The position numbers and the translations under genes were made by a program. From Candidatus Gastranaerophilales bacterium (GTDB lineage Bacteria; Cyanobacteriota; Vampirovibrionia; Gastranaerophilales; Gastranaerophilaceae): a stretch of 43,933 nt of DNA. Position 1 is the stretch's first letter, and each line of letters begins with the position of its first letter. Shown piece after piece: positions 1-43,933 of the stretch. Location of the stretch: positions 1-43,933 of the forward strand of contig CALUQO010000001.1 in assembly GCA_944322935.1 (NCBI GenBank). Direction: 5' to 3'. The notes beneath the pieces were generated by a model, which was not told the origin of the DNA, made no database searches, and saw only the letters and a list, made by a program, of their open reading frames with translations.

Positions 1-30
1 CACTTGACTTCTGTCCAAAACGAGTGATGA

Positions 31-957
31 ATGTGTTGCACAAAGCATTACAAGGATTTTGAGACAATGGAAAACCACGTTGAGACAATCAAATACACCC
101 CTGAGAAGGCAAAACAAAATGCTCTTGCAAAACTTGATTTAATCCGCAAATGGCAAGAGTTTCGCCGTAAAGCCGTTAATAAGCTTCAAGCGGACTATGA
201 TTTTGTAAAACTTCATAACACCTCAAATTCCCACCTTTTCACTGTTTTAGGTAAAATCTCACGAGGAAGCCTGCATCGTTGGAAAGCAAGCTTAGACGGA
301 ACTGAGGATTACACAAGGCTAATTCCTAATTATAAATACGTTTCTGTAAATGAATACAGAACATGTCTAACGGATGAAGAAATCAAAATATTTATGGGCT
401 TGCTCCTGCACCCGAATAGAATTTGTATCGGCAAAGCAATCGCACTTACAAAATACAAGCTCAAAGAGCAAGGTCAAAGTTTTATCCCTGCAGATATTAC
501 ATTTAGACGCTATGCAAAATGGTTTAAGGACAACAATTACGATAAATGGGTGCTTGCTCGAGACGGGGAAAAAGCTCTTTCTGACAAAGTCGAGCCTTAT
601 ATTAAAAGAGATGCAAGTCTGCTTGATGTCGGAGATATTTTAGTCGCAGACGGGCACAAATTGGCGTTTCAAGTGATTAATCCGTTTACTGGCAAACCAT
701 GTCGTGCTACTTTAGTCGGATTTTTGGATTGGAAATCGACTGCTCTTGTCGGTTACGAAATTATGCTTGAAGAAAATACCCAATGTATTGCAACTGCTTT
801 AAGGAACGCAATAATAAACCTCGATATGATACCGAAAATTGTCTATCAAGATAACGGCAGAGCATTTAGAGCAAAATACTTTACAGATGATAAAGGATTC
901 GGAGAATTGGGCTTTTACGGACTCTATGCCAAACTCGGAATTTTTACCGTACGGTAA
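31..957 (+). pseudogene. truncated Mu-type (MuA/DDE) transposase
   Basis: The 308-residue product resembles the bacteriophage Mu transposase/integrase-core family. A helix-turn-helix-like stretch with SRGSLHRW (about residue 77) is followed by an RNase-H-fold core. That core shows the first catalytic Asp in VADGHKLAF (about 210) and the second in VYQDNGRAF (about 275). The third catalytic residue, Glu, should lie 30-60 residues further on, but the frame stops at 955-957 just after GIFTVR. Family members are usually 600 residues or more, so the C-terminal half is missing. The reading frame is closed upstream by TGA at 28, so ATG 31 or ATG 67 is the start; neither has a clear ribosome-binding site. 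A perfect 12-bp palindrome (taccgtacggta, 945-956) sits exactly at the break. I infer a dead fragment of a mobile element; the family call is good, the exact break mechanism is unknown. Confidence 0.82.
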
Positions 958-1018
958 GTTTTAATGTAATCAATCTTATTTTTGGAGTTCTCAATCTTAC
1001 AAAGAGTGTTAATATATT

Positions 1019-2374
1019 CTAGTCAATAAAATTTAACTTCGGACCGTTCCAACTCAACAAAAATTCTTTATTTGTACTTTCAGGATATTTGATACCGTTT
1101 AACCTTCCGCAAATGTATTCTGCGCAAAATTCGGCCGGGCTTTGCGCTGCGTAGGCTGAAACTTTGCCGGTGATTGATTTGCCAAAGTCATTATAAATTG
1201 TTTCGCCTCTTTTAAATGCAATTTCTTTCTGTCCGAATTTTAGCGGGTTTCCATTAAAATCAAGCCAGTGGCATAGTTCGTGAGTGAATATGTCTTTTGG
1301 ATTTGCGCTCGGGTGAAGTCCTGCTTCGTAATCTTTAAGCATTAACTTGGCATTATTCTTCCAGTTGTATGCAGGGTTAAGGTATAATATGGCGTCTCCC
1401 GTACTATGATTCCAACATAGGCTTGCTTTTGTTGCTGTATCATCAAATTTATTAATATCAGTTTTTATTTGCAGTCCTTGGAAATATTTTTTACTGCCCA
1501 GCAGCTTTGTTATATCATCTGCACTGCCGGCCAGCATATTGGCCTGTGTTAAAGTCTCTAAATCAGCCTGTATTCCGTAATTTTTAGAAAGATAATCTTT
1601 AGCGTCATCCATTGATTTAAATTTGTGCGTACTTCCCGAGTTAAATGTTTCCGGGATAGGTTTGGGAAATTTTAAATCAACGTTGCCGTTTTGTTCTTCA
1701 AAAAAGGTTCTCATTGTTTTAGGCAGCTGTTTTTTAGACATTCTTGCCGCAATATAGTTGCTGTTAAATTCATTAATATTTGTTGAATCGCTGATTTTTC
1801 TTGCTTTGTCAGCTGTTATGTTAACAAATTCTCTGTCAGCAGTTATTTTGTATGAAGACGGGTTGTATTTGAAATTCAAATATTCTCCGAGATGTTTGTA
1901 GAGAAAATATTTCGGATTGTTTGCTGCAATTTTGCCGTTATTGTAAGCTTCTTCGGTTATTTTTTCTAGTTCTTTCCAGTTGAAATTTTCGTTAAAACAG
2001 ATATTGAATTCTTTTTTTGTTGTATCAAATTTTGCATATCCGCTGCATGCAGCATCGTCCATAGCTTCTGATGTTAATTTTAACCCTGCAAACATTTTAT
2101 CCTTTTTATTGAGTTTGCAAAAATCCTCTACAGCATCAAATGTTTTTTGTGCAAGTTTTGGGTCTTTGATATTAGAGTCTATATTGTATAAATTTTTCAA
2201 CTGCTTGTTTATAAAATTACAGCCCTTGCTGCTAAGTTGAATTGTATCTGTAGCAAGTCCGGCTGGAACATATTGTACTCTGCCGTTAAATTGCATAACT
2301 TGCGGTTTTAGCGGAGCTAATATATTTCTGCAATTATTGACACATCCTTTAAATGTCCCGATAGAAAATAACAT
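1019..2374 (-). CDS. HExxH metallopeptidase-like protein with N-terminal F-x-G motif
   Basis: The protein has 451 residues. Near the C-terminus it has a zinc-peptidase signature HELCHW (residues 365-370), followed by VSAYAAQSPAEFCAEY, where E415 or E419 could be the third zinc ligand. This arrangement is common in lethal-factor-like and phage/toxin-associated metallopeptidases. The N-terminus has no classical signal peptide but carries TFKG and, further on, MQFNGR followed by ATDTIQLSS, a pattern also seen in other proteins of this window. The middle 300 residues are not recognisable. ATG at 2374 is preferred to TTG at 2380 because AGGA at 2385-2388 is then about 9-10 nt away. It stands alone and is divergent from the 2611 gene. 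The peptidase function is inferred from the motif only; the substrate is unknown. Confidence 0.7.
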   Translation of the reverse strand: MLFSIGTFKGCVNNCRNILAPLKPQVMQFNGRVQYVPAGLATDTIQLSSKGCNFINKQLKNLYNIDSNIKDPKLAQKTFDAVEDFCKLNKKDKMFAGLKLTSEAMDDAACSGYAKFDTTKKEFNICFNENFNWKELEKITEEAYNNGKIAANNPKYFLYKHLGEYLNFKYNPSSYKITADREFVNITADKARKISDSTNINEFNSNYIAARMSKKQLPKTMRTFFEEQNGNVDLKFPKPIPETFNSGSTHKFKSMDDAKDYLSKNYGIQADLETLTQANMLAGSADDITKLLGSKKYFQGLQIKTDINKFDDTATKASLCWNHSTGDAILYLNPAYNWKNNAKLMLKDYEAGLHPSANPKDIFTHELCHWLDFNGNPLKFGQKEIAFKRGETIYNDFGKSITGKVSAYAAQSPAEFCAEYICGRLNGIKYPESTNKEFLLSWNGPKLNFID

Positions 2375-2610
2375 AACCAATATTTCCTGTAAAAACTAAC
2401 CTTATATATTTATAAACAATTTTTTAATAAAATAATTGCGTTTAATGTATACTTGAGCAGCTTATATGTGAAAATTCCGTAACATATACAAGGATGACAT
2501 AAAAGTGGTCGTGCAGACCTCTTTTGAAGTAGTATGTTAGAACGATTTTAGTTGTAATTTACTGCAATTTCTATATAATTAAGAAGATTGGTGTATTTAG
2601 GCTGATAGTA

Positions 2611-3699
2611 ATGAAAGTTTTTAAATTTTTAGCGTTTGTTTTAGTTTTGTCGCTTTCTATGACACGTGTTTGGGCTAATACTGAAAATTTAACGCCAAAT
2701 ACCTCTGTTGATATTTTGAGGGAAGCGCAGCAGCAAATTACGGTTAAAGAAGATTGCAATAAAGATAATATTGAAACTGATTCCGCTGAATCGGACAACC
2801 AAAATGTAAATAATGAAGTTGATGTAACGATAGACGACAGTTTGTATGATATTGTTGATCCCGTTTATCAAATACCGGCAGAACCAAGTGAAGACACAAA
2901 TGCTGAAGAAAAATCTGACGGCAGCGCTGTCGATGCCGTGCTTACTCCAATAGGCTGGGCAATCGGAGGTATTATTGCCCCTGTTTATCTTGGCATTCAA
3001 TTTAGCGGAGATGCAATTGTCTGGAGTATAGATAATGTTGTTGAACCTGTAGCCGGTGGTATTGCAAAGGGGATTTATTACGGTGCATTTATGCCGGTTG
3101 GAAAAACTATAGAATGGAGTGTTGAAAATATTGTTTCTCCTGCTTTAGAAGGGATTGCCTGGGGGACAGAAAAAACTTTTGATTATGTAATAGTACCGAC
3201 GGCAAAAGGAATTTATTGGACATTGGACAAAACGTTTGATTATACACTTGTGCCTGTTACAAAAGGATTGAACTGGACGGTTGATAAAACGTTTGAATAT
3301 GCAATAATTCCAACGGTTGACGGACTGTTTTGGACTGCTGACAAAACTTATGACTATGTGCTTGTCCCTGCGGCAAATGGTGTTTATTACGGTGCTGATT
3401 TCGGGTTTGATTACGTTGTTGTTCCGTTTTCCAAAGGTGTTTATCAGGGCGCTAAATTTATAGCGCTGCCTGTCGGCAAGAGTGTTATGTTCGGAGCAAA
3501 ATATACGATTGTTCCCGCCGCAAAAGGTATCGGCTACGGCTTTAGTGCAATAGGCAGCGGTATTGAATGGAGTGTCGATAACATAGTGGAACCTGTCGGA
3601 GAAGGAATATGGTATGGCATAGACAGAACGCTTACTCCGATAGGTAATGCAATTGATGCTGTTTGTGACGGAATCATGTCGGTACTGGATGATGATTAG
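2611..3699 (+). CDS. secreted protein made of 19-residue aromatic repeats
   Basis: The protein has 362 residues and an N-terminal signal peptide (MKVFKFLAFVLVLSLSMTRVWA, cleavage likely before NT). An acidic linker with many D, E and N residues runs to about residue 105. From there to the C-terminus the protein is a tandem array of degenerate repeats. The clearest five units, about residues 187-281, are each exactly 19 residues of pattern K-T-[FY]-[DE]-Y-x-[LI]-[VI]-P-x-x-x-G-[LIV]-x-[WY]. Flanking units are shorter or degenerate (VEPV..GI.YG). The alternation of aromatic and small residues suggests a beta-rich or amphipathic surface-associated fold, but I recognise no family. A TATAAT-like box (about 2573-2580) lies upstream and the ribosome-binding site is weak. 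No catalytic motif is visible; a structural envelope role is a guess. Confidence 0.75.
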   Translation: MKVFKFLAFVLVLSLSMTRVWANTENLTPNTSVDILREAQQQITVKEDCNKDNIETDSAESDNQNVNNEVDVTIDDSLYDIVDPVYQIPAEPSEDTNAEEKSDGSAVDAVLTPIGWAIGGIIAPVYLGIQFSGDAIVWSIDNVVEPVAGGIAKGIYYGAFMPVGKTIEWSVENIVSPALEGIAWGTEKTFDYVIVPTAKGIYWTLDKTFDYTLVPVTKGLNWTVDKTFEYAIIPTVDGLFWTADKTYDYVLVPAANGVYYGADFGFDYVVVPFSKGVYQGAKFIALPVGKSVMFGAKYTIVPAAKGIGYGFSAIGSGIEWSVDNIVEPVGEGIWYGIDRTLTPIGNAIDAVCDGIMSVLDDD

Positions 3700-3925
3700 A
3701 ATATTTAATTGCCGCTGCAGCTTATAGACTTATTTTTCCGTTATGTTAGACTTATTGTAGAAAATAAAATTCCTAAGTTTTTGTATCTATTATATTTGTT
3801 TTTTATCTATCAATAAAATTTATAATCCTGAAACAAAAATTTATAATGGTTAAAAAGTGTAACAGTTAATAGTTTTGCTAACAAATTATTTAATTTTAGG
3901 GTTTAAATATACAGAGGTTGAATAA

Positions 3926-5839
3926 ATGAAAATATCAACAAGCGTATCGGGAGTAAGTTTTAAAAGAGCTTTAAAAAAAGAAGAAATTGCGGATTATTCT
4001 CAGACTCTAAAAAGCGGTAAGCGGCTTGTCGGTCAAACAGGAAAATCTATTTTTATCGTACATGATGCCTGCTTGCCGCAAAGCGTTGATAAGAATACAG
4101 GGATGGGGAATCTGGCTTCAAAAGATTCATTGAAGTTTTTTGAAACAATGAAAAATTATCTTGGAATAAATATGATTGAGATTCTTCCCCAAGGTCCGAT
4201 AAAACCAACAAAGGGCTTTTATTGTGCCTATGGTTCGTCAGCCCTTCCGTTGGGTAATCATGTTATAAATCCTGAATTGTTGTTAGACAGTTCTTTTGAG
4301 AAACTGATTACACAAGAAGAATTTTTGGAAGTTGTGAACAGTAATAAAATTGCGGATAAGTTATCAAGAGTAAATTATTCAAATGTTATGGACGATAACT
4401 CTGCATTTGATAAGATGCTTGCTAAAGGGTTTGAGCGTTTTAAACGTTTGCCTGAGAATAATGGGCTCAAACTCAGGTTTGGTCAATATTTTAATGATAA
4501 TAAAGATTGGTTGGAGCCTTTATCAAAGTCTGACAAAAGTGTAAATCCCGAATTTTTCGCTTTTAAACAGTTTCTTGCCGATGAGCACTTAAAAATTGCA
4601 AAAGAAAAGTTGAACAAACTGGGGTTAAAACTGTGTGTTGATTGTGAAATAGGTTTTTCCCCCCAAGAAGTAGCTGCCTTTCCGAAGGCTTTTAAAAAAG
4701 ATACTTATGTGGGTTTGCCTTCTTGGAAACTTCCGGCTTTGGATTATGATTCTGTTTTAAATCCTGACAGTGATGCATATAAGTTGCTGAAAAGAAAAGT
4801 TCAGCTTAGTGCAAAACGGGGTGATACAATACGTTTTGATGTTTCATGGGCATATGTAACACCTCAATTGACCAATGTAAACGGTTTTTCCGAAAAAAAA
4901 GAAATGGGCGATTCTTTGCTCAAGCTGATTGAAGGCTGGGTAAAAGAGGTTAAAGGTGCTGATTTTGATTTAAAAGATTTGTTGCATGAATTTGAAGCAG
5001 CTCCTGATGATTTTAGGGCAATGGTTAGTGATACAGAACTTATTGAACCGTTAAAAGGTCGTACAAAAGTGTACAGTTCGACACATCTTTCCGAAAACTG
5101 GGGTACTAATGATGCTTTTTTGAACTATAGAAAATGGTCAGCAGATGAATTTGTTCTGGGGGTAGGCAACCATGATCCGCAGCCGTTAAGACAGATTGCG
5201 TGTGATATACCGGATGTTGTTATTGAAAACGGAGTTAAAAAGGAACTGTTTTATAAGAAACAGCAGATAGAGCCGTTGGCGAGAATTTTAAAAATTCCGA
5301 AAGAATTTTTGGCTGCTCCTGTAGAGTTTGCAAAGGCTAAGTTTGCAGAAGCTATGACAGCCAAGAATAATATGGTTTTTTACATGGATGTCTTTGGCAG
5401 AAAAGAACGCTTTGATATGCAGCATTTTAATAATCCTATGGCATATTCTCACAAGATACCGATTGATTACGAAAAGGCTTATATCAATTCACTTAAAGAG
5501 GGGTTCGGGTTTAACTCCATGGATTCTTTAGCTAAAATATTTTTATGCAGAGGTTTGGATAAAACGAAACCTGATTTGTATAATAAAATAATTAAGTATA
5601 GAGATATTCTTGTTGAAGATGACGGGCTTGTCAAAGACCTGAAACAAAATAACAAAATCTTAAACAAAAAATTTTTAATAACTCTTGCTTCGGTTTTTGT
5701 TATATGCGCCGGTGCTTTATATTGTCTAAAATCTCAAAGAGACGATAAAAATAAAAGCAAAGATTTCAATTCGATGAATACGCAAAAATCTGTTCAAAAT
5801 GTCCAATTGCCTTCGGCTTATGCAAAATTTAAAATATAA
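3926..5839 (+). CDS. divergent 4-alpha-glucanotransferase-like (GH77) protein with C-terminal membrane anchor
   Basis: The 637-residue protein shows the landmarks of GH77 amylomaltases in order. An N-terminal segment (G.GNLASKDS, then INMIEILPQGP) corresponds to the usual G-I-G-D-L-G and LPLGPT blocks. RFDVSW (about residues 303-308) corresponds to R-x-D with the nucleophile Asp, an acidic HEFE segment (about 354) may correspond to the acid/base Glu, and GNHDP (about 415) matches the conserved His-Asp. The family would disproportionate alpha-1,4-glucans. Unusual features are the N-terminal leader MKISTSVSGVSFKR and a C-terminal hydrophobic helix (about 585-605) followed by a charged tail, which canonical MalQ lacks. 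The start has a good upstream AGAGG. It is monocistronic. Enzyme activity is inferred; the acid/base assignment is uncertain, so a non-catalytic relative remains possible. Confidence 0.68.
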   Translation: MKISTSVSGVSFKRALKKEEIADYSQTLKSGKRLVGQTGKSIFIVHDACLPQSVDKNTGMGNLASKDSLKFFETMKNYLGINMIEILPQGPIKPTKGFYCAYGSSALPLGNHVINPELLLDSSFEKLITQEEFLEVVNSNKIADKLSRVNYSNVMDDNSAFDKMLAKGFERFKRLPENNGLKLRFGQYFNDNKDWLEPLSKSDKSVNPEFFAFKQFLADEHLKIAKEKLNKLGLKLCVDCEIGFSPQEVAAFPKAFKKDTYVGLPSWKLPALDYDSVLNPDSDAYKLLKRKVQLSAKRGDTIRFDVSWAYVTPQLTNVNGFSEKKEMGDSLLKLIEGWVKEVKGADFDLKDLLHEFEAAPDDFRAMVSDTELIEPLKGRTKVYSSTHLSENWGTNDAFLNYRKWSADEFVLGVGNHDPQPLRQIACDIPDVVIENGVKKELFYKKQQIEPLARILKIPKEFLAAPVEFAKAKFAEAMTAKNNMVFYMDVFGRKERFDMQHFNNPMAYSHKIPIDYEKAYINSLKEGFGFNSMDSLAKIFLCRGLDKTKPDLYNKIIKYRDILVEDDGLVKDLKQNNKILNKKFLITLASVFVICAGALYCLKSQRDDKNKSKDFNSMNTQKSVQNVQLPSAYAKFKI

Positions 5840-6088
5840 TCCGGTTGTAAAATAAAAAATTGTATTTTTATCATCGAGTTACGTAATATACACAATTTAG
5901 AGAAAGTGTAACAACCGTCTATTGCCTGTATATTTTACACGGCAGTACCGCTTTGTATTCGTTAATAATACAGTAACGGTATGATTCGTCTTTTTCATTA
6001 ATACAATATGATTGTATTTGATAATAAAATTTACCTCAGGTAAAGAAGGTTTACAGATATTGCTCCCCCTTAAAGCGAAAGGAAAATC
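5840..6088. other. 249-bp spacer upstream of the TPR island
   Basis: There is no open frame of note. An AT-only hairpin (about 5850-5870) follows the glucanotransferase-like gene. An imperfect hairpin around 5945-5985 (TACCG...TGTATT...AATACA...CGGTA) lies before the TPR genes. The promoter of the island presumably lies here, but I could not single out a convincing pair of boxes. GCGAAAGGAAAATC before ATG 6089 is the ribosome-binding site. Confidence 0.4.
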
Positions 6089-7351
6089 ATGGAAAATCTG
6101 CATACGTCAATATTAACAATAAAAGCTTTAAAAATTGTTATCCCGATAGCTATTGTACTTGCAGTGTTTTTGATAAAACTATATGCATCAATATTAACAA
6201 TCTTTGTGCTAATTGTTATTCTTTTGGCAGTATGTTATGTTTGCTGTATTTTGATAAATCGTACGCTTGCAAAACAAATCGAAAAGAAGATAAACCCGCT
6301 TACAAAACAGCTCAGATCAGCCGTTTCGGACGAGGAAAAAGCGGAATTATATTTTCAGCGCAGTGATACGTATTACTCATTTAATATGTATCCGCAGGCA
6401 CTGGAGGACCTGAGCTCGGCAATCGCATTGTGTCCGCGAAATGACCGTTACTATTGTGCAAGAGCAAAAATATACTACGATTGCGGAGATGACTGGTGGT
6501 TGGACGACATTAATACAGCCATCTCTTTATCACCCGAAAGCGGAACGTACTACGGGCTGCGTGCCTATTTTTCTGCCTGCAATCCTCAAACTTTTGACAA
6601 AGCATTACAGGACTACGGTAAAGCAATCGAACTGTTTAAAAATAATCCCGAGGATTCCGGAGCAGACATGGCAGCTTCATACTACGGAAGAGCGTCCATA
6701 TATTTTTATTTAAAACTATATGACGATGCTCTGCAGGATGTAACAAAAGCCATAGAGATAAAACAAAATACCGGAAATGATACTGATACCGAGAATATAA
6801 TTTTTTATGTACTGAGAGCAAGAACCTGTTACGCTGCGGGTGATTACGGTGCTTCAATTGAGGATTACACGTTTCTTGTTAACAATGACAATACGTTCAA
6901 AGATAAATGGCTTCTGGAACGTGCCGAAGCATACACCAAATACGGCGATGAAACTAAAGCACGCAGCGATTTTAAGCAGGCTGTAAATTTGCACAACAAT
7001 GATGAAATACAAGCTCAGGTGTATTTTCAAACAGGTGAATATAAAAAAGCTTTGAAAATCTTAAATTCGGCTGAAAACACCATAAAAGAATACATAAAAA
7101 AATACAGGCAAAATGTATCAAATGACTTTGACAGTCATTTTGTCGAAATATATTTTCTCAGAGGTGAAGTGTATCAGGAACTGAAAGAGCATGATAAAGC
7201 GCTTGAAGATTACAAAAGGTCGATTGAATATTACGAAAAAATCTTTGCACGCAATAAATCTGAATTGGATATCTACGACCAAATCAGATATAACAACTGC
7301 TTAAACAGGATTACTGAAATAACGGGCAGAAAACATAAATTGAACAATTGA
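6089..7351 (+). CDS. membrane-anchored TPR protein, first paralogue
   Basis: The protein has 420 residues. The N-terminus holds two closely spaced hydrophobic helices (about residues 14-32 and 34-58), so it is a membrane protein with a large soluble domain. That domain is a run of tetratricopeptide repeats: phrases such as A-E-L-Y-F-Q-R-S, YPQALEDLSSAIALCP, YDDALQDVTKAIE and HDKALEDYKRSIEYYEKI recur at about 34-40-residue spacing. TPRs mediate protein-protein contacts; no enzymatic motif is visible. It opens a same-strand run with the next two TPR genes (16-nt gaps). Its 3' end from nucleotide 7119 onward is identical to the 3' end of the next gene, the footprint of a tandem duplication. Function unknown. 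Confidence 0.8.
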   Translation: MENLHTSILTIKALKIVIPIAIVLAVFLIKLYASILTIFVLIVILLAVCYVCCILINRTLAKQIEKKINPLTKQLRSAVSDEEKAELYFQRSDTYYSFNMYPQALEDLSSAIALCPRNDRYYCARAKIYYDCGDDWWLDDINTAISLSPESGTYYGLRAYFSACNPQTFDKALQDYGKAIELFKNNPEDSGADMAASYYGRASIYFYLKLYDDALQDVTKAIEIKQNTGNDTDTENIIFYVLRARTCYAAGDYGASIEDYTFLVNNDNTFKDKWLLERAEAYTKYGDETKARSDFKQAVNLHNNDEIQAQVYFQTGEYKKALKILNSAENTIKEYIKKYRQNVSNDFDSHFVEIYFLRGEVYQELKEHDKALEDYKRSIEYYEKIFARNKSELDIYDQIRYNNCLNRITEITGRKHKLNN

Positions 7352-8474
7352 CAGATAGGAAAAAAATATGGAAGAGATACATACATCGATATTGATCGTA
7401 AAGGTTTTGAAAATCGTTATTCCTATAGCGATTGTACTTGCAGTATTTGTGATAAAACTGGTATCAAATCGAAACCCAAAACGCATTGTCTGCTACGAGG
7501 ACGAGCAGGCATACACTGCAGCGGAAGGCGAAAATGAACCGCAAAATCAATACTGCGATGATGAAGAGGACGATTACGACCCTGAAAAAGAAAAAGCGGA
7601 ATCCAGGAAGAACATAGAAAAATTTACAAAACAGCTTGAAAGTGCGCAAACAAATGAGCGAAAGGCGGAATTATACTGTTGCCGCAGTCAGGCGTATTCT
7701 TCGCTTGATATGTATTCTCAGGCAGTTGATGATATAAATGCCGCAATTGCCTTATGTCCGCAAAATGACCATTACTATTACAAAAGGGCAGATTTACTAT
7801 TAGTACACGACGACAACAAAGCATTGCAGGATATTACAACGGCTATATCACTGGCGCCTAAAAACGCAGCCTATTACGATTTGCGGGCTGTGATTTATTT
7901 ATTGACTCCGCAAAATTTTGACAAAGCCCTGGAGGATTTTACAACCGTTATCGATTTTTGGAAAAGTGATTCCAATATCTCCGCTTCAGATACTGCAGAT
8001 GCATATTTTGGAAGAGGCAGAATATATTTTTATTTAAAACAATATGACAATGTTCTGCAGGATGTAACAAAATCAATAGAGTTGATATACGGGCAGGAAG
8101 ATATACTTAGCAAATTCGCAAGATACAGATATTATTTGCTAAGGGCAAGAACATACTGCGCTGAGGGTAATTTTGACGCCGCAATCAAGGATTACGATTT
8201 TCTTGTCGAAAATGACGAATATGGACAGGAACAGTGGATTTTAGAACGTGCACAAACTTACCTTAAAAAAGGAGATAAAGCAAAAGCGAAGAAAGAATTT
8301 TCAAAACTTACGAACTCCGATTCACCAACCTGTGCCTTGCCGCGTGCCGAAGCATTTCAGACACTCGGAAAACCTGAAAAAGCTCTGGAAGTTTTAAATA
8401 CGGAGGAAGATAACACAAAAAACATCATAGAAGAATACAAGGAATGTGCGACAAATGACTTTGACAGTCATTTT
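7119..8474 (+). repeat. direct tandem repeat, copy 1 (1,333-bp period)
   Basis: This is the first copy of a 1,356-bp segment that recurs with a 1,333-bp offset at 8452-9807. The two copies overlap by a shared 23-bp stretch at 8452-8474. The encoded proteins are identical residue for residue across it, and the nucleotides agree wherever I compared them. It covers the end of the first TPR gene and most of the second. Confidence 0.9.
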
Positions 8475-8684
8475 GTCGAAATATATTTTCTCAGAGGTGA
8501 AGTGTATCAGGAACTGAAAGAGCATGATAAAGCGCTTGAAGATTACAAAAGGTCGATTGAATATTACGAAAAAATCTTTGCACGCAATAAATCTGAATTG
8601 GATATCTACGACCAAATCAGATATAACAACTGCTTAAACAGGATTACTGAAATAACGGGCAGAAAACATAAATTGAACAATTGA
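7368..8684 (+). CDS. membrane-anchored TPR protein, chimeric second paralogue
   Basis: The protein has 438 residues, with one N-terminal hydrophobic helix (VLKIVIPIAIVLAVFVIKL), an acidic linker (CDDEEDDYDPEKEKAE, about 60-78) and about seven TPR-like units. Residues 1 to about 368 are identical to the third TPR protein, while the last 70 or so are identical to the first. The gene is therefore a hybrid: 5' part of the third gene joined to the 3' part of the first. It sits 16 nt after the preceding gene, with GATAGGAAAAAAAT before the ATG as ribosome-binding site. Presumably co-transcribed. TPR fold is clear; partner and role are unknown. An assembly collapse or expansion at the repeat should be kept in mind. 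Confidence 0.8.
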   Translation: MEEIHTSILIVKVLKIVIPIAIVLAVFVIKLVSNRNPKRIVCYEDEQAYTAAEGENEPQNQYCDDEEDDYDPEKEKAESRKNIEKFTKQLESAQTNERKAELYCCRSQAYSSLDMYSQAVDDINAAIALCPQNDHYYYKRADLLLVHDDNKALQDITTAISLAPKNAAYYDLRAVIYLLTPQNFDKALEDFTTVIDFWKSDSNISASDTADAYFGRGRIYFYLKQYDNVLQDVTKSIELIYGQEDILSKFARYRYYLLRARTYCAEGNFDAAIKDYDFLVENDEYGQEQWILERAQTYLKKGDKAKAKKEFSKLTNSDSPTCALPRAEAFQTLGKPEKALEVLNTEEDNTKNIIEEYKECATNDFDSHFVEIYFLRGEVYQELKEHDKALEDYKRSIEYYEKIFARNKSELDIYDQIRYNNCLNRITEITGRKHKLNN

Positions 8685-9807
8685 CAGATAGGAAAAAAAT
8701 ATGGAAGAGATACATACATCGATATTGATCGTAAAGGTTTTGAAAATCGTTATTCCTATAGCGATTGTACTTGCAGTATTTGTGATAAAACTGGTATCAA
8801 ATCGAAACCCAAAACGCATTGTCTGCTACGAGGACGAGCAGGCATACACTGCAGCGGAAGGCGAAAATGAACCGCAAAATCAATACTGCGATGATGAAGA
8901 GGACGATTACGACCCTGAAAAAGAAAAAGCGGAATCCAGGAAGAACATAGAAAAATTTACAAAACAGCTTGAAAGTGCGCAAACAAATGAGCGAAAGGCG
9001 GAATTATACTGTTGCCGCAGTCAGGCGTATTCTTCGCTTGATATGTATTCTCAGGCAGTTGATGATATAAATGCCGCAATTGCCTTATGTCCGCAAAATG
9101 ACCATTACTATTACAAAAGGGCAGATTTACTATTAGTACACGACGACAACAAAGCATTGCAGGATATTACAACGGCTATATCACTGGCGCCTAAAAACGC
9201 AGCCTATTACGATTTGCGGGCTGTGATTTATTTATTGACTCCGCAAAATTTTGACAAAGCCCTGGAGGATTTTACAACCGTTATCGATTTTTGGAAAAGT
9301 GATTCCAATATCTCCGCTTCAGATACTGCAGATGCATATTTTGGAAGAGGCAGAATATATTTTTATTTAAAACAATATGACAATGTTCTGCAGGATGTAA
9401 CAAAATCAATAGAGTTGATATACGGGCAGGAAGATATACTTAGCAAATTCGCAAGATACAGATATTATTTGCTAAGGGCAAGAACATACTGCGCTGAGGG
9501 TAATTTTGACGCCGCAATCAAGGATTACGATTTTCTTGTCGAAAATGACGAATATGGACAGGAACAGTGGATTTTAGAACGTGCACAAACTTACCTTAAA
9601 AAAGGAGATAAAGCAAAAGCGAAGAAAGAATTTTCAAAACTTACGAACTCCGATTCACCAACCTGTGCCTTGCCGCGTGCCGAAGCATTTCAGACACTCG
9701 GAAAACCTGAAAAAGCTCTGGAAGTTTTAAATACGGAGGAAGATAACACAAAAAACATCATAGAAGAATACAAGGAATGTGCGACAAATGACTTTGACAG
9801 TCATTTT
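8452..9807 (+). repeat. direct tandem repeat, copy 2 (1,333-bp period)
   Basis: Second copy of the segment at 7119-8474. It spans the 3' end of the chimeric gene and almost all of the third TPR gene. Identity stops at 9807; just after it (ATCAAAATG versus GTCGAAATA) the third gene returns to its own, diverged 3' end. Confidence 0.9.
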
Positions 9808-10008
9808 ATCAAAATGTATTTTCTCAGAGGCGACGTGTACGAAAAAATGCAAAAGCCCGACAAGGCGCTTGAGGACTACAAAAGGTCGATTGAATATTAC
9901 GAAAAAATCTTTGCACGCAATAAATCGGAACTGGATATCTACGACCACATCAGATATAACGACTGCTTAAACAGAATTTCGGAAATAACCGGTAACAGAA
10001 TAAATTAA
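8701..10008 (+). CDS. membrane-anchored TPR protein, third paralogue
   Basis: The protein has 435 residues with the same layout as the second paralogue: N-terminal membrane helix, acidic linker, TPR array. The first 370 or so residues are identical to that protein. The C-terminal unit differs (FIKMYFLRGDVYEKMQKPDKALEDYKRS and ending TGNRIN) and represents the original end of this gene. It is the likely parental form, with the first gene as the other parent. It is followed after 30 nt by the lipoprotein gene at 10039 and is probably in the same transcript. Function is unknown beyond a TPR scaffold at the membrane. Confidence 0.8.
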   Translation: MEEIHTSILIVKVLKIVIPIAIVLAVFVIKLVSNRNPKRIVCYEDEQAYTAAEGENEPQNQYCDDEEDDYDPEKEKAESRKNIEKFTKQLESAQTNERKAELYCCRSQAYSSLDMYSQAVDDINAAIALCPQNDHYYYKRADLLLVHDDNKALQDITTAISLAPKNAAYYDLRAVIYLLTPQNFDKALEDFTTVIDFWKSDSNISASDTADAYFGRGRIYFYLKQYDNVLQDVTKSIELIYGQEDILSKFARYRYYLLRARTYCAEGNFDAAIKDYDFLVENDEYGQEQWILERAQTYLKKGDKAKAKKEFSKLTNSDSPTCALPRAEAFQTLGKPEKALEVLNTEEDNTKNIIEEYKECATNDFDSHFIKMYFLRGDVYEKMQKPDKALEDYKRSIEYYEKIFARNKSELDIYDHIRYNDCLNRISEITGNRIN

Positions 10009-10038
10009 CCGTTTAAACAAAAACAGAAAGGAAAACAA

Positions 10039-10632
10039 ATGAAAAAGATTTTACTGGTTTTAATGTCAACACTGATTTTGACAGGCTGCGTCAGCCAGAC
10101 AACCACGGTAACAATTGACGACAAAGCGGGTGCAACCATAGAGAAAAAATTCAGCTTCGGTTCTGCTTCCACCACTATGTCAACTGACAAGCTGTCCATT
10201 GCTGCAGGGGACAAATTTCTTGAAAGTGTCAGAAAACAGAACCCCGAATCTCTTTTGAGATACACAACGGAAACTGATTCCGGCTATGTAGCCGTGATAA
10301 AAAAAGAAAATATTGCTAAAGAAGATATTTTTGCAAACGAAGCTTTCTTTAATCCCAAAAACAAAAAGAATCTCGACTGCAAAACATCCAAAAACCATAC
10401 GGAATGCAAGGCTGATTTTACAGTGAATTTTAAAAGCGAAGAATTAGACAAAGTTCTTGCAGAAAACGGACTTAAATACGAGGATCTTGCACCTTATACT
10501 TTAACAATAAAACTCCCCGTTAAGGCGGAATCACATAACGCAAAATTCTTTGATTTAACAAATAATTTATACACATGGGAAATTCCGGCAGGGGGAGAAA
10601 CACCCGTAAAATTTGATTTTGTTATCAAATAA
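10039..10632 (+). CDS. secreted lipoprotein of unknown function
   Basis: The protein has 197 residues with a clear lipoprotein signal: MKKILLVLMSTLILTGC, lipobox L-T-G-C with Cys at 17. The mature part is hydrophilic. It has a central segment with CKTSKNHTEC and a C-terminal, probably beta-rich half (YTLTIKLPVKAESHNAKFF). No family recognised. AGAAAGGAAAAC precedes the ATG. The gene closes the TPR run and is followed at once by a rho-independent terminator, so it is likely the last gene of that transcript. Attachment to the outer or inner membrane cannot be told from the sequence. Confidence 0.75.
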   Translation: MKKILLVLMSTLILTGCVSQTTTVTIDDKAGATIEKKFSFGSASTTMSTDKLSIAAGDKFLESVRKQNPESLLRYTTETDSGYVAVIKKENIAKEDIFANEAFFNPKNKKNLDCKTSKNHTECKADFTVNFKSEELDKVLAENGLKYEDLAPYTLTIKLPVKAESHNAKFFDLTNNLYTWEIPAGGETPVKFDFVIK

Positions 10633-10643
10633 ATTTTCTGCTT

Positions 10644-10680
10644 AAAGCCGGATAATAACACATTGTCCGGCTTTTATTTT
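10644..10680 (+). terminator. rho-independent terminator
   Basis: A perfect 9-bp stem AAAGCCGGA / TCCGGCTTT (10644-10652 and 10666-10674) is followed by a T-rich tail. It separates the TPR/lipoprotein transcript from the WG-repeat genes. Confidence 0.85.
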
Positions 10681-10698
10681 AAATAAGGAACGTAAAAA

Positions 10699-11805
10699 AT
10701 GAAAAAATTTAAATCATTTCTGCTTTTATTGGGTATGCTTTTGGCGTTTGCAGCCTTTGCCTGCAACAGATGTGAGGCGGCAAGAATACGTGCGGGTTTT
10801 GACCCTTCAAGATTGCCGCATAAATATCTGGGCTCCAGTCTTACCGCATACAGACTCGGCGGCTTGTGGGGGATTTACGATTCCTCGAGCAAAGCGATTT
10901 ATTCATTACCTCTGTACACGGATTTAAAAGAGCTGGAGTCTAATTATATTTTATACAATCAAAACGGACGCTGGGGTATTTTGAAATATTCTACGGGTGA
11001 CATTGAGGCAATAACGCCTCCTATATATGATTCCGTAGAAGTTCTGACTCTATATCACTTTAAGGTATCCCGTGACGGTAAATATGGCTGGATTAAGAAA
11101 ACATTCGGCGATGTTATTCAAGAGCCTGTCTATGCGGAAATTCACGCTATGAAGGATTATAACTTAGTGTGCGTGTGCGACAACAACAACTGCGGAATTG
11201 CCAGAACGAATGACGGCAAGGTTGTAAAACCGATTAAATACCCCGGCGTGTTTAATACCTCAAACGCTTCCGGATATTTTACGTATTACAGCGGCGGCGC
11301 ATACGGCGTTGTTGATCTTGAGGACAAAATTGTTTCCATGCCTAAATACAGAGGGATTAAACAAGTTACGTATGACGCAATTTATATTACCGACGGAGAA
11401 AAAAAACTCGGTCTGCTTCGCATGCGTGACGGAAAACAAATTGCGCAGCCAATCTATGACAAAATAAGCAAGCTTGCAGAACCGGGCTTTTATAAGGTTA
11501 AAAAAGACGGAAAATGGGGTGCAATAGATTACGACGGAAACCTTATTTATGAATGTAAATACGGTCCTTTGGAAATGAATAAAATGGTGCGAAACTACCC
11601 TGATAACCAAAAATTTAAAGATGTCATAGATTACAACTACTATTATGACCTCTATCTTGAAGCGTACTATTATCTTGATTTTTTGGATGCCAACGGACGT
11701 TATGCGGAAAATATTCTTAAAAAGATATTAAGTGACGAAAATAAATCTCAGGACATAAAAGATAAAGCAACTAAATTGATGAACAAATACAAAAACCAAC
11801 GGTAA
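10699..11805 (+). CDS. WG-repeat protein, exported, first of tandem pair
   Basis: The protein has 368 residues with a signal peptide (MKKFKSFLLLLGMLLAFAAFAC). A-F-A-C may be a lipobox (Cys 22), otherwise cleavage falls near CEAA. The body consists of WG/beta repeats: GLWGIYD, GRWGIL, GKYGWI, AYGVVD, KLGLLRM and GKWGAIDYDG, spaced about 40-50 residues, as in the WG_beta_rep family. The C-terminal 80 residues are tyrosine-rich and helical (YNYYYDLYLEAYYYLDFL). The gene is paralogous to the next one along its full length. WG repeats are thought to form beta-propeller-like binding surfaces; the ligand is unknown. It follows a terminator, so it has its own promoter or relies on read-through. Confidence 0.82.
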   Translation: MKKFKSFLLLLGMLLAFAAFACNRCEAARIRAGFDPSRLPHKYLGSSLTAYRLGGLWGIYDSSSKAIYSLPLYTDLKELESNYILYNQNGRWGILKYSTGDIEAITPPIYDSVEVLTLYHFKVSRDGKYGWIKKTFGDVIQEPVYAEIHAMKDYNLVCVCDNNNCGIARTNDGKVVKPIKYPGVFNTSNASGYFTYYSGGAYGVVDLEDKIVSMPKYRGIKQVTYDAIYITDGEKKLGLLRMRDGKQIAQPIYDKISKLAEPGFYKVKKDGKWGAIDYDGNLIYECKYGPLEMNKMVRNYPDNQKFKDVIDYNYYYDLYLEAYYYLDFLDANGRYAENILKKILSDENKSQDIKDKATKLMNKYKNQR

Positions 11806-11830
11806 TTTTTTAACGGAGGATTAAAACAAA

Positions 11831-12943
11831 ATGAAATTACAACTTAAAATAATTAAAAAATATATTTTACTCGTAACGCTTTTTATTGCCTGCTGCCTGG
11901 CGGGCTGCAATTACGCATATTGCTACGTTGCCAAAACAAAATTCAACCCGGAAGACGGATACACAAAAGCAATCATAGGCTCTTATATGGCGTATCAGAG
12001 ATCCGGCAGGTGGGGAATATATAACAGTACAACAAAAACCATTATCACTCCGCCAGTATATACATCGGTAAAAAGCGTCGGGCAGGATCTTTTTGGTGTG
12101 CAGTACGGTGGCAAATGGGGCATAGTGGATGAAGTCGGAACACAGATTACGCCTACAGAGTGGGATAATGTACTTAAATTGACAAACCGCTATATTATGC
12201 TTGAGCAAAACGGTGTGTACGGCTGGGTCTCCGACACCGGAAAACTTATTCAAACACCGATTTATAAATCTCTTAGCACTATTGACACCTTTATTTTTAA
12301 CGCTTGTGTAACAAACGGGTGCGGAATTGTCAGAGCGAGTGACGGCAGGGTTCTAAAGCCGCTTAAATATCCGGGAGTATTTAAAAACTCCGGCTTGTAC
12401 GGATATTTGTTGTACTACAGCGGCGGCGGTTACGGTGTTATTGATGTTGAGGATGCAGTTATTGCCCCGCCTAAATACAGAGCGATAAAAGAAGTTACAA
12501 AGGACGCCATATACATTACCGACGGCGGGGAAAAACTCGGTCTGCTTCGCATGCGCGACGGTAAACAAATTGCAGCACCTGTGTATGACAAAATAGAAGA
12601 TATGTCACAGCCCGGATTTTATAAGGTTAAAAAAGACAACAAATGGGGCGCTGTTGACTATGACGGAAATATGGTATTTAACTGCGAATACGGGCCGTTG
12701 GAAATTAACAAAAAGGTAAAAAACTATCCTAACAATCAGAAATATAAAGAGAGCGTGACTTACAACAACTATTATGCAGACTACCTTAATGCATACTATT
12801 CTCTTGAGTATCTTGGCTACGACAATTCAAGCGTAAGAAAATTGTTAAAAAATGTGTTAAGTACCGGAAACACTTATCAAAACTTGAAAAACAAAGCGAA
12901 TGAATTGATTAACAAATACGGCATTGATAGAAGCAAACTGTAA
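11831..12943 (+). CDS. WG-repeat protein, exported, second of tandem pair
   Basis: The protein has 370 residues and is a full-length paralogue of the preceding protein (for example both contain LGLLRMRDGKQIA and PGFYKVKKD). The signal sequence ends in CCLAGC, a good lipobox with Cys near residue 26, so it is likely a lipoprotein. WG units include GRWGIYN, GKWGIVD, GVYGWV, GYGVID and NKWGAVDYDG. The C-terminus carries the same tyrosine-rich helical tail. A good ribosome-binding site (AACGGAGGATTAAAACAAA) precedes the ATG, 25 nt after the first copy, so the pair forms an operon. The divergence between the copies indicates an older duplication than that of the TPR genes. Confidence 0.82.
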   Translation: MKLQLKIIKKYILLVTLFIACCLAGCNYAYCYVAKTKFNPEDGYTKAIIGSYMAYQRSGRWGIYNSTTKTIITPPVYTSVKSVGQDLFGVQYGGKWGIVDEVGTQITPTEWDNVLKLTNRYIMLEQNGVYGWVSDTGKLIQTPIYKSLSTIDTFIFNACVTNGCGIVRASDGRVLKPLKYPGVFKNSGLYGYLLYYSGGGYGVIDVEDAVIAPPKYRAIKEVTKDAIYITDGGEKLGLLRMRDGKQIAAPVYDKIEDMSQPGFYKVKKDNKWGAVDYDGNMVFNCEYGPLEINKKVKNYPNNQKYKESVTYNNYYADYLNAYYSLEYLGYDNSSVRKLLKNVLSTGNTYQNLKNKANELINKYGIDRSKL

Positions 12944-12972
12944 TATAACAAAGTTCATAACAAATCTCTGGG

Positions 12973-13009
12973 TTTTGCCTCCTCACAAAACTTTGATGAG
13001 GAGGCAAAA
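12973..13009. terminator. 13-bp perfect hairpin after the WG genes
   Basis: TTTTGCCTCCTCA (12973-12985) and its exact complement (12997-13009) flank an 11-nt loop. There is no long T-run after it on the plus strand, so termination may be inefficient or factor-aided. It is the likely end of the WG operon. Confidence 0.6.
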
Positions 13010-13040
13010 TATCAAAAATATTGTTTGTCAGTGAAACTGT

Positions 13041-13080
13041 CGGCTTATACATACACACTTGTCCGGGTATATATAAGCCG
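13041..13080. terminator. second hairpin in the WG-SLH spacer
   Basis: A 9-bp stem CGGCTTATA / TATAAGCCG (13041-13049, 13072-13080) with a 22-nt loop is followed by ATTTTAA. It may be a second terminator or a structured leader element upstream of the SLH gene. Confidence 0.4.
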
Positions 13081-13136
13081 ATTTTAAGAGAGGCGGAAAC
13101 GTGTATACTTTTGTATCAATCACCCCCCGGAAATAT

Positions 13137-13165
13137 ATGACATGTATTTGTTTCTTTGATAAAAT
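13137..13165 (+). promoter_or_regulatory. sigma70-type promoter of the SLH gene
   Basis: -35 ATGACA (13137-13142), a 17-nt spacer and -10 TAAAAT (13160-13165) each match the consensus at five of six positions. The predicted start is near 13172, about 46 nt before the ATG, with AAGGAGAAAG as ribosome-binding site. A strong site fits an abundant envelope protein. Confidence 0.55.
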
Positions 13166-13217
13166 CAAGTAATTAAAACAAATAAATTAATTCGACTGTC
13201 TTAATAAGGAGAAAGAT

Positions 13218-14369
13218 ATGAAGAAGTTTTTAACAAAAGCGCTTACGCTTGCTGTTGTTTTTGCTATATCTTGTGCTTCAACAATTGCAAAAGAGTACAA
13301 AGATTTGCCGAAAAATCACTGGGCGTACAAACAGATAAAAATTTTAACTGATTTTGATGTTGTTGTCGGATACCCCGACGGCCTGTACAGACCCGACCAG
13401 CAGGTTACAAGAGCTGAATTTTCTTCTATTGTTGTAAAAGCCTTTGATCAGGCTAATGCTCCAATAACTAATCCTGTGAAATTTAAAGATGTAAGCCAGA
13501 AAGACTGGTTCTACGGTGTTGTACAAAGAGCTGTTATGTTTGACCTGCTAAAAGGCTACCCGAACGGCAACTTTAATCCTCGCGGAACTGTTGCAAGAGG
13601 ACACATTATTTCTACAGTTGTAAATGCATTAACAACAGAAACAATCTCTAACCAGAAAGCAAAAGATATTCTGGAAAACAGCTATGATGACTACGATCAG
13701 CTGCCTGACTGGTTGATTATAGCTGCAGGTAAAGCGGAAATTCTTGGTATGGTAGTTAAAGAACCGGGCGAAGACAACTATATTAACGCTGACAGACCGG
13801 CTACCAGAGCAGAGCTTGCTGCTTTTGTTGTAAAAATGTTAGAACAGGCAAAGCTTAATCCTAACGAAAAACTCAGAGAAGCTATGCGTCCGAGAATGGG
13901 CGAAGGTGTTGTTGTAAACGCAGACGTTGACGGTTATATCGCTACAATACCGGCTGGTACGGAAATCCCTATTATGGTACTGAACAAAAAAATCACCTGC
14001 AAAGACTCCAATGTCAACGATGATTTTCTTTCTAAACTTCCAAAAAATCTTATAACAAAAGAAAAATATCTTCTCCTTGTTGAAGGCGACTGTCTAAACG
14101 GTAAACTTACGGATATCAAACGCGGTAGACTGTTTGTACGAAACGGTTTTGTAAATATGCAAACACACACAATTACAACTGACAGAAACCAAACAGCACA
14201 ACTTCTTGGTGATGCGGTAGGAACCTTCAGACTGGAAGGTTTTTGGAAAACGCTGTATTTAAAGGTTATAAAAGGCCACAGAATCGTTATACACGAGGGC
14301 GATATTTTGAAACTGGTACTCAAAAAACCGGTTAAGATTGATCTTACAAATGGTATGATTCTTGAATAA
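13218..14369 (+). CDS. S-layer homology (SLH) domain envelope protein
   Basis: The protein has 383 residues with a signal peptide (cleavage near STIA-KE). Three consecutive SLH domains follow. The first (about 28-85) reads YKDLPKNHWAYK, VVVGYPDGLYRPDQQVTRAEF. The second (about 93-150) reads FKDVSQKDWFYG, LLKGYPNGNFNPRGTVARGH. The third (about 155-215) reads NYINADRPATRAELAAFVV. SLH domains bind peptidoglycan-linked polymers, so the protein should be anchored to the wall. The C-terminal 170 residues (GYIATIPAGTEIPIMVLNKKIT) look beta-rich; similar modules occur in cyanobacterial-type envelope proteins. No long porin barrel follows, which distinguishes it from Som-type porins. Excellent promoter, ribosome-binding site and terminator; monocistronic. 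Confidence 0.9.
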   Translation: MKKFLTKALTLAVVFAISCASTIAKEYKDLPKNHWAYKQIKILTDFDVVVGYPDGLYRPDQQVTRAEFSSIVVKAFDQANAPITNPVKFKDVSQKDWFYGVVQRAVMFDLLKGYPNGNFNPRGTVARGHIISTVVNALTTETISNQKAKDILENSYDDYDQLPDWLIIAAGKAEILGMVVKEPGEDNYINADRPATRAELAAFVVKMLEQAKLNPNEKLREAMRPRMGEGVVVNADVDGYIATIPAGTEIPIMVLNKKITCKDSNVNDDFLSKLPKNLITKEKYLLLVEGDCLNGKLTDIKRGRLFVRNGFVNMQTHTITTDRNQTAQLLGDAVGTFRLEGFWKTLYLKVIKGHRIVIHEGDILKLVLKKPVKIDLTNGMILE

Positions 14370-14386
14370 ATAAACATCTGATAAAA

Positions 14387-14420
14387 AAAAGACCGTGATT
14401 TTAATAATCTCGGTCTTTTA
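14387..14420 (+). terminator. rho-independent terminator of the SLH gene
   Basis: Stem AAAAGACCG / CGGTCTTTT (14387-14395, 14411-14419), extended inward by GATT/AATC, with a following T-rich tract. Confidence 0.85.
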
Positions 14421-14514
14421 ATTTATTTTTTCTTTAAAAATTAAAGTTAATAAATTCTGTGCCGATTATATATTCAGGCCAAAAAGGATAACCAAAAAAG
14501 AAAAGAGAAGTTTT

Positions 14515-15141
14515 ATGCTGTTTAAACGAAAATGTAAAATAACCTTTATTGCACACGGTGCAACCCTTTATACCGAAGAGAACAGAATTTGTGATATAGA
14601 AAGCCATCCACCTCTGAACGAAAGAGGGCAGGAAGAAGCTGAAAAAATTGCAAAATGGATTGTCAAACGTTCTCCTCAGGTAGATGCCATATATACAGGT
14701 GAATCTCTGAGCTGCATACAAACAGCCAAGTATGTTGCCAAAGAGTATGACAAGGATATAATTATCAGGCCTGAGCTTAAAAACCAGGAATTCGGCATCT
14801 GGAAAGGCTTGAGCTATTCTGAAATTGAAAAAAAATACCCCGAAATGCTTGATAAATATCACGAATTTACATCAAGTTACGCGCCGGAAGGCGGAGAAAC
14901 ACTGCTGGAGTTTCAGGCACGTGTTGGTTCAGTAATCGACAATATGATAGAAGAAAACCTTACAAAAAGAATTGTTATTGTTACGCATTCAAACTTTATA
15001 AGGGCAGCAATAAGAAATGCTCTGGAACTGCCGGTAGAATATCAGAACAGAGTATTTGTTCCCACAGGCAGTGCAACACAGATTAAGTATTCACAGGGTT
15101 GGAATATGCTTATGTATTGCGCACATGTTCCTCTTTATTAA
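14515..15141 (+). CDS. histidine-phosphatase-fold protein lacking the RHG arginine
   Basis: The 208-residue protein has the phosphoglycerate-mutase/histidine phosphatase layout: beta-strand plus IAHGAT (residues 12-17), LNERGQEEAEKIAKWI, EFGIWKGLSYSEIEKKYPE, APEGGETLLEFQARV and VTHSNFIRAA (second His at 158). The catalytic His is H14, but the invariant Arg of the R-H-G motif is Ala13. The second phosphate-pocket Arg, normally in L-x-R-A-x-Q-T-A, is also replaced (SLSCIQTAK). The Glu of the EFG block and the late His remain. The family dephosphorylates sugar phosphates, cobalamin precursors or proteins; with a depleted phosphate pocket this member may be weak, altered or regulatory. It ends before a bidirectional terminator shared with enolase. 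Confidence 0.8.
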   Translation: MLFKRKCKITFIAHGATLYTEENRICDIESHPPLNERGQEEAEKIAKWIVKRSPQVDAIYTGESLSCIQTAKYVAKEYDKDIIIRPELKNQEFGIWKGLSYSEIEKKYPEMLDKYHEFTSSYAPEGGETLLEFQARVGSVIDNMIEENLTKRIVIVTHSNFIRAAIRNALELPVEYQNRVFVPTGSATQIKYSQGWNMLMYCAHVPLY

Positions 15142-15160
15142 AATTATAAAAATCGTAAAC

Positions 15161-15198
15161 AAAAAAACGGAGCCTGAAAATTCAGACTCCGTTTTTTT
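15161..15198. terminator. bidirectional terminator between convergent genes
   Basis: AAAAAAACGGAG and CTGAA (15161-15178) pair with TTCAG and CTCCGTTTTTTT (15181-15198), with a single mismatch. A/T runs on both flanks serve both the 14515 gene and enolase. Confidence 0.9.
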
Positions 15199-15219
15199 GT
15201 TTAATCATTTATGATTAAT

Positions 15220-16609
<1,390 letters not shown>

Positions 16610-16644
16610 GAAAATTAATCGAAAATATCAGAAAAAATCTGCTT

Positions 16645-16880
16645 GCAATTGCCCGGCTGAAAAGAACGCAGCTCTAAACGAACGGCAATATAGCAAACGT
16701 GTTCAATAATTTGAAGAGTGGAAGCCACTCGGAGTATTAAGCGGTTAAAACTTTCGATTGACCGGTAAACGATTTTTCGTTACCCCTGCATTTCCGGTCA
16801 CATAGCAGAATTAACTTCTCAGCCGAAGGTAAAGCAAACTGCTGCCGCTATAAACGACTAAAACGAAAAATAAAAAAGCA
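16645..16880. ncRNA. candidate structured RNA or element, family not recognised
   Basis: This 340-bp gap has no gene but holds nested inverted repeats. CGGCTGA (16654-16660) pairs with TCAGCCG (16819-16825), enclosing GAGTGG/CCACTC (16716-16721/16725-16730, a 3-nt loop) and GACCGG/CCGGTC (16760-16765/16794-16799). Inside the last, GGTA-ACGA pairs with TCGT-TACC. A local TTCAA/TTGAA hairpin precedes. The GC content is visibly higher than in other spacers here. I looked for the sequence marks of RNase P, tmRNA, SRP RNA, and TPP and cobalamin riboswitches and found none; 6S RNA cannot be excluded. The strand is undecided. Confidence 0.3.
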
Positions 16881-16901
16881 CAGCTCCTGAAGGGAACTGA
16901 T

Positions 16902-17912
16902 TTATCTTAAGGTTGCAGTTTTGAGCATGTCTATATATTTTGCTTTTTCCTGATTTGTGAAGGCTCCCTTTTTCGCAAAATGTATATGATAAATGCCTTT
17001 CGGGGTATAAACTATTCTTGCGATTTCTGTTTCCTTCGAGTTGTCAAACTGCCACTCGTATAAAATTTCGTTTTGCTTCTGGTAGATAATTTTTTTATTA
17101 AAAGTTTTGCCTGAATTTTTAGCAATGGCGTCGATTGCGCCAATGTGGTTTCTGTAATACTCATCAAGCGTTGTTTTAAAATTGTCGCTCAAAATAAAAT
17201 ACTGTATTGTGACAAGCTGTGTCCACTTAAAGTTTTTTACATCCTCGCCTTTTAGCCCGTATTCAATAACTTTGGATTTTTCATCTTTATGCTCGAGCGC
17301 TTTTACCCATTGTTTTTTATCAAGGTTCAGAATAACTTCGCCGGTTTGGCTTATTGACTGGTCTTTGGTTGCTTTTTCGCCAGTGTAGGAGTTTACTATT
17401 TCGTTTTTAAATTTTTCTATGGACTGTTGTTTCATAACAGGGTCATTTATCATATATGCGGCCTGTTCGTCTTTTATCTGTTTTAGAAGGTTTCTGTAAT
17501 ACAGTTTTTCTTTGCCGCCCATAGACTCCAGAGTTACTGCGGTTTCGTAGTATTCAATAGCGAGGTCATAGTCGTGCTGGCTTCTTTTTAAATCCGCAAG
17601 AAAAACATAAGCATTCCACAGGTTCGGGAAAAGTCTTATTGCGTCTTGAAAAGTTTTTTCCGCCATTTTTCTGTCGTTTTTATAACCGTAGCTCGCACCG
17701 AGAAGACATAATGCGCTGTATGAATCCGGTTTGTAATTCAAAGCGTTGTTAAAAGATATAATAGCTTCTTCGTAGTTTTTTTCTTTGTATGCGCGCACGC
17801 CTTTGTCGTATTCGTAGCGGAAATTCAAAGCCGCACATCCGCTTTGTAAAATAATTGCCGCTGCCAGCACACAACAGGTTATTATTCTTTTAAACTGCTT
17901 TAATAAACTCAT
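16902..17912 (-). CDS. TPR lipoprotein
   Basis: The protein has 336 residues with a lipoprotein signal (CVLAAAIILQSGC, lipobox Q-S-G-C, Cys near 26). Residues 33-135 form about three tetratricopeptide repeats: YDKGVRAYKEKNYEEAIISFNNALNYKPDS, AEKTFQDAIRLFPNLWNAY and YDLAIEYYETAVTLE. The C-terminal 200 residues are a separate unrecognised domain with a mixed alpha/beta look, ending in IARIVYTPKGIYHIHFAKKG. The protein probably sits at the outer membrane as an interaction scaffold. It lies 47 nt downstream of the ABC ATPase gene on the same strand and may be co-transcribed with it; a ribosome-binding site (GGAGCAG) precedes the ATG. Confidence 0.8.
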   Translation of the reverse strand: MSLLKQFKRIITCCVLAAAIILQSGCAALNFRYEYDKGVRAYKEKNYEEAIISFNNALNYKPDSYSALCLLGASYGYKNDRKMAEKTFQDAIRLFPNLWNAYVFLADLKRSQHDYDLAIEYYETAVTLESMGGKEKLYYRNLLKQIKDEQAAYMINDPVMKQQSIEKFKNEIVNSYTGEKATKDQSISQTGEVILNLDKKQWVKALEHKDEKSKVIEYGLKGEDVKNFKWTQLVTIQYFILSDNFKTTLDEYYRNHIGAIDAIAKNSGKTFNKKIIYQKQNEILYEWQFDNSKETEIARIVYTPKGIYHIHFAKKGAFTNQEKAKYIDMLKTATLR

Positions 17913-17959
17913 AATCTGCTCCTAATTAAGATTATAAGGATACCCTACCTGTTAGGCAA

Positions 17960-18760
17960 TTATTTAATGCTTTTTATATAATATCTACCATTTTCGTGCT
18001 CTAAATCTATGTCGGCCTCAAAGATTTCAGACAAATTAGCAGAAGTGAGAATATCTTCTTTTTTGCCCTGTTTGTAAATTGTTCTGTTATAAATCAGCGC
18101 TGCATGGGTAATCTGCGGGAATATTTCCGTAACATCATGAGTAACAAGTATTATACAGGCGTTTTGCGAGAGTTTTTGAAGCATGTTAATAAAGCTGTGC
18201 TGTGCTTTTATGTCGAGCCCCGTTGTAGGTTCATCCAGTATAAAGGCTTCGGGGTTGTGAATCAAAGAGCGGGCGATTAAACAGCGTCTTTGTTCGCCGG
18301 AGCTCATCTGTGCAAACTGTTTGTCTTTGAGTTTTGATATCTCAAGAAACTCCATAACCTCTTTAACCTTTTGCTGCTGTTCGTCAGAAAAGCTATGGTG
18401 TCTGTAAACCCCAAGCGAGCTGTAATATCCGCTTAAAACAATATCATAGGCGCTCTGTGCTGGGCTAAAGCCTGAAAAACGGCTCTGCAGCCCGTTAGAT
18501 ATTATGCCGAGGTGTTTTTTGAGTTCAAAAATATCCCATCTGTCTTTGCCGAAAATTTCTTTTTTAAACCTGTATTGTGTATTCGGGTAAAGGTCGTGAG
18601 AAAAAAGCTTCATCAAGGTTGATTTTCCGCTGCCGTTAGGGCCCAGTATGACCCAGTTTTCGCCTTTGTTTATTTTAAGGTTTATATTCTCGAGCACGGT
18701 TGTCATACCGTAGTTGACATACACATTTTCAAAATCAATTATTGTCTGATTGCTGTTCAA
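17960..18760 (-). CDS. ABC transporter ATP-binding protein
   Basis: This is a single nucleotide-binding domain of about 266 residues. It shows Walker A GPNGSGKST (about 38-46), Q-loop region SNGLQSRFSG, signature MSSGEQRR (about 152), Walker B FILDEPTTGLD and H-loop VTHD. The closest flavour is the ModF/PhrA-like or metal-import type ATPases; the substrate cannot be told because no permease gene lies nearby. I prefer the TTG start at 18760 (NSNQTIIDF), 7 nt after AGAGG (18768-18772), over an upstream start at 18802 that would place the ribosome-binding site inside the gene. The 5' region is divergent from the 18830 gene. Confidence 0.9.
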   Translation of the reverse strand: MNSNQTIIDFENVYVNYGMTTVLENINLKINKGENWVILGPNGSGKSTLMKLFSHDLYPNTQYRFKKEIFGKDRWDIFELKKHLGIISNGLQSRFSGFSPAQSAYDIVLSGYYSSLGVYRHHSFSDEQQQKVKEVMEFLEISKLKDKQFAQMSSGEQRRCLIARSLIHNPEAFILDEPTTGLDIKAQHSFINMLQKLSQNACIILVTHDVTEIFPQITHAALIYNRTIYKQGKKEDILTSANLSEIFEADIDLEHENGRYYIKSIK

Positions 18761-18817
18761 CAAAAAACCTCTGTGGTAACAATTACTAACATATATTATC
18801 AAATAAAAAAATATCTG

Positions 18818-18823
18818 TATAAT
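18818..18823 (+). promoter_or_regulatory. -10 box immediately before the start codon
   Basis: A perfect TATAAT ends 6 nt before ATG 18830, so transcription would begin at or next to the start codon. No Shine-Dalgarno is present. The -35 region (about 18795-18800, ATTATC) is weak. Confidence 0.4.
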
Positions 18824-18829
18824 ATTAAA

Positions 18830-19495
18830 ATGAAGAAATTTATATTAACGGCATTTATATTTTTTTTATGCAACATATTTTGTTTTGCTCTGGAGCCTGA
18901 TACCGGCGTAACATTTAGTGAGTGCATATATTTGAACGATGTAGAGGATTCTCAAATTGAGTTTTTTAAAAATAAATATGACATCAATAACAGCACTTAT
19001 AAATTAAAAGCGGAAAAAAATTACAGGATTACGCCGCAAAATATCCACAAATATAATGATTTTAACCCTTATGCCAACAGGACAACCTCTTTAATAAAAG
19101 AGAAAAAGAATGGGGATTTTTCTTTCGGATCAAAACAGGATTATACTTTTGCTCCGGATTCTTATTCTCACACAAGCACATTGTATACAAAATATCAAAA
19201 AAACAAATTTTCACTTAATACTTCATATCAGAGCAATGCTTCCGCAAATTTGGAAATGCAAAAGAGGGGAACATTTATGTTTGCTCCGGAGTACAGGTTA
19301 AATGAGCATATTTCTTTGCAGAATAGGCTGTCAAACAGTTTTTTGGATAACAGCCGTAAAAATGAAGTCGTGTTTAGTATAAGACCGTTTAAAGATAACC
19401 GTATGTATTTTGACGTAGGTGCCGGTCAGGTATATTCGCAAACAGCGATGCCGACTCGTTCTCAGTTTAATTTTTCAACGAAATTTCATTTTTAA
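18830..19495 (+). CDS. outer-membrane beta-barrel-like protein
   Basis: The protein has 221 residues with a signal peptide (MKKFILTAFIFFLCNIFCFA). From about residue 80 it shows alternating polar/hydrophobic strands (FSLNTSYQSNASANLEM, NEVVFSIRPFKDNRMYFDVGAG), and the chain ends in FNFSTKFHF. A terminal Phe after alternating strands is the classical signal for insertion by the BamA machinery. I recognise no specific family; it is short for a porin and may be an 8-stranded barrel with an N-terminal extension. The ATG at 18830 is chosen because it begins the signal peptide; an upstream in-frame codon would prepend charged residues. It is convergent with the next gene. Confidence 0.65.
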   Translation: MKKFILTAFIFFLCNIFCFALEPDTGVTFSECIYLNDVEDSQIEFFKNKYDINNSTYKLKAEKNYRITPQNIHKYNDFNPYANRTTSLIKEKKNGDFSFGSKQDYTFAPDSYSHTSTLYTKYQKNKFSLNTSYQSNASANLEMQKRGTFMFAPEYRLNEHISLQNRLSNSFLDNSRKNEVVFSIRPFKDNRMYFDVGAGQVYSQTAMPTRSQFNFSTKFHF

Positions 19496-19600
19496 TTCTA
19501 TTGAATTACCGCACGGTATTCACACCTTTATGACACAGCATGCACAAGGATAGACATTAGCTGCTTTTATTTTATAATTTAATACGCTAAATATAAGGTA

Positions 19601-20170
19601 TTATTGCAGCTGGATTGATGTTTCTTTGCCGTTAACCCTGTCCCAGCGAAAATAACTGTAATAAATACGTACATTTTGTATAATCGGCAGCCAGTTATCT
19701 TTTTGATATTCCATAAATGCTTTTGGATTTTTGTTTATGTAATGGATAGAAACAAGACCTTCATAAGAAGATGTTACCCTTAAAATTTCACACTGAGCTT
19801 CCATATTCTGATTTTTATCAGCACACCAGATGGCAATAGAATCTTCAGCACGGTCTTTTAAAATCTGTGTACGCATCGTTGAATTTCTGTTCAAAACATT
19901 TGCCAGAAGATTAGACATAAAACGATAGCTTGAGTTACCCTTTGCCCATTTATAAGAATGAAAAACAACGGATTCTGTCCATTTTTTGTCATCCTCATAA
20001 GACGGTATCCACTGAGAAAGCAATTCATCATATTGTTTGGCACGGTATATTTGTTTCCAGTTTTTGTTGTAATCGGGATATGTAATTAAGGCGATTTCAT
20101 AGGCATTTGCTGCTGCAGCAAACACATTAAAAACAAAAATAAATATTATAAAATATTTTATTTTAAACAT
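19601..20170 (-). CDS. exported protein of unknown function
   Basis: The protein has 189 residues with a signal peptide (MFKIKYFIIFIFVFNVFAAAANA, cleavage before YE). The mature part is rich in Trp and Tyr (WKQIYRAKQYDELLSQWIP, YKWAKGNSSYRF), with two cysteines (Cys in IWCAD and in AQCEIL) that could form a disulfide in the periplasm. No family recognised. The start at 20170 is chosen because it begins the signal peptide. It overlaps the end of the Nif3-like gene by 8 nt, so it is the last gene of the trpS-coaBC-nif3 transcript and translationally coupled; nothing in its sequence ties it to their functions. Confidence 0.72.
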   Translation of the reverse strand: MFKIKYFIIFIFVFNVFAAAANAYEIALITYPDYNKNWKQIYRAKQYDELLSQWIPSYEDDKKWTESVVFHSYKWAKGNSSYRFMSNLLANVLNRNSTMRTQILKDRAEDSIAIWCADKNQNMEAQCEILRVTSSYEGLVSIHYINKNPKAFMEYQKDNWLPIIQNVRIYYSYFRWDRVNGKETSIQLQ

Positions 20171-20909
20171 AATCCCAGGCTTGTTTTTCCTTTGCCAGCA
20201 CAACATCTATGCCTTCATGTTTATGAGATTCCAACAATGTTTTTATTTCTTCCACAAAAGGTTTTTCAGAGTCAAAATGCCCTATGTCCAAAATTGCAGT
20301 GCGCCTTGAATCTATCGCATCATGATATTTTATGTCAGCGGTAACATAAGCATCAAGATTATACTTGTCTATATCTTCAATAAATTCAGCACCTGCACCG
20401 GCACACACTGCTACTGTTTTAACCCTTGATTTGTTTCCATTGTTAACAAACTTTATTCTAGTAACATTGCAGGCAAGTTTTACATAAGAAATAAATTCTT
20501 CCATAGTCATATCATAAGGTGAAAAACCGGCCCTGACAAAATCATTCATTACCGCAACTTTTTTTAGATTAAGTTTTTGAGCCAGTATATCACTTGTTCC
20601 GTTATTTGTTTTATCACAGTTGGTATGCAGTGAATAAATTTGTATCCCTCTTTGGATTGCCTTTATAAGTTTTACATCTTTCACTACTTTTATTGGTTTA
20701 AATATAACCGGATGATGAGACACAATTAAATTACAACCAAGTTCAACTGCCTGATTTATGACATCATTTGTGACAGTCAGACAAACAAGAACCTTTGTTG
20801 TGTTATCGTTGCCGAGAAAAACCTGCCAGCCGGAATTATCCCAGCTTTCTGCAAGTTCCGGTGGTGCATAATCCTCTAATATTTTAATTATATCGCTGGT
20901 TTTTGCCAT
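20163..20909 (-). CDS. Nif3-like dinuclear metal centre protein
   Basis: The protein has 248 residues and belongs to the Nif3/YbgI (GTP cyclohydrolase I type 2-like) family. Motifs are WDNSGWQVFLG (about 22-32), VSHHPVIFKP (metal-binding His pair, about 63), LHTNCDKTNNGTSDILAQ (metal-binding Asp, about 94-110) and, near the C-terminus, GHFDSEKPFVEEI supplying His and Glu. Members form hexameric toroids with a two-metal site; the cellular reaction is still uncertain. ATG 20909 is preferred because TTGGAG precedes it by 5-6 nt. The 5' end overlaps coaBC by 22 nt, indicating an operon. Confidence 0.92.
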   Translation of the reverse strand: MAKTSDIIKILEDYAPPELAESWDNSGWQVFLGNDNTTKVLVCLTVTNDVINQAVELGCNLIVSHHPVIFKPIKVVKDVKLIKAIQRGIQIYSLHTNCDKTNNGTSDILAQKLNLKKVAVMNDFVRAGFSPYDMTMEEFISYVKLACNVTRIKFVNNGNKSRVKTVAVCAGAGAEFIEDIDKYNLDAYVTADIKYHDAIDSRRTAILDIGHFDSEKPFVEEIKTLLESHKHEGIDVVLAKEKQAWDYV

Positions 20910-22081
20910 AAGCACTCCAATATTTTTTTGGCTATATTGTATTTTATATCTTTTTCAAGTTTCGTTATATTCAAATTTCTATCCAGAATAAAAACTTCGT
21001 TGTAATCGCTTGAAAAACCTGTATCTTTGCGCGAAATATCGTTAGCAATAAGGTAGTCGCAATTCTTCTTTTGAATTTTTTGTTTTGCGTATTCAAGCAG
21101 ATTGTTGCTTTCCGCACAAAAGCCAATAACGGTTTGACCTTCTTTTTTTATTTTACACATTTCTGACAAAATATCAGGATTTTTTACAAGTTTTAATACT
21201 AATTCTTCCGTAGAATCCTTTTTAAGTTTTAAATCAGCAGTTTTCTCAGGTCTGTAATCAGCTACGGCTGCTGTCATTATAAGAATATCCGCATCATTAA
21301 ATTCTTTTTTCACAGCCTCAAACATCTGCGCAGCACTTTGAACATCCACGGTTTTATAACTTCTTGAAAGTTCAAAAGTTTTTATAAGACAAACATCCGC
21401 ACCTGCTTCGAACGCTCTATCCGCAATAGCCGTACCCATTTTGCCGGAGCTGTAATTGCCTATATATCGTACTGGGTCAAAGTTTTCCTTTGTGCCGCCA
21501 GCTGTTATAACAATTTTCTTACCTTTTAAAAACTGTTTCTCTTGCAGGCATTCACAAGTTACCTCATAAATTGTATTAATGTCAGCTAACCTGCCTTTAC
21601 CGTCCGTGCCGCAGGCAAGAAAACCATCTTCCGGTTCAACAAAAATCGCACCAAAAGTTTTTAATGTTTGAATATTTTTTTGCACGGCCCCATTTTCCCA
21701 CATGCCCGTATTCATTGCGGGAGCAAATATTATTTGTTTTTGAAAAGCACATGCAAGCGAGGTAAGAAGATTGTCGCAAATTCCGTTAGCGATTTTACCG
21801 ATTGTATTTGCGCTTGCTGGAGCTATTACAAAAATGTCAGCCCAGTCGCAAAGTGCAATATGTTCGGGTTTTCTTTCTTCCGTCACAAATTGCTCAACAT
21901 AAACCTGCTCCTGTGACAAAGTTTGCAGAGTTAACGATGTTACAAACTCAAGAGCACTTTTTGTGACAACTGTTTTTACATTCGCACCGTTTTTTTTAAA
22001 CAAACGAATAAGTCCGCATATTTTATATGCAGCAATTCCGCCCGTTATTCCGATTAAAATGTTTTTATTCTCAATTGTCAC
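20888..22081 (-). CDS. coaBC: bifunctional phosphopantothenoylcysteine decarboxylase / phosphopantothenate-cysteine ligase
   Basis: This enzyme carries out two consecutive steps of coenzyme A synthesis. The 397-residue protein has an N-terminal FMN-dependent decarboxylase domain (CoaC) with GGIAAYK (about 14-20), APASANTIGKIANG (about 88-101) and the substrate clamp PAMNTGMW (about 120-127). The C-terminal ligase domain (CoaB, from about 185) has VITAGGTKENFDPVRYIGNYSSGKMG and KKNCDYLIANDISRKDTGFSSDYNEV. Length and order are canonical. The start is GTG with GGAGTC 7 nt upstream. It lies 34 nt after trpS, in the same direction. Confidence 0.96.
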   Translation of the reverse strand: MTIENKNILIGITGGIAAYKICGLIRLFKKNGANVKTVVTKSALEFVTSLTLQTLSQEQVYVEQFVTEERKPEHIALCDWADIFVIAPASANTIGKIANGICDNLLTSLACAFQKQIIFAPAMNTGMWENGAVQKNIQTLKTFGAIFVEPEDGFLACGTDGKGRLADINTIYEVTCECLQEKQFLKGKKIVITAGGTKENFDPVRYIGNYSSGKMGTAIADRAFEAGADVCLIKTFELSRSYKTVDVQSAAQMFEAVKKEFNDADILIMTAAVADYRPEKTADLKLKKDSTEELVLKLVKNPDILSEMCKIKKEGQTVIGFCAESNNLLEYAKQKIQKKNCDYLIANDISRKDTGFSSDYNEVFILDRNLNITKLEKDIKYNIAKKILECLWQKPAI

Positions 22082-22115
22082 TTTTTGACTCCGATACGCC
22101 TTTAAAAATTAGCAT

Positions 22116-23147
22116 TTAAAATTGGAACATTCCGACAGCTTTTCTTATTTTAGAAAGCACTTCTTCTGCCGCAATACGGGCATTTTCATCACCCTTTCTG
22201 ATTATTTCGTCAACAATTTCAGGGTGCTGCTCATAGTATTTTCTTCTTTCCCTGATTGGTTTAAGCTGTTCATTTATTATTGCGGCAAGCTCACGTTTGC
22301 AGTCAGCACAGCCGCGTTTACCGGCAATACATTCCTCCTGAACTTTTTTAACCTGCTCTTCAGTAGCGAAAGCTTTCCAGTATTCAAAAGCCACTTCGCA
22401 TTTATCAGGATGACCGGGGTCATCACGTCTTGCACGGCTTCTGTCTGTAATTGCTTTCATTATTGTTTTTGTTGTTGTTTCTTCGTCATCAGAAATTTTA
22501 ATATCATTGTGGAAGGATTTACCCATTTTTTGTCCGTCTACGCCTTTTAACATTGGGGTAGTAGTCAACAGAGGTTTAGCCTCTTTAAACAGTTCCGTTT
22601 TATAGATGTTATTGAATCTTCTTGCTATATCTCTTGTGATTTCTATATGTGCAACCTGATCTATACCAACAGGAACATAATCAACATTGAAAGATAAAAT
22701 ATCCGCTGACATCAAAACAGGATAACCTAAAAATCCGTATGATACATTCGGTTTTGTTTCATCTTCACCGGCTCTAATCATTTTAGCAAGGTCTTTAAGG
22801 GTCGGGTCACGCTCTACCCAGTTTTGCGGTGTAATCATACTTAAATAAATATGAAGCTCTGCTGTTTGCGGAAGATGTGACTGTATATATATATCCGCCT
22901 TTTCAGGGTCAATACCTGCAGCCAGCCAGTCGAGTACAACATTTCTTGTATCTTCAACCAGATTTTCCGTGCAGTCAAATTTGGTCGTAAGAGCGTGCCA
23001 ATCAGCAACAAAAAAGAAACATTCATATTCTTCCTGAAGTTTTACCATGTTTTTTAATACACCGAGATAATGCCCAAGATGCAATCTTCCGGTCGGGCGC
23101 ATCCCCGTGATTATACGACCTTTTTTGTTTGCTTTAGTTGTACTCAT
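22116..23147 (-). CDS. trpS: tryptophanyl-tRNA synthetase
   Basis: This class I synthetase charges tRNA-Trp. The 343-residue protein has the HIGH signature as HLGH (residues 23-26, in PTGRLHLGHYLG) and the KMSKS signature as KMGKS (about 205). It also has PVLMSADILSFNVDYVPVGIDQVAHIE and the family-specific DDPGHPDKCEVAF segment. It is slightly longer than average because of a cysteine-rich insert (CIAGKRGCADCKRELA, about 285-300), which is common in many bacterial TrpS. AAAAAAGGAATAACA precedes the ATG. First gene of the trpS-coaBC-nif3-20170 run; a -10 TATAAT (minus strand, 23196-23191) lies about 45 nt upstream. Confidence 0.97.
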   Translation of the reverse strand: MSTTKANKKGRIITGMRPTGRLHLGHYLGVLKNMVKLQEEYECFFFVADWHALTTKFDCTENLVEDTRNVVLDWLAAGIDPEKADIYIQSHLPQTAELHIYLSMITPQNWVERDPTLKDLAKMIRAGEDETKPNVSYGFLGYPVLMSADILSFNVDYVPVGIDQVAHIEITRDIARRFNNIYKTELFKEAKPLLTTTPMLKGVDGQKMGKSFHNDIKISDDEETTTKTIMKAITDRSRARRDDPGHPDKCEVAFEYWKAFATEEQVKKVQEECIAGKRGCADCKRELAAIINEQLKPIRERRKYYEQHPEIVDEIIRKGDENARIAAEEVLSKIRKAVGMFQF

Positions 23148-23461
23148 TGTTATTCCTTTTTTCCTTTATTATGCCTTTTCAGCCACAAAAATTATATAAC
23201 AGACAGGTTACGATTTCCAGATGAGTTATTTGTAAAATGAAGTGTGCTGTAAAAGTCCGGCGCTTTAGAATGATAGCAGTTTTTATGTCTGTGGATATAC
23301 TGCTGGATTTATTGCTGTATTCTTGAGGATACCTCACTTTTATGCTTGCAAACAGCCACGAGACAACAGCATACAAAATTCGGGATTTGATAATATATCT
23401 GCAATTTTATTCTTTTTCATAATTTGTATTTGGACAAATATTTTTGCAAAAATTAAAAATT
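23148..23461. other. 314-bp spacer with trpS promoter region
   Basis: Apart from the TATAAT box at 23191-23196 (minus strand) I see no convincing gene or RNA. Short frames here overlap poorly conserved AT-rich sequence without ribosome-binding sites. A weak ATTTGT/ACAAAT hairpin near 23425-23445 could end the phosphatidyltransferase transcript. Confidence 0.4.
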
Positions 23462-24085
23462 TTATTTCGTTTCTGCAGAACCGGCTTCTTTTAATGCACC
23501 GTTTATGCGGTTAAATATAGTATACAAAAGCAGCAAAGATAAAATAGCCGTAAATATTCCAAGTGCCTTAACAGAAATCACCGTAAACACACAAACAATG
23601 GCAAGTAATCCAAGCCAGAAGGCTCTGTCGCTTTTACCCATTGGACCTTCATAATGTCTGGAAGCGTTAATTTGAACTCCCATTATGCCGACTGTTTCGC
23701 TGATAATTGTTAAAACAGTAAACAAAAATATTAACCAAACATTGCAATTCAAAACATACAAAAACGGCACATAAATAGCGATATCGGAAAGAATATCGCC
23801 AAGTTCATTAAGCACTGCACCTATATTGCTTTTCTGGTTGTGTTCACGTGCAAGCATTCCGTCTATTGCGTTTAATGCCATTCTGACAAACAACACTGCA
23901 GGCAAAATCCAAAATACACAACTGCATTTCGGTGCATAAAAATACACAATAACACCGGTTAAAACAGACAATATAAAGGCCGATGTTGTTACCATGTTTG
24001 CAGTAACGCCGATTTTATACAGAACATCCGATATGGGGCGCAATATGTTCTGAAAGTTTTTTTTCAACTGATAAACAGATATCAT
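23462..24085 (-). CDS. CDP-alcohol phosphatidyltransferase family protein
   Basis: This integral membrane enzyme of about 207 residues has at least five hydrophobic segments. The family signature D-G-x2-A-R-x8-G-x3-D-x3-D appears as DGMLAREHNQKSNIGAVLN with ELGDILSD following. D75, G76, A79, R80, G89, D97 and D101 are present, but the position of the third signature Asp is Asn93. A G-x3-N-E-x-G-D variant is, to my knowledge, typical of a YnbA-like subfamily rather than PgsA or PssA, so the head-group alcohol cannot be assigned. Such enzymes move a phosphatidyl group from CDP-diacylglycerol to an alcohol. AAGGAAAAATT precedes the ATG. It stands alone upstream of trpS. Confidence 0.88.
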   Translation of the reverse strand: MISVYQLKKNFQNILRPISDVLYKIGVTANMVTTSAFILSVLTGVIVYFYAPKCSCVFWILPAVLFVRMALNAIDGMLAREHNQKSNIGAVLNELGDILSDIAIYVPFLYVLNCNVWLIFLFTVLTIISETVGIMGVQINASRHYEGPMGKSDRAFWLGLLAIVCVFTVISVKALGIFTAILSLLLLYTIFNRINGALKEAGSAETK

Positions 24086-24434
24086 AATAATTTTTCCTTA
24101 TTTGGATTTTGCATAATCTAGACGGAACACTGCCGTATCTGCAAAAATATTCCGCTTTTTGTTTATTGTATATGTTTAATAAATTGCGGCCATCAGTTGA
24201 AAATATGAAATATTTTCTTTAAGCCGCATTTTTATTTATGCCAAAAACATAACTTTAGTAACAATCCACAGGGCTAACATTAATCGGAAAGAGGATTTGT
24301 CTGAAAAAGTTTCAATTAAAATGTTTTTGTTGACCAAACTGAATGCATCCGCGATTTTGCTTGCATTCGAAGTAACACGGGTGGCAAATGTAAAGTTTTG
24401 TAACAGTATATACTGAAAAGTGAAATTCTGAAGT

Positions 24435-24455
24435 TTGTATATACTTTATATATAT
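24435..24455 (+). promoter_or_regulatory. shared promoter block of candidate small RNA 1
   Basis: TTGTATATACTTTATATATA begins at 24435 and matches the block at 36795 at all but one position. The core ATACTTTATATA also recurs at 28624. It does not fit a canonical -35/17-nt/-10 spacing. Confidence 0.45.
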
Positions 24456-24604
24456 GTAAGCATTAAATAAACAAAATGAGACAAACAATCAAGATATTAA
24501 ATAAGATGAGACTTTCATACTAACACTAACCTACCTACCTAACTTCCTAACCTTCCCTTCCTATTAAAAGTATTGCTCTAATGAAAAAATTAGAGCTTTT
24601 TTTT
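24456..24604 (+). ncRNA. candidate small RNA 1, C/U-rich and G-less
   Basis: This is a predicted transcript of about 150 nt between a distinctive promoter block and a strong terminator, with no open frame. From 24511 to 24569 the plus strand contains no G at all and is a series of CCU-type blocks (CTACCTACCTAACTTCC, then CCTTCCCTTCCT). Such a stretch would stay single-stranded and could pair with Shine-Dalgarno sequences. The terminator is GCTCTAAT/ATTAGAGC (24575-24582, 24589-24596) with a run of eight T. Existence is inferred from architecture shared with 28640 and 36814. Confidence 0.45.
24575..24604 (+). terminator. terminator of candidate small RNA 1
   Basis: 8-bp perfect stem GCTCTAAT / ATTAGAGC with a 6-nt loop and a run of eight T. 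Confidence 0.85.
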
Positions 24605-24871
24605 GTGTATTTTCGGGCGTGATATAGTTTTGGGCTAATTAAATAAAAAATATAAATAAAAGTTGTAATTAGTGTATTGAAAACATTATAAACACTTAAT
24701 ATGTTAACAAATGTTACATGAAGTAAAATCATGGAAACCATGATGTGGAGCGGATGTACATGATTGTAAAAAAATCGTTACTTTTGAAAATAATCAAAAT
24801 GCTGTACAAATCACACTTTCGATGATTTAATAATATCAATAAATAAATTGTTGAGAAAAATTTTTGGGAGG

Positions 24872-24922
24872 AGATTTGGACGGATTTCCAAATCTAAAAA
24901 GCCGGTAATATCCGGCTTTTTT
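24872..24922 (+). terminator. double hairpin with terminator upstream of the 25012 gene
   Basis: A perfect 8-bp stem AGATTTGG / CCAAATCT (24872-24879, 24888-24895) is followed directly by AAAAAGCCGG / CCGGCTTTTT (24896-24905, 24912-24921) and more T. The first hairpin is preceded by GGGAGGAG (24866-24873). It could be a small RNA end or an attenuator 90 nt ahead of the gene. Confidence 0.7.
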
Positions 24923-25011
24923 ATTTGGAGTTATTTTAATTCTCTGCAAGCAGTGTATAATGAAGTTGTGCCTAAGATTGTGGAAATAGCCGGTAACATA
25001 AGGAGTGTGTA

Positions 25012-25491
25012 ATGAAGATAAATTCAATTGCATTGACAAAACCAAATATCACTTTTGCCGGCAAAAGTCCGAATGATTCAACATACCGGCTATTAAAAAA
25101 TCCGGAAACAGCAAGTGATGCAATGGAAAGAGGATTTGCCGAAAGTTTTATAAGAATGAATCCAAACTGGGAGCAAGATGAAGCTCTTGTGCACAGATTG
25201 AAACAAGACACAATTGCAGCTCGTGCAATGGGAAAGATTCATTCTCAATGGCATGAGTTTGACACCTATCCTGGAATAAGTTTTTTATTTTCTATAGTAA
25301 CTGCGGCTTTATGTGCGCATCAATTGTTAAAAAGTAAAAATAATATATCTTCCTTAAGTAAATATGAAAAAATTCTATTCCCATCAGGAATTGTACTTTG
25401 TACTGTTAGTGCTTGTAATAATTTAAAATATATATTAACAGGTCGTAAACTTTTCGAGAAAAAGAAAGAAGAAAAACAGGCGGTTAATTAG
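25012..25491 (+). CDS. small two-helix membrane protein with N-terminal F-x-G motif
   Basis: The protein has 159 residues and no classical signal peptide. The N-terminus MKINSIALTKPNITFAGK resembles leaders of several other proteins here. A soluble helical segment (residues 25-80, RLLKNPETASDAMERGFAES) is followed by two hydrophobic helices (about 87-107 and 120-140, the latter with CTVSACNN) and a basic/acidic tail (FEKKKEEKQAVN). No known family recognised. AAGGAG at 25000-25005 is 6-7 nt from the ATG and supports the start. It is convergent with the glyoxalase gene, and its stop codon lies inside the terminator hairpin of that gene. Confidence 0.7.
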   Translation: MKINSIALTKPNITFAGKSPNDSTYRLLKNPETASDAMERGFAESFIRMNPNWEQDEALVHRLKQDTIAARAMGKIHSQWHEFDTYPGISFLFSIVTAALCAHQLLKSKNNISSLSKYEKILFPSGIVLCTVSACNNLKYILTGRKLFEKKKEEKQAVN

Positions 25492-25500
25492 CCGCCTGTT
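25475..25500 (-). terminator. terminator of the glyoxalase gene, overlapping the convergent stop codon
   Basis: Stem AACAGGCGG / CCGCCTGTT (25475-25483, 25492-25500). On the minus strand it is followed by TTTC, giving a better terminator for the minus-strand gene than for the plus-strand one. Confidence 0.7.
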
Positions 25501-25524
25501 AAAATTTTATATACTCAGCAATGT

Positions 25525-25902
25525 TTATAACTTTTGAATAATTTCTATTTCGTTGCCGTCAGGGTCTTTGATAAAGGCTATTTTAGATTGTGCCTCTTCC
25601 ATAATGTAAGGTTCGTACAAGTATTCTCCGCCAAATGCCTTGAATTTTTTATCGAACTCGTCCATATCTTTTGTTTCAAGCGCAAAATGTCCGAAGGCGT
25701 TTCCGTTTGTGTATCCGTTTTCGGGGTTTTCAAAGTTTTGAGTCAATTCTATTTCAAAATCTCCGTCCTCGCCTTTTAAAAAGTGCAAGATACAATCGTC
25801 CAATTTTATTTCATGAGTCTTTTTTAATCCTAAAAGCTCTGTATAAAATTTCATTGAAGCATCTATGTCTTTTACCCTTATCATTGCATGTAAAATTTTC
25901 AT
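25525..25902 (-). CDS. gloA: glyoxalase I (lactoylglutathione lyase)
   Basis: This vicinal-oxygen-chelate protein of 125 residues is close to the bacterial GloA length. All four metal ligands of the family are in place: His5 (MKILHAMIRV), Glu in FEIELTQNF (about 56), His in GHFALETKD (about 76) and Glu in GNEIEIIQKL (about 120). The enzyme isomerises the methylglyoxal-glutathione hemithioacetal to S-lactoylglutathione. Other VOC proteins look similar, but the ligand set and the position next to the glutathione biosynthesis genes (divergent, about 100 bp apart) make this call strong. AAGGAG precedes the start. Glyoxalase II is not in the window. Confidence 0.88.
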   Translation of the reverse strand: MKILHAMIRVKDIDASMKFYTELLGLKKTHEIKLDDCILHFLKGEDGDFEIELTQNFENPENGYTNGNAFGHFALETKDMDEFDKKFKAFGGEYLYEPYIMEEAQSKIAFIKDPDGNEIEIIQKL

Positions 25903-26005
25903 TGTATTCTCCTTAAGTTTGTAAATAACCGTATGGGTTAATCATAACATATCATTGTTTTTTTTACTTGAATTGATATATTTTATTATAAACGGGGAGC
26001 AATTT

Positions 26006-27004
26006 ATGACACAATTACAACAGACTGTTTTATTTGTTATAGACAACTTGGAACTCAAATATTTTGAGTTTAACGACCTTGTCACAAACTTCTGGCTAAT
26101 CAAAGAGCTTTTGCAAAGAGATTATGAAGTGTTCATTACTGTAAAAAACAAACTGTTTACTGAAGATGAGTATGCCAAAACGATTTGCTGGGAAGCTTAC
26201 GTTAAAGATAACAATATTTTTTACAAAAAAGATGACCCGAAAGAATACATTATAGAACATTTTGATGTTGTCTTTTTCCGACCCGACCCGCCAGTTGATA
26301 TAGATTATATCAACGCATGTCATGTGTTTGATTACGTTGATACGGAAAGAACAGTTGTTATAAACAATCCCGTTGCAATCAAAAATTTTAACGAAAAATT
26401 TCATTTAAATTACTTCAATCGTTTTGCCCCAAAAAATATTGTCACTGCTGATGCTGACAAGATAAAACAATTTGTAAGAGAACATAAAAAGGCTATCATA
26501 AAACCTCTTAACAGATGTTTTGGCAGCGGCGTGTATTACCTCGATACGCAGGAGCGCAATATTAACGCAATAATAAAAAATCTTACAAATGAAGGTAAAA
26601 CTATGGTGATGGTGCAAGAATACTTAGAAGGTGCCGTACACGGGGATAAAAGGATTTTGATTCTCGGAGAACATGTTTTTGATGAATGTATAACAAAACT
26701 TCCGGGTAAAGATGATTTTAAATTCAGTGTCCATTCCGATAAGTATTTTGAAACTTCAAAACTTACGGAAGAAGAAAAGAAAATGGCTCAGGAGGTTGCC
26801 AAATATCTCAATTCTGTTGAACTTTATATGGTCGGCCTTGATGTTGCGGACGGAAAGATTATGGAAGTCAATGTCACAAGCCCCTGCTATTTTATCAGAG
26901 AAATCAATGCACATAACGGGGAAAAATTTCAGGATGTGCTTATGGACAAACTGATAGAACTTATTGAACTTAAACAAGGGAAAATACCTGCATCTTTATG
27001 CTGA
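26006..27004 (+). CDS. gshB: glutathione synthetase (ATP-grasp)
   Basis: The enzyme adds glycine to gamma-glutamylcysteine using ATP. The 332-residue protein matches bacterial GshB: N-terminal FVIDNLELKYFEFNDL, FRPDPPVDIDYINACH (about 88-103, family RKDPPFD block), VVINNP, the ATP-grasp lysine region AIIKPLNRCFGSGVYYLD (about 157), GDKRILILGEHVF, and C-terminal VGLDVADGKIMEVNVTSPCYFIREI with the Mg-binding Glu-Asn pair. ATG 26006 is chosen because CGGGGAGC lies 7 nt upstream; the 17 residues of an upstream frame are a membrane-like run absent from the family. Its stop overlaps the start of the next gene (ATGCTGA), so the two are coupled. Confidence 0.93.
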   Translation: MTQLQQTVLFVIDNLELKYFEFNDLVTNFWLIKELLQRDYEVFITVKNKLFTEDEYAKTICWEAYVKDNNIFYKKDDPKEYIIEHFDVVFFRPDPPVDIDYINACHVFDYVDTERTVVINNPVAIKNFNEKFHLNYFNRFAPKNIVTADADKIKQFVREHKKAIIKPLNRCFGSGVYYLDTQERNINAIIKNLTNEGKTMVMVQEYLEGAVHGDKRILILGEHVFDECITKLPGKDDFKFSVHSDKYFETSKLTEEEKKMAQEVAKYLNSVELYMVGLDVADGKIMEVNVTSPCYFIREINAHNGEKFQDVLMDKLIELIELKQGKIPASLC

Positions 27005-28368
27005 AACAATCATTGATAAATATTGAAGAAAAAGTACTTTCTAACGAAAAGCAGCTTACGGAAATGTTTTTTTCGGGCTGTAAAACTCCTGAAATAATGG
27101 CTCAAAAGCGGGTAGGCGTTGAGTTTGAAAAATTGCCTGTTTGCAAAAAAGATTTAAAAGCTGCAACATATCCTAAGGTTGCAAGGTTTTTAAATTCTTT
27201 AAAAAATAATCAACCGCAATGGACTGACGGGGTTTATGAGAGCAATGCGCTGCTCGGGCTGAAGTCTGACAACGGTGTTATTACCCTTGAGCCCGGGTCG
27301 CAAACGGAATTGAGCCTGCGTCCCGCCGGCAGCATAGATAGTGTTTATAAAATTCTTAAAAATTATAATAAAATAACGGCGCAAATTGCTGAGGAACAGG
27401 GCTTTTTGTGGCTTGGCTGCGGTATACAGCCTGTTTCTACCTATAGAAATATCAATATTATTCCTAAAAAACGCTATGAGTATATGACAAAATATCTGCC
27501 AACAGTTGCAAAAAGGCCGCTTGTTATGATGAGAGAAACCGCAGGCATACAGGCAAGCTTTGATTATGCAAACGAAGAAGACGCAATGAAAAAGTTTTCA
27601 TTTGCGCTAAAATTGTCGCCCTTTATCAGTGCGGCTTTTGCAAACTCGCCAATTCGAAACGGCAGACTTACAAAATTTAAATCTAATCGTGCCGCAAGCT
27701 GGCTGGAAACGGATAACGACCGCTGCGGGCTTGTCAGCTCCAAGGTTTTTAGCGGTGATTTTTCGTTTGGGCAGTATGCTCAAATTTTGCTTGACGTTCC
27801 GATGATTTTCATTGAACGAGTTATAAACGGGGTTAAAACAGCGATAAAAATCGAAAATATGACGTTCCGGCAGTTTATGAAGCAGGGATATGAAGGCTTT
27901 GACGCTCAAAAAAATGATTGGGAAACGCACCTGAGTTTGTATTTCCCTGATGTTAGATTTAAGTCTTATATAGAGATAAGAAACCACGACAACCAGCGTG
28001 AGGATTTGATATGTGCAGTACCTGCCTTGTGGAAGGGGCTTTTGTATAATGACAATGCAATGTCCGCTATTTTGGATATATTAAAAGGTTTTACGTATTT
28101 TGATTTTGAATATGTCAGACGCAAAACTCCCCGCTGCGGTTTGGATATGAAAATAAAGGGAATAGCTATTGCAGATATCGTCAGGGAAATTGTTGAGATT
28201 TCTTATCAAAGTCTTAAAGAGTATACACATGGTGAAGAAAAGTATCTTGAACCGTTGAAATTGTATACAGATAAAGGTGTAACCCCTGCAGATGTTGTGA
28301 TTGAAAAATATTATAAAGAGTGGAATGCTGATTTGTCTAAATTCGTTGAATATTGCATTTTAAAATAG
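26998..28368 (+). CDS. gshA: glutamate-cysteine ligase, plant/cyanobacterial type
   Basis: The enzyme forms gamma-glutamylcysteine, the first and limiting step of glutathione synthesis. The 456-residue protein follows the GCS2/plant-type pattern: VGVEFEKLPV (about 38), ITLEPGSQTELSLRP (about 98), GCGIQPVSTYRNINIIPKKRYEYMTKYLP, MMRETAGIQASFDYANEEDAMKKF (about 178) and FANSPIRNGRLTKFKSNRAASWLETDNDRCGL (about 218-250). The E. coli GshA type looks quite different. The start overlaps the stop of gshB by 7 nt. The gene order gshB-gshA is the reverse of the pathway. EgtA (ergothioneine pathway) is a related alternative, made less likely by the adjacent gshB and gloA. Confidence 0.93.
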   Translation: MLKQSLINIEEKVLSNEKQLTEMFFSGCKTPEIMAQKRVGVEFEKLPVCKKDLKAATYPKVARFLNSLKNNQPQWTDGVYESNALLGLKSDNGVITLEPGSQTELSLRPAGSIDSVYKILKNYNKITAQIAEEQGFLWLGCGIQPVSTYRNINIIPKKRYEYMTKYLPTVAKRPLVMMRETAGIQASFDYANEEDAMKKFSFALKLSPFISAAFANSPIRNGRLTKFKSNRAASWLETDNDRCGLVSSKVFSGDFSFGQYAQILLDVPMIFIERVINGVKTAIKIENMTFRQFMKQGYEGFDAQKNDWETHLSLYFPDVRFKSYIEIRNHDNQREDLICAVPALWKGLLYNDNAMSAILDILKGFTYFDFEYVRRKTPRCGLDMKIKGIAIADIVREIVEISYQSLKEYTHGEEKYLEPLKLYTDKGVTPADVVIEKYYKEWNADLSKFVEYCILK

Positions 28369-28639
28369 ATGTTAAGTAGTTAGTGTATATAATAAGCGGT
28401 AAAATTTACGGTGTTTCCGTTCGTATGCGTGTACTCGGATTGATAAACTCATTTCAAATGTAAAAATATGCAGACTAAAGTTTATACTGTGGTTTGAGGT
28501 TTTGATGTATAAGCTTTGGGGCTTTTACTATGATTGTTAAACAGTTTATGCAAACAAAATGTAAACAAATATTACAGGATTTTGAAAAAGTTTTTTTTAT
28601 TTAGGCAATTTCCGTAAACAAAAATACTTTATATAAGAG
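28369..28639. other. gene-free spacer before candidate small RNA 2
   Basis: AT-rich sequence with no open frame or clear terminator for gshA. A weak AAGC...GCTT hairpin lies near 28518-28532. The shared promoter core ATACTTTATATA is at 28624-28635. Confidence 0.4.
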
Positions 28640-28818
28640 TAAGGGATATCAAAAATTTAAAGGAAGATTTAAAAACAAAAATAAGACTTTAAAGTTTGTT
28701 GATAATAACTTAACAAATTGAAGCGAACGACAATAAAAGGTTTTATCCATATACTCTCTCTCTCTTAATATCCTCGTGTTTATTTAATGTTTGCAACAAC
28801 TTTGCAAACATTTTTTTT
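28640..28818 (+). ncRNA. candidate small RNA 2
   Basis: A predicted transcript of about 180 nt without an open frame begins just after the ATACTTTATATA block (28624-28635). It contains AAAGGAAG near the 5' end with no start codon after it, a CT-repeat (ACTCTCTCTCTCTT, about 28753-28766) and TATCCTCGTGT (28769-28779). It ends in an 11-bp perfect terminator stem AATGTTTGCAA / TTGCAAACATT (28786-28796, 28802-28812) with eight T. Evidence is architectural; transcription has not been shown. Confidence 0.45.
28786..28818 (+). terminator. terminator of candidate small RNA 2
   Basis: 11-bp perfect stem with a 5-nt loop (CAACT) and a run of T. Confidence 0.85.
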
Positions 28819-28948
28819 ATTGATAACTTTCGGACAAAATGTGCAAAATAAATGAGGACTTTGCAATTTATAACAATTAATCAATTTTATATAGTGTTTA
28901 CGTGTTAGCGGAGCATTAAATTTATTGTTGTGTTAAAAAAACTTGATT

Positions 28949-30703
28949 TTAGTAATCCATAAAAAAGTCGTCTTCTTTAACCTCGTTATGGAGGAATGTT
29001 TCTTTGGGCACAAATTGTGCAAAAAGCTCACGCAGCCCCGGGGCATTGGTGTCACTGCCCATAAAAGGAAAAACAACAGCAGTTGTGGCTAATATGTGAT
29101 TGTCCCTTCTCATAAGTTTTAGCAAATCCGTTATATATTTTGATTTAATATTATCGCACCAGTAAATATCTTTTTTATCTACGCTTATGATGTCATCATG
29201 TTTTTCTCTGTTGGCATACCTGATATTGTTTTTTATTCGATTTTCTGCAATATTCGTACTTAAAACAGAGGCAAAAAGAATATTTGTACCATCCCTTTGT
29301 ACATTCAGGTTATTTGCCTCGAGCTGGTAATTAAATATTTCATACATTATTGTATTTCCGGAGATAAAACAGTCGTCGAGTATAACAATAGTTGATTTTT
29401 CAGGCAGATGTAAATCCGTTTCCGGTGTAAAAGAATATCCTCGCCAGTAAATCATTTTGTCATCAGGAATATTATTTACATTTTGAAACTGGTAAGAAAT
29501 AATGCCAAAACTCTTATCGGGATTCAGTACCGTATAGTATATGTTTTCTTCGGGATACCCTTTTGCTTTCACTGATTCCACAATCTTTTTGTGTAAGGTT
29601 TTTAGCTTTTTGCTTAACAATACGGGTGAATATACGGCAAGGTTGATATCTAAATATTGAAGCAGCAGGTCTTCTAAAATATTTGCGGGAACATCAGGTG
29701 ACTGTCGGCAAATATTTTTTATTATGTTTCTAAAATTTTCTTTTGACGGCATTACGGGTGCAAGATTCCGCGCAATAGTTTGTGCATTGATTTCTCTGTT
29801 TTTATCGGGATTTATCCTGATAGGGCTAAAGCCGAGAGCTTTTATTGATTTTAAATTTTTTGCATTAAATAAAATATCGATTATTCTTTCTGTACAAAAA
29901 TCGGGATGTTCGTGTTTAAGCTTTTGATATTTTTTTGCAAAATGCACAACAGCTTTTTCGAACGTTTGACCCTGATTCAAAAAATTATAAGAGTTGTCAA
30001 AGTTATCTATGTAAACCGGAATGAAAATATCGTTGTTTAAAATTTCGTTGTTAAAAAATTCTTTATCGGATTTTTTCAAGTTTTGGAATAATTTTATAGC
30101 ATTTTTATCCAGTATAAGGGCCGGTTTTTTAGTGTTATAATTCAACGGATATTTTAAAAATGTTAAATAATCCAAAATACATCCAAGCGCAACTCCGCAA
30201 TTTTTGGGGATATTTGTGACAATTCTGCTTGTATAATCTGCTGGAATTTTTAGACCGGAGTTGTGTATAATAAAGGGATTTTCGTTTTTTTCTTTAATAA
30301 GTTTGTCCCTGTACATGTATAAAGCAGCGAAATCAAAAATCTCCGAAATGTTTTTTGCGTACAATTCTTCTGTAATATCCTTTATTGAATTGTAGCTGCC
30401 GTATTGAGACAGGGCATTCATTATGCTAAAAATTTCTTCTTTGCTTAAATTGCCGAACTCTAATTGTATTTTTTCAGTGATATTTTCTATGTCTTTTGCA
30501 GTTATTACGCAAAGTGAATTTTTTATATTTTCATACGTTTTGTCAATGTGTATATCTGCAGAATTTGTGGAAATACAAATTTTGTCATTTGGAGGTGATG
30601 CATAACATAATGTGTGTCCGCTAAGATTAAATGTTTGAAATGGTTGTGCTTTGTGTTTGTATTTGCTTATGCTGACATTATTATTTATAACGGGTAAAAT
30701 CAT
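28949..30703 (-). CDS. large protein with a C-terminal phosphoribosyltransferase-like motif
   Basis: The protein has 584 residues and no signal peptide. The N-terminus carries the leader pattern FNLSGHTLCYASPPNDKICIST (first 20 residues shared in spirit with the 1019-2374 gene product). Residues 60-430 are helix-rich and unrecognised. At about 438-456 it reads STIVILDDCFISGNTIMYE, which matches the PRPP loop of type I phosphoribosyltransferases: a hydrophobic strand, D-D, then x-S/T-G-x-T. A following strand (NILFASVLST, about 475) fits the same fold. Usual PRTases are about 200 residues, so this would be a fusion with an unknown 430-residue module. Reaction and substrate unknown. The ribosome-binding site is weak (AGGAT is 17 nt upstream). 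Confidence 0.6.
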   Translation of the reverse strand: MILPVINNNVSISKYKHKAQPFQTFNLSGHTLCYASPPNDKICISTNSADIHIDKTYENIKNSLCVITAKDIENITEKIQLEFGNLSKEEIFSIMNALSQYGSYNSIKDITEELYAKNISEIFDFAALYMYRDKLIKEKNENPFIIHNSGLKIPADYTSRIVTNIPKNCGVALGCILDYLTFLKYPLNYNTKKPALILDKNAIKLFQNLKKSDKEFFNNEILNNDIFIPVYIDNFDNSYNFLNQGQTFEKAVVHFAKKYQKLKHEHPDFCTERIIDILFNAKNLKSIKALGFSPIRINPDKNREINAQTIARNLAPVMPSKENFRNIIKNICRQSPDVPANILEDLLLQYLDINLAVYSPVLLSKKLKTLHKKIVESVKAKGYPEENIYYTVLNPDKSFGIISYQFQNVNNIPDDKMIYWRGYSFTPETDLHLPEKSTIVILDDCFISGNTIMYEIFNYQLEANNLNVQRDGTNILFASVLSTNIAENRIKNNIRYANREKHDDIISVDKKDIYWCDNIKSKYITDLLKLMRRDNHILATTAVVFPFMGSDTNAPGLRELFAQFVPKETFLHNEVKEDDFFMDY

Positions 30704-30773
30704 TGTTTCGGCGTTTTATATCCTCATGCTGACTTTTATATAAAAAGCAGGCATAAAATTTTTTGCCGTTAAA

Positions 30774-31346
30774 TTACTTTTCTGTAACAAAAATATTTAC
30801 AATTGCAATAAACATATTACTGATTAAATCCGCACCGTGCCATACCAGTGCCACAATAAAAAACATAGGCTGCATAAAAAATCTTATCCCTGAAGGGAAA
30901 TACATTGCATCGGAATTTATAAGATACAATTTGTCCGCAAATGAGCCGCTGCAAACAGTTTTTTTCCCTTCTTCAATGTTCTTTTCAAAATCCCTGTAAT
31001 ATTTGTTAGCGTCTTTATATTTGTTTTCATATTTTTTATGGACGCGTTCTCGTACTTCTTCCGATACGGGTTTGTAAGAAGAAGTGTATGTATAGTAATC
31101 AGGCGTGTTATTTTTTCCCTTAACAGCCCCGAACATTACTTTGTTGTATTCGTTTCTCAGTCTGAAATCGGAAAGTACCTCGTAAGCCTCATTAAGGTCT
31201 TTCATCATCTGTCGGCTTTCGGGTGAGTTGTTGTTTAAGTCCGGATGCCAGCGTTTTACAAGCGCTTTATATGCCTGTTTAATTTTATTTTCGTCGTCAG
31301 TAGGCTCTATGCCTAGTATTTTATAATAATTCCGGTTAAAATTCAT
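30774..31346 (-). CDS. J-domain protein with C-terminal membrane segment
   Basis: The protein has 190 residues. The N-terminal 65 residues form a J domain: YYKILGIEPTDDENKIKQAYK, the HPD tripeptide in KRWHPDLN (about 35), and LNEAYEVLSDFRLRNEYN. The G/F and zinc-finger regions of DnaJ are absent, so it is a type III (class C) J protein that would stimulate an Hsp70 at a particular place. A charged linker leads to a C-terminal hydrophobic segment (about 155-185, FFMQPMFFIVALVWHGADLI and following), suggesting membrane attachment. It lies just upstream of the 30703 gene on the same strand and may be co-transcribed with it (70-bp gap). Confidence 0.88.
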   Translation of the reverse strand: MNFNRNYYKILGIEPTDDENKIKQAYKALVKRWHPDLNNNSPESRQMMKDLNEAYEVLSDFRLRNEYNKVMFGAVKGKNNTPDYYTYTSSYKPVSEEVRERVHKKYENKYKDANKYYRDFEKNIEEGKKTVCSGSFADKLYLINSDAMYFPSGIRFFMQPMFFIVALVWHGADLISNMFIAIVNIFVTEK

Positions 31347-31457
31347 TTATATAAAGCCTGGTATTTGTCTGAGTAAACCAACATTAATAATTTTATCATA
31401 TTATAGCAATTATTTTTATTTCTGTGTTTTGTAGAGTTGAAATTTGGATGTATATAA

Positions 31458-32348
31458 ATGAATATAAATGATTTTAACAGTTTAATACAACAGGACTCTT
31501 ATGTAAGAAAACAAAGACCCAAACAAAATTTTGATATACCGTCAATCAAACCGGTAAAACTGCCCTCGCTTAATGAAGATGTCTTTGAAAAAACGGCGCA
31601 GCCGGGAAAAAAGGAAGAAATAGAATTCTGTCATTTTTGTGCAAAAACCAAGACACCACAAAAAATTAAAGCAATGCACAACAATCTGAATAAAGGTGTA
31701 GTTTACAAAAAAATTGTGAATCAAACTACCGGAAAACCTGAGAAAGTTCCTCTTGTTGTTGATATTGCGGAATCGCATGACGGCATTAGTACAAGCTATT
31801 ATTTTTTAGAGCCCGATACAAAAGAAGAAATAGGTTTTGTCGTTATTGATGATTGGCGTAAAAAGTTCTTTGATATAACAAATTCCTACGAACTTGAGAA
31901 CACAAGATTGTTAGACGATTTTCCCAAGCAGCACATAGAAGGAGACAGAATCTCTATCGATTATTTGCAAAACAATGATGAAAGCAAATATTGCGGCATA
32001 GGAAAACTTGCGGATCAAATAGCGGTAGAATACTGTCTGCAAGAAGGTATTGAGCCAAATATTTTATCAATTGCGGAAACAAATTCCCATGCCGCACATT
32101 ACAAAAGGGGAAGGAAATTTCTGCCTGTCGACAAATTCGACAAAGACATCGATTACTATGAATTTGTAAAAACTTACGGAACTAATGACCCGAATAAAAT
32201 TATAGAAAAAAGAATAGCCTGCACTCCAAAAGGACAAAAAGTTGATACTTCGGACTTGTACGGGTTATATATGTATATGCCTCAAGATATTGTACAAAAG
32301 TATCTGGAACAAATAAAAACAAAACCCGTGTTGCATAAAAATGTCTGA
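31458..32348 (+). CDS. GNAT-like acetyltransferase-fold protein, first of two related
   Basis: The protein has 296 residues and no signal peptide; it starts MNINDFNSL. Residues 40-100 contain FCHFCAK and basic stretches. The part from about 130 (KEEIGFVVIDDW, then ISIDYLQ, YCGIGKLADQIAVEYCLQEG at about 176-195, and FLPV) looks like a GNAT fold, with CGIGKLA in the place of the acetyl-CoA-binding R/Q-x-x-G-x-G/A loop. The end reads LYGLYMYMPQDIVQKYL, closely echoed by the end of the 36923-37582 product. The acetyl-acceptor is unknown. Divergent from the J-domain gene. Confidence 0.55.
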   Translation: MNINDFNSLIQQDSYVRKQRPKQNFDIPSIKPVKLPSLNEDVFEKTAQPGKKEEIEFCHFCAKTKTPQKIKAMHNNLNKGVVYKKIVNQTTGKPEKVPLVVDIAESHDGISTSYYFLEPDTKEEIGFVVIDDWRKKFFDITNSYELENTRLLDDFPKQHIEGDRISIDYLQNNDESKYCGIGKLADQIAVEYCLQEGIEPNILSIAETNSHAAHYKRGRKFLPVDKFDKDIDYYEFVKTYGTNDPNKIIEKRIACTPKGQKVDTSDLYGLYMYMPQDIVQKYLEQIKTKPVLHKNV

Positions 32349-32430
32349 GCAATTGTGCATTACACATAACGCATTATGCATATGCACGGTTCTGCAGAGG
32401 TGTGTGTCACAATGAAACTATATGAATAAA

Positions 32431-33225
32431 TTACACCTGTTTACGTTTTTTATAAACAAAAAACAGTCCCGTTATTCCTGCTAAAATAAGTACAGCCGAG
32501 GCTATGTGGGCGATTTCTATTCCTGCGATATTGCGTACACTGTCTAAGCGGCAGGCTTCTATTGCTATTCTTCCGATTGAGTATAAAATCAAATACGAAA
32601 AGAAAATCACGCCGTCTTTTATTCCCGTGATTTTTCTTATAACGAAAAATAATATCAAAAACACCGCTATATCCCACAAAGATTCGTATAAAAATGCAGG
32701 ATGAAAATACTCATAGCTTTCGTACCCGTACGGCCTGTAAGGCAGGGGGATAAACAGTTTTATAAACGGAATTGAGCAGGGCTTTCCAAACGCCTCACAG
32801 TTAAAATAGTTGCCGAATCGTCCTATTGCCTGACCGATGGTTAGCCCGTAAGCAAAAACGTCGGCATATTTTAGAAAGTTTATCTTTTTTATTTTAGTGT
32901 AAACAAAACCGCTCAATATTCCGCCTAATATTGCGCCGTGTATTGAGATTCCGCCATGCCAGAGTGCAAAAATTTCGCCGATGTGTCTGCTGAAATATTG
33001 CCAGTCCATCGCTACATAATAAAGCCGTGCACCGAGGATTGCGCATAGAATGACTGCAGGCAGCATATCCAGCAGGATTTCTGTGCTAATGTCTTTGTAA
33101 TATTTTTTTGCAACAAAGCGCATAACCAGTATACCGGCTGCAATTGCACAGAACATTATCAATCCGTAATAATGAATGCTAAAACCGTTAATGCTTACCA
33201 GAACAGACGACGGCGGGGATTGCAT
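32431..33225 (-). CDS. lgt: prolipoprotein diacylglyceryl transferase
   Basis: This membrane enzyme transfers a diacylglyceryl group from phosphatidylglycerol to the lipobox cysteine of prolipoproteins. The 264-residue protein has seven hydrophobic segments and the Lgt signature GRFGNYFNCEAFG (about 139-151). It also has WHGGISIHGAILGG (about 88-101) and HPAFLYESLWD. The essential His and Tyr residues of these blocks are present. Its ATG overlaps the TAA of the upstream lipoprotein gene (TAATG), so translation is coupled. The window encodes several substrates (lipoproteins at 10039, 11831, 16902 and 33225). Confidence 0.96.
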   Translation of the reverse strand: MQSPPSSVLVSINGFSIHYYGLIMFCAIAAGILVMRFVAKKYYKDISTEILLDMLPAVILCAILGARLYYVAMDWQYFSRHIGEIFALWHGGISIHGAILGGILSGFVYTKIKKINFLKYADVFAYGLTIGQAIGRFGNYFNCEAFGKPCSIPFIKLFIPLPYRPYGYESYEYFHPAFLYESLWDIAVFLILFFVIRKITGIKDGVIFFSYLILYSIGRIAIEACRLDSVRNIAGIEIAHIASAVLILAGITGLFFVYKKRKQV

Positions 33226-33872
33226 TACTCTTCATCACCCAGTTCTGATTCGAAAGATTCCTGACTTTGATTTTTCATCTGTCTTAAATCTTCTATTTCA
33301 TTGGATTTTAAACCGTTGTACTCCTGTATCTGGTGATTGAGATATGTAACCTGAGATTCAATCTTTTCTTTGTCAGGGTCATCGGGCTTTTTAGTAAGAT
33401 ATGTATTGTAATTATCTATTGCGGAATTAAAAAGTCCTATAATCTCTTCTTTCTGGCTCTGGGTTAACTCTCTTTTCTTTGCCGGATCAACGTTTTCAGA
33501 ATCAGGTGTGTCTTTTAATTCTTCATTTCCTGCGTTGATTATGGCAAAGCCCTCTTCTTCATAAGCCATAGCTAAAGAATAGTAGGCGTCAGCGTAATCT
33601 GGTTTTAACTTCAGCGCATTTTTTAGTGCTTCCTGAGCTTCTTTGTACTCGTGAGCGGAAATCAGTGCAACGCCAAGATTGTAATGCGTTTCGAATATAC
33701 TGGAATCAAGGTCAATGCTGGAGCGCAGACGGCTGATAGCTTTGTCAGTTTCTCCCGCAGCCATGTATTCCTGAGCTTTGTTGTTCAACTCCTGTACGGC
33801 AAGATTGTTTATGCAGGCCGTGGATATTACAGAAACAAATAATATAGTAATTAATAGTATAACTTTCTTCAT
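33225..33872 (-). CDS. TPR lipoprotein, coupled to lgt
   Basis: The protein has 215 residues. The start at 33872 (MKKVILLITILFVSVISTAC) gives a clean lipoprotein signal with lipobox S-T-A-C (Cys 20); the longer frame would put a 50-residue unstructured stretch before it. Residues 25-115 form TPRs (AQEYMAAGETDKAISRLRSSIDLD, YKEAQEALKNALKLKPDYADAYYSLAMAYEE). The C-terminal half is acidic and coiled-coil-like (EIEDLRQMKNQSQESFESELGDEE). There is no Shine-Dalgarno; a TTGATT-17-TATAGA promoter would start transcription about 5 nt before the ATG. Its own lipobox should be processed by the Lgt encoded next. Role unknown, probably an envelope scaffold. Confidence 0.82.
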   Translation of the reverse strand: MKKVILLITILFVSVISTACINNLAVQELNNKAQEYMAAGETDKAISRLRSSIDLDSSIFETHYNLGVALISAHEYKEAQEALKNALKLKPDYADAYYSLAMAYEEEGFAIINAGNEELKDTPDSENVDPAKKRELTQSQKEEIIGLFNSAIDNYNTYLTKKPDDPDKEKIESQVTYLNHQIQEYNGLKSNEIEDLRQMKNQSQESFESELGDEE

Positions 33873-33884
33873 AAAAATATTAAC

Positions 33885-33913
33885 TCTATAATACTTTTCA
33901 ACATAATAATCAA
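33885..33913 (-). promoter_or_regulatory. promoter of the TPR lipoprotein-lgt operon
   Basis: Minus strand: TTGATT (33913-33908), a 17-nt spacer and TATAGA (33890-33885), 12 nt before the ATG, implying a leader of about 5 nt. Confidence 0.5.
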
Positions 33914-33924
33914 AATAAAAATAT

Positions 33925-33953
33925 TTGGCAACCGTGACAAAATAAGATACAAT
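33925..33953 (+). promoter_or_regulatory. promoter of the zinc-finger/helical-repeat/ruvX operon
   Basis: Plus strand: TTGGCA (33925-33930), 17-nt spacer, TACAAT (33948-33953), each five of six to consensus. The predicted leader is about 110 nt and includes a CCGC-TTT-GCGG mini-hairpin (about 34033-34043). Divergent from the lipoprotein promoter, 12 bp apart. Confidence 0.5.
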
Positions 33954-34069
33954 AAACAGTGTACATCCGTATAATTTTTGTTTAACTCTGTTTTTCATAA
34001 AAATTGTCGGACTCCTCAACACAAAATATTTTCCGCTTTGCGGATGCGTTATATAAGGATTTTAATAAT

Positions 34070-34342
34070 ATGTCAAATGATGAAAAAGTTGTATCCCTCA
34101 GCAAGGCTAAGCACGATAGCAAACCTAAAAAAGAGGAAAATAATAATCAGGGCTTTGAACCGGTATACTGCAGTTTTTGCGGAAGACCTAACACACAGGT
34201 GGTAAAAATGGTAAAAGGCCCCGGCGTTAATATCTGTTCTGAATGTACAATGATTGCCGTTCAGTACCTGATTTTGGAAGATAAAATGCCTTCGGGTGAG
34301 GCGCAAAAGATTCTTGACGCCTTCTGGACAAGACTGGAGTAA
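34070..34342 (+). CDS. standalone ClpX-type zinc-finger protein
   Basis: The protein has only 90 residues. Residues 32-60 form the C4 zinc-binding domain seen at the N-terminus of ClpX: Y-C-S-F-C-G-R-P (Cys 34, 37) and I-C-S-E-C (Cys 56, 59), with the typical V-K-G-P-G-V-N between. No AAA+ domain follows, so it is not a ClpX but a lone zinc-binding domain, which in ClpX mediates dimerisation and binding of adaptors and substrates. ATG 34070 with AAGGAT upstream is preferred over TTG 34004. First gene of an operon (9-nt gap to the next). A role as an adaptor is an inference. Confidence 0.8.
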   Translation: MSNDEKVVSLSKAKHDSKPKKEENNNQGFEPVYCSFCGRPNTQVVKMVKGPGVNICSECTMIAVQYLILEDKMPSGEAQKILDAFWTRLE

Positions 34343-34351
34343 AACAGCAAA

Positions 34352-35986
34352 ATGCCTGAAAATAAATTACCCGAAAATAAATTGCAAATCAGGGCAAAGC
34401 TCCTTTCCGCAATAATAAACCTGCAGAACAATACCTCCGACCTCTCCTTTGTCGGCAACACTCTTGACGACCTCAACACCATACAGGACAAAGACACCGT
34501 GCTTGAGATTTTGCACAAGGAGCTGCTTAAAGAGAACTCTGAAATGCGCGACTACACTATTTCTTTTCTTTTAAACGAGCTGGTTGAAAAGGAAAAAATC
34601 GAAAAACTGTTTTTCGAAACCCTTGCAAACCCGAAGATAAAAGATTCTATAAAGGCAAAGATAGTTACTTTTTTGCGTGAAATCGGAAAACACGTAAACT
34701 ACGAACAGTATCTTACCTATTTTGAAAATCCTGATGACATAATAGACTTAGATACTGTTAAGCTCCTTGAAAATGCAAGAATAAATCCCGAAGCTCAGAT
34801 TGATTTTCTTGATTTTATAAACGCTCTTGCCGACCCCGAAAAAGAAATGCTTGTGGAATCCCTTGCAAACGACTATGACGGAGATAATCTGGCGAATATA
34901 CTTATTCCGCTTGTGTTAACCAACCCATACAGCAAGATTGCGCAGCTTGCAATAAAATCACTGGGCGAAAGCAAATCCAACCTGGCTTATCCCGTGCTGG
35001 CGTCGCTATTGGAAAACATTGACGACCTCGGAGTTAAAGCAAATGCACAAAAAAGCATGAGCCTTTTAAAACTTTCCGGAGTAAAAGAGGATGTTACAGG
35101 AGAATATTACAAAAAGCTTCTTGCGGACACCCCTGTTTATAAGTGTTTTGTTAACTTTCCCGACGGACACGGCAACATTGGTTTAATTTTTTCAAGAAAA
35201 AATCAAAGTGCTTTTATACAAATGTTTGCACTTGTTGCTAATGATATTGACGGGATTGTTGACTGCTTCGGCTTTAACGAAATTACCGAGGAAGAATTTG
35301 ACCGTATTGTGAACAAATTCTACCAAAACGACAGGGTCGTTGAGGTTGACGAAACGTTTTGCAAATATCTTTTGCACAATGCGGAAAAAATTTCACGCCT
35401 TAAATATGAAGAAATCCCATACGAATACGCGGCCTGGTCAATGATTACAAAAGATATCGATTATCAGGAGCTTAACCTTAAAGACGGGCTTGTTGCTGTC
35501 GGGCTTAACGGAGAACTCTTAAAACAGCTGTATGACAGGGAATATTTTAGTAAATGGTTCTTTGACACGGCACACAACGAGAATTTTGCCAAAGTAATCG
35601 ATAAAATAGCCGATAACAAAATTTGCGATATATCGGAAATTGAACAAATCATAGCGGACGGCAAGGCGTGTATCTTCAGCAATAACTTCATGAAAATTTT
35701 TGACCACAGGCTGCTATTAAGTGCTTATCTTTCCAAAATGTCTGAGGAACAAACCTTTGCGGATTTGATATATTCCCTGATTCCATACTCGGAGGTCAAA
35801 GATAAATTTATATGCGACATACTTAAAAGAAGCGTGTATGAATATTTCCTCACCCAGAAAGAACGCTACGAAAACCTTAAAAACGCGACTTCTATTTTTA
35901 CAAGACGCGCCAACAAGGATTTACAAAATATTGATATAAAATACATACAAAACTGTATCAAAGCAATAGAAGAAAACTGGATGTAA
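34352..35986 (+). CDS. HEAT-like helical-repeat protein, unknown function
   Basis: The protein has 544 residues and is soluble. The first 270 residues look like HEAT/ARM-type paired helices (IRAKLLSAIINLQNNTSDLS, DYTISFLLNELVEKE, AQLAIKSLGESKSNLAYPVLASLLENI). Residues 275-380 may be a separate domain (VNFPDGHGNIGLIFSRKNQSAFIQMF, FGFNEITEEEFDRIV), resembling a small alpha/beta unit. The C-terminal 150 residues are helical again. No catalytic motif. It lies 9 nt after the zinc-finger gene and 3 nt before ruvX, so the three are surely one transcript. Similar proteins next to ruvX may be conserved, but I cannot check this. Function unknown. Confidence 0.75.
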   Translation: MPENKLPENKLQIRAKLLSAIINLQNNTSDLSFVGNTLDDLNTIQDKDTVLEILHKELLKENSEMRDYTISFLLNELVEKEKIEKLFFETLANPKIKDSIKAKIVTFLREIGKHVNYEQYLTYFENPDDIIDLDTVKLLENARINPEAQIDFLDFINALADPEKEMLVESLANDYDGDNLANILIPLVLTNPYSKIAQLAIKSLGESKSNLAYPVLASLLENIDDLGVKANAQKSMSLLKLSGVKEDVTGEYYKKLLADTPVYKCFVNFPDGHGNIGLIFSRKNQSAFIQMFALVANDIDGIVDCFGFNEITEEEFDRIVNKFYQNDRVVEVDETFCKYLLHNAEKISRLKYEEIPYEYAAWSMITKDIDYQELNLKDGLVAVGLNGELLKQLYDREYFSKWFFDTAHNENFAKVIDKIADNKICDISEIEQIIADGKACIFSNNFMKIFDHRLLLSAYLSKMSEEQTFADLIYSLIPYSEVKDKFICDILKRSVYEYFLTQKERYENLKNATSIFTRRANKDLQNIDIKYIQNCIKAIEENWM

Positions 35987-35989
35987 CTT

Positions 35990-36406
35990 ATGCACAAGGT
36001 AATGGGACTGGATATAGGAACAAAGCGTATAGGCATAGCCCTGAGCGACTTTCTGCTTTTAACCGCGCAACCCTGCGAAACAATAAGCAGAGAACCCGAG
36101 GATAAAGCAATAGAAAAGATAGCACAGCTGTGTGCGCAAAATAATGTGCAAAAAATAGTGGCCGGACTTCCTAAAAATATGAACGGTACTATTGGAGAAC
36201 AGGCGCAGGATTGCGAAAAGTTTGCAAATCTGCTAAAAATAAAAATACCCGATATCGAAATTGTTTTCGAAGACGAGCGTCTGACCAGCCGTCAGGCCGA
36301 AAACATCCTTGCTTTGCAGGGTAAAAAATACACAAAAAACAAGGGGCTTGTGGACTTGAAAAGTGCGTGCATAATATTGCAGCAGTATTTGGACAGAACC
36401 AATTAA
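35990..36406 (+). CDS. ruvX: RuvX/YqgF Holliday-junction resolvase-like nuclease
   Basis: The protein has 138 residues, the usual family size, with an RNase-H-like fold. Conserved blocks: MGLDIGTKRIGIALSD (Asp8 as first catalytic acid), VAGLPKNMNGTIGEQA (about 63-78), VFEDERLTSRQAE (Glu/Asp, about 92-104) and GLVDLKSACIILQ (Asp near 124). The family is implicated in pre-16S rRNA 5' processing and in Holliday-junction resolution. Three nt separate it from the preceding gene. The DUF1292 gene follows 25 nt later, a pairing also seen in Firmicutes. Confidence 0.93.
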   Translation: MHKVMGLDIGTKRIGIALSDFLLLTAQPCETISREPEDKAIEKIAQLCAQNNVQKIVAGLPKNMNGTIGEQAQDCEKFANLLKIKIPDIEIVFEDERLTSRQAENILALQGKKYTKNKGLVDLKSACIILQQYLDRTN

Positions 36407-36431
36407 TTATTAATGAGAAAAGGAAACAACA

Positions 36432-36743
36432 ATGGCAAAACACGAACACGATCTTGAAGATTTAGAAGAACAAATGATAGAAACTGTTGACGAAGAAGGC
36501 AACGTTATCAATTTTCAACTCATTGATATTATCGAAATGGAAGGCAAAGAATACGCGCTTTTGCTTCCGCAGGAAAATGACGACTCCGAAGAAGAAGAAA
36601 AAGAAGTCGTCCTTATGCGGTTAATAAAAGAAGGCGAAGAATATACATTCGAGATGATTGAAGATGATGATGAATTCAACAAAGTCGTAGATTATATCGA
36701 TACTCTGGACGATATCGGAGAGGTCGAGATAGAAGAAGAATAA
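36432..36743 (+). CDS. DUF1292 family acidic protein
   Basis: The protein has 103 residues and is extremely acidic. The core DEEGNVINFQLIDIIEMEGKEYALLLPQ and EVVLMRLIKEGEEYTFEMIEDDDEFNKVVDYID corresponds to the DUF1292 (YrzB-like) family. That family is often encoded beside ruvX in Firmicutes and relatives. It is soluble, with no catalytic motif. AAAAGGAAACAAC precedes the ATG. Last gene of the operon that starts at 34070; its terminator would be the one at 36873 or read-through to it. Confidence 0.88.
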   Translation: MAKHEHDLEDLEEQMIETVDEEGNVINFQLIDIIEMEGKEYALLLPQENDDSEEEEKEVVLMRLIKEGEEYTFEMIEDDDEFNKVVDYIDTLDDIGEVEIEEE

Positions 36744-36794
36744 TAGAACTTAATATTTCTTAACAATATATTCCTTATATGGCAATTATTTTTC

Positions 36795-36815
36795 TTGTCT
36801 ATACTTTATATATAT
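36795..36815 (+). promoter_or_regulatory. shared promoter block of candidate small RNA 3
   Basis: TTGTCTATACTTTATATATA begins at 36795 and differs from the block at 24435 at one position. The core ATACTTTATATA is also at 28624. Confidence 0.45.
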
Positions 36816-36895
36816 ACGAGGATAAAATTAGAGACGAGAAATCTACCACACACGAGGAATCACACAACTTTTAAGACCGAAAGGTCTTTTTTTTT
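36814..36895 (+). ncRNA. candidate small RNA 3
   Basis: A predicted transcript of about 80 nt without an open frame starts after the shared promoter block. It holds three spaced copies of ACGAGRA (36816, 36834, 36852). It ends in a terminator with a GAAA tetraloop (stem AAGACC / GGTCTT, 36873-36878, 36883-36888; seven T follow). It could instead be the 3' end of the upstream operon; the separate promoter block argues for a small RNA. Confidence 0.42.
36873..36895 (+). terminator. terminator with GAAA tetraloop
   Basis: AAGACC-GAAA-GGTCTT followed by seven further T. Serves candidate small RNA 3 and probably the operon 34070-36743. Confidence 0.88.
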
Positions 36896-36922
36896 GCCTT
36901 TACAAAGTTTACGTATAATTCA

Positions 36923-37582
36923 TTATTTATAATTCAGACAATGTTTAATATTTTCCTGCGGTAGATACATCATGCCGGAAAGAAAAGGCGCTTGTTCTCG
37001 ATTACCGCCATTGGCGAGCCAGTCTTCACAAATACTGTTCAAGTCATCCTGCACAAATCTAAAGCCAAGCTTGTAATAAAAACCGGCAGGAGATGTTTTG
37101 CCGTCTATGCACGTTGCATCTACGGTTACTCTGCCTTTTGTCTGGGCATCTTGTACGCTTTTGGCAACTATATTTTTTATGGCAGCAGTTCCGCTTCCTT
37201 TTCCTGATGAGTATAATTTATCAATATGATAATGAGGAAGCAATGCATATGTATTTTCGTAATGTGCTGGTCTGGCCGGTATAATCCTCTTTTTATTCCC
37301 GAATTTGCTTATTCGTTCGGGCTGATATGCAACAAACTCTTGTTCTATTAACTTTTTGTAATTTTCGGGGTAATAACCAAAAACAATAGTGCCGCCATTA
37401 TCTTTGTGGAATAAAACGTGTGCTGATTTTTGAGAATAAGAAAATTCTGCAACATCAATTGTATTGCATTTTATTTTGTTCTGTTCTTCAATATTCCCGC
37501 TTTTAAAGGAGGGTGTTGAATGCAGTTTATCAAAAGGTTTGTACCGGTAGATTGATTTAATTGGCAAACTCGAAATATTCAT
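36923..37582 (-). CDS. GNAT-like acetyltransferase-fold protein, second of two related
   Basis: The protein has 219 residues and no signal peptide. The N-terminus MNISSLPIKSI...PSFKSG shows the recurrent leader pattern. The body looks like a GNAT fold. YSSGKGSGTAAIKNIVAKSVQ (about 128-148) fits the acetyl-CoA loop and helix, followed by VDATCIDGKTSPAGFYYKLGFR (about 153-174), the typical F-Y-x-K-x-G-F motif of beta-6/7. The end (SGMMYLPQENIKHCL) resembles the end of the 31458 product, so the two are probably paralogues. Acceptor unknown. AGGA precedes the ATG at 8-10 nt. No gene neighbour on the same strand. Confidence 0.65.
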   Translation of the reverse strand: MNISSLPIKSIYRYKPFDKLHSTPSFKSGNIEEQNKIKCNTIDVAEFSYSQKSAHVLFHKDNGGTIVFGYYPENYKKLIEQEFVAYQPERISKFGNKKRIIPARPAHYENTYALLPHYHIDKLYSSGKGSGTAAIKNIVAKSVQDAQTKGRVTVDATCIDGKTSPAGFYYKLGFRFVQDDLNSICEDWLANGGNREQAPFLSGMMYLPQENIKHCLNYK

Positions 37583-38468
37583 ACGCTTTTCCTGCTATAT
37601 GTAAATATAACTTCTCTAAAAATATTAATTGCCTGAATTAATAAAAATTGTTAAATTTTGTGAACTGAAGAATAAGCAATAAACCATTGTTTACGAAATA
37701 CTCAATTACATCAACATACACCGGCTAGATACCTATACGAAATGCCGGATTTGATGTGCTGAATCTGTGATTTAGTGTATCAAAAAATGTTGCGATAACC
37801 AGAGATTAACTCAACTGCTTTACTTTGTTCCTGCAGAATGACGTGTTTTTTCAGGTCATAGGGTAAGACTTCTGTTTAATACTATTTGTCAGGGGGGGCT
37901 GTATGAAGCTTATTCATTTTTCAGACAAGGATATACAGCAAAATAAATGTAAAAATGACATTTATTTCTTCTTTTGACAAATTCGGATTTAAAAAAAACA
38001 AAAAATAATTACAAAAGATTAACGCATATTATTTTTATAAACAAAGAGCTAATACAACGGTATCCATGGTTTCAAGTCTTTTTTAAGAATTATAAAAAAA
38101 ATAATGTAAAACTTTTTATAAACGGTAAAAACAATTTATTTTAGCGGTTTTATAGCTCTGCTACAGTGGTAAAATTGTAAAATAAAAGGCATGGAACAAA
38201 TAAAAATTGCCCATGCGCTCAAAATTTGTTTTAATATAATTGTACAAGTTCGGATAATTAAATTTTATTTTCATAAAAAGAAATTAAAAATTTTTCGGGG
38301 GTAACCAGTTATGCAAAAATTTTTTTGCATAATAAGTGTACTTTTCACCCTATTTCCGCACTAGCGCATAAAAGATTAGATATACACCATTTAATCGATA
38401 AAAAACAGTCAAATAGAATTTATAATGATAGATGAGATTAGAATCTGTCAATTTCGGAGGACACAACT
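37583..38468. other. 886-bp gene-free stretch upstream of cobO
   Basis: No open frame of value and no tRNA. Notable elements are a 10-bp perfect inverted repeat AAATAAATGT/ACATTTATTT (37941-37950, 37958-37967) followed by a T/C-rich tail, a G7 run (37892-37898), and GCATGG/CCATGC (about 38190-38216). There is also a 9-bp perfect hairpin ATGCAAAAA/TTTTTGCAT (38311-38319, 38322-38330). I searched by eye for cobalamin riboswitch boxes because of the following genes and found none. A TATAAT box (38421-38426) lies about 43 nt before cobO. Confidence 0.5.
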
Positions 38469-39002
38469 TTGTTAGAACATGGCTATATTCAAATTTATAC
38501 AGGGGACGGAAAAGGTAAAACTACCGCGTCGTTAGGTTTGGCTTTGCGTGCATTGGGTCATGGGTGGAAGGTACTTGTTATCCAGTTTACAAAGGGTGAC
38601 TCCGGTACAACATATGGTGAAATAGCTTCAGCAGGTCAATTTTTGCCTAATTTAGAGGTTCATCAGTTCGGTATGGACAGAGTTGTTTATAAGCACAATG
38701 TTTGCATTGAAGATTACAAAGAAGCTAAAAAGGGCTGGGAATTGGCAAAACAGGCTATTCAAAGCGGAGAGTACCAGCTTATTATTCTTGATGAAATTAA
38801 CATCTGCGTAGCAATGAATATGATTAAGGTTGCTGAAGTAAAAGAAGTTTTAATGAATAAACCGGAAAGTCTTGAAATTGTGTTAACCGGCAGATATGCT
38901 CACCCCGAGCTTGTTGCAATGGCTCATCTGGTTACTGAAATGAAGCCTATTAAACACTACTTTGATATGGGTGTTATGGCAAGACAAGGTATCGAATATT
39001 AA
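38469..39002 (+). CDS. cobO: corrinoid (cob(I)yrinic acid a,c-diamide) adenosyltransferase
   Basis: The enzyme adenosylates cobalt of corrinoids, giving adenosylcobalamin precursors. The 177-residue protein is of the CobA/CobO/BtuR type: P-loop GDGKGKTTASLGLALRALGHG (about 12-32), VLVIQFTKGDSGTTYGE, and LIILDEINICVAMNMI (Walker-B-like, about 100). It ends in VTEMKPIKHYFDMGVMARQGIEY, the family's C-terminal signature. The start codon is TTG, with the strong Shine-Dalgarno CGGAGGA 8 nt upstream deciding it. Monocistronic, with its own terminator; the two corrinoid-protein genes follow at once. Confidence 0.93.
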   Translation: MLEHGYIQIYTGDGKGKTTASLGLALRALGHGWKVLVIQFTKGDSGTTYGEIASAGQFLPNLEVHQFGMDRVVYKHNVCIEDYKEAKKGWELAKQAIQSGEYQLIILDEINICVAMNMIKVAEVKEVLMNKPESLEIVLTGRYAHPELVAMAHLVTEMKPIKHYFDMGVMARQGIEY

Positions 39003-39047
39003 CGCACTAAACATTAGGCGTAAATATACGGAGAAATGGGGAAATAC

Positions 39048-39080
39048 GGGAGGTTTGTTTAACGACAACTCCCTTTTTTT
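39048..39080 (+). terminator. terminator of cobO
   Basis: GGGAG...CTCCC (39048-39052, 39069-39073) with inner TTGT/ACAA pairing, then eight T. Confidence 0.8.
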
Positions 39081-39085
39081 TACGA

Positions 39086-39114
39086 TTGACAATAGTACAT
39101 TTACTTTTTAATAT
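39086..39114 (+). promoter_or_regulatory. near-consensus promoter abutting the acsD start codon
   Basis: Perfect -35 TTGACA (39086-39091), 17-nt spacer, -10 TAATAT (39109-39114). The ATG follows 7 nt later, so the transcript would begin at or next to the start codon (leaderless). No Shine-Dalgarno is visible. Confidence 0.65.
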
Positions 39115-39121
39115 AAAATCT

Positions 39122-40030
39122 ATGAACAAATCAGACCTGTCTTTTAGGATTAAAGAAAAAATACGGAAAACACAACTAGGGGATTTAATAATTGGCGGAA
39201 ACAGCTCCCGCTCTTTTATGGAAGAAAACTGCAACAACGCGAAGCCTCTTATTGCAATAGAAATCCCTTATATTTTTGATAACACATATCCCGAAGTTTT
39301 AAAAGAACAGTGGAACTGCTCAACAACGGAACAAATGCTGCAAAAAGCAGATAACTCTGAAGCGGATATAATTTCTATAAAATTTAATCTTGCGGAAGAT
39401 AATACAGATTCCCATCTTGAAAAAATAAAAGATTTTTTAAAAAACACTTTATCCAAAATACAAAAGCCTCTTATACTGCGAGGGGCCAACAACGATCCTG
39501 TGGATTTAAAGCTGCTGCCCCTGCTTGCGGAATTTGCACCAAAGGAGTGTATTATCTCTTTTGCACAGGAAAGTACTTACGAACAGATTGTTCCGATAGT
39601 CGCAAAGTACAATCATATTCTTGTGTTGCGCAGCCCGATTGATATAAATCTGGCAAAAGAATTAAATATTTTGTCTATAGACAAAGGAATGCATCCTGAC
39701 AGAATTCTTATTGACCCTGACATGGGCGGGCTTGGCTACGGACTGGATTACGGCTACAGTATTATTGAGAAAATCCGGCAGGCTGCTTTTGACGGTGACA
39801 CTATGCTTAACATGCCGGTTATTGCCTTCATCGGAGAAGAATCTTACAGAGCTAAAGAAGCTAAATCAGATACCTTTAGCGCACAATGGGGCGATTATAA
39901 AGAAAGAGCAGCTATGTGGGAAATAGCCGGAGCTTCAGCCATGATAAGCGCGGGTGCCGACATAGTTGTTTTGTGGAATCCCAAAAGTGTTGAAGCAATC
40001 ACATCATTACTCAGGGGGGATAAAGACTGA
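39122..40030 (+). CDS. acsD: corrinoid iron-sulfur protein small (delta) subunit, AcsD/CdhD type
   Basis: The protein has 302 residues, the usual size of the CFeSP small subunit, which forms a TIM barrel and, with AcsC, carries the methyl group in the Wood-Ljungdahl pathway. Visible family blocks are PLIAIEIPYIFDNTYP, ADIISIKFNLAE, PLILRGANNDPVDLKLLPLLAEF and the characteristic DPDMGGLGYGLDYGYSIIEKIR (about 198-220). MLNMPVIAFIGEESYRAKEAK then follows, near 230-250. The ATG at 39122 fits a leaderless start. It overlaps the next gene by one nucleotide (TGATG), so the two subunits are coupled. acsA, acsB and acsE are not in the window. Confidence 0.92.
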   Translation: MNKSDLSFRIKEKIRKTQLGDLIIGGNSSRSFMEENCNNAKPLIAIEIPYIFDNTYPEVLKEQWNCSTTEQMLQKADNSEADIISIKFNLAEDNTDSHLEKIKDFLKNTLSKIQKPLILRGANNDPVDLKLLPLLAEFAPKECIISFAQESTYEQIVPIVAKYNHILVLRSPIDINLAKELNILSIDKGMHPDRILIDPDMGGLGYGLDYGYSIIEKIRQAAFDGDTMLNMPVIAFIGEESYRAKEAKSDTFSAQWGDYKERAAMWEIAGASAMISAGADIVVLWNPKSVEAITSLLRGDKD

Positions 40031-41241
40031 TGAACCTGACAGGCATGCAAATTTTTAAATATCTTCCCGGAGCAAAAAAAGCGGAAGGCACAAATTGCAA
40101 ACAATGCGGCTGTCCTACCTGCATGGCTTACGCCTTGAAACTTGCCAAAAAAGAGGCTGATATAGAAAACTGTCCGCATGTCCCGCAGGAGCTTAAGGAA
40201 AAATTTGCGGAATCTTCAAAAATTCAACAGCACGAAATAAAATTATCAGACTCTCTTATAACTGGCGGGGAAACCGTTATGTACCGCCACGACAAAACCT
40301 TTGTTAACCGTACGGTAATTGCGCTTGCTCTTGATTCCGACGACAAAGACTTTGACAAAAAGCTTGAGCAAATTGCAAACTATGAAATTGAAAGAATAGG
40401 CGAAAAGTTCAAAGTTGATGCAATTTATCTGACCGGCAGCAACCTTGAAAAAGCCACAAAAAAAATTGAAGCTGCCGGAATTACGGTGATTTCCGCAATG
40501 TCTACGTACAAAATCGTGAGTGCCGCTGACATTGAATCTCTGGAAAAAGCTTCGATTAAAGTCCTTGAACAGGGTGCAAAAGATATTGTACTTGAGCTTG
40601 GGTACAAAAAAAGCTTAAAAGATATTGTACAGGAGCTTACATTTATCAGACGTGCAGCAATAATAAAACGCTATGAACCGTTTACATACCCTGTTATGGT
40701 AAAACTGCCATTCGATACGGATATTTTTCAGCTAACCGCAGCGGCATCCGTTCTGCTTTGCAGATATGCAAATATCATTGTGCTGCCGGTGTTTGACGCT
40801 GCGCTTTTATCAACAATTTTTACATTACGGCAAAATATTTACACAAACCCTCAAAAACCGCTGCAGGTTGAAGCAAAGGTATATGAATTTAACGAACCGG
40901 ACAAAAATGCTCCAATACTTTTGACTACAAACTTTGCGCTGACATATTTTGCTGTCGCTGGCGAGCTCGAGTCGCTACCGTTCGGTTCATATCTTGTTGT
41001 TACGCCTTCTGACGGAATGAGCGTGTTAACAGCATGGTCGGCTGATAAGTTTACAGCCGAGCTTGTTGCGCGTTCTGTTAAAAATTTCGGACTTTTAGAA
41101 AAAGTCAACACAAGAAAAATTATTATCCCCGGACTGCTTGCACATATGAGAGATGAGCTGCAAGAAGCAATGCCCGAGTGGGAAATTGTTACTGGCACGA
41201 TAGAAGCCTGCCAGATTCCGGAATTTTTGAGACAGGGGTAG
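40030..41241 (+). CDS. acsC: corrinoid iron-sulfur protein large (gamma) subunit, AcsC/CdhE type
   Basis: The protein has 403 residues, somewhat shorter than the usual 440-450. The N-terminal four-iron domain reads NCKQCGCPTCMAYALKL and, further on, IENCP, with Cys 23, 26, 31 and 48 as cluster ligands (Cys 28 is extra). A TIM-barrel part follows (VDAIYLTGSNLEKATKKIEAAGI, YPVMVKLPFDTDIFQLTAAAS). The C-terminal corrinoid-binding domain reads ILLTTNFALTYFAVAGELE, VVTPSDGMSVLTAWSADKF and KIIIPGLLAHM with WEIVTGTIEACQIPEFL. This domain holds a B12-type corrinoid that accepts a methyl group; the iron-sulfur cluster reactivates it. Coupled to acsD and 3 kb from the adenosyltransferase. Confidence 0.93.
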   Translation: MNLTGMQIFKYLPGAKKAEGTNCKQCGCPTCMAYALKLAKKEADIENCPHVPQELKEKFAESSKIQQHEIKLSDSLITGGETVMYRHDKTFVNRTVIALALDSDDKDFDKKLEQIANYEIERIGEKFKVDAIYLTGSNLEKATKKIEAAGITVISAMSTYKIVSAADIESLEKASIKVLEQGAKDIVLELGYKKSLKDIVQELTFIRRAAIIKRYEPFTYPVMVKLPFDTDIFQLTAAASVLLCRYANIIVLPVFDAALLSTIFTLRQNIYTNPQKPLQVEAKVYEFNEPDKNAPILLTTNFALTYFAVAGELESLPFGSYLVVTPSDGMSVLTAWSADKFTAELVARSVKNFGLLEKVNTRKIIIPGLLAHMRDELQEAMPEWEIVTGTIEACQIPEFLRQG

Positions 41242-41314
41242 AAAGAAGAATACGAGAATGACGGTGATTTTATCGTTAACTGTATTAAATACTTAACATA
41301 AAGCTTAACATTAA

Positions 41315-41343
41315 TTGTTTTAAAAAAGATTATTAATTATAAT
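41315..41343 (+). promoter_or_regulatory. promoter abutting the cyclase-receptor start codon
   Basis: -35 TTGTTT (41315-41320), 17-nt spacer, perfect -10 TATAAT (41338-41343), then 7 nt to the ATG at 41351. The transcript is predicted to be leaderless; no Shine-Dalgarno precedes the ATG. Confidence 0.6.
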
Positions 41344-41350
41344 AGGCATT

Positions 41351-43462
41351 ATGAGCTTAAAGGTTGAGGGTTTGAATAAATTAAAGGTCTTTTTGACCGC
41401 TGTGGTAATTATATTACTTTTTGTGTTTGCGCAGTTTTTCAAAAGTGTATTTGATATTATTGAAAATGAATTTATTGATTTAAGAAGCAAACTCGTGCTT
41501 GACGGTGGGCTTTATTCACAAAGATATAAACCTGCTGATGGTAATATAGTTATAGTTTCAATAAATGACCTTACTCAGTACGAGGCAGCCAATTCTCCGG
41601 AATTAAACTTGAGAAGATGGCCCTGGTCGCGGGAAGTTTGGGCAAATGTTATAAAATTTTTGGAAAAACAAAACCCGCGGGTACTTGTTGTTGATTTAAA
41701 CTTTTCAAATTACGAAGATTTGTCGCGTAATTATGCTTCTGCTGATATGAGGCTGGCGGACACGCTGGGTGCATACAAAAACATAATATTGGCCACTGCA
41801 TTAAAAACACAGGTGGCGCAGGGCGAACGTTATGATGCATCAAAAATTCTTGATAATTTTGAAAATCCGTATTCTCCGTCGAGTGATGCTTTGAGTATGC
41901 GTATATATGACAGCGCTCTTGATTCTTATATTACATATTTTGCGCATACACCGATACCGGATATTTTTACAAACAGCACAACAATGGCCGTAACAAATCT
42001 TGTTACTGACAAATCCAATAACGATGCTAATATAAGGTATTCTCAACCCGTATATCGTTTGATAAAAGGAAATAAAGAGTATTATTTGCCTTCGCTTGCG
42101 CTTGCTGCAATGATGAAATACAACGGCATTGATCCTTTGACTGAGGAAATAACAATAAAAAATAATGTTTTACAAATGCCGGGGCATTCTATACGCCTTA
42201 ATTCAAAGGGCAAAGTGTTGATTAATTGGCACAAGGATGTGAATACATATGCGGATATTCCGATAAATGCGCTGCTGCTCAGTATGGTCAGGGGAACAGA
42301 CTATTTTGAATATAGCAACAAGAAAATTCCGCTTGATTTTTTTAAAGACAAAATCGTTATAATCGCACAAACCCAGACTGCTACGGAAACACATAATACA
42401 CCTGTGGCAAAGGACATGCCTGATGCGCAGATAAAAGCAGCGATTATTGACAATTATATTAATGACTCTGATATCCAAAACAAATTTAGAAAGAATTTTG
42501 CAAAACAGATAGCGCCGTTTAAAGGCAATATAATAACAGCGTCTTTTTGTATGGCAATTGTTATTGTAATGCTTATAGCCACAAATCTGCCGCTTGCGGT
42601 TGTTAACGGCATTTTGATAATTTGTACATATGTTTTGTTTGCGATATTTGTTTTTGCTCACCCCCGCTTCAGGCTGATTGTGGATATGGCGGAGCCTTTA
42701 TACTGGATTTGTTCGATATTTATTCTTGCGTTTGCGCTAAAAGCCCATTATGAAATTAAAAGAAAAAGGAAAATAGAGCGTATTTTCGGTAATCTTGTAT
42801 CGGCAAAGGTATTAAAGCAGCTTGTCAACAAACCGCACCGGCTTAATCTTAAATCTACGGTGCAAAAAGTTACGGTAATGTCTTGCAACATATACAATGA
42901 TATTCAAATAACAAAAGAGCTTCCGCCGGAAAAATACGTTGAACTTATAAACAAGATTTTTAATTCTATTGAAAAGATTATATTTAAGTACAACGGCACA
43001 ATTAATCGTTTTGTGGGTAACTCTGTTCTTGTTTACTGGGGATATCCAATACATTCGAGAAAAGACAGTGAAAATGCCCTGCGGGCAGCAATAGAAATTC
43101 AGGAAAAAATTGATGAAATTAACTCAAGTGTCAGCAATATAAACTTTGAAGAATATGATGAACAAACCTTTAAAGAAACCTCACCAAATAACTATTCAGT
43201 AGATGTAAAAATAGCTATTAATACGGGAGATGCCCTCGTCGGGCAAATAGGTTCATCAAATTTGTCAGATTTTACCGTTATGGGTGAGACAGTTGATGTA
43301 GTTGAAAGAATAAAAGATGTGTGTCTGGAATTTAACAAAGATATTATAGTGACAGAAAGCACTCTTAACAGCATAGACGAAAAAATTCCCGCTCATTATA
43401 TAGGTGCGGTACGGATAAAAAATTCGCCGGAAAAAACAAAAATCTTTGAGATTAAACTGTAA
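41351..43462 (+). CDS. CHASE2 receptor with degenerate class III adenylate/guanylate cyclase domain
   Basis: The protein has 703 residues. Layout: an N-terminal membrane helix (about 14-32), then an extracytoplasmic CHASE2 sensor domain (about 35-385, with ISINDLTQYEAANSPELNLRRWPWSREVW and RVLVVDLNFSN). A three-helix membrane region (about 395-470, from NIITASFCMAIVIVML) leads to a cytoplasmic class III cyclase domain (about 500-700). The cyclase fold is clear: VTVMSCNIYNDIQ, NGTINRFVGNSVLVYWGYP, INTGDALVGQIGSSNLSDFTVMGETVDVVERIKDV. However, the two metal-binding aspartates are Asn513 and Asn557, and the usual transition-state Asn of V-N-x-A-x-R is Asp649 (Arg653 remains). Catalysis as a normal two-metal cyclase seems unlikely. 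Leaderless start; own terminator. Confidence 0.88.
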   Translation: MSLKVEGLNKLKVFLTAVVIILLFVFAQFFKSVFDIIENEFIDLRSKLVLDGGLYSQRYKPADGNIVIVSINDLTQYEAANSPELNLRRWPWSREVWANVIKFLEKQNPRVLVVDLNFSNYEDLSRNYASADMRLADTLGAYKNIILATALKTQVAQGERYDASKILDNFENPYSPSSDALSMRIYDSALDSYITYFAHTPIPDIFTNSTTMAVTNLVTDKSNNDANIRYSQPVYRLIKGNKEYYLPSLALAAMMKYNGIDPLTEEITIKNNVLQMPGHSIRLNSKGKVLINWHKDVNTYADIPINALLLSMVRGTDYFEYSNKKIPLDFFKDKIVIIAQTQTATETHNTPVAKDMPDAQIKAAIIDNYINDSDIQNKFRKNFAKQIAPFKGNIITASFCMAIVIVMLIATNLPLAVVNGILIICTYVLFAIFVFAHPRFRLIVDMAEPLYWICSIFILAFALKAHYEIKRKRKIERIFGNLVSAKVLKQLVNKPHRLNLKSTVQKVTVMSCNIYNDIQITKELPPEKYVELINKIFNSIEKIIFKYNGTINRFVGNSVLVYWGYPIHSRKDSENALRAAIEIQEKIDEINSSVSNINFEEYDEQTFKETSPNNYSVDVKIAINTGDALVGQIGSSNLSDFTVMGETVDVVERIKDVCLEFNKDIIVTESTLNSIDEKIPAHYIGAVRIKNSPEKTKIFEIKL

Positions 43463-43482
43463 TAAAGGCTTAAACAAAAACT

Positions 43483-43519
43483 AAAAAAGCGGGTTTGATA
43501 CAATCTAACCCGCTTTTTT
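43483..43519. terminator. bidirectional terminator between cyclase receptor and lemA
   Basis: AAAAAAGCGGGTT (43483-43495) pairs perfectly with AACCCGCTTTTTT (43507-43519); 11-nt loop. Suitable for both convergent genes. Confidence 0.9.
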
Positions 43520-43539
43520 TATGACATATTATGCAATTT

Positions 43540-43933
43540 TTACAGATAAGCTGATGCATCAACTGCGGCTCTGTCTGCTTCTGTCGCTTCAAAATAGCTG
43601 TATTGCATTTCTTCTGCAGCCAGTCCTGCAAATAATGAGCCCGGAAAAATCATAACAGAGTTTCTCAGTTGTGTTAAAGCAGAGTTGTAGAATCTTCTTG
43701 CTGCGGAAATGTGTTCTTCAACTTCGTTGTAGGTTTGCATTGCCTGAGTCATTGTTGCATCAGATTTTAATTGCGGATAATTTTCCACTGATACCATAAG
43801 CTGCCCCATAAGGTTGTCGAGCATTCCTTCCGCTGCAAATTTTTCTTTTGAACCTGAAGGTGCATTCATTGCCTTTGTTCTCAACTCGGTAACTTTTGTG
43901 AATATTTCGTTTTCGTGTTCCATAAATTTTTTG
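43540..43933 (-). CDS. lemA: LemA family protein, 5' end outside the window
   Basis: The visible C-terminal 130 or so residues (the frame continues through the window edge as ..KKF before MEHENEIFTKV) match LemA: FTKVTELRTKAM, LMVSVENYPQLKSDATMTQAMQTYNEVEEHISAARRFYN, and the ending MIFPGSLFAGLAAEEMQYSYFEA. LemA proteins are usually 180-200 residues with an N-terminal membrane helix, so about 60 residues lie beyond 43933. The Met at 43923 is internal and should not be taken as the start. LemA folds as a helical bundle near the membrane; its biochemical role is unclear. Convergent with the cyclase-receptor gene. Confidence 0.93.
   Translation of the reverse strand, partial: KKFMEHENEIFTKVTELRTKAMNAPSGSKEKFAAEGMLDNLMGQLMVSVENYPQLKSDATMTQAMQTYNEVEEHISAARRFYNSALTQLRNSVMIFPGSLFAGLAAEEMQYSYFEATEADRAAVDASAYL

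Follow-up and report, generated by a model that had tools for sequence, protein, structure and literature searches.

The 43,933-nucleotide stretch of Candidatus Gastranaerophilales DNA analysed here (the window) encodes a CHASE2 cyclase-like receptor, hereafter called B, whose class III cyclase domain is predicted to be catalytically dead and appears to have been maintained under selection in that state. The only other class III cyclase of the genome, hereafter called A, has an intact active site and is devoid of CHASE2, which it lost in the same group of gut bacteria. On the basis of sequence comparisons, we propose that the dead receptor B provides a sensory or regulatory input to the sensor-less A through hetero-oligomers, a reading to which we assign a probability of roughly 45%.

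The window lies at the beginning of contig 1 in a genome assembly of 2.3 Mb and 76 contigs. The B gene has an ATG start codon and is not interrupted by frameshifts (Table 1). Pfam and hydropathy analyses showed the layout of CHASE2 receptors, with the CHASE2 domain (PF05226, 111 bits) located between the first and the later membrane helices. The class III nucleotide cyclase fold is indicated both by the Guanylate_cyc profile (PF00211, E = 2.2e-11, 44 bits for a cut-off of 21.9) and by structural modelling. An AlphaFold model of residues 470-703 reached a pLDDT of 71 in the best of five predictions, the other four being poor, and it matched the structures of Pseudomonas aeruginosa CyaB (3r5g; Z 22.9, rmsd 3.0 over 185 aligned residues) and Spirulina CyaC (1wc3; Z 22.3). 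A prediction of the whole protein with 10 close orthologues yielded a pLDDT of 41 and was unusable. The description of the CHASE2 domain, membrane region and cyclase fold as intact, made in an initial annotation of this DNA, is thus borne out.

In a phmmer alignment with PDB sequences, N513 and N557 of B correspond to the metal-binding Asp residues of CyaB, CyaC and the cyanobacterial Cya2, and D649 to their transition-state Asn. The catalytic positions of Rv1625c, namely Asp256, Lys296, Asp300, Asp365, Asn372 and Arg376 (PMC4174876), led to the same assignments with exact offsets, of +257 for B positions 513, 553 and 557 and +277 for positions 642, 649 and 653, as verified at the codon level. 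The three replacements named in the initial annotation were therefore correctly placed, and no other acidic residue takes the place of the metal ligands in the alignment. It had missed a further change, the replacement of the purine-binding Lys by R553. The G-F-T motif of the P-loop is lost as well, and T642, R653 and K690 are retained, with Thr, Arg or Lys, and Lys, respectively, in 29/29 orthologues. Where active cyclases harbour two metal-binding Asp, a Lys and Asp/Thr pair and a transition-state Asn and Arg pair, B has two Asn, an Arg and Thr pair and an Asp with a conserved basic residue. The transition-state Asn alone is dispensable in some known cyclases, as Rv1900c has a His at this position (PMC4886424). 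Because the same changes recur in independent genomes, they do not result from sequencing errors. Judging from these residues, B in all probability makes no cyclic nucleotide.

Table 1. Positions in the window of the B gene and of the features discussed in the text.
Feature	Position	Strand	Basis
Gene for B, a CHASE2 pseudo-cyclase receptor of 703 residues	41351..43462	+	ORF, Pfam
First membrane helix, residues 11-29	41381..41437	+	Hydropathy
CHASE2 extracytoplasmic sensor domain, residues 21-396	41411..42538	+	Pfam PF05226, E 8.9e-32
Membrane segment preceding the cyclase domain, residues 389-470	42515..42760	+	Hydropathy
Linker at the cyclase-transducing element site, residues 471-500	42761..42850	+	57% of columns invariant, 29 orthologues
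Class III cyclase domain (predicted to be catalytically dead), residues 503-697	42857..43441	+	Pfam, phmmer, model
N513, metal Asp position 1	42887..42889	+	Asn 24/29, Asp 4/29, Ser 1/29 orthologues
Beta2-beta3 hairpin YNGTINRFVGNSVLVYWGYPI, residues 547-567	42989..43051	+	20/21 columns invariant, 29 orthologues
R553, replaces purine-binding Lys	43007..43009	+	29/29 orthologues
N557, metal Asp position 2	43019..43021	+	29/29 orthologues
Insertion between alpha3 and beta4, residues 598-612	43142..43186	+	Gap in all other aligned sequences
T642, second purine-specifying position, kept	43274..43276	+	29/29 orthologues
D649, replaces transition-state Asn	43295..43297	+	Asp 28/29, Glu 1/29
R653, phosphate/transition-state Arg, kept	43307..43309	+	Arg 25/29, Lys 4/29

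B is present in 22 of the 23 genomes of the genus, the lone exception being an 85% complete genome, and two sister genera, which we code g19 and g33, yielded further orthologues. We collected 29 distinct sequences from these three genera, none of which retains both metal-binding Asp residues. Conservation of the Asn-Asn-Asp combination among relatives, suggested as a check in the initial annotation, proved complete for the second position, with D557N in all sequences, nearly complete for the third, with N649D in 28 of them, and partial for the first, with D513N in 24, the full triple being present in most orthologues and not in all; K553R is universal. All 44 A sequences and all 18 other B sequences kept both Asp residues, the Lys, the Asn and the Arg. 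The closest B relatives outside the clade, from genera g11, g15, g23 and g32 and from two other families of the order, are canonical. Among the matches listed, the family has 38 other genera, of which only 4 carry B, with canonical catalytic residues, although the genomes are mostly metagenome-assembled and gene absences can reflect incompleteness. One genome of genus g11 (G011) carries two canonical B paralogues, on contigs 131 and 137 (L032 and L093).

When the diagnostic columns were left out of the cyclase-domain alignment, phylogenetic analysis placed all dead B proteins in a single clade (100/100 support, with a long stem of 1.05 changes per site) nested within canonical B, indicating that catalysis was lost once. 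No reversion at position 557 was found in any of them. The genetic environment of B is not conserved, with no neighbour common to the genus and with AcsC and LemA genes adjacent to B only in the window genome, yet B was retained through many rearrangements.

Other features of the window were recorded. Genes for CobA, AcsD-like and AcsC-like (CdhD family) proteins immediately precede B (38469-41241), an arrangement that is not found beside B in related genomes. No acetyl-CoA synthase gene (CdhC, PF03598) was found in the window genome, and the corrinoid protein of this cluster may serve another methyl transfer. Three tandem paralogues of the TPR type are encoded at 6089-10008, the second and third of which are near-identical over most of their length, suggesting a recent duplication. 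Two other tandem paralogues, of 368 and 370 residues with repeated W-G-type motifs, are encoded at 10699-12943.

The cyclase domain of B is under purifying selection, with dN/dS ratios of about 0.03-0.06 (around 0.04) in most pairs with measurable dS, and its CHASE2 domain gave comparable values of 0.02-0.06 within the genus; these are approximate estimates, with dS close to saturation in many pairs. The beta2-beta3 hairpin, which formerly held the second metal-binding Asp, is the best conserved 21-residue stretch of the whole protein, a degree of conservation matched in 0 of 5,000 shuffles, and the transducer linker, with 16 of 23 positions invariant, ranks with it among the best conserved parts. 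The P-loop has 4 invariant positions out of 9 in B vs. 8 out of 9 in A from the same host clade, and the transition-state region 3 out of 17 vs. 15 out of 17. Over 17 host genomes, conservation is higher in B than in A for the membrane segment (0.58 vs. 0.38) and the linker (0.83 vs. 0.62), and lower for the second half of the cyclase domain (0.63 vs. 0.89). Among the aligned sequences, the 15-residue insertion is confined to the dead-B clade. The constraint on B has been altered rather than abolished, and the simplest reading is that B has been kept as a signal-transmitting dimer module whose chemistry was abandoned. These data support the proposal, already present in the initial annotation, that B is a maintained pseudo-cyclase, and they argue against a relic. 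Among the roles it had offered, the best match is a scaffold or receptor. Nucleotide sensing, although conceivable, finds no support, given the changes in the P-loop, in both metal ligands and at the purine-binding Lys.

A (L001) is a protein of 358 residues coded just upstream of recG, and the window genome has no PF00211 genes besides those of A and B. Pfam searches did not find CHASE2 in A of the window clade. In 17/17 sampled genomes of the three dead-B genera, A is between 353 and 384 residues long (354 to 387 in a wider sample of the genus) and devoid of CHASE2, with a short extracytoplasmic loop in its place. Elsewhere in the family, among the matches listed, uncut A frames have at least 631 residues, and CHASE2 is kept in nearly all genera. 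Among these matches, CHASE2-less A proteins are confined to the three genera with dead B, all of which harbour B. The short A proteins form a single clade (100/100 support), and recG directly follows A in both the short and the full forms, indicating that CHASE2 was lost in place. Both halves of the active site are complete in all 17 A sequences; A homodimers should therefore work, and the role of B would be to regulate A, not to complete its site.

That the intact cyclase has in turn lost CHASE2 is the most informative fact of this analysis, and it is new here. The loss of complementary halves, sensor and catalysis, by two paralogues in one host clade is a strong hint, although no proof, and suggests that one job was divided between A and B. 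As the reciprocal loss is a single episode (n = 1), it allows no statistical test and might be coincidental. The two genes are not adjacent. Co-evolution as judged from shared derived residues was rejected, since 3 of 16 positions were changed in both proteins, which is no more frequent than in control clades (0-6 of 4-25). The correlation of pairwise identities between A and B (0.73-0.82) is at the level expected from shared host ancestry alone.

In the mechanism that we envision, the CHASE2 domain of B would sense an extracytoplasmic signal, and its cyclase-like domain would still dimerize in the class III fold and no longer make a cyclic nucleotide. Hetero-oligomers of B with A would be held together by the membrane helices, the transducer linker and, within the cyclase domain, the beta2-beta3 hairpin, enabling the CHASE2 domain of B to tune the activity of A. 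We tentatively suggest that reciprocal degeneration of two full-length CHASE2 cyclases might have generated a two-protein receptor cyclase, in which a dead receptor would control a sensor-less enzyme in trans. With respect to a downstream receptor of cAMP, the sole protein with a cNMP-binding domain in the genome is a CRP-like regulator (L107 4160-4792, contig 5 of G000) that, from its sequence, seems to be without the cAMP-binding Arg of the phosphate-binding cassette. A third CHASE2 protein of the genome harbours a GGDEF diguanylate cyclase domain (L106 1032-2876, contig 10 of G000), and CHASE2 proteins of similar length are found in most genomes of the genus.

The foremost alternative, which we find possible but rather doubtful, is that B homodimers signal alone to a different partner, with the CHASE2 input moving the linker, the dead cyclase dimer serving as a protein-docking platform and the loss of CHASE2 in A being unrelated. 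The strong conservation of the linker and hairpin is consistent with this, the clade-specific insertion could dock such a partner, A looks self-sufficient, and B has neither genetic linkage to A nor a conserved neighbour. However, it does not account for the loss of the sensor from A in exactly these three genera, among the matches listed, or for the presence of B throughout them and in so few other genera of the family.

An A/B heterodimer resembling the mammalian C1/C2 pair, with A contributing the metal-binding Asp residues and the P-loop and B contributing R553, T642, D649 and R653 to a single working site, is unlikely. It would account for the loss of the metal side in B with conservation of T642, R/K653 and K690, the Asn might be dispensable as in Rv1900c (PMC4886424), and eukaryotes commonly have class III cyclases that are heterodimers (PMC8815786). 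Like mammalian C2, whose homodimer is inactive (PMC4174876) and which works with an intact partner, B is a class III domain without the metal side. Nevertheless, a C2-type partner lacks the metal-binding Asp residues and keeps the Lys, the Asp/Thr, the Asn and the Arg for the shared site, whereas both the Lys and the Asn are replaced in B, and the transition-state region is more relaxed in B than in A. In addition, unlike C1 and C2, A and B are coded by separate genes, and A is complete by itself; as it holds its own second half, complementation by B is not needed. Obligate complementation of this type is thus disfavoured.

It is even less probable that B remains an enzyme with altered chemistry, as the initial annotation had also considered, using for instance another nucleotide or a metal-binding mode with Asn ligands. 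The changes to R553, N557 and D/E649 are not random and have become fixed, as would be expected of a new active site, but one metal position varies between Asn, Asp and Ser, and conservation has relaxed in the P-loop and been lost from the transition-state region. Finally, the loss of B from most genera of the family, among the matches listed, might suggest that a redundant CHASE2 cyclase is decaying and that B is its relic, which is highly improbable given its intactness in 29 genomes of three genera, the low dN/dS ratio of its cyclase domain (about 0.04), its near-invariant hairpin and its retention through many rearrangements.

Among characterized systems, the CHASE2-class III cyclases CyaD1, CyaD2 and CyaK of Sinorhizobium meliloti raise cAMP levels in response to an outside signal (PMC13001267). 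B similarly combines CHASE2, membrane helices and a class III domain in one chain, but its metal-binding Asp residues, purine-binding Lys, transition-state Asn and P-loop are replaced, and no activity is expected. CyaB and CyaC, the closest solved folds, are also unlike B in being catalytically complete homodimers. The proposed pairing is reminiscent of the fungal NeoR with RGC1 or RGC2, receptor cyclases that differ in their sensor parts and depend on each other to function (PMC8815786), and more generally of the eukaryotic heterodimeric class III cyclases (PMC8815786, PMC9552081). In contrast with A and B, the NeoR/RGC system is eukaryotic, no catalytic residue is missing from RGC1 and RGC2, and both partners have retained a sensor. 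Our searches of freely accessible literature turned up no account of dead CHASE2 cyclases. In the papers covered, the term 'pseudocyclase' was not found in use, and nothing relevant was found on adenylate cyclases, cAMP or CHASE2 in Gastranaerophilales or Melainabacteria.

Class III cyclases are usually taken as active once the domain has been called, and automatic annotation would count B as an adenylate cyclase. A conserved dead bacterial cyclase whose loss is mirrored in an active paralogue would represent a natural case for the origin of split, heteromeric cyclases, such as mammalian C1/C2, from homodimers, and A and B would provide a two-gene system for testing the regulation of an intact enzyme in trans by a dead receptor.
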